Both the position numbers and the translations under genes were made by a program. Of a stretch of DNA of 45,396 nucleotides, positions 1 through 45,396 are shown piece by piece. The DNA comes from Candidatus Aminicenantota bacterium. Its GTDB lineage: Bacteria; Acidobacteriota; Aminicenantia; Aminicenantales; UBA4085. The notes beneath the pieces are model-generated. The model made no database searches. It was not told the origin of the DNA and saw only the letters and a list, made by a program, of their open reading frames with translations. The stretch is from the NCBI GenBank assembly GCA_017883285.1, contig JADGNV010000162.1, positions 1-45,396 on the forward strand, given 5' to 3'. How positions within the stretch are numbered: position 1 is the first letter of the stretch; each line of letters starts with the position of its first letter.

Positions 1-1232
1 CAGTTGTGGCAGGGCGAGGCGACGACTTGGGCCTTGGTGCGCGCGATCTGGTCGGCCTTGATCCGCCCCGCGCTTTTGCGGCGGGGCGCGAATTCGGTCA
101 TGGACAGCTGTCCGCCCCCTCCCCCGCAGCAATAGTTGTCTTTGCGGTTGGGGGTCATTTCGACGAACCGGCGAACGGAGCGTTTCAGGATCTCGCGCTG
201 TTCCTCGATGACGCCCCCCATCCGGACGAGCTGGCAGGGATCGTGGAGCGTGACGGTCTTCGGGTTGCGGTCGGGATCGAGGCGGATCCGGCCTTCCCGG
301 AGGTCTTCGGCCACAACTTCCAAAACGCTCTTGACCTCGCGGCCGAGCTGCTCGGCCAGCCAGGCCGCGGCTTCCCAGCGGTTCGAAGCGAACCCGTGGC
401 CGCACTCCGAAAGGACGAGAGTCTTTACGTTCAATTCGTCCATGGCCTCCCTCAGCCGCCCGGCGAAAAGGGCGGCGAGGGCGTCGTCCCCGGTGAAATA
501 GGCGTAATTTGTCACGTCGAACGCCCGGGACGACAGCGTCCAACTTCTCCCGGCCGCGTGGAAGAGCTTGGCCGCGGCCGTCAGGGTCAGGGGATAGAAC
601 TTCGGCTCGCGGGGATTCACGGCATACAGGAAATCCGCCCCCGCCGCGTCCATAGGCATGCGGATCCGGGGATCGCCCGTTTCGGCGCGGAGGTCGTCCT
701 CCAGCCAGGCCGCCGTTTCGACCCAGTCCTCCCGGGTGATGCCCATGTTGTTGCCCGTCTCCCGAGCCGTGGCCACCGTGGAGTCGAGGCCGTCGGGAAC
801 GAGGCCGAGCGAAGCGAGGACGGCCCGCCCTTTGCGGATGATCGCCGGGATTTGAATGCCCATCGTGCAATTGATCATGCAGCGTCCGCAGAGCGTGCAG
901 CGGCCGTAGAGAGCGTCCGCCCATTCCCGGATTGTCGCAGCGTCCAGGCCCGGAGCGAGGCGGCGGGGACGGCCGGAGCCGGCGATCTGACGGCGGAAGA
1001 CCCGGATGATCAGGTTCAGTTTGTAGGCGGGGATGGAACGCAGGTCCCGGTCGTCGAGAAAGTAATGGCAGGATTCAGCGCAAAGTCCGCACCGGACGCA
1101 GGATTCCAGCCCGTCGGCGGATGGCGCGTCGATGATGTCGGCCAAGGTTTGGATGGCCGTCTTGAGGTCTTGGGGAGGAAGATCGCCCAGCCGCTCCGCC
1201 CAGGATCGTTTTCGCGTCGGCGTTTCTGCCAT
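1..1232 (-). CDS. DsrK/HmeD-like iron-sulfur oxidoreductase, C-terminus beyond window edge
   Basis: From the ATG at 1232 the minus strand stays open for about 410 codons and runs off the left edge, so the end of the protein is missing. Two 4Fe-4S motifs of the form CxxCxxCxxxC lie at residues 45-55 and 112-122. Two CCG (HdrD-type) blocks follow: a variant ECGHG near residue 275, then DPCQLVR and NYCCGGGGG, with PCHNC at the very edge. This order is that of DsrK, HmeD and TmcB, cytoplasmic subunits thought to pass electrons between a membrane quinol-binding partner and DsrC. The start lies 3 nt after the stop of a NarI-like membrane gene, which follows dsrC, so all three are probably one transcript. 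Other CCG-domain proteins (GlpC or LutA types) are possible, but these neighbours argue for the DsrK group. The true substrate is not shown by the sequence. Confidence 0.85.
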   Translation of the reverse strand, partial: MAETPTRKRSWAERLGDLPPQDLKTAIQTLADIIDAPSADGLESCVRCGLCAESCHYFLDDRDLRSIPAYKLNLIIRVFRRQIAGSGRPRRLAPGLDAATIREWADALYGRCTLCGRCMINCTMGIQIPAIIRKGRAVLASLGLVPDGLDSTVATARETGNNMGITREDWVETAAWLEDDLRAETGDPRIRMPMDAAGADFLYAVNPREPKFYPLTLTAAAKLFHAAGRSWTLSSRAFDVTNYAYFTGDDALAALFAGRLREAMDELNVKTLVLSECGHGFASNRWEAAAWLAEQLGREVKSVLEVVAEDLREGRIRLDPDRNPKTVTLHDPCQLVRMGGVIEEQREILKRSVRRFVEMTPNRKDNYCCGGGGGQLSMTEFAPRRKSAGRIKADQIARTKAQVVASPCHN

Positions 1233-1235
1233 GAC

Positions 1236-1865
1236 TCAGCTCGCCGACGCCGCTCCAGGCGGCAAGACGCCCCGTCTTCCCAGCAACCGGCCGAAATGGA
1301 TCCGGGAGCGGAAGAAGAAAAGGCAGTGGCGGATTTTTCCCATGGGGATATAGAGAAGCAGAATCACCGACAGGGCCATGAAGGGAACGGCCGCGCGAGC
1401 GTCGAGGGAGGCTGCCAGAGCGAACGCCAGGAACAGGTCCACCAATAGGTTGGCCGCGTAATCATCGAGCCGGCTTAAGGCGCGGGAGAGGGGCAAGGCG
1501 GCGCGCTTACTCAGGAGACCGCCCCCCGCTACGAAGCCCGTCGCCAAGCCGAGGCGGAGGAGGTGGACGATCAGGTGCGAAATGGAAAAGCCGACGGCCA
1601 GCGCCGCGAGAACGGCGAAGGCACAGAAGATGCCGGCGTGGTAGAGAATTCCGGCCAAATAAGATGCGAGATGGCGCCGGGCGCTCTCCTTTTCCCAGGG
1701 GAGAAGCCCTCTGCCCAGGGCATAAGCGATGCCCCGCCGGGCGCTTCCCCGCGCCGGTGCGCACGTTTCGGGACCCCCGAACGCCGCCGCCCATCGGGCA
1801 CGCACGGCCAAGGCTGTCAGGGAAGCCGCGCCCGCCGCGAGGACGAACCACCGAAGGAGATTCAC
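1236..1865 (-). CDS. DsrM/NarI-like membrane cytochrome b subunit
   Basis: A 209-residue protein with about five hydrophobic segments. They sit near the N-terminus (LLRWFVLAAG), around LYHAGIFCAFAVLAAL, ISHLIVHLLRLGLATGF, LLVDLFLAFALAAS and MALSVILLLYIPMGKIRH. Histidines inside or at the ends of helices (LYHAG, SHLIVHLL, KIRHC) fit heme b ligands of the nitrate reductase gamma / DsrM / TmcC family, which oxidises or reduces quinol in the membrane. I chose the GTG at 1865, 13 nt after the dsrC stop, because the helix begins right after it. A frame open further upstream would overlap dsrC. The stop is 3 nt from the DsrK-like start, so the two products are probably one membrane complex. The family is clear from topology and context; individual heme ligands are inferred. 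Confidence 0.8.
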   Translation of the reverse strand: MNLLRWFVLAAGAASLTALAVRARWAAAFGGPETCAPARGSARRGIAYALGRGLLPWEKESARRHLASYLAGILYHAGIFCAFAVLAALAVGFSISHLIVHLLRLGLATGFVAGGGLLSKRAALPLSRALSRLDDYAANLLVDLFLAFALAASLDARAAVPFMALSVILLLYIPMGKIRHCLFFFRSRIHFGRLLGRRGVLPPGAASAS

Positions 1866-1878
1866 GCAGCGTTCTCTT

Positions 1879-2199
1879 TCAAACGCATCCGTCGGGCTTG
1901 GGCAGCCCGGCGAGTTTGCAGGCCCCTTTAGCCGGCCCGGATGGGAACAGCTCATAGATCCTGCGGAGCGTGGAGTGGGTCGACTGGCAGAGATTCCGAA
2001 CCATGGGCGCGTTGCCGTGTTCGAGATAGTACCTGCGGATGAACTCGATGACTGTCCAGTGTTCCTCGGAAAGGCTCTCGATTCCCTCCTGGTCCTTGGC
2101 CAAGGCCGCGGCCACGATCCGGTCCCATTCCTCGGGCCGGTTCATGAAACCTTCTTCGTTGACATCGACGACCTTTCCGTCGGGTGATACAATGGTCAT
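1879..2199 (-). CDS. dsrC: DsrC/TusE family sulfur-carrier protein with both C-terminal cysteines
   Basis: This 106-residue protein has the usual length of the DsrC/TusE/RspA family and its conserved core (EEHWTVIEFIRRYYLE, PMVRNLC). The swinging C-terminal arm carries two cysteines, C94 and C105, ten residues apart in the segment CKLAGLPKPDGCV. TusE proteins keep only the last one. Having both is the mark of DsrC proper, which forms an intramolecular trisulfide and is a substrate of membrane DsrMK-type complexes. Here it is the first gene of an operon with a NarI-like membrane subunit and a DsrK-like protein. No dsrAB sulfite reductase, dsrJOP or tus genes are in the window. A clear ribosome site (AGGAGGAAG) precedes the ATG. 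The promoter overlaps a Fur-type palindrome at 2261-2281. Confidence 0.93.
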   Translation of the reverse strand: MTIVSPDGKVVDVNEEGFMNRPEEWDRIVAAALAKDQEGIESLSEEHWTVIEFIRRYYLEHGNAPMVRNLCQSTHSTLRRIYELFPSGPAKGACKLAGLPKPDGCV

Positions 2200-2260
2200 G
2201 GGCTTCCTCCTGGATTGACCATGGATGGGACCCCCGGGATCCCGAATTTGTATTTAATGA

Positions 2261-2281
2261 TAATGGTAATTATTTCCATTA
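2261..2281. promoter_or_regulatory. Fur-family-like palindromic operator between dsrC and the CGGC gene
   Basis: A 21-bp near-perfect palindrome: arms TAATGG and CCATTA, with inner AAT/ATT pairing, mismatched at only two symmetric positions plus the centre. The 7-1-7-like AT-rich layout resembles Fur, Zur or PerR boxes. It lies in the 170-bp divergent region, just downstream of a minus-strand TATAAT, so it would cover the dsrC start site and the -35 area of the plus-strand gene. Which metal or redox signal it reads cannot be told from the sequence. Confidence 0.55.
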
Positions 2282-2283
2282 AT

Positions 2284-2312
2284 ATTATAATTCTTTTTCA
2301 TCTAGGTGGGAA
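2284..2312 (-). promoter_or_regulatory. Candidate sigma-70 promoter of the dsrC operon
   Basis: On the minus strand a perfect -10, TATAAT, lies at 2289-2284, and a weak -35, TTCCCA, lies 17 nt upstream at 2312-2307. The inferred start near 2277 falls inside the palindrome at 2261-2281. On the plus strand a second TATAAT overlaps it at 2286-2291 and could serve the CGGC gene, so two back-to-back promoters share one AT-rich core. Confidence 0.5.
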
Positions 2313-2369
2313 GCGAGAGTGATGGATGGGAGGGAAATTCCCTCGAGGCTGTCCGAAGGAGGTCATTTC

Positions 2370-2813
2370 ATGACGCGACTCGGGATCATTATCTGCGCTC
2401 GGTATCAGAGCTGTGGCGGAGGCAAATGTTTTCGGGCCTTGAGGGAGCGGGCCGGCGCCTTCGCCCGCTATCCGAAAGAGGACCCGGTCGAGATCGTCGG
2501 CTTCTCGTATTGCGGGGGCTGTCCCGGAGGGAACATCGAATCCGTTCCCGAGGAAATGAAGAAGAACGGCGCCCAAGTCATCCATCTGGCGACCGGCCTA
2601 ATCGTCGGATATCCGCCCTGTCCCCGCATCAGAGAATTCAAGACATTCATCGAAACGCGCTACGGACTTCCGGTCGTCGTCGGGACCCACCCCATCCCGC
2701 TCAAATACATGTCCGTCCACGAGAAGCTTCCTTTCTGGAAGGACGCCCATATGGAAGACCTGGCGGCCGAGCTTTTTGCCGAGGACCGAGCCGTCATGGA
2801 AGCTTATAATTGA
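2370..2813 (+). CDS. CGGC-domain protein (putative metal or redox binding)
   Basis: A small 147-residue cytoplasmic protein with the defining C48-GG-C51 motif in FSYCGGCPGGN, and further conserved cysteines at C9, C15, C20 (CARYQSCGGGKC) and C84 (YPPCP). This pattern belongs to the CGGC family, which is proposed to bind metal but has no established reaction. A longer frame opens at 2319. I chose the ATG at 2370 because it has a strong ribosome site (GAAGGAGG) 9 nt upstream and begins at the conserved MTRLGIIICAR. It diverges from dsrC across a Fur-type palindrome, which suggests metal- or redox-linked control. No operon partner follows; the 99 nt to the next gene hold nothing recognisable. 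Confidence 0.85.
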   Translation: MTRLGIIICARYQSCGGGKCFRALRERAGAFARYPKEDPVEIVGFSYCGGCPGGNIESVPEEMKKNGAQVIHLATGLIVGYPPCPRIREFKTFIETRYGLPVVVGTHPIPLKYMSVHEKLPFWKDAHMEDLAAELFAEDRAVMEAYN

Positions 2814-2912
2814 TGCGGAGCGGCGTTACCGCTTTTCTTCTTTATCGAGATTCTGAAGGGGACATAGAGGGGGCAAAATCCGACGGGCGAGGGGAGGAGG
2901 GGAATTTCATTT

Positions 2913-3455
2913 TTATTTTTCCAGGATATAAAGAACCAAGTGTTCCAGCGGAATCGTCTTTATCTGAGAAAAGCCGGAGGAATTCCCCAGGCGGAGAACT
3001 TCGTCGGATTCCAATCGATCTTTTAGCGGAGGGCCAAAATTCTGTTCCGCATAGGACCATTCCAGCACGGCTGTCCTCACCGCACAAACACGGCGAGCTT
3101 CCTGAAGGGTCCGAAGTGGGCGTCCTGCTTCATGGAGGACAAGACCTAAAAAACATAAGTCAAAGGAATCATCGCCGAAAGGAAGGGCTTCCGAATCGGC
3201 CATCTGAAAATGGGCCTTCGGAACGAATCTTCGCGCGGATTCGAGCATCGGCTCTTGAAAGTCGATTCCGGTCACCTTCAAACCCAGGCGGACGAAGACT
3301 TCGGCGAAAACGCCGCTGCCCGTTCCAATGTCGAGGACCCGATTTATTTGATGTCCTTGAAGGCTTAAGGATACGGCCCGTTCGGTTTCCAATAAGGCCA
3401 GGCGCCGGGGATCACGCAGACGCTCGATGTCGCGAAATATTTTATCCTTACTCAT
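2913..3455 (-). CDS. Class I SAM-dependent methyltransferase (Methyltransf_11 type)
   Basis: A 180-residue protein with the standard SAM-binding order: motif I VLDIGTGSGVFAE (about residues 40-52), the acidic strand-2 end GIDFQEPMLESAR (about 63-75), motif II MADSEALPFGDDSFDLCF, and LGLVLHEAGRPLRTLQEARRV after it. This is the UbiE-like fold; the substrate cannot be read from the sequence. Its ATG overlaps the stop of the H+-ATPase gene by 4 nt (ATGA), so the two are translationally coupled and transcribed together. The coding region looks less GC-rich than its neighbours, a possible sign of later arrival. Alternatives within the superfamily (arsenite, menaquinone or small-metabolite methylation) cannot be separated. 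Confidence 0.88.
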   Translation of the reverse strand: MSKDKIFRDIERLRDPRRLALLETERAVSLSLQGHQINRVLDIGTGSGVFAEVFVRLGLKVTGIDFQEPMLESARRFVPKAHFQMADSEALPFGDDSFDLCFLGLVLHEAGRPLRTLQEARRVCAVRTAVLEWSYAEQNFGPPLKDRLESDEVLRLGNSSGFSQIKTIPLEHLVLYILEK

Positions 3456-5908
3456 GATGTGGTGTCAGATGTCTTGAGAACGAGCCGTTTGATCATCGCG
3501 ACCTTGAGGGTATCGTTCAGGCCAAGGCAGGCGATCATGGAATAGGCGAATATCGCAAACGTCTGTCCCCACGGTAAGGGCATGAGACCCGGGAGACCCA
3601 GGCGCGTCAGGATGGTGCCTGCGAGCACGTCCAGCGCGAGAGCGATCACGAGGGTTTGACTGGGCCTCGTCGTCCAGAACCGCCGGCGCTCTCTCGCGGA
3701 TACGATGGAGAACGCGGCAAAATAAAGCAAGGTCAAGAAGCTGAAGGTATAGAGGGCATTGTCGTTGAACGCTAAATCGAAGCGTGACCAGCTGATAAAC
3801 AAAAGGACGAGGGCCTCCATGACCATCGCCACGCCCAGTACCACGGACACCGTCAGGAAGCCCCCGATGTTCCAGGTCTCCGGCTTCCGGGACGGTCGAA
3901 CGTGGTCGGTGGCCAGGGCGATTTTGGCGAAGTCCGTCAGGAAGACAAGCAGCAGCATGGCAAAAGCGGAGACGACGAACTTCCCCGTGACGAGAAAGGC
4001 GATGGCCACGAAGGCGGCCTTCAGGATCGTCCGGCTGACTTTGTTGATGATCCAGGTCAAAACACGCTGGTAAATGGTCCGCCCCTGCTCGACCAAGGCG
4101 ACGATGTTCGTGAGCCCGGCTTCGGTCAGGACGACACTCGCGGCCCCTTTGGCCACGTCGGTTGCGGTGTTGACGGCGATGCCCACTTCGGCCTGGCGCA
4201 GGGCGGGCGCATCATTGACGCCGTCACCCGTCATGCCGGTAACGTGTCCCGCGGCTTGCAGGCGCTGCACCACGATGTATTTGTCCTCCGGGTACACCTC
4301 GGCGAACCCGTCAGCGTCCGCCAACAGGTCGACCACCTCGTGACCGGCCTGAGGGTCGGCAGCCTTCAAATCCGCCACGCGACGAATGTTGGCCAACCCG
4401 ACCGCTTGAGCGATCTCGCGCGCAACCGGAAGCGCGTCTCCCGTGAGCATCTTCACCCCGACTCCAAGATCGCGGAGAGCGGCGACGAGCTTTTTGGCCT
4501 CCGGCCGAGGCGGATCGTACAGCGTCACCAAGCCGACTAATTCGGGGACGTCCGTCTCTGGTCCGCGCGCCACGGCCAGCACCCGGTATCCCTTGAGTGC
4601 GGCCTCGCCGACACGAGCCTCGAGCGCTTCGATCGCCGGGGGCTGGAGACCGCAGGCCTGCGCCACGGCCCGCACGGCTCCTTTCATGACCCGCAGACGC
4701 TTTCCGTTCTGTTCAACCACGGCTTCCGTCCGCCGGCTTTGCGGATTGAACGGCTTGAAGAAGATGTTCGTGACCGCGGGGCCAGCGTCGAAAAGGCGAC
4801 GCTCTCGCGCCGCGGCCAGAAACGCCAAGTCGATCGGATCCTGGTTGGCCTCTTGTGACGCAAGCCCTCCCGCGAATAGCACGTCGGATTCCGTCCAGCC
4901 ATCGAGCGGGATCACGCCCATAATCGCCAGTTGGTTCATCGTAATCGTGCCCGTCTTGTCCACGCAGAGCACGTCCATCGTGGCGGCATCCTCGGCCGCG
5001 CTGAGGCGTGTAACCAGCACGCCTCGCTTCGCCAACTCCTTCGCGCCGACGGCCATGCTGACCGTGAACATCACCGGGAGGGCCACCGGCACCGCGCTCA
5101 TCAGCAGGACAAGCAGGAGCGGGATCATCTCGATAAGCGACGCCCCGCGGATCAGGGACATCACGACCACGATCCCCAGCAGGGCGCCGACGATGACGAA
5201 GAGCCACCGGACGAGCTGGGCCACCACCGCTTCGATATGGAGCTTGGGGCGCGCGAGCTGGACGAGCTCCGTGGTCCGGCCAAAGTAGGTCTGCGCCCCC
5301 GTCAGCATCACCACACCGTTGCCTTCCCCTTGACGGACGACGGACCCCGACGAGAGCACGTCGCCGGGCGCCTTGTCGACATCGGTCGATTCGCCGGTCA
5401 GGGCGGACTGGTCAATGCTCAAGGCTCCGGTCAAGAGTTTCAGGTCCGCCGGGATGATGTCGCCCGGACGGAGGCGGACGATATCGCCGGGGACCAGTTC
5501 CCGGGCGGGAATGATCCGCCAACTTGCCTCGCGCAACACGCGCGCGCTGACCTGCAGCCGTCGCCGCAGATTCTCGACGACGCCGGCGGCCCGGTGCTCC
5601 TGGGCGAAGCTTAGCACGGCATTGACGACCAGCAGTCCGCTCACCACGGCAAGATCGGAGTATTTCCGGAGCACCACCGACAGAATCATTATTAGCTCAA
5701 GCATCCAGGCCGATAAGCCCCAGAATTTTCCGAGGAACCGGAGGAACGGGCGCGATTTTTGTTCGGCCACTTCGTTGGGGCCGTGCACCTTCAGGCGGGC
5801 GTCAGCCTCATCGCGCGCAAGTCCCGTCTCGGGATCTACGTGGAGCGCCGCGAGAGTGTCGGCAACCGTCGCGGAGGCGATGTCGGGGCCGTTTGCGGTT
5901 GACGTCAT
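3452..5908 (-). CDS. Plasma-membrane proton-efflux P-type ATPase (P3A)
   Basis: An 818-residue ATP-driven cation pump with all P-type signatures: cation ATPase N-domain at the start, TGES in the actuator domain (about residue 170), the phosphorylated aspartate in DKTGT (about 316), and GDGVND in the hinge (about 560-565). The spacing, LTGD, and the C-terminal helix with FLTDFAKIALATDHVRPS match plasma-membrane H+-ATPases of bacteria, archaea, fungi and plants. The aspartate in FLTD falls where the proton-binding aspartate of that group lies. There is no heavy-metal N-terminal domain and no long autoinhibitory tail. The ATG at 5908 is preferred over the TTG just upstream. That ATG overlaps the stop of a 14-codon frame with a strong ribosome site. 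A methyltransferase gene overlaps the end. Role: membrane energisation or pH control (inferred). Confidence 0.92.
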   Translation of the reverse strand: MTSTANGPDIASATVADTLAALHVDPETGLARDEADARLKVHGPNEVAEQKSRPFLRFLGKFWGLSAWMLELIMILSVVLRKYSDLAVVSGLLVVNAVLSFAQEHRAAGVVENLRRRLQVSARVLREASWRIIPARELVPGDIVRLRPGDIIPADLKLLTGALSIDQSALTGESTDVDKAPGDVLSSGSVVRQGEGNGVVMLTGAQTYFGRTTELVQLARPKLHIEAVVAQLVRWLFVIVGALLGIVVVMSLIRGASLIEMIPLLLVLLMSAVPVALPVMFTVSMAVGAKELAKRGVLVTRLSAAEDAATMDVLCVDKTGTITMNQLAIMGVIPLDGWTESDVLFAGGLASQEANQDPIDLAFLAAARERRLFDAGPAVTNIFFKPFNPQSRRTEAVVEQNGKRLRVMKGAVRAVAQACGLQPPAIEALEARVGEAALKGYRVLAVARGPETDVPELVGLVTLYDPPRPEAKKLVAALRDLGVGVKMLTGDALPVAREIAQAVGLANIRRVADLKAADPQAGHEVVDLLADADGFAEVYPEDKYIVVQRLQAAGHVTGMTGDGVNDAPALRQAEVGIAVNTATDVAKGAASVVLTEAGLTNIVALVEQGRTIYQRVLTWIINKVSRTILKAAFVAIAFLVTGKFVVSAFAMLLLVFLTDFAKIALATDHVRPSRKPETWNIGGFLTVSVVLGVAMVMEALVLLFISWSRFDLAFNDNALYTFSFLTLLYFAAFSIVSARERRRFWTTRPSQTLVIALALDVLAGTILTRLGLPGLMPLPWGQTFAIFAYSMIACLGLNDTLKVAMIKRLVLKTSDTTS

Positions 5909-5952
5909 CAAGCGTGGATATCCACGCCGGAATTCGTTGTGACCGCTTGCAC
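5908..5952 (-). CDS. Candidate 14-residue leader peptide upstream of the H+-ATPase
   Basis: On the minus strand a GTG at 5952 follows GGAGG by 9 nt, the only strong ribosome site near the ATPase start. It opens a frame of 14 codons (VQAVTTNSGVDIHA) whose TGA overlaps the ATPase ATG as TGATG. The ATPase ATG itself has no good ribosome site. The arrangement looks like a coupled leader that feeds ribosomes to the pump gene. It may be chance; no regulatory codon run is visible in the peptide. Confidence 0.35.
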   Translation of the reverse strand: MQAVTTNSGVDIHA

Positions 5953-6086
5953 AGTAATTATCCTCCGATCCTTGTTACCCCGATCGTGTCTTTGCACCCA
6001 AGCGGTATGGGTTGACCGGATAAAAGATACACTTTATCTCCTGGCGTTCTGGACCACATCCCTTCCGACACGGGGCGATCCGGGGA

Positions 6087-6452
6087 TCAGCGGCAGGTGT
6101 GATGGGCGCAGGAGCCCGCGAGAGTGATCTCTTCAAGGGCGCCTTCAGAGAGCAGGCGGGCCATATCGGAAACCGTTCCCGGAACAGCCCGATAAACCTT
6201 GATGCCGGCTTCGTTGAATTTTTGAACGGCCCGGGCGCCCATGCCTCCGCAAACGACCACGTCGATGTTTCGTCCGGCTAAGGACGCCAGGGGCTGGCAC
6301 ATTCCGTGAGCATGATGCTCATGGGAATTATCGATGACCTCCCAAGCCTTCGCCTCGGCGTCAAACACCGTGAAAAAAGGCGCGCTTCCGAAATGCTCAT
6401 GGACCATAGCGCCTTGGCCGTCTTTTGTTGTTGTGGGAATACATAATTTCAT
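6087..6452 (-). CDS. NifX/NafY-like dinitrogenase iron-molybdenum cofactor family protein
   Basis: A 121-residue protein of the family that binds or carries metal-sulfur cofactors in nitrogenase assembly. Stand-alone relatives occur widely in organisms without nitrogenase and their job is not settled. Typical features are the start MKLCIPTTTKDGQGAMVHEHFGSAPFF, a histidine cluster (SHEHHAHGMCQP) near residue 42, and VVVCGGMGARAVQKFNEAGIKVYRA. It ends in a cysteine/histidine tail (CAHHTC). A longer frame reaches 6611, but the ATG at 6452 has a strong ribosome site (CAGGAGGATGAG) and starts at the conserved residues. The DUF134 regulator immediately upstream overlaps it by 4 nt. No nif structural genes are present, so a role in nitrogen fixation is not supported here. 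Confidence 0.87.
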   Translation of the reverse strand: MKLCIPTTTKDGQGAMVHEHFGSAPFFTVFDAEAKAWEVIDNSHEHHAHGMCQPLASLAGRNIDVVVCGGMGARAVQKFNEAGIKVYRAVPGTVSDMARLLSEGALEEITLAGSCAHHTCR

Positions 6453-6925
6453 TTGCTCATCCTCCTGCAAAAAGATCCGCGTCCTTTGCCGAATCCGTCC
6501 CCGCCGACCCCCGCTCCATCCCGTGGAGCCCGCTGGAAATCCCGACTCCGGCATTTCGGGCATTCCGGCGGCCGGGCCGAGCCGAAGGCTACGCTCCAAT
6601 CGTGGCGGCAATCGGCGCAGGAAAAAAGCCTTTGCCTCATTTTAACGACGCCTCCTTCGATTTTCAAAGCCTTGGCGTTCACGATCGCGTCCGCGATTTT
6701 TTTTCGCGCGGATTCGATGATATTGCCGAAGGTTTGCCGTGAAACGTCCATCCGTTTGGCCGCCTCCTCCTGGTACAAGCCGAGAAGATCCGCCAAGCGA
6801 ACGGCCTCAAACTCGTCCATCGTGAGGCGCACTTCCGGCAAATCCGCCAGGGACACTCCTCTCGGCTTGAAGTAATCCGCTTGAGGGGGTCCGCCGATCC
6901 GTCGGCATTTAAGCGGCCGGGCCAT
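6449..6925 (-). CDS. DUF134 (UPF0251) DNA-binding protein with C-terminal zinc ribbon
   Basis: A 158-residue protein starting MARPLKCRRIGGPP and carrying a sigma-70 region-4-like helix-turn-helix (LTMDEFEAVRLADLLGLYQEEAAKRMDVSRQTFGNIIESARKKIADA, about residues 35-82). This is the hallmark of DUF134. A second part has two CxxC pairs (SCADCRHDW and ECPKCRSRDF, about residues 102-127) that can form a zinc ribbon, then a glycine-rich tail. DUF134 genes are often next to NifX-like genes; here the stop overlaps the NifX-like start by 4 nt. The promoter at 7036-7064 and a perfect palindrome at 7019-7036 fit autoregulation by this protein. Regulator status is inferred from the fold and the operator; its signal is unknown. 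Confidence 0.87.
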   Translation of the reverse strand: MARPLKCRRIGGPPQADYFKPRGVSLADLPEVRLTMDEFEAVRLADLLGLYQEEAAKRMDVSRQTFGNIIESARKKIADAIVNAKALKIEGGVVKMRQRLFSCADCRHDWSVAFGSARPPECPKCRSRDFQRAPRDGAGVGGDGFGKGRGSFCRRMSK

Positions 6926-7018
6926 TTCTCACCGATAGAACCCGGCGCCTCCGGACGCCGAGGACCTTTCTCCTTCGGTTACGATCAGGATTCTCGGACG
7001 CCTGATCAGTTGATCCAA

Positions 7019-7036
7019 TATTGGCATATGCCAATA
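7019..7036. promoter_or_regulatory. Perfect 18-bp palindromic operator of the DUF134-NifX operon
   Basis: TATTGGCATATGCCAATA is a perfect palindrome. It begins at the downstream edge of the minus-strand -10 element, so a bound protein would sit on the transcription start. The DUF134 protein encoded 94 bp downstream is the obvious candidate binder. Confidence 0.65.
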
Positions 7037-7064
7037 ATATAATCTGGGGAAAGGCGCCTGTCAA
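7036..7064 (-). promoter_or_regulatory. Sigma-70 promoter of the DUF134-NifX operon
   Basis: On the minus strand a perfect -35, TTGACA (7064-7059), is followed after exactly 17 nt by TATATT (7041-7036). It points toward the DUF134 gene at 6925 with a leader of roughly 100 nt that contains the palindrome. Confidence 0.75.
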
Positions 7065-7081
7065 GTCCCCGCTGAACTGGC

Positions 7082-7225
7082 ATGAGCGGTTCGGCGCCCC
7101 GCATGAATGAGCAGATGCAGGAGCTCATGCCCAAGGTCATGGACACGCTGATGCTCCAGATGCTGCCCGACGTCGTGCTGCTCGTCGTCCCGAAGATGAT
7201 CTCGTATCTCCGCGGCCGAAATTAA
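7082..7225 (+). CDS. Methionine-rich 47-residue ORF or gene remnant
   Basis: An ATG at 7082 opens 47 codons ending in TAA at 7225. The product contains eight methionines and ends DVVLLVVPKMISYLRGRN, with the alternating pattern MQELMPKVMDTLMLQMLP before it. It has no convincing ribosome site, and an in-frame stop lies just upstream, so it may be the 3' end of a lost gene rather than a live one. It sits alone between the DUF134 promoter region and the racemase stop. I recognise no family. Confidence 0.3.
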   Translation: MSGSAPRMNEQMQELMPKVMDTLMLQMLPDVVLLVVPKMISYLRGRN

Positions 7226-7244
7226 AGGAGACAGTTTTTATTTC

Positions 7245-7940
7245 TTAGTCGGATAGGGCGAGGTCCGCGCCGGCCCGGGCATGCAGGGCCGTGGTATCGA
7301 AGAGCGGGATCTCGAAGTCCTTCTGGGAAACGAGGAGGGGGATCTCCGTGCAGCCGAGGATGATGCCCTGCGCGCCCTCGCGGACCAGACGATGAATGAT
7401 GGCCCCATAGATCTCCCGGGACGTCGGTTTCACCTGCCCCAGGCAGAGCTCGTTGTAGATGATCGCGTGAACGGCGTCCCGCTCCGCGGAATCGGGGACG
7501 AGGACCTCGATCCCGTATTCCGACGACAGCTTCCCCTTGTAGAAATCCTGCTCCATGGTGAACCGCGTGCCGAGGAGGCCGACGCGCGTGATCCCGCGGG
7601 CCCGGATTTCCCGGGCGGTCACCTCGGCGATATGGAGCAGCGGGATTCGGATCTTCCCTTGGATCGCGTCAAAGACTTTATGCATCGTGTTGGTGCACAG
7701 AAGAGCGAAATCCGCCCCGGCGCTCTCCAAAGCGAGGGCCGCCCGGCCGAGCCGGTCCGCCGCCGCGTCCCAGTCTCCCCGGTCCTGCATCCGTTCAATG
7801 TCCGCGAAATCGACGGAATAGAGGACACACTCGGCCGAATGGAAGCCGCCGAGCCTTTCCTTCACCCGCTCGTTAACGAGGCGATAGTATTCGAGAGACG
7901 ATTCCCAGCTCATTCCGCCGATCAGGCCGATAGTCTTCAT
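7245..7940 (-). CDS. Aspartate/glutamate racemase family protein (YgeA-like)
   Basis: A 231-residue cytoplasmic enzyme with the two active-site cysteines of the two-base, cofactor-free racemases: C82 in LLCTNTMHK and C197 in ILGCTEIPLL. It also has the start MKTIGLIGGMSWESSLEYYR shared by YgeA-like Asp/Glu and broad-specificity amino-acid racemases. The frame stays open far upstream, but the ATG at 7940 is right: it begins at the conserved motif and overlaps the stop of the acylase by 4 nt (ATGA). The coupling suggests that amino acids released by the acylase are then racemised, or that D-amino acids are salvaged; this is inference. Hydantoin racemase is a relative but fits the motifs less well. 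Confidence 0.88.
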   Translation of the reverse strand: MKTIGLIGGMSWESSLEYYRLVNERVKERLGGFHSAECVLYSVDFADIERMQDRGDWDAAADRLGRAALALESAGADFALLCTNTMHKVFDAIQGKIRIPLLHIAEVTAREIRARGITRVGLLGTRFTMEQDFYKGKLSSEYGIEVLVPDSAERDAVHAIIYNELCLGQVKPTSREIYGAIIHRLVREGAQGIILGCTEIPLLVSQKDFEIPLFDTTALHARAGADLALSD

Positions 7941-10354
7941 GGGGTTTCCGCTTTCCCGATCCGCATCCTGTATTTCGCCGATTTTTCGATCAGGTCCCGG
8001 GCCACGTAATCGGGATGGTATTTGTCCTCGATGTAGAGCTTCGCTTGGTCGCCGTAATGCGGGCTGGCGGGAACGCCGCATTCGCCCGTCGGGAGGATCG
8101 ACAGCGACCGGTTCCAGTCGGCCGTGTCGAAGACGTGGCGCTGGGAGGGGCCGGCCGTCACCTGGAAGGGCCGGCTTCGAGGGTACGAAAACGCATTGAC
8201 CGTATCGAAGTTGCCGCCGAGTTTGAACGGGCCCCGGTTCAGGCGGAAAGCCCTCTCGAGCAGCCGCACCTGCGACAAGGGGTGCTTCAGGGTCAGGCTG
8301 TGGGCCTGTCCCCAGGACCAGCTCTGGGCGTCCCCGCCGAAATCGTTTTCGAGCGACGCGACGGCCAGCCCGTAGCTCCGGCGCAGGATCTCGGAGGCGC
8401 TCTCGCGTTTGTCCTTCGTCCGGACATCGTCCCACCAGACTGAATCCGGCCGCTCCAGGATGCCCGCCATGAAATCCCCGGACGCTGTGGCCAGGAAATC
8501 GTCCTCGAGCTCCGGCCCGAGCTCGTCCTCCGTGATGTCCCGGGCCAGCCGCTGATAAAGCCTTTCGAAAATGAGCGGCGCGGCGCCGTCGGCCGTATAG
8601 CGGAAATCCCAGGCCTTGAGGAGATCGAGGGCCGCTTTCTCCTCCGGCGCCAGGTCGGTCATGCGGAGAAGCTCGGGGACGAGGAGGGCGGCCATCTTCT
8701 CGGCCCGCACGGACTTGATGTCGGCCTGCATCCGGGCGAAGTCCTCGACCGAGAACTTCGGCTTCTCGGCGAGCATCTGCCGGATGCGCTCGATGCGGTT
8801 GGGATCGAAGGAATGCCCGATCAAATAGGGATATGTTTCGTCGGCCGGCTTGTTGTTGGCCGACGAGACCGCGCCGTCGGGCGGGTTATAGGTATGGGGG
8901 AGCTCCTCGAACGGCACGAGCCCCTTCCAGTCGTATTCGTCCGTCTCGCCGGGGGCGACGGCCAGACCGTCGCCCTTAGCCCGGATGGGAACGCCGGCGC
9001 AGGTGTACATCCCGATGTTGCCGTCGACGTCGCCGTAGACGACGTTGACCCCCACGGCCACCAAATCCCGGGCGGCGTCGCAGAATTCGTTCCAGTTCCC
9101 GGCGCGGTTCAGTTTGGTCACGGCCCGCATCTCGTTGCTGTCGTCCATTCCCAGCCAGCGCATGGAGACGGCTTCGCCCTTTCCGAAGTCCTTCTCGTCG
9201 GAAACGATGGGGCCGCGGTGGGTATACCTGATCTCGCGGACGACGATCTTCCCGCCTTTCACCCGGATGGACTCCGGCCGGACCTCGAGGGGCCTCCAGG
9301 CGTCGTTGAAGCGGTATTCGAGCGGATTTCGGGGATTGATCGTCTCCTTATAGAAATCCATGGCGTCCTGGTGGACGAAGGTCATGCCCCAGGCGATGCG
9401 GCCGTTGTGGCCGGCGACCACGGTCGGACTCCCCGCGAACGCGACCCCGGTCACGTCGAGCTTGCCTTCGACCACCTGGTGCATCTGGTACCAGATCCCG
9501 GGGAGAAAAAGATCGAGATGCATGTCGTTGGCCACGAGCGGCTTGCCCGTTTCGCTCCTGTCCCCGGACACGGCCCAGTTGTTGCTGGCCGCGGACGGCG
9601 CGAGTCCGAGCTCCGCGAGCGCTCCTGTCCTTTCGCCGAGCCAGGCGGCGAGCGGGAGCTTGGTGGGGGGGAGCTTGAAGTCGGGATGGATGACCGTCTT
9701 GGTGCTGGCGGGGTCGGGAAGGAGCTCGCGGTAGGCTTGCGAATCGAAGCCCAACAACCGCCCGGCCCGGTAGAAAAATCCCTCGATGCCGATGCGATCG
9801 GACCCCATCCAAGCGATGTAGCCGATGAGATTGAGCGAATGCTCGGGGGCCCAGGGTTCGGGGACGTAGTTGAGGAGGGTGAACTCCAGGGGGAGCCGGG
9901 TTCGGTGGGATTCTATGTATTGATTGACGCCGTCGGCGAAAGCGGCCAGCGATTTGACCATCGCCGGGTCGGACGCGGCCAGGACGCGGCGGGACTTCTC
10001 GGGAATTCGGACCGCGCGCATGAGCAGGTCCGCGTCGACCAGGCCCTCGCCGAAGATCTCCGCCAGCCGCCCCGACGTCGCCCGCCGGATGAGGTCCATC
10101 TGCCAGAGGCGGTCCTGGGCCATGACGTAGCCCGTGGCCCGGTAGAGGTCGTCCTCGGTCTTGGCGAAAAGATGGGGGACGGCGTAGGCGTCCCGGTAGA
10201 CGACGACCTCGTCGGTCATGTTCTTGAGCTTGACGTCGGTCGTGTAATCGGGGAGCCCCTTGCGGGCGATGTGTCCGGCGTAGATCAGCGCGCCGATGAA
10301 GGCCAGAATGAGGAGGGCCAGGAGCCCGCCGCCGAAGATCTTGAGCTTTTTCAC
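7937..10354 (-). CDS. Penicillin acylase family Ntn hydrolase, membrane-anchored or exported
   Basis: An 805-residue precursor of the penicillin G acylase / acyl-homoserine-lactone acylase family. It starts with a signal or anchor helix (KIFGGGLLALLILAFIGALIYAG). The small-subunit region holds DAYAVPHLFAKTEDDLYRATGYVMAQDRLWQMD. The autocatalytic nucleophile serine lies at about residue 257 in SAASNNWAVSG, which becomes the N-terminus of the large subunit after cleavage. AFAGSPTVVAGHNGRIAWGMTF and the late SWSWGQAHSLTLKHPL motif complete the family pattern. Such enzymes hydrolyse N-acyl amides; whether this one acts on beta-lactams, N-acyl amino acids or homoserine lactones cannot be told. The start is GTG with AGGGGGACATC before it. 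It is followed, overlapping by 4 nt, by an Asp/Glu racemase. Confidence 0.93.
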   Translation of the reverse strand: MKKLKIFGGGLLALLILAFIGALIYAGHIARKGLPDYTTDVKLKNMTDEVVVYRDAYAVPHLFAKTEDDLYRATGYVMAQDRLWQMDLIRRATSGRLAEIFGEGLVDADLLMRAVRIPEKSRRVLAASDPAMVKSLAAFADGVNQYIESHRTRLPLEFTLLNYVPEPWAPEHSLNLIGYIAWMGSDRIGIEGFFYRAGRLLGFDSQAYRELLPDPASTKTVIHPDFKLPPTKLPLAAWLGERTGALAELGLAPSAASNNWAVSGDRSETGKPLVANDMHLDLFLPGIWYQMHQVVEGKLDVTGVAFAGSPTVVAGHNGRIAWGMTFVHQDAMDFYKETINPRNPLEYRFNDAWRPLEVRPESIRVKGGKIVVREIRYTHRGPIVSDEKDFGKGEAVSMRWLGMDDSNEMRAVTKLNRAGNWNEFCDAARDLVAVGVNVVYGDVDGNIGMYTCAGVPIRAKGDGLAVAPGETDEYDWKGLVPFEELPHTYNPPDGAVSSANNKPADETYPYLIGHSFDPNRIERIRQMLAEKPKFSVEDFARMQADIKSVRAEKMAALLVPELLRMTDLAPEEKAALDLLKAWDFRYTADGAAPLIFERLYQRLARDITEDELGPELEDDFLATASGDFMAGILERPDSVWWDDVRTKDKRESASEILRRSYGLAVASLENDFGGDAQSWSWGQAHSLTLKHPLSQVRLLERAFRLNRGPFKLGGNFDTVNAFSYPRSRPFQVTAGPSQRHVFDTADWNRSLSILPTGECGVPASPHYGDQAKLYIEDKYHPDYVARDLIEKSAKYRMRIGKAETP

Positions 10355-10550
10355 GATGTCCCCCTTGCGTCCCCGTCAATATTCGATCTTCACGATCAGG
10401 CCGCTCTTGTTTCGGGCTCTTTGGCCCGGTCCGTGGGGGGAATTATACATGATGCGCGTTCGGCCCGGTAGTCCGCGCCGGCGCGCCTCCCCACCGCCGG
10501 CGTTTTGTGCTAGATTGGAGAAAGCTGAACACTGATTAGGAGGAAGATGC

Positions 10551-13493
10551 ATGGCGTATCCGAAATCCTGGGCCCGGACGGCCCTTCTCCTCGTTTTGTT
10601 CTGGACCGCGGCCGCGGCGGCCCATCCCGTGGTTCCTCCGGCGAAATTGAGCTTCGAGATCCGGCCGACGTTCTTCTTCATCGAGGAGAACGGCGCGCTC
10701 AAGCAGAGGCTGGACATCCTGCTCGACAACCCCGGCGAGGCGACGACCGGCCAGCTCCAGATCGCGTTCCCCGGTAAGCCTCTCGCGGTTCCCCTCGATT
10801 CGATTCCCGCCGGAAAATCCGTCGTTCAGATTTTTGTGCCCGAAATCACCAGCGCGGCCAAGTTCGGTTTCGTGCTGAAAGCGGGCGAGACGACGGTCCG
10901 GCGCGACGTCGCGCTCGCGCCCGAGCGGAAGTGGACGCTCTACCTCATGCCCCATTCCCATACCGACATCGGCTATACGGAGCTCCAGACGCGCGTCCTG
11001 AAAAACCACCTCGAATACCTCGATTCGGTCATCGACTTCTGCCGGGCGACCGACGCGTATCCCGACGAGGCCCGCTTCCGCTGGAATATCGAGGCCTCGA
11101 TGATCTTCCAGAATTACCTCCGCTCTCGTCCGGCCGACAAGGTCCAGGAGCTCCTGGACCTGCTCAAGTCGGGCCGGGTCGAGCTTTCGGCCAACTATCT
11201 CAACATGTCCGACGGCTTCTCCCACGAGGAGCTCATCCGGGCATCGGCTTACGCCAAAGTGGTCTCCCGGGCGAACGGCTTCAACGTCCAAGCGGCCATG
11301 AACAACGACGTGACCGGCTTCAGCTGGGCGCTGCCCCAGATCTTCAGCCAGATGGGCGTGAAGTATTTCACGACCGGGATCAACGAGGACCGGTCGCGGG
11401 CGCCCCTGCGCCGCCCGAACCCGTTCTATTGGCAGTCCGTGGACGGGGCCAAGATCCTCCTTTGGAACGGCGAACACTATCTGTTCTCGAACTACGACCT
11501 CCTCCTCCACGAGGGCTATGACAAGAGCTTCCCCAAGGTCACGGGCTACCTCGCCGGGCTCGAGAAGCGCGGCGACTACCCCTATGACCTGATCGGGTTC
11601 CACATCAGCGGCTACGTCACCGACAATTGTCCGCCCAAGAAGGAGCTCTCGGACCGCGTCCGGGAGTGGAATTCGCATTGGGCCTATCCGAAGCTGAGGC
11701 TGGCGACAATGAGCGAGTTCTTCGGCGCCCTCGAGAAGAAATACGCCAAGGCGATCCCGACGTACAAGCTCGGCTGGCCCGACTACTGGACGGACGGTGT
11801 CGGGTCAACCGCGTTCGAGACCGGCCTGAACCGCCTGGCCCACGGCGACATCCTCACGGCCGAAAAGCTGGCCGTGGCGGCCAAGCTCGCCGACAAGACG
11901 TTCGTCTATCCGACGGCCGAGATCCGCGAGGCCTACGAGAACACGACCCTGTACGACGAGCATACCTGGGGGGCCTGGAATTCTATCAGCGATCCCGACT
12001 CCGAATTCGCCCGGAGCCAATGGGCCGTCAAGTCGGGGTTCGCTTACGGCGCGAGAGAGATCGCCAAAACCGTTCTCGCCCGGAGCCAACAGGCCCTCCT
12101 GCGAGCCATCACCTCCCCCGAAGCGCGCGCCGTCGCGGTCTTCAACCCGCTGTCCTGGGAGCGGACGGACGTCGTCCGGATCGCGCTCCCGGCCGAACTC
12201 CAGGCCAAGGAAGCCAAGTTCAAGTTGTTCGACAAGCGGTCGGGATTCGAGATCGGCTATCAGCGGCCGGACAAATCCACCCTGATGTTCCTCGCGGCGG
12301 GCGTGCCCGCCTTCGGATACGCAGTCTATACGATCGTCCCGGAGATGGCGCCCATGGACGTGCCCGCGATGCCGAAGGCGGCGGGCAACGTCCTCGAGAA
12401 CCGGTACTACCGCGTCACGGCGGACCCAGTCACGGGCGGCCTCTCGAGCGTCGTCGACAAGGAGACCGGCCGGGAGCTCGTGGACGCCAAGGCGCGGGCG
12501 AGGCTGAACCAATACATCTACGAAAATCCCGTCGGCGGCCGCGACGCCGTGAACAACATGGCCAAGCCCGCGGAATTCGTCCGCGTCAGCCCCGCCGCGG
12601 CCACGGCCGGCCCGGGACTGTCGGGGCCGGTCGCCTCGAGCCTCGTGATCAAGTCCACGGCCAAGCCCTGTCCCGACATCCAGCAGGAGATCATCCTCTA
12701 TGACGGCCTGAAGCGGATCGACATCGTCAATCGCCTGAAGAAGGACGAGACGCGCGAGGCCGAGGGGCTCTATTTCGCCTTCCCCTTCGGCGTGGAGGCC
12801 GGGAAGCTCCGCTTCGAGATCGCCGACGGGACGATGGCCCCGGAAACGGAGCAGCTGCCCGGGACGACGCGCGACTGGCATTCCATCCAGCACTGGGTCG
12901 AGATCGCCGGTCCCAAGCAGACCGTCGTCTGGTCGCCGATCGAGGCGCCGCTCGTCGAGTTCGGCGACATCAACACCGGGAAATGGCTAAAAAAGCTGCC
13001 GATGACGAACACCGCCCTCTATTCCTACGCGATGAACAACTATTGGCACACGAACTTCAAGGCTGGCCAGGGCGGGCCATTCGTCTTCAGGTACGCGATC
13101 ACGTCCCGGCCGGGCGGCGAGGACCTGGTCGCCTCCACCCGCTTCGGGTGGGAAGTCCATACGCCCCTCGTCGCGGCCTGGCTGCCGGCGAAGAACGCCG
13201 GACCGCTCCCCGCGGCCGGGGCGAGCCTGTTCAGCCTGGACAAGCCGAACGTCATCATCCAGGCGGTGAAGACGGCCGAGGACGGGAACGGGATCGTCCT
13301 CCGGCTCCGGGAGATCGCCGGGATCGAGACGGAGGTGAAGGTCACAAGCCTGCTCTTCAAATCTGAGACCCTGACGTTTTCTGTGGCCGACGTCGCGGAG
13401 GGGCCGGGCAACGCCCGGACCGTGGTCCCGACGTCGATCTACGTGCCGCTCATGCCCTTCGCCATCCAGACGGTGATCATCAGGGATTACTGA
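10551..13493 (+). CDS. Secreted glycoside hydrolase family 38 (alpha-mannosidase type)
   Basis: A 980-residue protein with a signal peptide (ARTALLLVLFWTAAAAAHP), an N-terminal beta domain, and the GH38 catalytic domain beginning with PHSHTDIGYT, where H135, H137 and D139 supply zinc ligands. The catalytic nucleophile is probably D253 in NNDVTGFSWALP. The middle helical and C-terminal beta-sandwich parts (YYRVTADPVTGGLSSVVDKETGREL, about residue 620 onward) follow the family order. GH38 enzymes remove alpha-mannosyl residues from glycans; linkage is not readable. The ATG at 10551 has a good ribosome site (TAGGAGGAAG). The gene diverges from the acylase operon across about 196 nt, in which I see no clear promoter. 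With the GH116 gene and the peptidases it fits glycoprotein scavenging. Confidence 0.93.
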   Translation: MAYPKSWARTALLLVLFWTAAAAAHPVVPPAKLSFEIRPTFFFIEENGALKQRLDILLDNPGEATTGQLQIAFPGKPLAVPLDSIPAGKSVVQIFVPEITSAAKFGFVLKAGETTVRRDVALAPERKWTLYLMPHSHTDIGYTELQTRVLKNHLEYLDSVIDFCRATDAYPDEARFRWNIEASMIFQNYLRSRPADKVQELLDLLKSGRVELSANYLNMSDGFSHEELIRASAYAKVVSRANGFNVQAAMNNDVTGFSWALPQIFSQMGVKYFTTGINEDRSRAPLRRPNPFYWQSVDGAKILLWNGEHYLFSNYDLLLHEGYDKSFPKVTGYLAGLEKRGDYPYDLIGFHISGYVTDNCPPKKELSDRVREWNSHWAYPKLRLATMSEFFGALEKKYAKAIPTYKLGWPDYWTDGVGSTAFETGLNRLAHGDILTAEKLAVAAKLADKTFVYPTAEIREAYENTTLYDEHTWGAWNSISDPDSEFARSQWAVKSGFAYGAREIAKTVLARSQQALLRAITSPEARAVAVFNPLSWERTDVVRIALPAELQAKEAKFKLFDKRSGFEIGYQRPDKSTLMFLAAGVPAFGYAVYTIVPEMAPMDVPAMPKAAGNVLENRYYRVTADPVTGGLSSVVDKETGRELVDAKARARLNQYIYENPVGGRDAVNNMAKPAEFVRVSPAAATAGPGLSGPVASSLVIKSTAKPCPDIQQEIILYDGLKRIDIVNRLKKDETREAEGLYFAFPFGVEAGKLRFEIADGTMAPETEQLPGTTRDWHSIQHWVEIAGPKQTVVWSPIEAPLVEFGDINTGKWLKKLPMTNTALYSYAMNNYWHTNFKAGQGGPFVFRYAITSRPGGEDLVASTRFGWEVHTPLVAAWLPAKNAGPLPAAGASLFSLDKPNVIIQAVKTAEDGNGIVLRLREIAGIETEVKVTSLLFKSETLTFSVADVAEGPGNARTVVPTSIYVPLMPFAIQTVIIRDY

Positions 13494-13521
13494 AGAGGCG
13501 AGATTGATTAGGATACCGAAG

Positions 13522-13581
13522 CCGGAATTCGGTGACATGACCCAATTCTCTTGAATTGGGATCGTGTCACCTGAATTCCGG
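13522..13581. repeat. 60-bp intergenic inverted repeat (REP-like hairpin)
   Basis: Two arms of about 27 nt pair around the loop TCTT. The outer blocks are CCGGAATTC and GAATTCCGG, the middle blocks GGTGACA and TGTCACC, and the inner blocks CCCAATTC and GAATTGGG, with small mismatches between blocks. The block GAATTCCGGTCACCGAATTCCG-like continues just after it, so part of the unit is duplicated. It lies between the GH38 stop and a convergent toxin gene. No T-run follows, so it is more likely a dispersed palindromic repeat than a terminator. Confidence 0.7.
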
Positions 13582-13604
13582 TCACCGAATTCCGATTCCG
13601 CAAC

Positions 13605-14069
13605 TTACTGGAACGATTCGAGAAAGCTCCGGGCAGGCAGAATTTCGATTCCCCGGTATTTCTCCAGCGAGAGCAGGTGTTTGTCTCCGGAAACGATGTG
13701 GCGGGCATGGCCGTCGTCGGCCACGAAGAGGAATTTGTCATCAGCGGGGTCCTCGCGGATGACGGGGGGATGCGCGCCTACAGTGACCGTTTCCACATAG
13801 GGCAGGACATTTACGGCAATGAGTTCCCTGATCTCTTCTTGGGTCAACCCGAATTTCGGGTAGGCAAGGACCCGAAAGTATTCCACAAGGACTTCTCTTG
13901 AAACCAATAGAACGATCCGGCCCTCCTGCCATAGTGTCACCAGTTTGTTAGGCGGGCCATCAAACAGCAAGGCGGAGACGAGGACGTTCGTGTCGAGAAC
14001 GACCCTCGGTTTGGCGGGCTCGACGCGATTTCCCGGGCTTGCGGAACCGGTTACTTTTTTCTTGCCCAA
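13605..14069 (-). CDS. PIN-domain toxin (putative ribonuclease, PIN_3 family)
   Basis: A 154-residue PIN protein, the usual toxin half of AbrB/PIN-type toxin-antitoxin pairs. The acidic Mg-binding residues are visible in VVLDTNVLVSALLF (first Asp, about residue 26), REVLVEYFRVL (Glu), REDPADDKFLFVADDG and HIVSGDKHLLSLEKY. Such proteins cleave RNA and are blocked by the cognate antitoxin. The only possible start in front of the first motif is the TTG at 14069, inside the last codons of the antitoxin gene, so translation is probably coupled. The N-terminal 20 residues before the fold are extra. The target RNA is unknown. Confidence 0.87.
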   Translation of the reverse strand: MGKKKVTGSASPGNRVEPAKPRVVLDTNVLVSALLFDGPPNKLVTLWQEGRIVLLVSREVLVEYFRVLAYPKFGLTQEEIRELIAVNVLPYVETVTVGAHPPVIREDPADDKFLFVADDGHARHIVSGDKHLLSLEKYRGIEILPARSFLESFQ

Positions 14070-14287
14070 TCGACGGCGTCCTGGATGTCCTGCTCGGTCA
14101 ATCCCAAGGCCGCGACCTTTTTCCGGCTTCGCTCAAGGACGGTATTGTTCAGGGACGTGATCTTCATGGGTTCGAGGACTATTTTCCCCTCGCGAATATC
14201 CGCTTCGAAATATTCCACGCCATCGAACTTTTCCATCACTTTTTTCGGAAGAGTGATCTGATTTTTATACGTTCTTTTGCAAAGCAT
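14051..14287 (-). CDS. AbrB/SpoVT-type antitoxin
   Basis: A 78-residue protein beginning MLCKRTYKNQITLPKKVMEKF, the swapped-hairpin AbrB DNA-binding motif, followed by YFEADIREGKIVLEPM. Its C-terminal helix (VLERSRKKVAALGLTEQDIQDAVDWARKK) is suited to wrap the PIN toxin encoded next to it. An ATG at 14305 is in frame, but the ATG at 14287 has the ribosome site (GGGAGG) and the conserved start. The gene overlaps the toxin gene by 19 nt. Upstream are a sigma-70 promoter and palindromes that could be its own operator. Confidence 0.87.
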   Translation of the reverse strand: MLCKRTYKNQITLPKKVMEKFDGVEYFEADIREGKIVLEPMKITSLNNTVLERSRKKVAALGLTEQDIQDAVDWARKK

Positions 14288-14305
14288 CTCGACCTCCCAA
14301 CTCAT

Positions 14306-14334
14306 AAAATAAAGGAAAGTAATGAATATGTCAA
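14306..14334 (-). promoter_or_regulatory. Sigma-70 promoter of the AbrB/PIN operon
   Basis: Minus strand: TTGACA at 14334-14329, a 17-nt spacer, and TATTTT at 14311-14306. The start site would be about 12 nt before the antitoxin ATG at 14287, giving a very short leader. Confidence 0.65.
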
Positions 14335-14364
14335 GTAATGCAACATTACCTAGCTACTGCTAGG
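14335..14364. promoter_or_regulatory. Paired palindromes upstream of the AbrB/PIN promoter (candidate operator)
   Basis: GTAATGCAACATTAC (14335-14349) is a perfect 6-3-6 palindrome abutting the -35 element. It is followed directly by CCTAGCTACTGCTAGG (14349-14364), a 6-4-6 palindrome. AbrB antitoxins usually repress their own operons, so these are candidate binding sites. Confidence 0.45.
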
Positions 14365-14382
14365 CGTTTTACCGTTCTTATC

Positions 14383-14433
14383 CAAAAAAAAGGCGGCGAG
14401 CCCCGGATTTTCGAAAATCCGGCGCCCGCCGCC
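14383..14433 (-). terminator. Intrinsic terminator after the DUF4097 gene
   Basis: Read on the minus strand, a long GC stem (GGCGGCG and CGCCGCC outside, the perfect inner palindrome CCGGATTTTCGAAAATCCGG) is followed by a run of eight T. It lies 18 nt beyond the stop of the truncated DUF4097 gene and ends that transcript. Confidence 0.85.
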
Positions 14434-14450
14434 CGCGCTGGTGGCCCTTC

Positions 14451-15086
14451 TTACTTCTTCTTTCGGATGTAGATGTTGCCGTTGTAAGTCTGGAGTTTGA
14501 ACTCGGGGCCGCCGCCGTTGATCGACGCGCTGACCGCCCGGTCCATGCTGACCCGGAACTTGCCTTTGTCGGCCTTGGTGCTTTGTTCGCTCTTCACCGG
14601 CTGCTGTTTCAGGGCCATGTCGAAATCGCTGTACACCTCGCCCATGCCGGATTTGAGGCTGAACGTCGCCTTGGTGTCGGCCGGGAGGGTGACGTCGACG
14701 TCGCCGTTGAAGGCCAAGAAAGACATGGGCTTGTCGGGCGCCACTTTGGACAGCGTCGCCTCGACGTCGCCGTTCGTCGAGTTGGCCACGACCGTGCCTG
14801 AGACGTTTTTCAGGACGATGTCGCCCATCGTCCCATTGATTTCGATCTCGCCCGTGACGTTCTCCACCGAGATCCCCTCGTCCTCGAGGTTCGTCCCCTG
14901 GAGTTTCAACGACGTGGCGAACGGGACCTTAATGGTGATGTCGACCGACCGCTTCCAGAATTCGACCCGGACCGTGACCAGGTTGTCGTTTTCCTCGACG
15001 GTCAGGCCGGTGTTTTCGATGGGGATGCGCTTCATCCCGGCCGCCTTGTCCTTCTGGTCTTTTTCTTTGTCCTTGTCCTTGGACAT
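14451..15086 (-). CDS. DUF4097-like beta-repeat protein, N-terminus lost by deletion
   Basis: The frame encodes the right-handed beta-repeat domain of DUF4097 proteins: repeats such as VENVTGEIEINGTMGDIVLKNVSGTVVANSTNGDVEATL and the closing FKLQTYNGNIYIRKKK. The close intact relative at 31879-32817 ends LRLKTFSGSIRIKKK and has a signal peptide; this copy has none. The open frame continues upstream to 15215 only as antisense-like sequence from a sigma-factor gene read in another frame. The first plausible start in DUF4097 sequence is the ATG at 15086 (MSKDKDKEKDQKDK), preceded by VLALAPG, possibly the remains of a signal peptide. The protein would therefore stay in the cytoplasm, if made. The function of the family is unknown; it is commonly linked to ECF sigma / anti-sigma pairs. 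Confidence 0.7.
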   Translation of the reverse strand: MSKDKDKEKDQKDKAAGMKRIPIENTGLTVEENDNLVTVRVEFWKRSVDITIKVPFATSLKLQGTNLEDEGISVENVTGEIEINGTMGDIVLKNVSGTVVANSTNGDVEATLSKVAPDKPMSFLAFNGDVDVTLPADTKATFSLKSGMGEVYSDFDMALKQQPVKSEQSTKADKGKFRVSMDRAVSASINGGGPEFKLQTYNGNIYIRKKK

Positions 15087-15360
15087 GCCCGGGGCCAGGG
15101 CGAGAACGGGGGCCGCGGTCGACGTGGGCGTTCCGGGCGATCGTATAGAGCCAGACCGTGAACCGGTCCGCCCCCTGGTAGGTCGCCCGGTGCTTGAGGA
15201 TCCGGGTGAAGACATCTTGGACCAGGTCTTCGCTTGCCGCCCGATTTCCCGTCATCCGGAGGAAGAAATTGAACAGGAGGACGTGGTGGCGCTCGAAGAG
15301 GATCGCGAGTTTTTCGATCCGGCCGTCCCGGACGTCCTGCATGATCCGGTCGTCGGTCAC
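14929..15360 (-). pseudogene. Truncated ECF sigma factor (region 2 only) fused to DUF4097 sequence
   Basis: From the GTG at 15360 (ribosome site GGGAGG) the first 81 residues are an ECF sigma factor region 2: LFERHHVLLFNFFLRMTGNRAASEDLVQDVFTRILKHRATY and FTVWLYTIARNAHVD. At about 15118 the similarity ends abruptly. The frame then runs out of phase through the DUF4097 coding sequence until 14929, giving junk rich in R, G and H. Region 4, the anti-sigma gene and the start of the DUF4097 gene are all absent, although the intact sigma / anti-sigma / DUF4097 order exists at 30488-32817. The simplest reading is one deletion joining sigma to DUF4097. An assembly join is the alternative. Without region 4 the product cannot read a -35 element. 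Confidence 0.8.
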
Positions 15361-15425
15361 CGCGGCCTCCCGGCGAAAAGCGGGAAATGCGAGGTTTTCA
15401 AGGCCATTTCGTTCACGCTCTATAA

Positions 15426-15454
15426 TAAAGACCGAAGCCGGGGGAAAAGGTTAC
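15426..15454 (-). promoter_or_regulatory. ECF-type promoter of the truncated sigma gene
   Basis: Minus strand: AACCTTTTC at 15452-15444, then 11 nt, then GTCTTTA at 15432-15426. The same AACCTTTTC with a similar spacer and CATCTATA stands upstream of the intact sigma gene at 30440-30467. The -35 AAC core and TCT-containing -10 fit ECF promoters and suggest autoregulation. Confidence 0.55.
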
Positions 15455-15590
15455 ATCTATTGTAGCGGTAAATGGGTCAAACTAGAAATGTCAAAGGACT
15501 TGCGCTAAGCTACCCACATGAACGCCTCACGCCGTAAAGCATGGCTTCTCCCGGACAAATCAATGAAGCCGGTGCTGCCTTATTAGGTTT

Positions 15591-16193
15591 ATGAAAGAAC
15601 ACGTGGAAACGCTTGAAGAGAAGGTCGCCCGCGTGCTGAAAGATCCAGTGGCCCTCGCGCCATATGATTCACACTGGCCGGAGATGTTCGAACGGGAGCG
15701 TCTTCACTTGCTGTCCTGCTTACCCTCCGATTTGGTCAAGAGGATCGAGCATTTCGGCAGCACCGCCGTTCCCGGCCTTGCAGCCAAGCCCATTGTGGAC
15801 ATTCTGGTCGAGGTCACCAGCCTCGAGGAGACCAAGCGAAGGATAGCTCCGATCCTCGAGGCCCAGGGGTATGACTACTTTTGGAGGCCGACCTTCGGGG
15901 ATGATGGCCCGCCGTTCTATGCCTGGTTCATCAAGCGCGGCGAGGACGGAAACAGGACGCACCACATCCACATGGTGGAGTCCCATTTCGAGCACTGGGA
16001 CAGGCTCTTCTTTCGAGACTACCTCATCGAGCATCCCGACGTTGCCCGCGAATATGGGGATCTTAAAACGAAGCTTGCCGGCGCAAACCCGCATGATCGT
16101 GTAGCCTACACGCAGGCCAAGAGTGAATTCATCGCGCGGGTGACCGATACGGCGAAGCGGTTCTATAGAAAGACCCAATCAAGTCCTGCATGA
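15591..16193 (+). CDS. GrpB/UPF0157 family protein (nucleotidyltransferase fold)
   Basis: A 200-residue member of the GrpB family, a branch of the nucleotidyltransferase fold of unknown reaction. Visible family motifs are LAPYDSHWPEMFERE (about residues 22-36), RIEHFGSTAVPGLAAKPIVDILVEV (the GS and DxxV catalytic-like part, about 51-75), HHIHMVE and the closing FFRDYLIEHPDVAREYGDLKTKLA. The ATG at 15591 has only a weak ribosome site (TTAGG). Upstream 15482-15492 holds a short motif seen in two other intergenic regions. The gene stands alone between the sigma remnant and the MntA/HepT pair, within a run of accessory genes. Its neighbours give no functional clue. Confidence 0.88.
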   Translation: MKEHVETLEEKVARVLKDPVALAPYDSHWPEMFERERLHLLSCLPSDLVKRIEHFGSTAVPGLAAKPIVDILVEVTSLEETKRRIAPILEAQGYDYFWRPTFGDDGPPFYAWFIKRGEDGNRTHHIHMVESHFEHWDRLFFRDYLIEHPDVAREYGDLKTKLAGANPHDRVAYTQAKSEFIARVTDTAKRFYRKTQSSPA

Positions 16194-16282
16194 GACGTTG
16201 CTACCCGCGCCGCGCATGAGGACTGACGTTGGGCGCTGGGCAGAGAAACGGAAAAACTGAAAGGAGCATTATTGAACAAGGT

Positions 16283-16750
16283 TTACGCCGAGTTCTTCGT
16301 GGCGGCTTGTCCGGCCCGAGGTTCCTTGGCTTTCTCAATCAGACGGTTCAGGATTTTTTGAATATCGGCCGAATCTTTCGCGCAGATCTCGAACAATTCT
16401 TCCGGACCGATCTCATGATAGAAATGAACCAGACGGTTCCGATAGCCGGCCATGAGTCGCAGGAGGTCGGATTCCTTCTTGGTCAGCGCTTTTTTCTCGA
16501 ACAACATCCGGGCGATATCCTTGTATTCCGCCGCCGCCGCGCCGAATTTCCTGGCTAGGATATGGCGGCCGACGTCGAAGAGGGCTTCCAAGGCCCGGCG
16601 CACGTAGGACTCCGCGGCGGCCTGTTTGTGTTTATCGGCCAAGAACTCTTCCCGGTCGTCCAGTCCGAGATCCCGGAGGTCGGCGAGCATTTTGCGGATC
16701 CAGGCGGTTTTTTCGACGATGACCGATCCGTTCACCTTCGCGGGCGTCAT
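16283..16750 (-). CDS. hepT: HepT-like HEPN toxin
   Basis: A 155-residue all-helical HEPN protein of the DUF86/HepT family. Its catalytic Rx4HxY motif is intact: R104, H109 and Y111 in GYRNRLVHFY. HepT proteins are RNases or RNase-like toxins that are neutralised when the partner MntA nucleotidyltransferase adds AMP to the tyrosine of this motif. The ATG at 16750 overlaps the stop of mntA by 4 nt, the typical gene order (antitoxin first). The C-terminal 20 residues are poorly ordered looking. A stand-alone DUF86 function is possible but the pairing makes the toxin-antitoxin reading the most likely. Confidence 0.87.
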   Translation of the reverse strand: MTPAKVNGSVIVEKTAWIRKMLADLRDLGLDDREEFLADKHKQAAAESYVRRALEALFDVGRHILARKFGAAAAEYKDIARMLFEKKALTKKESDLLRLMAGYRNRLVHFYHEIGPEELFEICAKDSADIQKILNRLIEKAKEPRAGQAATKNSA

Positions 16751-17166
16751 TTCGAGGCTCCCATGATCATGCGCGCACGCTCGCGCTCAAAAGGCAGGAG
16801 GTCGGCGGCGCGTCGCATATAGTATAGCTGGCAATCCGCCTCGCTTTTTTCATTCGCGGCATAGAGAAGCTCGCCTGATACGATCTCGCCGCCGAGGCTC
16901 GCGGGAGCTTCGGGAAGTGAAACCACGTCGACCCGGAATATATCGAAGAGATCTTCAAAAAAGATAGCGATCCGGACTTTTTCTTTGACCGAAAGCGGCC
17001 GAAGGGGCTTGATCCCAAGATCGAGGTCTGAGCGAGGATGCCTCGAATGCGGCGTTTTTCCCTGGATTCTGGCTTGGAGCTCTTTCGCCCGACTACCGAA
17101 GGCGTAGATGGTCTCCAGGCCATTGCGTCGGGCAAAGGCCGAGATGCGTCGCTTATAATCGATCAC
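16747..17166 (-). CDS. mntA: MntA-like nucleotidyltransferase antitoxin
   Basis: A 139-residue minimal nucleotidyltransferase with the GS motif at G24-S25 (YAFGSRAKE), the double aspartate D47 and D49 (RSDLDLGI), and the third acidic residue D80 in FRVDVVSL. The loop between GS and DxD is about ten residues longer than usual (QARIQGKTPHSRHPR). Members paired with HepT add AMP to the toxin and silence it. The start is GTG at 17166 behind a strong ribosome site (GGAGGAAGG). A promoter with TATAAT lies immediately upstream, leaving a leader of about a dozen nt. It is translationally coupled to hepT. Confidence 0.85.
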   Translation of the reverse strand: MIDYKRRISAFARRNGLETIYAFGSRAKELQARIQGKTPHSRHPRSDLDLGIKPLRPLSVKEKVRIAIFFEDLFDIFRVDVVSLPEAPASLGGEIVSGELLYAANEKSEADCQLYYMRRAADLLPFERERARMIMGASK

Positions 17167-17184
17167 GGGAATCCTTCCTCCGGC

Positions 17185-17213
17185 ATTATATCGGTTTTAT
17201 CCGCCGCCGTGAA
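17185..17213 (-). promoter_or_regulatory. Sigma-70 promoter of mntA-hepT
   Basis: Minus strand: TATAAT at 17190-17185 and TTCACG (four of six matches) 17 nt upstream at 17213-17208. The start site would fall about 10 nt before the GTG of mntA, right at the ribosome site. Confidence 0.55.
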
Positions 17214-17463
17214 GCCCGCCCGATCAAAACCAATGACGCTTGGAGGACCGCGAGGCGCTTTCTGCTTCTCTTGGATCTTTTTGCCGATGGCGCCATGAAA
17301 AAGCGGCCTAAACGGGAATCAACGGGATATGCCCAACTCCGGCCCGTGCACAAGATTTGACAATATCTCTACGCGTTTTTCAAAACGCTCAAGGCTTGGC
17401 TTGCGGCGCGTTTTCAACCAGCCATTCGATGACGCTGGCTAACCACAGCTTGCAACCGGCGGA
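17214..17463. other. Gene-free stretch between mntA promoter and the M28 peptidase stop
   Basis: About 250 nt with no credible gene in either strand. The only structure is a tight inverted repeat at 17373-17388 (GCGTTTT and AAAACGC with a 2-nt centre), without a T-run. I see no terminator for the peptidase gene here. Confidence 0.5.
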
Positions 17464-19263
17464 TTACTTATCCGTCAGGGTCCAAGCGATCCCGTACATC
17501 AGCTTGGAAACCTTCTCCATCAGCTCGCCGCTGGCCTTGTCGACACTGTCGCTCGTCTGATGCAGGTTCTCGGTCACGGCCGAGAACGGCCACAGCCAGG
17601 GAATCTTGAGGGCGTTGAACGAGCTGTGGTCGCTGTCGCCGAAGGAGAGGCTCCCGGTCTTGGCGGCGCGCAGATAGAGGTCGAGCCCGACATACCGGTC
17701 GGCGTCCCGGGCCGCTTCGCCCAGGCCCGACCCGTCGTTGAAATTGATGAGCATGAAGTTGGCCGGCGTAATGGCCTTGAGGAACTCGGGCGAGGACGGC
17801 ACGCCCATCGTCCGTGCGGCGAAGGCCAGGCTCTTCTCGTCATAGGTCCGGCTCATCATGTCGAAGTTCAGATAGGCCACGGTCTTCAATCCGGGCTGGG
17901 GCGGGTTCTTGACGAAGTACGCGGACCCGAGAAGGCCCTTCTCCTCGGCCGTCCAGAGGGCGAAGATGATCGTCCGCTTGGGCTTCTTGGGGTTGGCGGC
18001 GAAAGCCCGGGCCAGATTGAGGACGCCGACGCTGCCGGAGCCGTTGTCGTCGGCGCCGTTGAAGATGTAATCCTCGAACCGGCCGGTGTGGTCAAGATGG
18101 GCGCCGATGACGACCGCCTCGGACTTGAGGGCCGGGTCGGACCCCTCGATCATCCCGACGACGTTGATGCCGCGGGCCATCTGGGTCTTGAGAGTGGAGG
18201 CGATGGTCAAGGCCACCCCGGGGACGTCGAAGGACGAGGGTTTCTTGGCGTCGTCGATTTTCTTTTTGGCCGCTTCGAGCGTCCGGCCGGCGGCGGCCAG
18301 GATGGCGTCAGCGGTACGGTTGCTGATCTGAATCACCGCCGGCTTGTCCCAGGGCAGGGGGACGGCGGCGCCGGGGATGGACATCCGGCGGTAGGGTTTG
18401 CGGATGATCGGCGATTCGTCGGGAACGCTCTTGGCCGGGAGGAGGGACCGGTAGCGGTACAGGTCCAGGCCGGCCGGGTTGGCCACCAAGATGGCGGCCG
18501 GTCCCCGTTTGGCCAGGGCCTCCATCTTGGGCGACATCCCGGTCATGGACATCGCCGGCGCGGCGCCCGCGGGCTGAGGTTTGATGGAGATGAAAGACGG
18601 CGAAGTCGACAGAACCAGGACGATCTTGCCCTTGACGTCGATGCCTTTGAAGTCGTCGTACTTGGCGTCCTTGTCGGCGAGGCCGTAGCCGACGAAGACG
18701 ACGGGCGCGGTCAGGACGTCGCCCGTCGCGGAAATCGAGGAATAGTCGGCCCCCGTCTGGAACTCCCGATTCAGAACGGCCCCGCCGTTCCTGACCTCGA
18801 GCGCCATCCGGCTCGAAGTTTCGAGCGTTTCCATCAAGGGGAATTCCTGCCAGTACGTCTTTTCAGCGGGGCGGGGAGGGGTCGTTGCGCCCGACATGAA
18901 CTGGGCCATGGTGAACGAACGGGGCGCCATGTCGCCGATCGGAGTCAGGGCCCAGAGGCCGAAGAGCGAAGCGGCATATTCGGCCGCCAGCTGGTAGCCG
19001 CGCGTCCCCGCTTCCCGGCCTTCCAGCAGGTCGGAGGCGATGAAGGACAGCATGGATAGGGAGGATTTAGCTCCGATCGTATCGAACCCGGCCTTGATGT
19101 CGGCCGGCGGGGCTTCGGGCTTGGCGACCTTGACCAGGGTCTTGGTCAAATCCTCGGCTTTGGCCTGCGACCCGGTCGTCGCGGAGGTCGCGGGCGGCGT
19201 CTGGGCGGCGGCCGAAAGAACGAGAGCAACGGCGATGAAAACGGTCAGGGCGAACTTTCTCAT
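17464..19263 (-). CDS. Exported M28 zinc aminopeptidase with PA-like insert
   Basis: A 599-residue protein with a signal peptide (KFALTVFIAVALVLSAAAQ). It has a PA-type lid in the middle (APVVFVGYGLADKDAKYDDFKGIDVKGKIVLVL, about residues 185-220) and an M28 catalytic domain. The two-zinc site is complete: H389 and D391 in GAHLDH, the bridging aspartate in NGADDNGSG, the glutamate pair in LWTAEEKGLLGS, an aspartate in NFDMMSR, and the last histidine in ENLHQTSDS. Family members remove N-terminal amino acids from peptides outside the cytoplasm. The ATG at 19263 has a strong ribosome site (GAGGAGG). It is transcribed alone and diverges from purM. Specificity cannot be predicted. Confidence 0.93.
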   Translation of the reverse strand: MRKFALTVFIAVALVLSAAAQTPPATSATTGSQAKAEDLTKTLVKVAKPEAPPADIKAGFDTIGAKSSLSMLSFIASDLLEGREAGTRGYQLAAEYAASLFGLWALTPIGDMAPRSFTMAQFMSGATTPPRPAEKTYWQEFPLMETLETSSRMALEVRNGGAVLNREFQTGADYSSISATGDVLTAPVVFVGYGLADKDAKYDDFKGIDVKGKIVLVLSTSPSFISIKPQPAGAAPAMSMTGMSPKMEALAKRGPAAILVANPAGLDLYRYRSLLPAKSVPDESPIIRKPYRRMSIPGAAVPLPWDKPAVIQISNRTADAILAAAGRTLEAAKKKIDDAKKPSSFDVPGVALTIASTLKTQMARGINVVGMIEGSDPALKSEAVVIGAHLDHTGRFEDYIFNGADDNGSGSVGVLNLARAFAANPKKPKRTIIFALWTAEEKGLLGSAYFVKNPPQPGLKTVAYLNFDMMSRTYDEKSLAFAARTMGVPSSPEFLKAITPANFMLINFNDGSGLGEAARDADRYVGLDLYLRAAKTGSLSFGDSDHSSFNALKIPWLWPFSAVTENLHQTSDSVDKASGELMEKVSKLMYGIAWTLTDK

Positions 19264-19408
19264 GAGAAGTACCTCCTCGGAACAAAAAGCGACGTCATTT
19301 AGATATACGCGGGGACGGCCGTCGGGGTTTCGGTCCGATCCAACCGTTTACCGGAAAATCTAGAAATGTCGGAGCCATTTTGACATAATACCCCACAGGA
19401 GAAAAGCC

Positions 19409-20410
19409 ATGACCCCATTGAGCTATAAAAACGCCGGCGTCAGCATCGACGAGGCCGACGACTTCATCAAGATCATCAAACCGATGGTCAAGACCACGGC
19501 CCGTCCCGAGATCCTGGGAGGGATCGGCGGGTTCAGCGGGTTGTTCGCCCCCCGCCTCAAAGGCCTCAAGGACCCCGTCCTCGTTTCCTCCACGGACGGC
19601 GTCGGGACCAAGCTCATGATCGCCGACCTTCAGAAGAAATACGACACGGTCGGGATCGACCTCGTGGCCATGAGCGTCGACGACGTCGTGGTGACCGGCG
19701 CCGAGCCGCTTTTCTTCCTCGACTACATCGCCTGCGGCCGGCTCGACAAGCGGATGCTGGCCGAAGTCATAAAAGGCATTGTCCGGGGCTGCCGCGAAGC
19801 CCGATGCGCCCTCGTGGGAGGGGAAACGGCCGAGCTTCCCGGGCTCTACACGAAGGAACAGTGGGATCTGGCCGGCTTCTGCGTCGGGATCGTGGACCGG
19901 GGGAAGATCATCGACGGCCGGACCTGCCGCAGGGGCGACAAGGTGATCGGCCTGGCTTCGAGCGGATTGCACAGCAACGGCTATTCCCTCGCCCGGAAGG
20001 CCTTTACCGAGAAAGAGCTCCGGAGCGAGATCGGGCGCGAGCTGCTCAAGCCTACCCGGATCTATACCCGGCCGATCCTCGACGTCCTGAAGAGCGTCAA
20101 GATCAAGGCCATGGCCCATATCACCGGCGGCGGATTCACGGACAACATCCCGAGGGTCATTCCGCCGGGGTTGACCGTCGTGATCGAGGAAGGGCGATGG
20201 CCGATTCCGCCGATCTTCCGCCTGATCCAGGAGCGCTGCGGCGTCGACGAACACGAGATCTTCAGGACCCTGAACATGGGGATCGGGATGGTCCTCGTGG
20301 TCGGGCCGAAGGACGCGGAGAAGACGATCGCCCTCTTCGCCAAAATGCGCCAGAAAGCTTACATCGTTGGCGATCTCGTCTCCGGCCCGCACGGGGTGTC
20401 GATCTATTAA
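19409..20410 (+). CDS. purM: Phosphoribosylformylglycinamidine cyclo-ligase (AIR synthetase)
   Basis: PurM closes the imidazole ring, converting FGAM and ATP to AIR in purine synthesis in the cytoplasm. The 333-residue length and motifs are typical: YKNAGVSIDEADDFI at the start, SSTDGVGTKLMIA, DLVAMSVDDVVVTGAEPLFFLDYIA, LVGGETAELPGLY, GLASSGLHSNGYSLARK, HITGGGFTDNIPRVIP and the closing GIGMVLVV. The ribosome site ACAGGAG is 8 nt before the ATG. It is not in a purine operon here. Two hairpin arms lie just after its stop. The motif CTAGAAATGTC lies 39 nt upstream of its ATG. Confidence 0.97.
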   Translation: MTPLSYKNAGVSIDEADDFIKIIKPMVKTTARPEILGGIGGFSGLFAPRLKGLKDPVLVSSTDGVGTKLMIADLQKKYDTVGIDLVAMSVDDVVVTGAEPLFFLDYIACGRLDKRMLAEVIKGIVRGCREARCALVGGETAELPGLYTKEQWDLAGFCVGIVDRGKIIDGRTCRRGDKVIGLASSGLHSNGYSLARKAFTEKELRSEIGRELLKPTRIYTRPILDVLKSVKIKAMAHITGGGFTDNIPRVIPPGLTVVIEEGRWPIPPIFRLIQERCGVDEHEIFRTLNMGIGMVLVVGPKDAEKTIALFAKMRQKAYIVGDLVSGPHGVSIY

Positions 20411-20450
20411 GACGGGCCCGAGGGGCGGGCGATTGTTAGCATATTTTACA

Positions 20451-20479
20451 TAGTATGTCGGGATATTGTCGACATACTA
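20451..20479. repeat. Perfect 10-bp inverted repeat after purM
   Basis: TAGTATGTCG and CGACATACTA are perfect arms around a 9-nt loop (GGATATTGT), with weaker matching for another ten bases on each side. No T-run follows, so it is not a standard terminator. The layout of two arms around a short centre recalls recombinase or repressor sites, but it does not match the dif consensus. Confidence 0.55.
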
Positions 20480-20553
20480 GGCAAATGTGATGCCCATGGG
20501 TCGGTTCACTTTCCGGAGGACCCCCTGGAAGGCTTTTCCTAGAGCGGAAAAAA

Positions 20554-21639
20554 TCACTTTCTAATGAACTTCCGCCACTCGAACAGGTCCGATCTCAGCG
20601 CATATCCGGCGAGCGCGGCGGCTGTTTCCGGCGAAATTTTCCGCAGCCATGCCCCGAGTCCCGCGATTTTTTCCGGGCCGATTTCGACCATGGACCAGGC
20701 TTCGGCCTGAATCGTCGTGGCGGGCCAGCGGTTTCGGAACCGGGCCGGGATCATGGCCTCCGCCATCCTGGCGTTGGGATTCAGGATGACGGCCTCGACG
20801 CCCCGGGCGGCGAACGCTTTGCGCCACAGGTCCAGCGCGTACCCGTAATGGGTACAGGCGAGGCCGACCACGGCCTTGGATTTTGGCCCGCGGATCTTGG
20901 CCAGGGCCTCGTCCACATAGGATTCGATGAGGAGCCCGCTATCTTCCGACCCGGGGGCTTTTTCGATGAAGCTGGCAAGTTCCGGGCAGGCCTGAGTGAC
21001 GATCCGGTCGGGCTTCACGCCCAACCCGAGCAGCCTTCGCCGGTGCTCATCCTCGCCGATCGTGGTTTCCGTGCCGAAGATGAGGACAGGGGCCGAGGGG
21101 GCGTCCTCCAAGGCGCGGGCGATGAGCTCCACGCCCGGTTCAACGATGCCGAGGACCGGGATTTTCCCGGCCCGAAAAAAGGGCGTTTCGGGGATGAACA
21201 CGGACAGCGTGTTGCAGCCGACCAGGATCGCGTCCGGCCGGCCCGACCGGGCCAGACTTTCCAGGGCGCTGTTGAAAACCGCGATCTTCTCCCCCCGCGT
21301 CCTCAGGCTGTTGTAGCCGCTGTCGTTCGAAAACAGGGCGTTGAAGAATAAGAGGCGGACGCTCCGGAAGACCCCGGCCTCTTTCAGCCTCGCGGCGAGC
21401 TCGGCCATGATCGACAGCCCGCCCAGTCCGGAGTCCATGACCGCGATCGTCACGTCGTTTTTCGCGAAGAGCCGTTCGAGCTTATCCGCGGCCTGCGGGG
21501 CGGTCGTCTGGCCCCCGCGGGCGGCGGGCGCCAGAATGGCGGTGATTAGCACCACGAAAACCCATATCATCGCCCGTTTGCGGAGATGGTCCATCTTGCT
21601 TAAAGAATACATAATGAAAATCGGAGATACAATACCCAT
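20554..21639 (-). CDS. Glutamate racemase-like protein with N-terminal signal peptide
   Basis: The body (residues 60-330) is a MurI-type racemase: VAVMDSGLGGLSIM-like start (TIAVMDSGLGG, aspartate as in MurI), first catalytic cysteine C142 in VGCNTLSV, and second C262 in LACTHYGYAL. MurI normally works in the cytoplasm, making D-glutamate for peptidoglycan. Here a signal-peptide-like segment precedes it: basic residues DHLRKR, then the hydrophobic run AMIWVFVVLITAILAPAARG. So it is probably exported or anchored. The longest start (21639) has a partial ribosome site (GGAAGA); ATGs at 21612 and 21594 are alternatives and all keep the signal. It is not next to murein genes. Role outside the cytoplasm is unknown. 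Confidence 0.85.
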   Translation of the reverse strand: MGIVSPIFIMYSLSKMDHLRKRAMIWVFVVLITAILAPAARGGQTTAPQAADKLERLFAKNDVTIAVMDSGLGGLSIMAELAARLKEAGVFRSVRLLFFNALFSNDSGYNSLRTRGEKIAVFNSALESLARSGRPDAILVGCNTLSVFIPETPFFRAGKIPVLGIVEPGVELIARALEDAPSAPVLIFGTETTIGEDEHRRRLLGLGVKPDRIVTQACPELASFIEKAPGSEDSGLLIESYVDEALAKIRGPKSKAVVGLACTHYGYALDLWRKAFAARGVEAVILNPNARMAEAMIPARFRNRWPATTIQAEAWSMVEIGPEKIAGLGAWLRKISPETAAALAGYALRSDLFEWRKFIRK

Positions 21640-21843
21640 TTCCGATCTTCCGGGTCGGCCTCATCTGGGACGCATACGTCTGCCTGTTCTTCTCCTGGGT
21701 CCGGAGGTTCTTCAAAGGGACGCTCTGGGACGCCTGAGGAGCGACGGCGCGCATCCCCGATTCGCCCCGAGAGTGGAAAAAAAGACGAAATAGTGCTAAA
21801 TTGATGTCCCTTCATGGTCCCCGGACGCTCCGGAGACCCGTGT

Positions 21844-21919
21844 GGGCCGTTAGTTCAGTTGGGAGAACGCAGCGTTCGCAATGCTGAGGCCGGGGGTTCG
21901 AGTCCCCCACGGTCCACCA
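21844..21919 (+). tRNA. tRNA-Ala(CGC)
   Basis: A full cloverleaf can be folded. The acceptor stem is GGGCCGT with ACGGTCC, including the G3-U70 wobble that marks alanine tRNAs. The anticodon loop is TTCGCAA with anticodon CGC at its centre. The T arm is GGGGGTTCGAGTCCCCC, the discriminator is A, and CCA is encoded in the gene. It reads GCG alanine codons. It lies 47 nt upstream of the Mut7-C gene and on the same strand, with no visible transposon insertion in its 3' end. Confidence 0.96.
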
Positions 21920-21965
21920 TCCTCATCCTCCGATTCCTCGCGGTTTCCCGCGTCCCGGTCCGCCT

Positions 21966-22418
21966 ATGACCTTCGTCGTCGATTGCATGCTGGGGAAGGC
22001 GGCCAAGTGGCTGAAAATCCTCGGGTTCGACGTCCTGTTCTTCTCCAAGGCCGAAGACGACGATCTCCTGGCCGTGGCCCGGCGCGACGGGCGGACGCTC
22101 CTCACCCGCGACCGCGCCCTTGCCGCCCGGGCTAAAGGTGTGACGTGTCTCCTCATCGAAAGCGAGGTCTGGGAGGATCAGATCCGCCAGGTCCTGGGCC
22201 GGTTCGACCTCTTTGCTGCGGCGCGGCCCTTTTCCCGGTGCGTCGAATGCAACGCCGCGATCAAGCCTTTGTCCAGGGAAAACGCGGCGAACCTCGTCGC
22301 CCCCTTTGTCCTGGAGCAGGGGAGGGATTTCGCCCTCTGTCCGGTCTGCGGGCGCGTCTTCTGGCAGGGGACCCATTACGAGGACATGGAATCCAGGGTG
22401 GCCGTGCTCCTCAAATAA
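21966..22418 (+). CDS. Mut7-C RNase-domain (DUF82) protein with zinc ribbon
   Basis: A 150-residue protein of the Mut7-C family. The N-terminal PIN-like half carries the acidic residues FVVDCMLGKAAKWLKILGFD, AEDDDLLAVARRDGRTLLTRDRAL (about residues 4-50). The C-terminal half has two CxxC pairs, RCVECN (about 92-95) and LCPVCGRVFW (about 125-128), that can bind zinc. The fold predicts an RNase, but no reaction is established for bacterial stand-alone members. No ribosome site is visible before the ATG at 21966. It starts 47 nt after tRNA-Ala and may be co-transcribed with it. Two palindromic structures follow its stop. Confidence 0.87.
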   Translation: MTFVVDCMLGKAAKWLKILGFDVLFFSKAEDDDLLAVARRDGRTLLTRDRALAARAKGVTCLLIESEVWEDQIRQVLGRFDLFAAARPFSRCVECNAAIKPLSRENAANLVAPFVLEQGRDFALCPVCGRVFWQGTHYEDMESRVAVLLK

Positions 22419-22424
22419 CCGGCT

Positions 22425-22442
22425 CGGGGGGTAAGCCCCCCG
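22425..22442 (+). terminator. GC hairpin after the Mut7-C gene
   Basis: CGGGGGG and CCCCCCG pair around the loop TAAG, seven nt after the Mut7-C stop. The stem is strong but no T-run follows, so it is either a weak terminator or an mRNA 3' end stabiliser. Confidence 0.45.
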
Positions 22443-22480
22443 GATTATGGAATTAATACCCGTCGTCCCGAATCCGACCC

Positions 22481-22614
22481 ATCCGGCGTTGGGGTTGCCC
22501 CAAGGCCCTCATAGCGGAGGGGGGGCCCCACCCTAAGCCTCTTGGCTTAGGCTGTGGGGGGGAACCGACGGGACTGGTTCCCCCGGAGGGCCGGGGGCAA
22601 CCCTAATGCCGGAT
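22481..22614. repeat. 134-bp branched palindromic element (long terminal arms, inner hairpins)
   Basis: The ends are 30-nt inverted arms (22481-22510 and 22586-22614; ATCCGGCGTTGGGGTTGCC against ATCCGGCATTAGGGTTGCC on the other strand). Between them are hairpins: CCCCACCCTAAGCC with GGCTTAGG.. around TCTT (22526-22559), and GGGGGAACC with GGTTCCCCC around a 9-nt loop (22558-22584). A short CCCTC/GAGGG stem (22506-22521) competes with the outer arm. Folded, it is a three- or four-way junction. No open frame lies inside. It could be a MITE-like element or a structured RNA; the sequence alone does not decide. Confidence 0.75.
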
Positions 22615-22629
22615 GCGTGTGCAGCCGAG

Positions 22630-22656
22630 TTGACATTTCTCATAGTCTGCTATAGA
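22630..22656 (+). promoter_or_regulatory. Candidate promoter of the GH116 gene
   Basis: TTGACA at 22630-22635 and TATAGA at 22651-22656 with a short 15-nt spacer, 45 nt before the ATG. It lies directly after the branched palindrome. The spacing is below optimum, so strength is doubtful. Confidence 0.4.
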
Positions 22657-22700
22657 AAAAAGTCATTCGCACAGAATTTTTCGGAGGGGAGGTAACCGTC

Positions 22701-25406
22701 ATGTCCAACCACTGTCGCGTTCTCCGCCATCGATTCGCTTTGGGAGTTGGCGCGCTCGTCTTAGCCGCGCTCATCATCGCATCGGACCTGACCGCGGCCG
22801 CGGCAGCCCCGGCGAAAGGCGCGTATACGCCGCAGGAGCTCTATCGGCTCGGCCGTCCCCGCGTTTTCCAGGGCCCGGCGCTCCGGGAAGTCGCGTTTCC
22901 GCTCGGAGGCATCGGGACGGGCACGATCTCGCTCGGCGGCCGGGGAAATCTCCGCGACTGGGAGATCTTCAACCGCCCCGATAAAGGCGTGAACCTGCCG
23001 TTCACCTTCTTCGCCCTCCATTTCCAGCAGGACGGGCAGAAGCCCGTCGTCCGCGTGCTCGAAGGCTCTCTGACGCCGCCCTTCACCGGGCCGGACGGCT
23101 ACCGCCGAGGCGAAGTCCCCGGCTTGCCGCGCATGGAAAAGGCCCGCTTTCACGGCGAATACCCCTTTGCCTGGATCGACATGGAGGACAGCCGCCTGCC
23201 CCTCCAGGTCACGATGGAGGCTTTCAATCCGTTCATCCCGCTTAATCCCGAGGATTCCGGGATTCCGGCCGCGGTCATCCGGTTCAAGGTCAAGAATCTG
23301 AGCACCAAGCCCGCCCGCATCACGATCGCCGGCTCGGTCCTCAACCCCGTTGGGTTCGAGGGGCAGGGGACGATCGAGGGCGTCGGCCACGACAAGTTCG
23401 GCCTGAACGTGAACGAGCTCCGCCGCGGGCCCGCCCTCTCCGGCCTATTCCTGTCGTCGCAGAAGGTCAAGCCCGACGCCCCCGCCTTCGGGACGCTCGC
23501 CCTGGCCACGCCCTGGAAAAACCTCACGTATCAGACCCATTGGGTTCGCGGCGACTGGTGGGACGACCTCCAGATCTTCTGGGACGACTTCGCCGCGGAC
23601 GGGCGGCTGAAGGACCTCGACGAGAAATCCCCCTCGCCCGACAAGCGGACGGACATCGGAACGCTCGGGCTCGTCGCCACCATAGAGCCCCTCGGCGAGG
23701 TCACCCTGCCGTTCATTCTGTCCTGGAACTTCCCAAACTTTCTCGACGATTTCGACATCGTCCCCGAGCAGCGGGGCAAGATCTTCAAGAACCACTACGC
23801 CGAGCGGTTCGCCGACGCCTGGGCCTCGGCCGAATATCTCCAGGCGAACCTCGGACGGCTCGAGCGGGAGAGCCGGCGGTTCCAGGACATCTTTTTCTCC
23901 TCGACCCTGCCGCCCTACATCCTCGACGCCGCTTCGAGCCAGGCGTCGATCGCCCGGACGATGACCTGCTTCTGGCTCGAGGGCGGGCAGTTCTTCGCCT
24001 TCGAAGGCTGCAACGACAAGGTCGGCTGCTGCCCGCTCAATTGTGCCCACGTCTGGAATTACGAGCAGTCCCTGGCATTCCTCTTCCCGAGCCTCGAACG
24101 CTTCATGCGCGAGGTCGATTTCCTGAGCAACACCAAGGACAACGGGGAGATGGTCTTCCGCACGTCGCTCCCGCTCTGGAGCGGGGTCTATTGGAAGTTC
24201 CGTCCGGCCGCGGACGGGTCGCTCGGCCGGATCATCAACCTCTACCGCGACTGGCAGCTGTCGGGGGACCTCGGTTTCCTGAAGAAGGTCTGGCCGAAGG
24301 CCAAGAAGGTCCTCGAATATTCCTGGCTCGCCTGGGACGCCGATAAGGACGGGCTGATCGAGGGCGAGCAGCACAACACCTATGACATCGAGTTCTACGG
24401 CCCGAACAGCATGATCGGGACGTTCTACCTGGGCGCGCTCCTGGCCGGGTCGCGGATGGCCGAGGCCGTCGGAGACGCGGAGGCGGCGAAGACATACAAA
24501 GCCCTGTTCGAAAAGGGACGGACGAAATTCGACCAGCTCCTCTGGAACGGCGAGTATTACGTCCAGAAGTACGATAAAGTCATGGAAAAGAAATACCAAT
24601 ACGGCGACGGCTGCCTGTCCGACCAAATGCTCGGCCAGTGGCTGGCGATGGTCGCCGGGCTGGGCCGGTTCCTGCCCGAGGACCGCCTCAAGACGACGCT
24701 CGGCTCGATCTACAAGTACAACTTCATGACCGATTTCCGCGATTTCTCGAACGGCCAGCGGACTTACGCCCTGAACGACGAGCGCGGCCTCGTGCTCTGC
24801 ACCTGGCCGAAGGGCGGGCGGCCGCCGCTGCCCTTCGTCTATTCGGACGAGGTCTGGACGGGCATCGAATACCACGTCGCCTCGCACCTGATCTACGAAG
24901 GCCTGGTGGACGAGGGGCTGAGCGTGGCCAAGGCCGTGCGCGACCGCTACGACGGGCTGAAGCGCAACCCCTGGGACGAGATCGAATGCGGCCACCACTA
25001 TGCCCGGGCCATGTCGTCCTGGGGGCTGGTCCTCGCCCTCTCCGGCTACTCGTACAGCGGTCCCGACATGATCCTGGCCTTCGCCCCCAAGATCTATCCG
25101 GACGACTTCCGGACGTTCTGGAGCACGGGCACGGCCTGGGGCGGGTATTCGCAGAAGACCGAAAAAGGCAAGGGCCAGAAGGCCGAGGTTGCGGTCGCCC
25201 TGGGCGAGCTCTCGCTCAAGGAGTTCCGCTTCGACCGGCCGGATTCCGTGTCCGCGAAAAAGCTTGGCGCGTTCAAGGCCGAGGCGGCAGGGAAACCGGT
25301 GAAGGCGGGGGCGGCGCTCGAGGGGACGTCCGTCAAGGTGAAATTCGACAAACCGCTCATACTCAAAGCCGGCGAAAAGCTGGTTCTCGAAGCCGAATTC
25401 AAATAA
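22701..25406 (+). CDS. Exported GH116 family glycosidase (GBA2-like)
   Basis: A 901-residue protein with a signal peptide (GVGALVLAALIIASDLTAAAAA). It has the GBA2-type N-terminal beta domain (VAFPLGGIGTGTISLGGRGNLRDWEIFNRP, about residues 62-95) and an (alpha/alpha)6 catalytic domain. The acid/base aspartate is probably D562 in GLIEGEQHNTYDIEFYGP. The nucleophile lies in the region FEGCNDKVGCCPLNCAHVWNYEQ (about 435-457), but I do not assign it to one glutamate. The family cleaves beta-glucosides, beta-xylosides or glucosylceramide. After about residue 810 there is a lysine-rich linker and a small beta domain that GBA2 lacks. A good ribosome site (GGGGAGGTAACC) precedes the ATG. It converges with the exporter operon, whose last stop is 29 nt away. 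Confidence 0.92.
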   Translation: MSNHCRVLRHRFALGVGALVLAALIIASDLTAAAAAPAKGAYTPQELYRLGRPRVFQGPALREVAFPLGGIGTGTISLGGRGNLRDWEIFNRPDKGVNLPFTFFALHFQQDGQKPVVRVLEGSLTPPFTGPDGYRRGEVPGLPRMEKARFHGEYPFAWIDMEDSRLPLQVTMEAFNPFIPLNPEDSGIPAAVIRFKVKNLSTKPARITIAGSVLNPVGFEGQGTIEGVGHDKFGLNVNELRRGPALSGLFLSSQKVKPDAPAFGTLALATPWKNLTYQTHWVRGDWWDDLQIFWDDFAADGRLKDLDEKSPSPDKRTDIGTLGLVATIEPLGEVTLPFILSWNFPNFLDDFDIVPEQRGKIFKNHYAERFADAWASAEYLQANLGRLERESRRFQDIFFSSTLPPYILDAASSQASIARTMTCFWLEGGQFFAFEGCNDKVGCCPLNCAHVWNYEQSLAFLFPSLERFMREVDFLSNTKDNGEMVFRTSLPLWSGVYWKFRPAADGSLGRIINLYRDWQLSGDLGFLKKVWPKAKKVLEYSWLAWDADKDGLIEGEQHNTYDIEFYGPNSMIGTFYLGALLAGSRMAEAVGDAEAAKTYKALFEKGRTKFDQLLWNGEYYVQKYDKVMEKKYQYGDGCLSDQMLGQWLAMVAGLGRFLPEDRLKTTLGSIYKYNFMTDFRDFSNGQRTYALNDERGLVLCTWPKGGRPPLPFVYSDEVWTGIEYHVASHLIYEGLVDEGLSVAKAVRDRYDGLKRNPWDEIECGHHYARAMSSWGLVLALSGYSYSGPDMILAFAPKIYPDDFRTFWSTGTAWGGYSQKTEKGKGQKAEVAVALGELSLKEFRFDRPDSVSAKKLGAFKAEAAGKPVKAGAALEGTSVKVKFDKPLILKAGEKLVLEAEFK

Positions 25407-25416
25407 TCGGAGACAC

Positions 25417-25434
25417 AATAATTACGTAATTATT
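25417..25434. repeat. Perfect 18-bp AT-rich palindrome between convergent genes
   Basis: AATAATTACGTAATTATT sits between the GH116 stop and the permease stop and touches the latter. The 13 nt before it, CGGAGACACAATA, recur almost unchanged at 21622-21634. Lacking a GC stem it is not an intrinsic terminator. Confidence 0.6.
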
Positions 25435-26550
25435 TCATTCGAGGCGCTTGTGGAAGCGCCACGAGGCGAGGACGAACGTCGCCACGCCGAAGGCGAGCAG
25501 ATAGACCATGTCCGGCCAGAGGATGGATGGGCCGTTCCCTTTCAGCAGGACATCCCGGACGATTTTTCCGAAATAGCGGAGAGGGTTTAGATAAGTGAGG
25601 TACTGCACGACGATCGGCATATTGTCGATCGGGGTGAAGATGCCGGAGAGCAGCATCGCCGGCATGACAAAAAAGATGGCCGACATCATCGCTTGGCTCT
25701 GCGTGCGCGAAATGGTGGATATGAACAGCCCGATTCCCAGCGTCGTCAGGATGAACACCAGGGCCATGGCCAAGAGAAAGGGGATGCTCCCCCGGATCGG
25801 GACGTTGAAAATGATCCGGCCGCTGGCCGTGACGAGGAGGACGTCGCAGAAGCCGACCACGGCGAAGGGGAGTGTCTTGCCCAGAATGAGCTCGAACGAC
25901 CGGATGGGCGAGACGATCAGCTGTTCGAGCGTCCCCATCTCACGTTCCCTCGTGATCGCCATCGACGTCAGGACGAGAGTTGACACGAGGAGGATGAGGC
26001 AGATGACGCCCGGGACCATCCAGAACGCGGTCTTGAGCTCGGGATTGTACCAGATCCGCGGTTCGACCGTGGGGAAGCCCCCCGGCCGGCGGCCCAGAAG
26101 CCGGACGATCAGCGATTCCGAGAACCTGGCCGAGACGAGGTCCACGTAATTCTGGATGATCGTCGCCGTGTTCGAATCCGTGCCGTCGAGCAGGACTTGG
26201 ACGTCGGATGCGGTTCTTGCCGCGATCCGCGCCGCGAACCCCGATGGGATCACGATCGCTGCCTGGACGGTTCCCGCTTCGAGCAGCCCGTCCACGTCAT
26301 TCGACGAATCCGGCTCGGCCTTGATTTCAAAATAGCCCGACCGGACGAAGGACGCGATGTAGGCCCGGCTGTCCAGGGTGTGGTCGTTGTCCACGACGGC
26401 CAGGGTGATGTTCTTGATATCCACGGTCGCGGCGAAGCCGAAAAGGATGAGTTGGATGACCGGCGCCACGAAGAGGGGGATGATCATCCTTTTGTCGCGG
26501 AAGAGCTGGATGAATTCTTTGCGGATGATGGTCCTGATGACGCTTAGCAT
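25435..26550 (-). CDS. ABC-2 type permease (YbhR-like), last gene of exporter operon
   Basis: A 371-residue ABC-2 permease: an N-terminal cytoplasmic start and TM1 (IRKEFIQLFRDKRMIIPLFVAPVIQLILFGFAATVDI). A large periplasmic loop of about 140 residues with VVDNDHTLDSRAYIASFVRSGYFEI follows, then five C-terminal helices beginning at MVPGVICLILLVSTLVLTSMAITREREMGTLEQLIVSPI. The REREMGTLEQL coupling segment is typical of YbhR/YhhJ-like subunits, which form half of the membrane channel with a second permease. It starts 9 nt after the stop of its partner permease. Substrates of such exporters (drugs, lipids, cations) cannot be read from the sequence. Confidence 0.92.
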   Translation of the reverse strand: MLSVIRTIIRKEFIQLFRDKRMIIPLFVAPVIQLILFGFAATVDIKNITLAVVDNDHTLDSRAYIASFVRSGYFEIKAEPDSSNDVDGLLEAGTVQAAIVIPSGFAARIAARTASDVQVLLDGTDSNTATIIQNYVDLVSARFSESLIVRLLGRRPGGFPTVEPRIWYNPELKTAFWMVPGVICLILLVSTLVLTSMAITREREMGTLEQLIVSPIRSFELILGKTLPFAVVGFCDVLLVTASGRIIFNVPIRGSIPFLLAMALVFILTTLGIGLFISTISRTQSQAMMSAIFFVMPAMLLSGIFTPIDNMPIVVQYLTYLNPLRYFGKIVRDVLLKGNGPSILWPDMVYLLAFGVATFVLASWRFHKRLE

Positions 26551-26559
26551 CGTTCCGTC

Positions 26560-27708
26560 CTAATCCAGCCGGAGCTTCAGGCGCCTCACGCAGGCCGCGA
26601 GTGCCAGAACGCAGAATCCCGTCATGAAGAGCAAAGGGGGCCAGATTTGTCCGAACCCGTATCCTTTGAGGAAAATTCCCCGGACGATGTCCATGAAGTA
26701 GCGGGCCGGGAAGAGATACGTGGCGTACTGGATCAGGCGGGGCATGCTCGAGATCGGGGTCATGAACCCCGACAGGAGGAACGCGGGAAGGAGTGTTGTC
26801 AGAAAGGACAGCATATAGGCCAGCTGCTGGGATTTCGTGGCGATCGAGAGCAGGAGGCCGATGGCCAGGCCGCATAGAAGGAAGACCGACGCCGCGGCAA
26901 GCAAGGCGACGAGACTCCCCCGGAGCGGCACCTCGAAGATGACCGTGCCCGTGACGACGATCAGGGCGAGCTGGGCGAGGCCGAGCCCGAAGAAGGGGAT
27001 GAGCTTGCCGATGATGATCTCGTGGGCCCGGACCGGGCCGGCGATGAGTTGCTCCATTGTCCCGTTCTCCCACTCCCGGGCGACGGTCAGCGAGGTCAGC
27101 ATGCCCGATAGGACCATCATCACCACGGCCACCAGGCCCGGGACGATGAAATCCGTGCTGTTGAGATCGGGGTTGTACCAGACGCGCATTTTCGGGACGA
27201 CGGACGGGAACCCTGCCGCGCCGCCGATCCCCCCGGTCCGGCCCGCCCCTTCGAACCGAGCGGTGAGCATGTCCGTCCCGAGCTTCTGGACGAGGCGCGA
27301 GATATAGCCCATGGCGATGAGGGCGGTGTTGTTGTTGCTCCCGTCGAGCAGGATCTGGATCGCCGCGTCCCGGCCGCCCGCCACGTCGCGGGCGAAGCCG
27401 TCGGGGAAGACGACGACGGCCTTCACCCTGCCTTCGTCCAGGTATTTCTCCACGCCTGCGGGATTGTCGAGCACGTAACGGAGGTCAAAATAAGCGCTCG
27501 CCCGAAGGCGTGCCGTGAACTCGCGGCTGAGCGTCGTCCGGTCCTGGTCGACGACGCCGATGGCCACGTGCTTGATGTCGAGGGTGATGGCGTAGCCGAA
27601 AAGAACGATCAGGATGATCGGCAGGCCGATGGCCAGGAACAGGCTCCGGGGATCGCGCCGGATATGCAGCGCCTCCTTGCGGGCGAGGGGGACGATACGC
27701 CGGATCAT
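26560..27708 (-). CDS. ABC-2 type permease (YbhS-like)
   Basis: A 382-residue permease, paralogous to the one downstream. It has the same order: TM1 (RKEALHIRRDPRSLFLAIGLPIILIVLFGYAITLDI), a periplasmic loop with VVDQDRTTLSREFTARLRASAYFDL, and five C-terminal helices starting at IVPGLVAVVMMVLSGMLTSLTVAREWENGTMEQLIAGPV. The frame stays open upstream to 28098 as a shadow of the ATPase. The ATG at 27708 is right because it begins the family start MIRRIVPLARKEAL and overlaps the ATPase stop by 4 nt. Two permeases plus two ATPases make a heteromeric exporter of the YbhGFSR kind. Confidence 0.92.
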   Translation of the reverse strand: MIRRIVPLARKEALHIRRDPRSLFLAIGLPIILIVLFGYAITLDIKHVAIGVVDQDRTTLSREFTARLRASAYFDLRYVLDNPAGVEKYLDEGRVKAVVVFPDGFARDVAGGRDAAIQILLDGSNNNTALIAMGYISRLVQKLGTDMLTARFEGAGRTGGIGGAAGFPSVVPKMRVWYNPDLNSTDFIVPGLVAVVMMVLSGMLTSLTVAREWENGTMEQLIAGPVRAHEIIIGKLIPFFGLGLAQLALIVVTGTVIFEVPLRGSLVALLAAASVFLLCGLAIGLLLSIATKSQQLAYMLSFLTTLLPAFLLSGFMTPISSMPRLIQYATYLFPARYFMDIVRGIFLKGYGFGQIWPPLLFMTGFCVLALAACVRRLKLRLD

Positions 27709-28451
27709 GCGGTCCTCGCTTGGCGGATGGCCGCGACGAAAACCTGTTCCAGGGAAGCGCTTTCCGTCCCGGCGAACCGGACCTTGAGCTCGCGGGGGGA
27801 GCCGAGGGCGATGATGGCCCCGGCGTAAATGATCGCGATCCGGTGGCAGCGCTCGACCTCGTCCATGTAATGCGACGTGATAAACGTCGTGGTTCCCTGG
27901 CCGGAGAGCTCGTAGATCAGGTCCCAGAAGTCGCGGCGCGAGACCGGGTCGACGCTCGCCGTCGGCTCGTCGAGGAAGAGGACCTCCGGCCGGTGGAGGA
28001 TCGCGCAGCCGAGGGCCAGCCGCTGTTTCCATCCGCCCGAAAGCTCGCGGGTGAGGGCGGACTCCCGCCCCTCGAGCCCGGCCATCTTGAGCACCCACCG
28101 CTTCCGCTCGGCCTTGAGGGCCGGCGGAAGGCGGCGGATCCCGCCGTGGAAATCGATGTTCTCCCCGACCGTCAGGTCGCTGTAGAGGGTGAACTTCTGG
28201 GACATGTAGCCGATGATCTTCTTGATGTCCTCGGAGTGGGTGGAGACGCTGAATCCGCCGACGGCGCCCTCGCCCGACGTGGGCCGCAGGATGCCGCAGA
28301 GCATCCGGATGGTCGTCGATTTCCCGGCTCCGTTCGGGCCGAGGAAGCCGAAGATCTCGCCCTTGGCCACGTCGAACGAGATATGGTCGACCGCGGTGAA
28401 CGCCCCGAATGTCTTGGTCAGGTCCTTGACGACGATGCTCGGTCCGGCCAT
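27705..28451 (-). CDS. ABC transporter ATPase, second of the exporter (complete active site)
   Basis: A 248-residue ABC ATPase with Walker A GPNGAGKST (about residue 38), Q-loop region YMSQKFTLYSDLTVGEN, signature LSGGWKQRLALG, Walker B VLFLDEPTASVDP and an intact H-loop histidine in TTFITSHYMDEVERC. It matches the second half of YbhF-like double ATPases, here as a separate gene. The ATG at 28451 begins MAGPSIVVKDL; the longer frame upstream is a shadow. It starts 4 nt after the first ATPase and overlaps the next permease gene by 4 nt, so the pair is made in step with the channel. Energises export. Confidence 0.93.
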   Translation of the reverse strand: MAGPSIVVKDLTKTFGAFTAVDHISFDVAKGEIFGFLGPNGAGKSTTIRMLCGILRPTSGEGAVGGFSVSTHSEDIKKIIGYMSQKFTLYSDLTVGENIDFHGGIRRLPPALKAERKRWVLKMAGLEGRESALTRELSGGWKQRLALGCAILHRPEVLFLDEPTASVDPVSRRDFWDLIYELSGQGTTTFITSHYMDEVERCHRIAIIYAGAIIALGSPRELKVRFAGTESASLEQVFVAAIRQARTA

Positions 28452-28455
28452 CGCG

Positions 28456-29406
28456 CTACGCTCCCGCTCCCGGCTGCGCGGCGGGACGCTTGCCCTGGTC
28501 CTCGACGAGGGCCAGGAAGACGTCCTCGAACGAGGGCCGGATCTTCCGGAGCGATCCGACGGCCACGCCTGCGGCTTCGAGCCGGACCCGGATCGCGGCA
28601 AGGTCCGGACTCTCCGGACCCAGAACGATGTGGATCCGGTCGCCGAAAGGGTGGGCGCCTTTGAGCCCGGCCACGCCCTGGAGCGCGTGCATCGCGGGCT
28701 CGAGCGGCGCCACGAGCTCGGCGATCTCGTCCGTCATGCCGAGGACGAGATTTTCGGGCGTGTCGTCGGCCAGGAGGCGGCCCTCGGAGATGAATCCGAC
28801 CCGCCGGCAACGGGCGGCCTCATCCATGTAGGGCGTCGTCATGAGGATCGTGACCCCCTGGCCGTTGAGCTCGAGGAGAAGCTGCCAGAGTTCGAGACGG
28901 GAGACGGGATCGACGCCCGTGGTCGGCTCGTCGAGCAGGAGGATCTCGGGGGTGTGGAAAAGATTGCAGGCCAGGGCGAGCTTCTTCTGCATCCCGCCCG
29001 AAAGGTTCCGGGCGAGCCGGTCCTCGAAGGGGCCCAGGGCGCTGAATCCGAGCAGCTCCTTTTTTCGGTCCGCGAACCGCCCGGCCGATACGCCGTAGAG
29101 ATCGGCGAAAAATTTCATGTTTTCAGCGACCGATAGGTCGCCGTAGAGGCTGAAGTGCTGGGGCATATAGCCGATCTGTTCTTTCACTTGGAAGGGCTGG
29201 AGGGCAACGTCGAAGCCGGCGACGTGGATGGTTCCCTTGTCGGCGCGAAGCAGCCCGATGAGGAGGCGGAGGAGCGTCGATTTCCCCGCGCCGTCGGGGC
29301 CGATGAGGCCGGCGATCGTCCCTTTTTCGACCGTGAAGTCGAGGTCGTGGATGGCCCGCGTCGTCTTGAATGACTTGAAAACGCCCCGGGCTTCAATGGC
29401 GTTCAT
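28456..29406 (-). CDS. ABC transporter ATPase, first of the exporter (H-loop histidine replaced)
   Basis: A 316-residue ABC ATPase: Walker A GPDGAGKST (about residue 40), YMPQHFSLYGDLSVAEN, signature LSGGMQKKLALAC, Walker B EILLLDEPTTGVDP. The H-loop reads ILMTTPYMDEAARC, with proline 192 where the catalytic histidine belongs, unlike the sister ATPase. About 75 residues follow the ATPase core (LGPESPDLAAIRVRLEAAGVAVGSLRKIRPSFEDVFLALVED), the usual DrrA-like tail. The ATG at 29406 overlaps the HlyD stop by 4 nt. A longer open frame upstream is a shadow of the HlyD gene. The pair is thus asymmetric, with one probably weakened catalytic site. Confidence 0.92.
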   Translation of the reverse strand: MNAIEARGVFKSFKTTRAIHDLDFTVEKGTIAGLIGPDGAGKSTLLRLLIGLLRADKGTIHVAGFDVALQPFQVKEQIGYMPQHFSLYGDLSVAENMKFFADLYGVSAGRFADRKKELLGFSALGPFEDRLARNLSGGMQKKLALACNLFHTPEILLLDEPTTGVDPVSRLELWQLLLELNGQGVTILMTTPYMDEAARCRRVGFISEGRLLADDTPENLVLGMTDEIAELVAPLEPAMHALQGVAGLKGAHPFGDRIHIVLGPESPDLAAIRVRLEAAGVAVGSLRKIRPSFEDVFLALVEDQGKRPAAQPGAGA

Positions 29407-30389
29407 TTCAAGAACATAATCTTGACGTCGACCGGCATCCCCGGCTTGAGGTCGCCCGCCGGGTTGTCGATATAGGACTTGATCATGTAGACGAGCTTCA
29501 GCCGCTCTTCCCGGGTCTGGATGTTCTTGGGGGCGAACTCGGCCTCGTTCGAGATGAAGTCCACCTTTCCCTTGAAGACCTTGCCGGGGTAGGAGTCGCA
29601 GACCGCCTCGACGTCGCCCCCGAGCTTCACCCGGCCCAGGTACTTTTCGGGGACGTAGGCCTTGACGTAGGTCCGGGCCGGGTCGATGAGGCTGAAGAGG
29701 ACGGCGCCGGGAGTCGCCAGCTCCCCGACCTCGACGTTCTTGACCTCGACGATGCCCGCCGCCGGCGACTTGACCTCGGTGTCCTGGAGTTGCCGGAGGA
29801 TCAGCTGCTCCTGGGCCTCCAGGCCCTGCACGTCGGCCACGGTCATGTCGATCTCCTCTTTCTCCCGGCCGCGGACGGCCATGTCGTAGTTCTCCTTCGC
29901 ACCCTTGGCCTGTTCCTGGGCGGCTTTGAGCGCGAGATCGGCCTTCTCCTTCTGGGTCTGCGAGACAGCCCCTTCCGCGAGCAGCCGGGCGAAGCGCTGC
30001 TGGTCCTTTTCGGCGATTTCGAGCTGTTTGGCCGCGATCTCGACCTGGGTCTTGGCCACGGCGATGAGCTCCTTCTTCGTCCCGATTTTGGCCAGCTGCC
30101 GACGGGCCTTGGCCCCCTCGATCCCCGCCCGGACCTGGTCGAGCTGGATGCGGAGCTTGTCGGCGTTGATCGTGCACAGGAGGTCGTCTTTAGCCACCTT
30201 CTGGCCTTCCTGGACCAGGACTTTCTCGATCTCGCCCTGGGCCTGGGCTTGGACGTCGGTTTTGACCGCTTCGACGACGCCGCTGACCAGGATCTGGGTG
30301 TCGCTGTCCGGCCCTTTCCGGCAGCCGGCAAGGGCGAGGATGGAAACGGGCAAGACCGCCAGGACGACGGAAAATCGGACTTTTTTCAT
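29403..30389 (-). CDS. HlyD-family membrane-fusion lipoprotein (YbhG-like)
   Basis: A 328-residue periplasmic adaptor. A signal peptide ends in the lipobox LALAGC with C23 as the lipidated residue. Then come a split biotinyl-lipoyl domain (VQAQAQGEIEKVLVQEGQKVAKDDLLCTINADKL and its return VKSPAAGIVEVKNVEVGELATPGAVLFSL) around a long helical hairpin (about residues 80-200, rich in A, K, E and Q). A beta-barrel part (AYVPEKYLGRVKLGGDVEAVCDSYPGKVFKGKVDFI) closes it. It bridges an inner-membrane ABC exporter to an outer-membrane channel, which is not encoded here. First gene of the five-gene operon, with ribosome site AAGGAG. It diverges from the sigma operon over 98 nt. Confidence 0.93.
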   Translation of the reverse strand: MKKVRFSVVLAVLPVSILALAGCRKGPDSDTQILVSGVVEAVKTDVQAQAQGEIEKVLVQEGQKVAKDDLLCTINADKLRIQLDQVRAGIEGAKARRQLAKIGTKKELIAVAKTQVEIAAKQLEIAEKDQQRFARLLAEGAVSQTQKEKADLALKAAQEQAKGAKENYDMAVRGREKEEIDMTVADVQGLEAQEQLILRQLQDTEVKSPAAGIVEVKNVEVGELATPGAVLFSLIDPARTYVKAYVPEKYLGRVKLGGDVEAVCDSYPGKVFKGKVDFISNEAEFAPKNIQTREERLKLVYMIKSYIDNPAGDLKPGMPVDVKIMFLK

Positions 30390-30405
30390 GGCCGCTCCTT
30401 GTTTC

Positions 30406-30422
30406 TCCCTTAATATAAGGGA
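30406..30422. promoter_or_regulatory. Palindrome in the exporter/sigma divergent region
   Basis: TCCCTTA and TAAGGGA are perfect arms around ATA. The site is 17 nt upstream of the HlyD ATG and 18 nt before the ECF-type -35 of the sigma gene, so a bound protein could affect both directions. No regulator gene is adjacent apart from the sigma/anti-sigma pair. Confidence 0.4.
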
Positions 30423-30439
30423 TTTTCACTAACCAGGGC

Positions 30440-30467
30440 AACCTTTTCGGACGCCGCAGCATCTATA
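30440..30467 (+). promoter_or_regulatory. ECF-type promoter of the sigma / anti-sigma / DUF4097 operon
   Basis: AACCTTTTC at 30440-30448, then 11 nt, then CATCTATA at 30460-30467, 20 nt before the sigma ATG. The same -35 block with nearly the same spacing precedes the truncated sigma copy at 15426-15454. This fits the rule that ECF factors read AAC-type -35 elements and control their own operons. Confidence 0.6.
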
Positions 30468-30487
30468 GGGGTGAAAAGAAACCCAAG

Positions 30488-31138
30488 ATGGCCTATCCCG
30501 AGATCGCGTTGGCAAACAAGATTCAATTGAGGGATAATGCCTTCGTGAACCGCCCCAAGGACGAACGAAACGGGGTCTTCTTCACCGCATCGCCCGAAAT
30601 CCCCCTGGCGGAGCTGATCGCCCGGGGCCGTGTCGGCGACGCCGTCGCCCTGGAAGCCCTCTACCGCCGCTATAAAAGCGGGCTTTTCAACCTCGCTTAC
30701 CGATACACCTACGACCGGGCCACGGCCGAAGATCTCCTCCAGGAGATCTTCCTCAAGATCTTCACCCACCTCGACGACGTCCAGAACATCGAGACGTTCA
30801 CCGGCTGGGTCTTCCGCATCGCCCTGAATACCTGCTACAGCCATCTGAGGGGGAGGCGGGTCGAAATCGAAAAAACCGTCCCCATGGCCGCCGTCGAGGG
30901 CACCCGGCACGAAGCCCGGGTGGACGCCGAGGAAAACGACATCCGCAAGCCCCTGGATGAGGCGATCGCCGGCCTGCCCGCGCGGTTGCGCGAGATCTTC
31001 CTCCTCCACGACGTGCAGGGCTTCAAACACGAGGAGATCGCCCGGATGCTCGGCCTGTCGGTCGGGACGTCCAAGTCCCAGCTCTTCAAGGCCCGTCTCA
31101 AGATCCGGGAGGTCCTCAAGGCGAGAAGGGCGTGCTAA
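30488..31138 (+). CDS. ECF-type RNA polymerase sigma factor
   Basis: A 216-residue ECF sigma factor with region 2 (ALYRRYKSGLFNLAYRYTYDRATAEDLLQEIFLKIFTHL, then FTGWVFRIALNTCYSHLRG, about residues 55-120) and region 4 (ALDEAIAGLP-like LPARLREIFLLHDVQGFKHEEIARMLGLSVGTSKSQLFKARLKIRE, about 163-208). A 40-residue N-terminal extension precedes region 2. It is followed after 6 nt by a zf-HC2 anti-sigma gene and then a DUF4097 gene. The upstream AACCTTTTC motif suggests autoregulation. A truncated relative lies at 14929-15360. The ribosome site is weak. The inducing signal is unknown, but the envelope location of the partners suggests cell-envelope or redox stress. Confidence 0.93.
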   Translation: MAYPEIALANKIQLRDNAFVNRPKDERNGVFFTASPEIPLAELIARGRVGDAVALEALYRRYKSGLFNLAYRYTYDRATAEDLLQEIFLKIFTHLDDVQNIETFTGWVFRIALNTCYSHLRGRRVEIEKTVPMAAVEGTRHEARVDAEENDIRKPLDEAIAGLPARLREIFLLHDVQGFKHEEIARMLGLSVGTSKSQLFKARLKIREVLKARRAC

Positions 31139-31144
31139 GGAGTC

Positions 31145-31852
31145 ATGGCCATGAAATGCTCGGACGCGCATAAGCTCATGGGAGATTATCTGGAAGGGGT
31201 CCTCGCCCCCGAAGAGAGCGGCAAGCTCCGGGACCATCTGGAATCCTGTAAGGACTGCAAGGAGCTGCTCGAGGACTTCGACGACATCGCCCAGCAGGCC
31301 CGCGAGCTGCCCCGGCTCGAGCCGTCGGACGCGGCCTGGCCGGCGATCCTGTGGCGGGTCCGCGAGGCCCGGACCGGGGCGGCCGCCCCTCTCGCGCCCC
31401 GCAAGAAATGGTTCGAGACGATCTTCGTCCCGGGACGGCTGATCTATGCGGGCGCGACCGCGCTCCTTCTCCTGGCCGTGGTCGGCGGCCTCGTCCTCAC
31501 TCGTCGCCCCGCGAACGGGAACGCGGGCCTCTCCGAGCCGGACCGCTTCACCCTGGCCAAGGTCGAGGAGGCGGAAAAATACTACAAGCTCGCCATCCAG
31601 GCCCTGAGCGAGGCGGTCGGCTCGCCCAAGAGCGGACTGGATCCCCAGGTGGCCGCCGTCTTCGAGCAGAACCTCCGGGAGATCGACGCGGCTATCCTGG
31701 CCTGCCAGACCGCGGTGACGCGGGCCCCCTCCGACCTTGCGGCCCGGGTCTATCTCCTGGGGGTCTACAAGAACAAGGTCGAATTCCTCGACAACGTCAT
31801 CGAGGTCAAGAAGAATTCGCCGTCCGCGAAGACGAACGGCGCGACGATATGA
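31145..31852 (+). CDS. zf-HC2 transmembrane anti-sigma factor
   Basis: A 235-residue protein with an N-terminal zinc-binding anti-sigma domain (C5, H31, C35 and C38 in CSDAHKLMGDYLEG and LRDHLESCKDCKELL), a linker, one transmembrane helix (LIYAGATALLLLAVVGGLVLT, about residues 100-120), and an extracytoplasmic helical domain of about 110 residues (VEEAEKYYKLAIQALSEAVGS, AAVFEQNLREIDAAILAC). The cytoplasmic part would hold the sigma factor encoded 6 nt upstream and release it on a signal sensed outside. The ATG at 31145 or 31151 may be used; GGAG lies just before both. The DUF4097 gene follows after 26 nt. Confidence 0.9.
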   Translation: MAMKCSDAHKLMGDYLEGVLAPEESGKLRDHLESCKDCKELLEDFDDIAQQARELPRLEPSDAAWPAILWRVREARTGAAAPLAPRKKWFETIFVPGRLIYAGATALLLLAVVGGLVLTRRPANGNAGLSEPDRFTLAKVEEAEKYYKLAIQALSEAVGSPKSGLDPQVAAVFEQNLREIDAAILACQTAVTRAPSDLAARVYLLGVYKNKVEFLDNVIEVKKNSPSAKTNGATI

Positions 31853-31878
31853 TCGGACAGACGAAAAGGAGGATCACC

Positions 31879-32817
31879 ATGAAAAAGCAAAATCTCGCCG
31901 CGGTGATGGGCATCCTGGCTCTCATCGCCATCTTCGCGGGCGCTTGGGCTGCGGAAAAATATGTGGAGCCGTTCTCCAAGACCGAAAGCTTGGCCAAGGA
32001 CGGCCGGGTCACTATCGGCAACTTATCGGGCACGATCGACGTCCGCGGTTGGGACCAGGCCCAGGTGAAGATCGAGGCCGAGAAGGTTTCGAACGCCTCC
32101 TCGCTCGACAAGGCCAAAGCGAACGCCGCCCTCGTGACGATCGAGGTTACGAAGGAAGGCAACAACCTCAAGGTCGAGACCAAGTATCCTGAGGGCCGCA
32201 ACCGCGATTTGAACGTCTCGGTGAACTATAAAATCTGGGTCCCCGATAAAGCCGCCGTCAAGCTGAGCAATAAGAGCGGCACGGTGAACGCCGAGGCCGT
32301 GGGTGGGGCGTTCGAGGCGGACGTCACAAGCGGAAACGCGACCGTCGCCAAGATGGCCGGTCCCGTGGACTTCCGCACAATGAGCGGCCGGATCACGGTC
32401 CGCGACGTGGCGAACGACATCGACCTCAAGACCATCTCGGGGAACATCGAGGCCTCCCAGATCAAGGGCTCGGTGGCCGCCGAGACCACGAGCGGCCGGA
32501 TCGAGCTCCGCGACGTGTCCGGGGCGAAAACCGTCCGGGCCAAGGTCCTGAGCGGCAGTATCATCTACGAGGGCCAGCTCGCGCACGGGGCGAGGATCAG
32601 CCTCGAGGCGCTGAGCGGCGGCCTCGAGCTCACTCTTCCGGCGAACGCCGCGTTCGAGCTCAACGCCGAGACCTTCAGCGGCCACGTCGACTCCGAGTTC
32701 GCGATCACGATGTCGGGCAAGATCTCGCCCAAGGAGCTGCACGGCGTCGTGAACAACGGCGGGGCGACCCTCCGGCTGAAGACCTTCAGCGGCAGCATCC
32801 GCATCAAGAAGAAATAA
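31879..32817 (+). CDS. Exported DUF4097 beta-repeat protein
   Basis: A 312-residue protein with a signal peptide (KKQNLAAVMGILALIAIFAGAWAAE) and then short beta repeats typical of DUF4097 (GRVTIGNLSGTIDVRGWDQAQVKIEAEKV, LSNKSGTVNAEAVGGAF, FRTMSGRITVRDVANDIDLKTISGNIEA, LRLKTFSGSIRIKKK). The fold is a right-handed helix-like beta stack; no enzyme motif is visible. It is the third gene of the ECF operon, which suggests the product is an effector or sensor in the envelope response. A truncated paralogue is at 14451-15086. The ribosome site AAAGGAGG sits 6-13 nt upstream of the ATG. A long overlapping frame from 31351 is a shadow. Confidence 0.9.
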   Translation: MKKQNLAAVMGILALIAIFAGAWAAEKYVEPFSKTESLAKDGRVTIGNLSGTIDVRGWDQAQVKIEAEKVSNASSLDKAKANAALVTIEVTKEGNNLKVETKYPEGRNRDLNVSVNYKIWVPDKAAVKLSNKSGTVNAEAVGGAFEADVTSGNATVAKMAGPVDFRTMSGRITVRDVANDIDLKTISGNIEASQIKGSVAAETTSGRIELRDVSGAKTVRAKVLSGSIIYEGQLAHGARISLEALSGGLELTLPANAAFELNAETFSGHVDSEFAITMSGKISPKELHGVVNNGGATLRLKTFSGSIRIKKK

Positions 32818-32836
32818 CGTCCGATCCAGAGCTCCC

Positions 32837-32868
32837 GGCGGCCGCGGTCCGCGGCCGCCTTTTTTTTT
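32837..32868 (+). terminator. Strong intrinsic terminator of the sigma operon
   Basis: GGCGGCCGCGG and CCGCGGCCGCC form an 11-bp perfect GC stem around a single T (folding with a slightly larger loop), followed by nine T. It lies 20 nt after the DUF4097 stop. Confidence 0.92.
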
Positions 32869-32907
32869 GACACCGAGTCGATGTTCGTCCCCCGGCGGGA
32901 AAAACGC

Positions 32908-32913
32908 TATAAT
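32908..32913 (+). promoter_or_regulatory. TATAAT -10 element before the MFS gene
   Basis: A perfect TATAAT lies 31 nt before the chosen MFS start. No good -35 is found 17 nt upstream; the TTGACA at 32867 is too far away. Transcription from here would start near 32920, inside the longer alternative frame, which supports the ATG at 32944. Confidence 0.4.
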
Positions 32914-32943
32914 GGGGCCCTCGAGGACAACGACGACCAGCCC

Positions 32944-34080
32944 ATGACGCTCCAGACCCGGATCCACGCGATCAATTTCGTCCGCAAGCTCTCCATTACC
33001 TCCATCCTCTTCCTGCTTCCGCTCCGGTTCCTGGCCCTCGGCTTCGACGGCTGGCAGATCGGGGCCATCGTCTCCATGTTCGCCGTGGCCCCGCTCCTGG
33101 CCTCCTTTCCGACGGGCTGGATCAACGACCGCCTGTCGATGGCCGGCGTCATCCGGGGTGGGCTCCTCGCCCAGGGGATCCTCCTGTTCGGCCTGGCCGG
33201 GATCAAGAGCTTTCCGCTCATGGCCGCGGCCTTTCTATTTCTGGGCACGGCCAACAACGTCCTCGACGTCTCCTTCAACAGTCTGTATTACAAGGACGAG
33301 ACGGCCATGGACCAGAATCGGAAATACGGGATCTACGTCTTCTGGATCGGCCTCGGGCCGGCGGTCGGGATCTTCGCCGGCGGCTTCCTGATCCGGGCCG
33401 CCGATTTCCGCCTTTACCTGGCCGTCCTCGCGGCGGCCACGCTTTTCGTCGTGGCCGCGGTCCGTCGTCTGGATCATGTGAAATTCCACCGGGTATCGCT
33501 CCGGGAATACGGCCGGAACATCCTTCGGAAGAAGACCCTGCTCTTCATTCTGTTCGTGTTCATCCTGGCCCTGCACTGGGGGGTCGAAGGGACCGTCTTC
33601 AGCCCGTTTCTCCAGCGGGCGTTCGGGCTCAAGGACCTTGGGCTGTCGATGTTCATCTCGATCGGCCTGTTCTTCCTCTCGTTCGCGGCCGTCCTCATCG
33701 GGTTCCTGAAGTTCAACCTCCGGGCCAACAAGCGGCTCCTCCTCCTGGCCATGTTCCTCTCGGGCGCGGGGTTTGCCCTGATGGCGGTGGTGCGCAACGC
33801 CGCCGTGTCGCTTATCTTCAACGTGGTCCACCAGGTCGGCGACGGCGCCCTGGGCGCCCTGCTCACGCTGTTCACCTCCCGGCTCTTCGAAAAACGGAGC
33901 ATCGGCGGGAGCGCGGGCCTGGCCCAATCCATGCCGATCCTGGGGCAGATGGCCGGGGCCATGATCTTCTCGCCCCTGGGCTATCGATTCGGCCTTCAAT
34001 ATCCATTCATCATCTGCGGCGGTCTTCTGGCCTTGAACGCCCTGTTCGGGGCCGTCCTCTTCCGAAGGATCGAATATTGA
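32944..34080 (+). CDS. Major facilitator superfamily transporter
   Basis: A 378-residue MFS protein with about twelve hydrophobic segments, beginning RIHAINFVRKLSITSILFLLPLRFLALGFDGWQIGAIVSMFAVAPLLASFPTGWINDRLS. The loop 2-3 signature is close to GWINDRLSMAGVI. The second half starts at about LLFILFVFILALHWGVEGTVFSPFL. Loops contain basic runs (RNILRKK). The frame opens at 32881, but the ATG at 32944 begins at the first helix and lies downstream of a TATAAT. The radical SAM gene follows after 10 nt and is probably co-transcribed. The substrate is unknown. Confidence 0.87.
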   Translation: MTLQTRIHAINFVRKLSITSILFLLPLRFLALGFDGWQIGAIVSMFAVAPLLASFPTGWINDRLSMAGVIRGGLLAQGILLFGLAGIKSFPLMAAAFLFLGTANNVLDVSFNSLYYKDETAMDQNRKYGIYVFWIGLGPAVGIFAGGFLIRAADFRLYLAVLAAATLFVVAAVRRLDHVKFHRVSLREYGRNILRKKTLLFILFVFILALHWGVEGTVFSPFLQRAFGLKDLGLSMFISIGLFFLSFAAVLIGFLKFNLRANKRLLLLAMFLSGAGFALMAVVRNAAVSLIFNVVHQVGDGALGALLTLFTSRLFEKRSIGGSAGLAQSMPILGQMAGAMIFSPLGYRFGLQYPFIICGGLLALNALFGAVLFRRIEY

Positions 34081-34090
34081 GCGGACAGAC

Positions 34091-35677
34091 ATGATCGCCG
34101 AGAAGGGATCGGGCTTCGACGTCATTCTCGTGAGCGGCGAGCCCTACGCCGACCACCCCTTGTCCGGCGTGGGCGTCATCGCCCGCGTCCTCGACGCCGA
34201 AGGCTGGAAGGTCGGCGTCATCGAGCGGCCCGATTGGAAAGGCGACGAGGATTTCCGGAAGCTCGGAGCACCGCGCCTTTTCTTCGGGGTGACGGCCGGC
34301 TCGATCGACAGCCTGCTCGTCAACTACACGCCCCTCAAACGGGCCCGAGCCAAGGACGAGCACGCGCCCTACGCATCCGGCATGCCGGACCGGGCGGTTC
34401 TCGTCTACGCCAACAAGGTCCGCAAGCTCTTTCCCGGGGTCCCGATCGTTCTCGGCGGGATCGAGGCTTCGCTCCGCCGATTCGCCCACTACGACTACTG
34501 GGAAAACAACGTCCGGCGCGGACTCCTGCTCGATTCGCGGGCGGACATCCTGGTCTACGGTCCGGGCGAGCTCCAGGCGGTCGAGATCGCCCGCCGTCTC
34601 GCCGCGGGCGAACCGCTGGCCGGCATTCGCGGAACGAGCGTCGTGGCGCGCGAGATGCCGCCGGAATTCATCGAAATTCCGTCCTACGAGGACGTCGCGG
34701 CGGGTCCGGAGGCGTTCTGCCGGGCGCAGAACGCGTTTTCCAACCGGAAGAGCCTGGCCCAGCGCCACGACATGCGCTACGTCCTGCAATATCCCGCGCC
34801 CGAATACGCGCCCGCGGACCTCGACCGGGTTTACGGCCTTCCGTTTTCGCGCCGCATCCCGGCCCATTTCCTGGAGTTTAAGATGGCTCAGTTCTCGGTC
34901 GTGACCCACCGGGGCTGCGTGGGGCGCTGCTCGTTCTGCTCGCTCGCCCTTCACCAGGGCGACCGGATCGTGTCGCGGAGCGAAGCGTCGATTCTCGACG
35001 AGATCCGGCGCCTGACCGCGCACCCCGACTTCAAGGGCTATATCGACGACCTGGGCGGGCCGTCGGCCAACATGTATGGCATGGACTGCCCCGCGCGCGA
35101 GCGGTGCGAGAGGAATTGCCTCGACTGCAAACGGCTCGAGCGCGGCCACGGGCGGCTCATCCGGCTGATGCGCAAGGCGCGCTCCGTTCCCGGCGTGAAA
35201 AAGGTCTTCGTCCGGAGCGGCATTCGCTATGACCTGGCGATGGACAGCGAGGCCTATGTCCGTGAGCTTTGCGAGCACCATATCTCCGGGCTGCTCAAGA
35301 TCGCGCCCGAGCACGTTTCGCCCGAGGTCCTGCGTCGCATGAACAAGGAATCGCGCCCGCTCGACGAATTCCGGGCGATGTTCAAGCGGATCAACGCCGG
35401 CCGGGGCCAACACCTCAAGTCCTATTTCATGGTTGCCCACCCCGGGAGCGGGGAGAAGGAGGCCCGGGAGCTGGCCCGGGAGATCCGGAGGCTGGAGCAA
35501 GACGGGGAGAAGCCCGTCGAAGGCGTCCAGATCTTCACCCCGACGCCGATGACGGTCTCGACGTGCATGTACCACACCGGGATCGATCCGCTCAGCGGCG
35601 AAAAAGTCCACGTCCCCCGGACGTTCGCCGAGAAGAAGGAGCAGAAGCGGCTCGCCGCGGCTGCCTCGAAGAAATAG
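34091..35677 (+). CDS. YgiQ-family radical SAM protein
   Basis: A 528-residue protein with an N-terminal cobalamin-binding-like Rossmann domain (about residues 10-150: ILVSGEPYADHPLSGVGVIARVLDAEGWKVGVIERPDW, VLGGIEASLRRFAHYDYWENNVRRGLLLDSRADILVYGPGE). The radical SAM domain has the 4Fe-4S motif C276-x3-C280-x2-C283 in HRGCVGRCSFCSL. A family-specific cluster follows (MDCPARERCERNCLDCKRLE, about residues 330-350) that may hold a second cluster. C-terminal DUF3362-like sequence (QIFTPTPMTVSTCMYHTGIDPL) closes it. The family is widespread; its reaction is not established. It starts 10 nt after the MFS gene and 92 nt before an outer-membrane barrel gene. Confidence 0.93.
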   Translation: MIAEKGSGFDVILVSGEPYADHPLSGVGVIARVLDAEGWKVGVIERPDWKGDEDFRKLGAPRLFFGVTAGSIDSLLVNYTPLKRARAKDEHAPYASGMPDRAVLVYANKVRKLFPGVPIVLGGIEASLRRFAHYDYWENNVRRGLLLDSRADILVYGPGELQAVEIARRLAAGEPLAGIRGTSVVAREMPPEFIEIPSYEDVAAGPEAFCRAQNAFSNRKSLAQRHDMRYVLQYPAPEYAPADLDRVYGLPFSRRIPAHFLEFKMAQFSVVTHRGCVGRCSFCSLALHQGDRIVSRSEASILDEIRRLTAHPDFKGYIDDLGGPSANMYGMDCPARERCERNCLDCKRLERGHGRLIRLMRKARSVPGVKKVFVRSGIRYDLAMDSEAYVRELCEHHISGLLKIAPEHVSPEVLRRMNKESRPLDEFRAMFKRINAGRGQHLKSYFMVAHPGSGEKEARELAREIRRLEQDGEKPVEGVQIFTPTPMTVSTCMYHTGIDPLSGEKVHVPRTFAEKKEQKRLAAAASKK

Positions 35678-35769
35678 TCTCCCGGATTCTCCGGATCGCG
35701 ACCCGAGCCGCCAAGAATATCCTTGATTTCGCGGCGCCATCCGATGTATTCAATTCGCAGGAGGGACCC

Positions 35770-36876
35770 ATGCGTTTCACCCGGACCACTCCCGTATCGG
35801 CCGTTCTGGCCGGTCTCGTCCTCGCCTGCGCCGTCGGGGCTTTCGGCCAGGGCATCCCCGACCGGTCCTATAAATCGCTGAGCGTCATGCCGATCCTCAT
35901 GTACGACAACGACATCGGCGTCGGCTACGGCGCAAAAGCCAAGTTCGTGGATTACCTGGGCAAGAAGGAGTCCTTCGACCTCATCCTCTTCAATTCGAGC
36001 AAGGGCGAGCGCTGGTACGTCTTCACCTTTTCCCTCCCCGACATCGAGATCCGGCAGGGAAAGACCTATCCGCTGTCCTTCGACTTCAAGGCCGAATACG
36101 ACAAGTACCTGAAATATAACTTTTATGGCTTCGGTCCCAATGCGCGGGCGGAGGACGTGACGGTCTTCACCCACGAGATGAAGTCCCTCCAGTTCACGTT
36201 CGGCCGGGGAATCACGCCCGAGTTCGTCGTCTCCGCGGTCTACAATCTCAGATGGCTGAACTACGGCAACGTCGAGGCCGACAAGCCGTTTACGGATTTC
36301 ATCCGGCAGCGCGGGGCGCAGTTCGTGCCGTTCGCCTCCCTGATTTTGCGCTACGACACCTCGGACAGCCAGATCCACCCGACCAAAGGCGTCCGGTTCT
36401 TCCTCCAGGACGACATCGCCGGCAGGATCGTCGGCAGCCGGGACTCCTCTTACAACCGCCTGACCCTGGACCTGCGGAAATACACGCTCGTCTTCGGCGA
36501 TAAGGACGTTTTCGCCGTCCGGGCCATGCTCCAATACGTCTCCGGGTCCCAGATCCCGATCTTCGACATGTCCTCGCTCGGCGGCGGCTCGGAGCTTGCG
36601 GCGATGCGGGGCTACGCCCTTAACCGCTTCCTCGACAAGGGCAAGTTCCTGGCCAACATCGAATACCGGTTTCCGCTTTTCTGGCGTCTGGGCGGCAACC
36701 TCTTCGTCGACACGGGGACGGTCTGGCCTTCGCTCGACCAATTCAGCTTCAAGACCATGGCCATTGACTACGGCGTCGGCCTCCGGTTGTACCTCCCGGA
36801 TTTCGTCGTCCGGGTGGATTTCGGATTCAGCAAGGAAGGGACCCGGCTCTATTTCAACTTCGGGCAGGTTTTTTAG
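35770..36876 (+). CDS. Omp85/D15-type outer-membrane beta-barrel protein
   Basis: A 368-residue protein with a signal peptide (VSAVLAGLVLACAVGAFGQ) and then a beta-barrel of amphipathic strands with aromatic ends. Near the C-terminus are the BamA/TamA-like segments LGGGSELAAMRGYALNRFLDKGKFLANIEYRFPLFWRLGGNLFVDTGTVW and the closing VRVDFGFSKEGTRLYFNFGQVF, ending in phenylalanine as outer-membrane barrels do. There are no POTRA repeats, so it is a short surface-antigen-like member and not BamA itself. The ATG at 35770 has ribosome site GGAGG; an open frame from 35269 upstream is a shadow of the radical SAM gene. Its presence shows a diderm envelope. Function unknown. Confidence 0.87.
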   Translation: MRFTRTTPVSAVLAGLVLACAVGAFGQGIPDRSYKSLSVMPILMYDNDIGVGYGAKAKFVDYLGKKESFDLILFNSSKGERWYVFTFSLPDIEIRQGKTYPLSFDFKAEYDKYLKYNFYGFGPNARAEDVTVFTHEMKSLQFTFGRGITPEFVVSAVYNLRWLNYGNVEADKPFTDFIRQRGAQFVPFASLILRYDTSDSQIHPTKGVRFFLQDDIAGRIVGSRDSSYNRLTLDLRKYTLVFGDKDVFAVRAMLQYVSGSQIPIFDMSSLGGGSELAAMRGYALNRFLDKGKFLANIEYRFPLFWRLGGNLFVDTGTVWPSLDQFSFKTMAIDYGVGLRLYLPDFVVRVDFGFSKEGTRLYFNFGQVF

Positions 36877-37065
36877 CGTCTCAGCGGCCGTGTGAAGCGG
36901 CGGCCCGGCCGCCGGAATCGGAAATATCAGATTCGAAATTCCGGACGCGGCCCCGCGTCCGTTTCCGCGGCGCGCACCGGGCTCGGGCGCATCCGGAATC
37001 AACGGCGTCCGCGACGACCGGGTCGGCCGGGGCCCCGGCTATGCCCGGGGGTCCACTTCCGCCGT

Positions 37066-37096
37066 ACTCGCCCGTGGATATATGCCACGGGCGAGT
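37066..37096. repeat. 12-bp perfect inverted repeat
   Basis: ACTCGCCCGTGG and CCACGGGCGAGT pair perfectly around ATATATG. A second small hairpin follows at 37099-37113. Neither has a T-run. Together they could be REP-type sequences or the 3' end of the barrel transcript. Confidence 0.65.
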
Positions 37097-37180
37097 GGCG
37101 AGCCGAAGGCTCGTCCCTTGACCAAATCGTGTGCATTCCATGGTAACGGATGAGATTGTCGCTTGTTAGTCAATTGAGGA

Positions 37181-37227
37181 GGCCACTTTTCCACAGCCTT
37201 ATGCACATATTGTGTGGAAATGTGGCC
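37181..37227. repeat. 15-bp inverted repeat with DnaA-box-like sequences
   Basis: GGCCACTTTTCCACA and TGTGGAAATGTGGCC pair with one mismatch around 17 nt. TTTTCCACA (37187-37195) and TTATGCACA (37199-37207) both fit TTWTNCACA, and the opposite strand of 37213-37221 reads ATTTCCACA (one mismatch). No dnaA or dnaN is nearby. Confidence 0.6.
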
Positions 37228-37412
37228 GATGTCCCGATTAGTGATAGGACAAATTCGTCGACAAAGGCGTAGGGGAGAGTCGATGAGCGTCTTCGCATTT
37301 CGTTTGCAATCAACAGAGGAAATCCGGAGCGGCGTTCTGATAATATTCGTGCGCATGGGCCTGCGGTTGCCGACTGCGGGCCACGGTGGGTGTCCGGCCG
37401 CCCGGCGGGACG

Positions 37413-39812
37413 CTATTTCTTGTTCTTGACGTAGGTGTCGCACCAACCGATCATCTCGGCCAGGACATGGAGCACGGATTCCCGGGCGCTGTAGCCGTGG
37501 CGCTCGTAGGGGAGCATCACGAGGCGCGCTTGCGCGCCGAAGCCCTTCAGGGCGGCGAACAGCCGCTCGGACTGGATCGGGAACGTGCCGGAATTGTCGT
37601 CCATCTCTCCGTGGATCATGAGGATCGGGGTCTTGATCTTGTCGGCGAACATGTAGGGCGACATATTGATGTAGGTGTCCTTCGCCTCCCACAGGGTCCG
37701 CCGCTCGCTCTGGAAGCCGAACGGGGTGAGGGTCCGGTTGTAGGCGCCGCTCCGGGCGATCCCGGCCGCGAAGAGGTCGCAGTGGGCCAGGAGATTGGCC
37801 GTCATGAACGCCCCGTAGCTGTGGCCGCCGACGGCCACCCGCTTCGGGTCGCCGACGCCCATCTGGTCGAGCTTGTCGATGGCCGCCTTGGCGTTGGCCA
37901 CGATCTGCTTGATGAAGGTGTCGTTCATGGTCTTCGGATCGCCGATGACCGGCATCGTGGCGTTGTCGAGCAGGGCGTAACCCGCCACGACGTAGAAAAG
38001 CTGGGACGTGCCGCGGTAGAACGTGAACCGGTTGACCGATCCGCGGATCTGGCCGGCCGTCGAGGCGTCGGAATATTCATAGGGGTAGGCCCAGATGACG
38101 ACGGGCAGGCGCTGCCCTTCCTTGTAGTCGGCGGGGAGGTAGAGCGTCCCGGACAGCTCGACCCCGTCGTCCCTCTTATACTTGACCAGCTCTTTCTTGA
38201 TCTTCGTCAGCTGGGGCGCCGGGTCTTTGAAGTCGGTCAGGGCCTGTTTCTTCTTGGTCTTGAGGTCGAGGATGTAATAGTTCGGGGGCTCGGTCTTGGA
38301 CTCGGAGCTGATGAAAATCCTGTTGCGCGATGCCCCGTCGAAGTCGATGAACGTGTCGTAAGAGGGGTCCTGGCACTGGAACAGGCGCTCTTTCTTCAGC
38401 GTTTTGAGGTCCATCCTGTCCAGGAAGGGATGGTCGCCCTGGGGAGAAGCCCCGGTGCCCTGAAGGTAGATCCAGTCCTTGTCCTGGAGGACCAGCCGGT
38501 CGCCCGTCTTGGTGTCGGTCATAACGGGGGAGCCGGGGTCGGCGTAGTTGTCCTGGGTGCTCCGGTCGAAGATCTTGCGGGGCGCCGTCTGGGGCTGGTC
38601 GATGTCGACCAGGTATGTCGTGCGCCATCTCTTTTTCCAGTTGCTCTCCGAGGCGAGGGCCTGGCCGGGCGTCGCGAACCAGGTCAGGCCGCCGGCCCGG
38701 TGCTGGAGCTTCAGGACTTCCTTCGGCTCCGCGGTGAACGGCGCGGGTTGGGCCATGAACTTGTCGCGGAAGGGGACGTCCTTCTCGGGGTCTCCGCCGT
38801 CGAGCGCTTCCGTCCAGAGGAGCGTGGCCGGCTTGAGCGGCTGCCAGTCGAGGCTGCGCGGCCCGGTCGGCACGCCGTTCATGGGGATGCCTTCGTTCGG
38901 CGGAAGGTCGGCCACGACCTTCACCAGGTCGCCGTTCTTGGACCAGATTTCATAGGAGCGAGCGAACCCGGAGTAAGGGAGGCTGTAGGAATAGGGCTTC
39001 TTGATCCGGCTGACGATGATGCAATTGCCGTCCGGAGAGGGGTTGACGCCGGTGTAGATGCCGGGTCCGCCGATTTTCCGGCTCTGGCCGGTCGTGATGT
39101 CCACCTCGACGATCTGGCTCGTCGCATAATAGTCGAACAGCTTCTCGTCGTAGGGGGTCTTCAGTAGGTCCTCGTAGGTCGCGGTCTTCACCGCCCTGCC
39201 ACCCGACACCTGGACGTTGGGGCCGATGGGGACGCGCGGCTCCTCGGGTTCCTTGCCCCGGCCGTCCGGGACCATATGGACGAGGACATGGCGGTTGTCG
39301 GGCGTCCAGCCCATCCCGCCCCCGACGACCATGTTCAGGGCGGCCGGGGTCAGGGCCTTGGCTTCGCCCGCGGCGATGTTCAGGACCCAGAGCTCGATGC
39401 CGTTGTCCAGGTAGCGGGGGAAGACGGCATATTGCCCGTCGGCCGACCACCGGGGGGCGGCGAACTTGATGCCGGCCGGGAGGGCGATTTTCTTCGTCGT
39501 CCCGTCCTTGACCTTCTTCAGAGTGAGCCCGGTGCTGAACGACAGCACCTGGACGCTGTTGTTCATGGGCGTGATCCGGATTCCGGCGATGCGGTAGATC
39601 GGCTGGGAGAGATAGGCGATCGCGGGCATGGATTCCGAATCGATCAGGAGCATGGTGTCGCGGGCCGGATTCATCGAGACGCGGGGCGTGGGCGGCGCGT
39701 CGATGATGTCGAGGACGGCCTTCGGCGGGAGTTTGTAGGGCTCCTGGGCGAGGCCGGGAAGCCCGGCCAGGAGAACGAGAACCAAAATGACGAGAGTTAA
39801 GCGCTTTTTCAC
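37413..39812 (-). CDS. Exported S9 family prolyl-oligopeptidase-like peptidase
   Basis: A 799-residue serine peptidase with signal peptide (KKRLTLVILVLVLLAGLPGLAQ), a seven-bladed beta-propeller of about 550 residues, and a C-terminal alpha/beta-hydrolase domain. The catalytic serine is S665 in VGGHSYGAFM, the acid is in LMIHGEMDDNSGT, and the histidine is in YERHGYSARE. The arrangement matches the S9 group that includes glutamyl endopeptidase-like and acylaminoacyl peptidases. It would cut oligopeptides outside the cytoplasm, in line with the M28 enzyme in this window. The gene stands alone, divergent from the amidohydrolase gene over 226 nt. Confidence 0.93.
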   Translation of the reverse strand: MKKRLTLVILVLVLLAGLPGLAQEPYKLPPKAVLDIIDAPPTPRVSMNPARDTMLLIDSESMPAIAYLSQPIYRIAGIRITPMNNSVQVLSFSTGLTLKKVKDGTTKKIALPAGIKFAAPRWSADGQYAVFPRYLDNGIELWVLNIAAGEAKALTPAALNMVVGGGMGWTPDNRHVLVHMVPDGRGKEPEEPRVPIGPNVQVSGGRAVKTATYEDLLKTPYDEKLFDYYATSQIVEVDITTGQSRKIGGPGIYTGVNPSPDGNCIIVSRIKKPYSYSLPYSGFARSYEIWSKNGDLVKVVADLPPNEGIPMNGVPTGPRSLDWQPLKPATLLWTEALDGGDPEKDVPFRDKFMAQPAPFTAEPKEVLKLQHRAGGLTWFATPGQALASESNWKKRWRTTYLVDIDQPQTAPRKIFDRSTQDNYADPGSPVMTDTKTGDRLVLQDKDWIYLQGTGASPQGDHPFLDRMDLKTLKKERLFQCQDPSYDTFIDFDGASRNRIFISSESKTEPPNYYILDLKTKKKQALTDFKDPAPQLTKIKKELVKYKRDDGVELSGTLYLPADYKEGQRLPVVIWAYPYEYSDASTAGQIRGSVNRFTFYRGTSQLFYVVAGYALLDNATMPVIGDPKTMNDTFIKQIVANAKAAIDKLDQMGVGDPKRVAVGGHSYGAFMTANLLAHCDLFAAGIARSGAYNRTLTPFGFQSERRTLWEAKDTYINMSPYMFADKIKTPILMIHGEMDDNSGTFPIQSERLFAALKGFGAQARLVMLPYERHGYSARESVLHVLAEMIGWCDTYVKNKK

Positions 39813-39952
39813 GAATCCTCCTTGAGCATCCGAACGTCTCGATCGGACAAGATGAACTCTTTATATCTCAAGTCAATGCCGGAATTCAATCGTCGAGGCG
39901 GAGGGGATGGCCACGCTCCCTTCGGGAGCTCGCCATGACATCCGGCTATGTT

Positions 39953-39981
39953 TTGACATGCGGACGTTTCGAAAATATAAT
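39953..39981 (+). promoter_or_regulatory. Consensus sigma-70 promoter of the amidohydrolase gene
   Basis: TTGACA at 39953-39958, a spacer of exactly 17 nt, and TATAAT at 39976-39981: a perfect match to consensus. Transcription would begin near 39988, about 50 nt before the ATG at 40039. Confidence 0.85.
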
Positions 39982-40038
39982 CCTTCTGTCTTGATTTCAT
40001 CCAAATCTTTCCGATCCGGTTTCCCCAGGAGAAGCCTC

Positions 40039-41424
40039 ATGCGCCCCAGCCCTCTTTTTTCTATGGGAATTTGCCTGGCCTTCGCCCTTTCGCTCGCCGG
40101 CCTCACGGCCTGCGCCAAGAAGCCCGCCCCGGCCGACCTCGTCCTCCTGAACGGCGATGTTTACACCATGAATCCGGCGATGCCCACCGTCCGGGCTGTC
40201 GTGATCAACGGCAACAAGATCGCGGCGGTTTGCGCCACCGACCGCCAGGCGCGGCGGTATGTCGGCCCCAAGACGCGCGTCTTCGATTTCCTCGGCAAAT
40301 TCGTGCTCCCCGGCCTGATCGACGGCCACGTCCATTTCGAGGCGGCCGGGGCGATGATCGCCGGGGCCAATCTCCTGACCGTGTCCGACGCGGCGGGGCT
40401 GCGCAAGGAAATCCAGCGCGTCGTGGACCTCCTCGACGACGGGGAATGGATCACGGACGGCCTGTGGGGCGCCACCGAGCAGTCGGCCTTGGGCGATGCC
40501 GGCGGCGGCGCGAAGGACACGAAGGCGCCCTGGCGGCCGAACCGCGGCCTGATCGACGACCTCACGCCCAACCATCCCTGCTTCCTCTGCCGGTTCGATC
40601 GCCGGGAATGGCTGGCCAACACCGCGGCGCTCGCCGCGGCGGGCCTGGACAAGCAGCGGCTCCCCGGCCTCGAAATCGGGCCCGACGGGCAGCCGACGGG
40701 GATCATCTTCCCGGCCTCCCCCGCCTTCGACAAGGTGAAGAAAGCCGTCAAGCCGAAATCCGGAATGCGCCTGATCGACGAAAGCCGGGCCGCCCTTCTC
40801 GCCCTTCGGGAAGCCGGCATCACCGAGATCCACGACGTCGAGACGCCGGAACAGACGAAGCGCTTTATCGAGCTCGATAAAAACGGCGAACTCAGCTGCC
40901 GGGTCTGGCTCTGGCCGGATCTCTCGCGCGGGGCTGAGCTCAAGGCGCAAGGCTTCGCGATGGGCCTTCATCCCGCTACCAAGGAAAAGAGCTCCCGCCT
41001 CCGCTACGGGGCGCTCAAGGGCTCTGTCGACGGAATCATGGGCGACCAAAGCGCCGCCCGGCCGTCATTCGGCTCGGACTGGCCCGGCCCGGGCGCGACG
41101 CTCGATCAAACGCAACCCAAGGATCTGATCTACGCGGCCATAACAGGGAAAGCCCTAAAAGGAACGCTTGAGGGGGGCTGGCACCCGGAGCCAAAGATCT
41201 CGGTGGAGGAGGCCCTCCGGGCCTACACCATCAACAACGCCTACGCCGCGTTCGAGGACGACATCCGGGGGAGCCTCGTAGCCGGCAAGCTCGCCGATAT
41301 CACCGTCTTCGACCGGAACCTGCTCAAGATCGCGCCGGAGGACATCCTCAACGCCAAGGTCACACACACGATCGTCGACGGGAAAATCGTCTATCGGCGC
41401 CGGAGCGATCCGCCGAAGAAATAA
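40039..41424 (+). CDS. Amidohydrolase family 3 lipoprotein with internal deletion
   Basis: A 461-residue protein with a lipobox (AGLTAC, C25) and an Amidohydro_3 (YtcJ-like) barrel. The first half is normal: FVLPGLIDGHVHFEAAG with the metal ligands H97 and H99, then WITDGLWG, LTPNHPCFLCRFD, YGALKGSVDGIMG. After residue 335 the sequence jumps within about ten residues to FGSDWPGPG (D347), which normally lies some 130-150 residues later. The part that usually carries the HAIGD and RIEH metal ligands is missing. The frame is kept, and the tail (ISVEEALRAYTINNAYAAFEDDIRGSLVAGKLADITVFDRN) is intact. Family length is about 550-600. The enzyme is probably inactive, or the assembly is collapsed here. 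Ribosome site: CAGGAGAAG. Confidence 0.85.
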   Translation: MRPSPLFSMGICLAFALSLAGLTACAKKPAPADLVLLNGDVYTMNPAMPTVRAVVINGNKIAAVCATDRQARRYVGPKTRVFDFLGKFVLPGLIDGHVHFEAAGAMIAGANLLTVSDAAGLRKEIQRVVDLLDDGEWITDGLWGATEQSALGDAGGGAKDTKAPWRPNRGLIDDLTPNHPCFLCRFDRREWLANTAALAAAGLDKQRLPGLEIGPDGQPTGIIFPASPAFDKVKKAVKPKSGMRLIDESRAALLALREAGITEIHDVETPEQTKRFIELDKNGELSCRVWLWPDLSRGAELKAQGFAMGLHPATKEKSSRLRYGALKGSVDGIMGDQSAARPSFGSDWPGPGATLDQTQPKDLIYAAITGKALKGTLEGGWHPEPKISVEEALRAYTINNAYAAFEDDIRGSLVAGKLADITVFDRNLLKIAPEDILNAKVTHTIVDGKIVYRRRSDPPKK

Positions 41425-41850
41425 TCACGCGATCTTCGTCGTCTTGATCCTTCCTGTGATGGCCAGAGTGATCTTGTAAGCGCCCCAGCGGTTGGAGACG
41501 AGGATCGTGGCCAGCCCCGACACCGCGCCGTCCGGCCCGAAGACGGGGGCGTTGTTGGCCTCGATCGACACCCCTTCGGCGGCGTGACGCTCTTCGAGCA
41601 CCCAGGTCTTCCGGGCTGGGTCGTAGCTCTCGACGGACGTCAAACCTGGCCCGAACTTCACCCTGTACGACACTCCTTTATAGAGGGCCTTGGCCCGGGC
41701 GGCCTGGAGCGCCGCGCTGACCTCCCAGACCGATTTCTCGAGCTTGTATTTCGGGATGAGATTCTGGAAGGTCGTCCCGGCCAGATAGATGAGAATCGCC
41801 GTGATCGCCAAGGCGATCGATGTCTCGATCAGCGTGAAGCCGGTTTTCAT
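41425..41850 (-). CDS. GspH/FimT-like type II pseudopilin
   Basis: A 141-residue prepilin-like protein. The class III signal MKTG is followed by FTLIETSIALAITAILIYLAG, with the conserved glutamate at position 5 of the mature protein after cleavage behind glycine. The body (YKLEKSVWEVSAALQAARAKALYKGVSYRVKFGPG) follows the GspH pattern. It overlaps the upstream PilX-like gene by 4 nt and is last in a four-gene operon. Its stop is immediately next to the stop of the convergent amidohydrolase gene. It would be a minor subunit of a pilus or secretion pseudopilus; the motor and secretin genes are not in this window. Confidence 0.88.
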   Translation of the reverse strand: MKTGFTLIETSIALAITAILIYLAGTTFQNLIPKYKLEKSVWEVSAALQAARAKALYKGVSYRVKFGPGLTSVESYDPARKTWVLEERHAAEGVSIEANNAPVFGPDGAVSGLATILVSNRWGAYKITLAITGRIKTTKIA

Positions 41851-43400
41851 GGGGTGTCGCGCCAGCGGAGCGGGCGGAGAGAAAGGACCGCGAGGAGCGA
41901 GCGGGTCGTTGCCGGCGCATTTTCCGGGGCCCGGCCGGGGTCCCGCAGCCGTTCGTCGGGGAGCACCTTCAACAGGGATCCGTTCAGGGCGAGGTTTGCG
42001 GTCTGGACGCCGCCCGCGAGAAGGATGGTTTTTGAAGCTCCTTCCGATTCGAACGAGGTCTTCGCCGCGATGGAAGCCTGCAGGGCTATCTCGCGGGGCG
42101 CGTGCGGATCGATGAAGACCTTGCCGGTCTTTGCCTGGTCCTCTACAAGGTCCCGGCCGCTGGCGTAGAGGATGAGCTGGCTGGTCGAATCCTTGAGGTA
42201 GGGGATGCTTCCGATCCATTTGACGCCCTGCTGGACGAGGTGTGACGTAATCGTCATCTTGTCGGATGCGACGATTGTGAGGGACACGCCCCGCAGGACG
42301 CAGGGGACGGCGGCGTCCGTGACGATCGTAGGGAGCCCGCCGGGGCCCATGACACCCCCGCCGAGCGATTGAATGGCCCCGTTGACCAGGATGATCCCCA
42401 GCGGGGCCCGATCGAACTCGCGCGGGCCCTCGCCGCCCGGCGAAGCGAATGTCGCCCGGCCCAGGGCGGGGCTGAATTTCAACAGCCAGGAATCCTCGCC
42501 GCGCCGTAAGGAAATCGCCTGATATTCGCCGTCGACGGCCAGAACGATTTCGTCCAGGTCTCCTTGAACGAATATGCCGCCGAGCCCCAGATCGCTCTGG
42601 ATGAGATAGACCCCCTCGGGCACGGGCTCGTTCACCATCTCCAGGCCGAGGGCGCCCCGCAGCTCCGCCCGGGTCAGCCGGCCGGGCGTCAGGAACTTGA
42701 CCCGGGCGGCCTTCTTCAAAAGAAGATCCGCTTCGTCGGGCGATATCTCGTCTTCCATGAATGCGGGGCGGGGAGGAAACGCGGTGCCGTCCGGCCGGAT
42801 CAGGACGATGTTCTTGTCCTGGAGAAGGGCGTCCCTCTCTTCCGGAGGTGGGCCCCCCGAGAGGAGAAAGGGAAAATAGGCCAAGGGGACGTGGCCGGCC
42901 AGGATCTGAAGCGACAAATCGAGCGAAGCCGCTTTTTCCGGAGCAAACCCGAGGAGACGGCCGCGGGATAGGACCGTCCCCGGAAAATCGGCCAGAAAAA
43001 ACCTATCCGCCGCCGTAAGTTTCGCGGCCCCGAACTCCGTCCAAGCCGTCCACGCCTGGTCGCCCGAGGCGCCCTCAACGCGAAAGGGGTACTCCCCGCC
43101 GAGGACTTCGCCGATGATTCCGACGCGGCCGGCTTCGATTTCGGCCCGAAGCCGGGCAATCTGGGATTCATCGCTTTCGGCCGGTGCGGCGGCCGCCGCC
43201 GCTTTCTCCGCGAGAAGGGCGAATCCCTGTTTGATTCCGTTTTCCGCGGCATAGGCCAGAAGGACCGTCGACTTCCGATAGGCGCCGGTCCTGAGATGGA
43301 GCTGGGACAGGTAGACCAGGCCGAGCCCCAAGGCGGAAAAAAGGAAATAGATGAAGATCGCCAGGAGGGTCAGCGATCCGCGTTCGTCCCCGGCCTTCAT
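41847..43400 (-). CDS. PilX/GspK-position pilus-associated protein
   Basis: A 517-residue protein with one N-terminal membrane helix (GSLTLLAIFIYFLFSALGLGLVYLSQLHLRTGAYRKST) typical of PilX-like minor pilins that lack a strict prepilin site. A long region follows that I cannot assign, including LGLEMVNEPVPEGVYLIQSDLGLGGIFVQGDLDEIVLAV and a glycine-rich beta part. The gene sits 3 nt after a PilW-like gene and overlaps the GspH gene by 4 nt, so it belongs to the pseudopilin set. Length is larger than usual PilX (about 150-200), so the extra domain may be the functional head. Function inferred from context only. Confidence 0.7.
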   Translation of the reverse strand: MKAGDERGSLTLLAIFIYFLFSALGLGLVYLSQLHLRTGAYRKSTVLLAYAAENGIKQGFALLAEKAAAAAAPAESDESQIARLRAEIEAGRVGIIGEVLGGEYPFRVEGASGDQAWTAWTEFGAAKLTAADRFFLADFPGTVLSRGRLLGFAPEKAASLDLSLQILAGHVPLAYFPFLLSGGPPPEERDALLQDKNIVLIRPDGTAFPPRPAFMEDEISPDEADLLLKKAARVKFLTPGRLTRAELRGALGLEMVNEPVPEGVYLIQSDLGLGGIFVQGDLDEIVLAVDGEYQAISLRRGEDSWLLKFSPALGRATFASPGGEGPREFDRAPLGIILVNGAIQSLGGGVMGPGGLPTIVTDAAVPCVLRGVSLTIVASDKMTITSHLVQQGVKWIGSIPYLKDSTSQLILYASGRDLVEDQAKTGKVFIDPHAPREIALQASIAAKTSFESEGASKTILLAGGVQTANLALNGSLLKVLPDERLRDPGRAPENAPATTRSLLAVLSLRPLRWRDTP

Positions 43401-43403
43401 TTT

Positions 43404-44117
43404 TCACCCCCTTCGGGCGATAGCCAGGTTACGGGGGAAGATGGCCAACGAGTATGTCTTGTTGGGGTTATCCCGGAGAACGAGGGAAATGGATGCAAGG
43501 CCGGACGCGATGTCGTGGGTGAACGAAAAGGACCGCACATCCTCGATCAGAGGCTGGGCCGGGCTGGCGTTGACCCTGCGCTTCAGGAGGCCCTTTTCCG
43601 GATCAAGAAGATAGGCGACTTTCCGGAGAAGGAGGACGTCCGTCCCGGCGGCCGTAAAATCGTGGAGAAGCCGCGAATCCGGCCTGAGCACGGGTCCGTC
43701 TACCAAGGCGACGGTCAGAATTTCGCCCCGGTTCCGGTCCGCGAGGCAGACGAGCTTCCCCGGGCTGAAATCGTCGGCGTCGGCGAGCGTGAGGGAGGCG
43801 TCCCCGGAGCGGACGTCGTTCGCCAGACGTGCCGTTTTTTCCAGGCTGAGGAAGGAAGCGCCGTCCGCGGCCGCTTCGATCCCGGCGAGCAAATCCAGGG
43901 CGATGGGCCGCGCCAGTCCGTCCCCCGCGAGAAGGAGGTCGGCCCGAAGCCTCTCCAGTCCGGCCTGGGCTCCCTCCCGCGCGGAGAGCGCATTGTCGAG
44001 CTTGAAAAAGGCCCTCCTCGCCGTCCCGAAGAATTCAAGACTGGCCTGGATGATCAACGAAAAAAAGAACAGCGCCAGGAGGCTCTCGAGAAGCGTCGAC
44101 CCGCGGCGGTTTCGCAT
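43404..44117 (-). CDS. PilW/GspJ-like minor pseudopilin
   Basis: A 237-residue prepilin-like protein: the short basic leader MRNRRG, then STLLESLLALFFFSLIIQASLEFF with the glutamate at mature position 5. A globular part with repeated turns (ADADDFSPGKLVCLADRNRGEILTVALVDG) follows. The frame opens far upstream at 44249, but the ATG at 44117 begins the leader and has a ribosome site (AAGGGGAAG). It starts 11 nt after the PilV-like gene. The order PilV, PilW, PilX-like, GspH agrees with minor-pilin operons. Confidence 0.82.
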   Translation of the reverse strand: MRNRRGSTLLESLLALFFFSLIIQASLEFFGTARRAFFKLDNALSAREGAQAGLERLRADLLLAGDGLARPIALDLLAGIEAAADGASFLSLEKTARLANDVRSGDASLTLADADDFSPGKLVCLADRNRGEILTVALVDGPVLRPDSRLLHDFTAAGTDVLLLRKVAYLLDPEKGLLKRRVNASPAQPLIEDVRSFSFTHDIASGLASISLVLRDNPNKTYSLAIFPRNLAIARRG

Positions 44118-44128
44118 GCGTCTTCCCC

Positions 44129-44518
44129 TTAAAATCCAAGCGCCTCGGATATCAGGAGCGTAGCCCGGATCGCCCGGTCGCTTTCCCCCTGAAGAAACAG
44201 CCTGAATTCGACCTTTTTCAAACCCGGAGCCGGCTGCTCGATCCTCCATTCCGATTGGATCGCTTTCCCTCCCGGGACCAGCTCTCCGGTTTGGACATAT
44301 TCGCCTGGAGCGAGGTCACCGGAAGCGAAGGATTTTGTCTTGAGGCTCTCCATGGCCGCCGTGAGGAGCGCCGTTTTTCTCGCCGTCTCGTCCGCCGAGC
44401 GCACGGCTTGAAAAGAGCGCAGGAGGAGCTCCCCCATGCCCGCCAGAAGAAACGAGACCAGGGCCATGACCCAGAGGACCTCGATCAGGCTGTAGCCCGG
44501 CCGCCCTGGTTGGGCCAT
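44129..44518 (-). CDS. PilV/GspI-like minor pseudopilin
   Basis: A 129-residue prepilin-like protein: leader MAQPGRPG, then YSLIEVLWVMALVSFLLAGMGELLL with glutamate at mature position 5, and a small globular tail (EWRIEQPAPGLKKVEFRLFLQGESDRAIRATLLISEAL). The ribosome site GAAGGAGG lies just before the ATG at 44518. A longer frame to 44980 runs antisense to the rRNA leader and is not real. First gene of the pseudopilin operon; no promoter is obvious between it and the divergent rRNA promoter 290 nt away. Confidence 0.83.
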   Translation of the reverse strand: MAQPGRPGYSLIEVLWVMALVSFLLAGMGELLLRSFQAVRSADETARKTALLTAAMESLKTKSFASGDLAPGEYVQTGELVPGGKAIQSEWRIEQPAPGLKKVEFRLFLQGESDRAIRATLLISEALGF

Positions 44519-44715
44519 TCGCGCCTCCTTCGGCCCGCCCCGGCCGGGAAGGCCGCCGCGGCCCTCCCGGCTTGGGACGGGAAATCTATGGGAAGAGAAA
44601 AGCACCGGCCGATGCCAAAGCAAAAAGCGTGCCAGGGAGAAGGCGCCGCCTATCAGGGGAACGCGATAGCGGGGGACCGGAGAGCGTCGCCGGACGGCGA
44701 AAATACAATGTCCCG

Positions 44716-44735
44716 GAGGAAACGGAAGTTTCCTC
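44716..44735. repeat. Small hairpin between the pilin operon and rRNA promoter
   Basis: GAGGAAAC and GTTTCCTC pair around GGAA. The rest of 44519-44760 has no gene or other structure I can support. Confidence 0.4.
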
Positions 44736-44807
44736 TTGCGCCGCCGCCGCATTTGGTTTATAAATATCAAATCAAATAGGAATTCAAAAAAAAGTTTAAA
44801 TTCCTGC

Positions 44808-44836
44808 TTGACAACATAGGGCGGAATCCCTATTAT
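44808..44836 (+). promoter_or_regulatory. Ribosomal RNA operon promoter with UP-like tract
   Basis: TTGACA at 44808-44813, a 17-nt spacer, and TATTAT at 44831-44836. About 50 nt of A/T-rich sequence directly upstream (44757-44803) resembles an UP element. The spacer contains ATAGGG and CCCTAT as an inverted pair. It lies about 175 nt before the 16S start. Confidence 0.88.
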
Positions 44837-44854
44837 ATACGAGCCTTCACTTCT

Positions 44855-44937
44855 GACAGCCGAAAGGCTGAAACACAAGTGGCACTCTTCAGAAGGATGG
44901 TTTTTTCTCCCGGGCGGAGAAAAATTGATCTTTGAAA
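44855..44937 (+). promoter_or_regulatory. rRNA leader with hairpins and boxA-like antiterminator
   Basis: After the promoter comes a GAAA tetraloop hairpin (CAGCC and GGCTG), then TGATCTTTGAAA at 44926-44937, which resembles the boxA element of rRNA leaders. A further small hairpin with loop GCAA (ACCC and GGGT) lies just before the 16S. These fit NusB-type antitermination and RNase processing. Confidence 0.6.
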
Positions 44938-45010
44938 CAAAAAGCGGAGCGACATTGATCGATCCAATTTGCCACATCAAACTTCGTTAAGTACCCGCAA
45001 GGGTGCTTAT

Positions 45011-45396
<386 letters not shown>

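Follow-up and report, generated by a model that had tools for sequence, protein, structure and literature searches.

A recent internal deletion has probably inactivated an autoregulated ECF sigma factor operon in a Candidatus Aminicenantota bacterium

Introduction

Deletion-type pseudogenes of bacteria consist of two fragments brought together by one internal deletion, with the flanks and regulatory ends kept and an intact ortholog present in a sister genome. The locus described here has all of these features. It lies in a window of 45,396 nucleotides (the whole stretch of DNA that was analyzed), which is contig C91 of a draft metagenome-assembled genome. The gene order from which it appears to derive consists of an ECF sigma factor, an anti-sigma factor with zf-HC2 and HEAT domains, and two DUF4097 proteins (DUF4097a and DUF4097b). 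This four-gene order is also found beyond the Aminicenantales (loci L080-L143; for example L096, L133 and L141), recurring in Acidobacteriota, KSB1, Bacteroidetes (Pontibacter), Ignavibacteria and Woeseiaceae. A literature search found no paper on the four-gene operon or on its loss.

The relatives of the genome are Candidatus Aminicenantes metagenome-assembled genomes, and we compared the window with 94 genomes from the order. An intact orthologous locus is present in a genome of the same genus, fen_413 (PLMN01000023.1; here G001). Our preferred reading, to which we give a probability of roughly 85%, is that a recent internal deletion of ~2.3 kb inactivated an autoregulated ECF sigma operon and left a pseudogene remnant.

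Results

A sigma factor gene joined out of frame to a DUF4097 gene

The remnant, which we refer to as the scar, is on the minus strand:

15118..15360, minus strand: sigma fragment with a GTG start, codons 1-81 of ~185 (Pfam Sigma70_r2 and alignment with G001)
14451..15128, minus strand: C-terminal part of DUF4097b, beginning in the Ala/Pro linker and ending with the stop codon at 14451-14453 (Pfam DUF4097 and alignment with G001)
15117..15128, minus strand: junction zone, CCCACGTCGACC (both parental sequences, from relatives, aligned)
14929..15360, minus strand: chimeric ORF of 143 codons, 81 from sigma plus an out-of-frame tail, with its stop at 14929

The initial annotation had described 81 codons of an ECF sigma gene running out of frame into a DUF4097 gene, and this is what we found, with the sigma part extending from 15360 to 15118 and the rest continuing to 14451. 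The scar ORF contains sigma region 2 (PF04542, Sigma70_r2; E 1.7e-15; residues 21-81). Region 4 of sigma70 proteins recognizes the -35 element of promoters, and the Pfam search found no match to it in the window ORF. The sigma fragment is 83% identical in amino acid sequence to the G001 sigma over 81 aa, and homology stops at window position 15117. Beyond the junction, the sigma frame continues as a basic tail to 14929, which we consider meaningless.

The second fragment contains part of a DUF4097 (Toastrack) domain (PF13349; E 7.6e-11; profile positions 94-233 of 247) and is 85% identical to the G001 DUF4097b over 209 aa. Its reading frame differs from that of sigma and is open from the linker near 15128; DNA homology to DUF4097b is unambiguous from 15082. 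The signal peptide and the first repeats are missing, the frame opening in the linker, and there was no clear ribosome-binding site before the starts in the DUF4097 frame at 15215, 15086 or 15035.

The 12 nt at 15128-15117, CCCACGTCGACC, read both as sigma (..AHVD) and as the DUF4097b linker (PTST..). The junction is likely a microhomology of up to ~12 nt, and the exact breakpoint is one that we infer. A deletion mediated by long repeats was also considered and is unsupported: in the DNA that survives around the junction, we found no long direct repeat.

The intact operon in a sister genome

The G001 operon has four genes:

G001 215-772: sigma
G001 762-1571: anti-sigma, zf-HC2 and HEAT repeats
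G001 1599-2495: DUF4097a
G001 2506-3501: DUF4097b

The G001 sigma keeps region 4 (PF08281; E 1e-15), and the N-terminus of its DUF4097b, MNKKIRTLGMALLLAAAMFAAAQ, was called a signal peptide by eye. The DNA of the window and of G001 is 83% identical from the side upstream of the promoter through sigma codon 81, and again 83% identical from DUF4097b into the 3' flank. The segment absent from the window corresponds to G001 459-2793, or 2,335 bp. Downstream there is a gene that served as an anchor for synteny:

10551..13493, plus strand: alpha-mannosidase-like gene, convergent with the scar

This gene and its counterpart at the same position in G001 are 82% identical, and a convergent mannosidase gene also follows DUF4097b in G008, G011, G010 and G003 and on a second contig of the window genome, C103. 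Among the orthologous loci in the order that are contained in one contig, 3 of 29 span less than 1 kb, the window scar measuring 0.907 kb. The other ~26 span 2.1-3.4 kb, the shorter of these intact loci having one DUF4097 gene and the longer ones two.

The comparison with sister genomes proposed in the initial annotation thus turned up the full operon in G001 and not the scar arrangement. An ancestral gap-free arrangement was ruled out by G001 and the ~26 intact loci in the order. The deletion reading stands because of the intact G001 ortholog, the identity of both flanks, the shared position of the mannosidase gene and the intact loci of the order. On the same comparison, the earlier proposal that one deletion removed sigma region 4, the anti-sigma gene and the DUF4097 signal peptide holds, but it understated the losses, since the whole of DUF4097a, a gene that it had missed, and the first ~96 codons of DUF4097b are gone as well.

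There are two further genes between the scar and the mannosidase gene:

13605-14069, minus strand: PIN-domain toxin (PIN_3; E 3.6e-21)
14051-14305, minus strand: AbrB-like antitoxin, 84 aa, labeled by eye, with no Pfam match

At the corresponding site no relative was found to carry this pair (13605..14305): an ABC permease gene occupies it in G001, and other relatives have neither. The pair is likely a lineage-specific insertion. Separately, minus-strand ORFs of 139 and 155 aa at 16283-17166 (nucleotidyltransferase-like and HEPN-like) resemble, by eye, an MNT/HEPN toxin-antitoxin system.

A diverged copy and the possibility of an assembly chimera

The window genome has another contig, C103, that carries a diverged copy of the operon (G000:C103, L014; 1-3938), with sigma cut at the contig start and its own convergent mannosidase gene. 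Elsewhere in the genome there is no close copy of the anti-sigma gene or DUF4097a. The C103 copy bears on whether the true operon might be intact, with 2.3 kb skipped by the assembler or by a chimeric read. The genome is a draft metagenome assembly (227 contigs, 98.2% complete, 6.2% contamination), and a diverged intact copy is present on C103, a short contig that starts inside the sigma gene. However, the C103 copy is only 63% identical in DUF4097b and has a mannosidase gene of its own. In addition, the junction carries no repeat longer than the likely microhomology of at most ~12 nt, this lineage's anti-sigma is absent from the rest of a 98%-complete genome, and similar scars lie in the interior of contigs in two other assemblies, G003 and G047 (see below). 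We consider a chimera very unlikely.

We also rejected C103 as the missing allele, given its identity in DUF4097b, its own mannosidase gene and its roughly equal distance from the window, G001 and G008. It probably comes from another genus of the family as a contaminant, or is an old paralog.

An operon-specific promoter that has probably lost its sigma factor

The initial annotation was correct that the promoter (15455-15429) and terminator (14392-14433) of the operon remain:

15429..15455, minus strand: ECF-type promoter TGTAACCTTTTCCCCCGGCTTCGGTCT, with -35 TGTAACC, 16 nt and -10 GTCT
14392..14433, minus strand: intrinsic terminator of the old operon, with 21-nt arms followed by a T run

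The terminator hairpin folds at -49.1 kcal/mol (z -5.5). The pattern TGTAACC-N16-GTCT has a single match in the window, allowing up to one mismatch, and a single match in the genome. Searching the 94 genomes of the order with the strict pattern gave 25 matches, almost every one of them immediately upstream of this sigma gene, and none with a reversed-pattern control. The G001 operon carries the same promoter as the scar. One strict match, G041:C1:3514143-3514169, is clearly away from the sigma gene and is a possible second target.

The scar promoter is most likely the lost sigma's own, and we infer that this sigma read it. Judging from its conserved, operon-specific promoter, the operon looks to have been autoregulated by its ECF sigma before the deletion. 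Given how rarely the promoter occurs outside this locus, the intact operon would seem to form a closed autoregulatory loop that mainly drives itself. The suggestion of a still-likely transcript is weak: the promoter is of the ECF type and seems dedicated to the deleted sigma, which leaves continued transcription uncertain, and the region that we scanned upstream of the scar contained no sigma-70-like promoter. The orphan promoter is probably near-silent now.

The paralogous operon and other deletions in the order

The window contains a second set of related genes:

30488..32817, plus strand: intact paralogous sigma / zf-HC2 anti-sigma / DUF4097 operon

The intact set that the initial annotation had placed 15 kb away does exist, but it is a diverged paralog (38% identity to the scar sigma over the region 2 segment) and not a former copy of, or template for, the scar. 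Orthologs of the paralogous operon were found in 68 of the 94 genomes. Its span was 2.15-2.37 kb in 58 of 58 loci, and internal deletions were found in none of the 58.

There were several other deletions or truncations in orthologs of the scar operon. In G003:C147 (L160, 366-666), the promoter and 14 sigma codons lead, out of frame, into the end of DUF4097b, and the two BLAST matches share 6 nt at this join, a likely microhomology. In G047:C26 (L165, 3718-4440), ~130 sigma codons are joined in frame to the DUF4097b tail. In G063:C4 (L162, 2995-3240), the sigma gene breaks off at about codon 57, and the DNA beyond it is unrelated. In G011:C92 (L055, 1535-1770), DUF4097a is reduced to its signal peptide and last part, in frame, and the other genes of the operon are intact. 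Three loci were left unscored: G010 and G005, where contigs end in or near the operon, and G068, which has a DUF4097b frame from about residue 149 and no sigma nearby. We considered a selected fusion protein and rejected it, since the window and G003 both join the two genes out of frame.

The frequency of spans below 1 kb in this operon (3/29) compared to internal deletions in the paralogous operon (0/58) gave a Fisher p value of 0.034, with the discovery case counted and phylogeny left out of account; leaving the window out gives a p of ~0.1 by hand calculation. Across 80 loci sampled more widely, from many phyla, sigma was complete wherever the contig allowed.

These deletions could have recurred under selection, which would add to the deletion reading. 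Loss of the anti-sigma alone would free the sigma factor, so viable losses would have to break sigma in the same event, giving joins that run from the start of sigma to the last gene. In the window, G003 and G047 alike, the join runs from within sigma to within DUF4097b. Among the loci of the order that were read, none had a full sigma well inside a contig yet no detectable anti-sigma, and the paralogous operon is free of internal deletions. Against this, the cases are few and the p value depends on counting the window, sigma ORFs are complete across the wider phyla, and simple random deletions would give a similar picture. Selection is a possibility that we hold tentatively. It seems to us unlikely that the operon is, within the Aminicenantales, a recurrent deletion target whose viable losses have to break sigma and take out its anti-sigma at once, leaving a repeated scar (promoter and sigma start joined to the tail of the last gene) that is possibly polymorphic within populations.

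Age of the deletion and fate of the remnant

In the comparison of the window with G001, the sigma fragment has a dN/dS of 0.13 and the DUF4097b fragment one of 0.22, and neither contains an internal stop. Relative-rate counts, which are small, gave no clear excess of amino acid changes on the window branch. The low dN/dS values and lack of internal stops indicate that the loss is, on sequence grounds, recent relative to the split from G001.

The same values could mean that a product is still in use, either a regulator made of sigma region 2 or a cytosolic DUF4097b: coding sequence is intact past the join, promoter and terminator are both present, and the analogous G047 fusion is in frame. However, low dN/dS is expected anyway after a recent loss, two of the joins, those of the window and G003, are out of frame, and the DUF4097b fragment has neither a signal peptide nor a clear ribosome-binding site and has lost the sigma that likely read its promoter. 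We regard a useful retained product as highly improbable.

In the deletion reading, the ancestral operon would have encoded, in order, sigma, the zf-HC2/HEAT anti-sigma, DUF4097a and DUF4097b, under its own sigma's control. A single deletion of ~2.3 kb, probably by RecA-independent joining at a short microhomology, would have left the promoter with 81 sigma codons, followed out of frame by the 3' part of DUF4097b and the terminator. With region 2 but not region 4, the truncated sigma is not expected to switch on ECF promoters. What is left of DUF4097b lacks a signal peptide and probably also an efficient start, which would make the locus a pseudogene remnant.

Discussion

The scar is most probably a real, recent and ordinary pseudogenizing deletion, a case of routine gene loss. 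The loss has been caught early, while both ends and the promoter can still be read. Its recurrence across Aminicenantales lineages is the sole part worth following: with separate deletions here and the paralogous operon untouched, there is a natural case in which to ask whether a sigma factor and its anti-sigma must go together.

The paralogous operon in the window resembles the scar operon in its order of sigma, zf-HC2 anti-sigma and DUF4097, and differs in having one DUF4097 gene, no match to TGTAACC-N16-GTCT and a constant span. The G001 operon is closer. It is orthologous, with 83% DNA identity on both flanks, the same promoter and the same convergent mannosidase gene; in contrast to the scar, it keeps all four genes, and the site of the PIN/AbrB-like pair is taken up by an ABC permease gene. 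Compared to deletion-type bacterial pseudogenes, there is no essential difference, apart from the fact that this operon has been affected in several Aminicenantales lineages.

Follow-up and report, generated by a model that had tools for sequence, protein, structure and literature searches.

Organization of the locus

The window analyzed here, the whole stretch of 45,396 nucleotides of contig JADGNV010000162.1 from Candidatus Aminicenantota bacterium (GCA_017883285.1), carries a 134-bp palindromic element in the spacer between a Mut7-C gene and a GH116 gene (Table 1). The element had been located at this position in a preliminary description made from the letters alone, which also held that it folds on either strand; predicted folding energies of -100.6 kcal/mol for the forward strand (z = -7.95) and -88.6 kcal/mol for the reverse strand (z = -7.28), neither of them equaled by any of 200 shuffles, agree with that view. 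The long terminal arms of that description resolve into a 21-bp outer helix (P1) and a 7-bp second helix (P2) separated by an AA/GG internal loop, and its internal hairpins into one that is variable (P3) and one that is near-invariant (P4). The description was likewise right that no frame runs through the window copy, since there is at least one stop in all six frames; forward frame 0 is closed by a single TAA near the 3' end and is otherwise open, reading AEGG...GGEPTGLVP, which resembles the open frame of Elusimicrobia copies of the element. The GC hairpin and the promoter-like TTGACA/TATAGA site that had been placed on either side of the element are both visible in the sequence, and the naming of the downstream gene as GH116 is confirmed by two profile matches. 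No clear target duplication was seen at the window copy. Elsewhere in the window, a tRNA gene lies at 21844-21916 and a 16S rRNA gene at 45011-45396 runs off the contig end.

Table 1. Features of the palindromic element and its surroundings (window coordinates)
Feature	Position	Strand	Remarks
Upstream gene, Mut7-C RNase domain	21966..22418	+	
Short GC hairpin after the Mut7-C gene	22425..22442	+	Separate from the element; read from sequence
Whole element (terminal arms, core)	22481..22614	+	Covariance-model match 22479-22616
P1 5' terminal arm	22481..22501	+	Complementarity kept, sequence differs among copies and lineages
AA side of the P1/P2 AA/GG internal loop	22502..22503	+	
P2 5' strand, GGCCC-N-C	22504..22510	+	N covaries with its partner: UA 18, GC 8, CG 5 (n = 32)
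Purine-rich conserved junction, ATAGCGGAGGGGGGG	22511..22525	+	
P3 hairpin	22526..22559	+	Variable in length and sequence
P4 near-invariant hairpin, GGGAACC-GACGGGACT-GGTTCCC	22560..22582	+	
P2 3' strand, GAGGGCC	22586..22592	+	
P1 3' terminal arm	22595..22614	+	
Promoter-like TTGACA-N15-TATAGA, 3' of the element	22630..22656	+	Read from sequence
Downstream GH116 gene	22701..25406	+	PF12215, PF04685

Distribution of the element family

Related genomes had been named in the preliminary description as the place to look for covariation and further copies, and homologous copies, covariation and target duplications were all found. The 3.09-Mb MAG to which the window belongs contains 40 BLAST matches to the element, some of them partial, and a covariance model built from 32 copies returns 44 rows, which reduce to 38 distinct places once six opposite-strand duplicates are set aside; copies in spacers are proportionate to spacer bases. 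DNA matches were obtained in 21 of the 39 genomes searched as relatives, the source genome included, and are scattered within the order, with no match in the sole same-genus relative of that set. Across the phylum, at least 10 of 297 genomes match, all from the order of the window, a count that is a lower bound because at most 11 candidates were scored per genome. The exact core pattern occurs in at least 93 stretches of named genome contigs and, among the 80 matches listed, five are from Elusimicrobia and five from CPR loci (four Yanofskybacteria and one Taylorbacteria), the remainder being titled Aminicenantes, Saccharicenans, Acidobacteria or Clostridiales. Its hosts belong to no fewer than three distant bacterial groups. 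The distribution of the family is very patchy, the exact pattern being found in 2 of 379 sampled CPR-phylum genomes and in 3 of 247 sampled Elusimicrobia-phylum genomes. The Elusimicrobia genome G324 holds about 74 copies (74 forward and 75 reverse matches to the arm sequence). No match to the element was found in plasmid, phage and E. coli collections (for the window copy itself, in plasmids only), and the exact pattern was not found in viral contigs. The portions of the literature covered by searches with the core letters, and by searches for such elements in these phyla, contain no report of the family.

Two arrangements of copies were observed apart from these counts. Tandem arrays of the element, with a period of 145-173, adjoin a fucose-isomerase-like gene at corresponding places in three Saccharicenans genomes (L094 8673-9237, L095 9268-9733 and L096 8810-9371). 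In genus g4 (L197-L234) it lies inside mosaics of further inverted repeats with arms of up to about 100 nt, and many contigs terminate at element copies.

Target duplications flank copies of the element

The behavior of the family can be read most directly in G324, where 47 distinct copies with both flanks were located via their arms. The 8 bp adjacent to the element on either side are perfect repeats in 29 of these copies and differ by one mismatch in 7, by two in 3 and by four or more in 8, these last eight lacking a target duplication. At most one mismatch is thus seen in 36 of 47 copies, whereas swapping flanks among the first 34 copies gave this result in 0.27% of cases and a perfect repeat in none. 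In a wider test of 164 copies from all lineages, the direct-repeat score was 6 or higher for eight; 60 swaps gave 0.28 such copies on average and never more than 1. The eight belong to Aminicenantes and Elusimicrobia, together with one CPR copy. None of the own-genome copies among the 164 had a clear target duplication, and the mobility of the window copy is for that reason inferred from its family.

The G324 copies measure 133 bp (33 copies), 145 bp (4), 132 bp (4), 181 bp (4), 136 bp and 135 bp. Their overall range of 132-181 bp, arms of about 20-30 bp and lack of a transposase gene correspond to the size and ends of a MITE, and the 36 copies with at most one mismatch in 8 bp supply the fixed-length target duplication. 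These 8-bp duplications identify the family as a MITE-like transposable element, and the window element is very probably one copy of such a palindromic, non-autonomous DNA transposon. Judging from duplications of 8-9 bp, a transposase provided in trans would make a staggered cut, the palindrome of about 130 bp would go in, and repair would then duplicate the target. The family as a whole is dispersed, with 8-bp (8-9 bp) duplications flanking copies in recently invaded genomes, and the window copy is most likely an old intergenic insertion without a gene-specific role.

Insertions within genes keep the reading frame

To place the G324 copies relative to genes, these were called with the flanks fused at a single target copy and without reference to the frame of the element. 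Eight of the 47 copies, whose duplication had more than two mismatches, were excluded, as were five that lie close to an end. The 34 that could be used comprise 13 intergenic copies, 7 within six codons of a gene end and 14 deep in genes, with 4 or more codons before them and 10 or more after them. All 14 deep insertions are open in the frame of the gene and add a multiple of three, against a chance expectation of one frame in three (P = 2.1e-7); only one of the seven gene-terminal copies is open, and the five inserts among the 47 that are not a multiple of three include none of the deep ones. The G324 element has one open frame per orientation, and the insertions that survive within genes are those whose open frame fits the host gene. 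We rejected the ideas that in-gene copies are spliced out or bypassed by ribosomes, since neither process would depend on the element's frame, which is open in every one of the 14 cases. In-gene copies would instead be translated as an insert of 47 to 63 residues, as reported for Rickettsia palindromic elements.

Both halves of the interrupted gene match one family in the case of rsmE, mfd, a PD-(D/E)XK nuclease and a GlcD-like (FAD) oxidase; other interrupted G324 genes code for a PfaA-like PKS/synthase and glycosyltransferases, and several have no match. A single in-frame copy also splits the profile of a Yanofskybacteria (CPR) recG gene at 583|598, so that open, in-frame insertion into protein genes, the mark of a Rickettsia-type palindromic coding element, is seen in both G324 and CPR. 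In-gene copies amount to two of six in G323 and are rare elsewhere (1 of 30 in the own genome, 0 of 28 in g4 and 1 of 82 in other Aminicenantes). The own-genome case lies near a predicted start, perhaps through a start-site error, and the one in other Aminicenantes adjoins masked bases.

Anatomy and covariation

From its ends inward, the element consists of the P1 arms, the AA/GG internal loop, P2, a junction rich in purines (TAGCGGAGGGG), the variable P3 hairpin and the P4 hairpin, the loop of which has the consensus G-M-CGGGACT. In an alignment of 32 copies, standard pairs fill 93.3% of pair cells against 80.7% in shuffles, and double changes affect 20 of 37 pairs, in three of the four helices. 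Double-changed cells number 149 against 46 in shuffles, a value that related rows inflate and that none of 500 shuffles reaches, and structures slid along the alignment give only 21-43. P4 is invariant in this set of 32, and a compensated change in it appears in G324, where GAGAACC/GGTTCTC replaces GGGAACC/GGTTCCC in 39 of 47 copies.

The terminal arms diverge fast among lineages yet stay complementary, while the junction and P4 change little, though part of this invariance stems from ascertainment, most loci having been located via the core motif. Nor is the center frozen, as covariance-model matches in G296 and G034 have the junction GTTGC and the loop GTGC(A/G)AACT. Mapped on the open frame, the invariant columns of the center make up 11/35 of first, 8/35 of second and 12/36 of third codon positions. 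Third positions are therefore as invariant as the other two and selection on a peptide does not explain the center, which appears to be constrained as a folded nucleic acid, be it RNA or single-stranded DNA.

Several variants of the center were also recorded. At the loci of the G296/G034 subfamily (L075, L076, L082, L083 and L089), TTGC could pair with GC(A/G)A, a hint of a pseudoknot. Other variants have replaced or inserted hairpin modules, some of them inside perfect target duplications, in what looks like modular evolution of the center: in a 145-bp form (L279, L286 and L299) the center is replaced, and in a 181-bp form (L291 and L305) a module is inserted. The presence of these two forms between target duplications indicates that an intact center is not strictly required for a copy to come to lie there.

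The structured-RNA alternative

Compensatory change had been put forward in the preliminary description as proof of RNA structure. The change itself was found, but it does not constitute that proof, since an inverted-repeat transposon also preserves the complementarity of its arms. An amplified structured RNA that is primarily functional (protein-binding or regulatory, for instance) and only incidentally mobile would account for the compensated pairs in three of four helices and for the near-invariant loops. It is a possible reading of the sequence, though in our estimate an improbable one. Wobble pairs in the arms bear on it in both directions: over 195 copies G.U exceeds A.C modestly (about 180 to about 125) and unevenly among lineages, being favored in CPR (7 to 1) and in a mixed Aminicenantes set (103 to 52) but not in g4 (32 to 40) or G324 (6 to 8). 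A stronger G.U bias in the alifold table was discarded as partly an alignment artefact, the values above coming from symmetric scoring. No Rfam family matched the element, either in the window at the gathering threshold or, with E up to 10, at L001, L108 and L146. The gene context of own-genome copies also speaks against a functional RNA, as it is not fixed: 10 copies lie between divergent, 14 between co-directional and 3 between convergent neighbors, which equals the background of 35, 51 and 14% of spacer bases, and the divergent-promoter position of 10 of the 27 leaves no obvious parent transcript. A preference for promoters, initially suggested by 2 convergent cases in 24, was lost against the same background.

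The search for a mover

Several enzymes were considered as movers of the element. The G324 ends are GTAARGGTTTAGC-like and start with GTAA. We take an 8-bp duplication together with GTAA ends to be a hallmark of the IS66 family, and an IS66-derived MITE would share both. Unlike such a MITE, the element resides in hosts without the corresponding enzyme, the IS66 DDE transposase being found in none of 11 genomes tested, and this origin is not supported. Derivation from IS256 is not supported either, IS256-type transposases occurring in three of the 11 genomes but not in G324, G323, the CPR genomes (G320-G322) or the own genome. No autonomous partner with the same ends was found in the G324 stretches read. 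Integron attC sites, retrons and known ribozymes we set aside as presumably different from the element.

A repeat of the REP/REPIN type, moved by a RAYT (Y1) transposase, would also be palindromic, intergenic and multi-copy, and Y1 genes exist in 29 of 39 genomes of the order. Their occurrence is independent of that of the element, as a 96% complete genome (G022) lacks Y1 genes despite carrying at least 11 copies, no Y1 gene lies near any listed copy by comparison of positions, and none was seen flanked by the element. Y1 single-strand transposition is, moreover, not expected to leave 8-bp target duplications. We regard this mover as highly unlikely.

There is some chance, albeit a low one, that an undescribed mobilization machinery recognizes the nearly invariant folded center, in the form of RNA or single-stranded DNA. 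Complementarity is all that the arms would then need, one family could cross phyla while its ends drift, and transposition would proceed otherwise than where a DDE enzyme recognizes terminal repeats of fixed sequence. The G324 copies in which the center is replaced, and which still lie between target duplications, speak against its recognition.

The GH116 gene

The window copy directly precedes a promoter-like site and the GH116 gene, a position that had also suggested a 5' regulatory element of that gene, a role we regard as very improbable. No element match was obtained in the orthologous Mut7-C/GH116 spacers of four relatives (G001, G007, G003 and G012), nor in the spacer of a second Mut7-C/GH116 pair on contig C97 of the own MAG, and these five spacers leave a conserved role at GH116 unsupported and control of the gene already largely refuted; other copies, moreover, sit on many unrelated contigs, beside unrelated neighbors and in no fixed orientation. 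Among the three options of the preliminary description, the MITE has thus gained support from target duplications and copy number, 5' regulation of GH116 has found no support and a structured RNA is possible but improbable.

The same spacers provided further observations. In G001 and G007 the Mut7-C/GH116 spacer (L313 and L314) holds another palindrome instead, of a second family (GGAGACACAATACC...GGTATTGTGTCTCC) that takes a variant form in G007, and a fragment similar to it lies at about 21617-21646 of the window. The second pair of the own MAG (G000:C97:29-1216) is diverged, being about 70% identical, and may be a paralogue or contamination, the listed contamination of the MAG being 6.2%.

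Comparison with known palindromic elements

Several described elements resemble the MITE-like family reported here. Rickettsia palindromic elements are palindromes of about 105-150 bp with a stable stem-loop that insert in frame into unrelated conserved protein genes and contribute a peptide to them (PMC10969869, PMC2229807), their target duplication being entered as '?' in Table 1 of PMC2229807. The likeness, drawn from these descriptions, extends to size, palindromy and in-frame gene insertion, whereas those elements have been described in Rickettsia and the present family spans three phylum-level groups, has 8-bp duplications and, unlike them, combines a nearly invariant center with fast-changing arms. 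MITEs like QMITE2 of Coxiella, with terminal repeats, direct repeats of 7-9 bp and a core of about 113-145 bp (PMC10969869), share these three traits with the element, but a usual MITE family is identified by its terminal repeats and this one by its center. REP/BIME sequences with their RAYT are likewise small spacer palindromes with many copies per genome, from which the element differs in its target duplications, its large four-helix fold and the lack of a link to Y1 genes.

A nearly invariant center with drifting ends reverses the usual MITE pattern and needs explaining, and the roughly 74 G324 copies with clean 8-bp duplications make the movement of such palindromic elements testable. Protein-coding palindromic elements, described in Rickettsia, now reach groundwater Elusimicrobia and CPR lineages, in which they provide natural inserts of about 47 residues in conserved proteins such as RecG, Mfd and RsmE.
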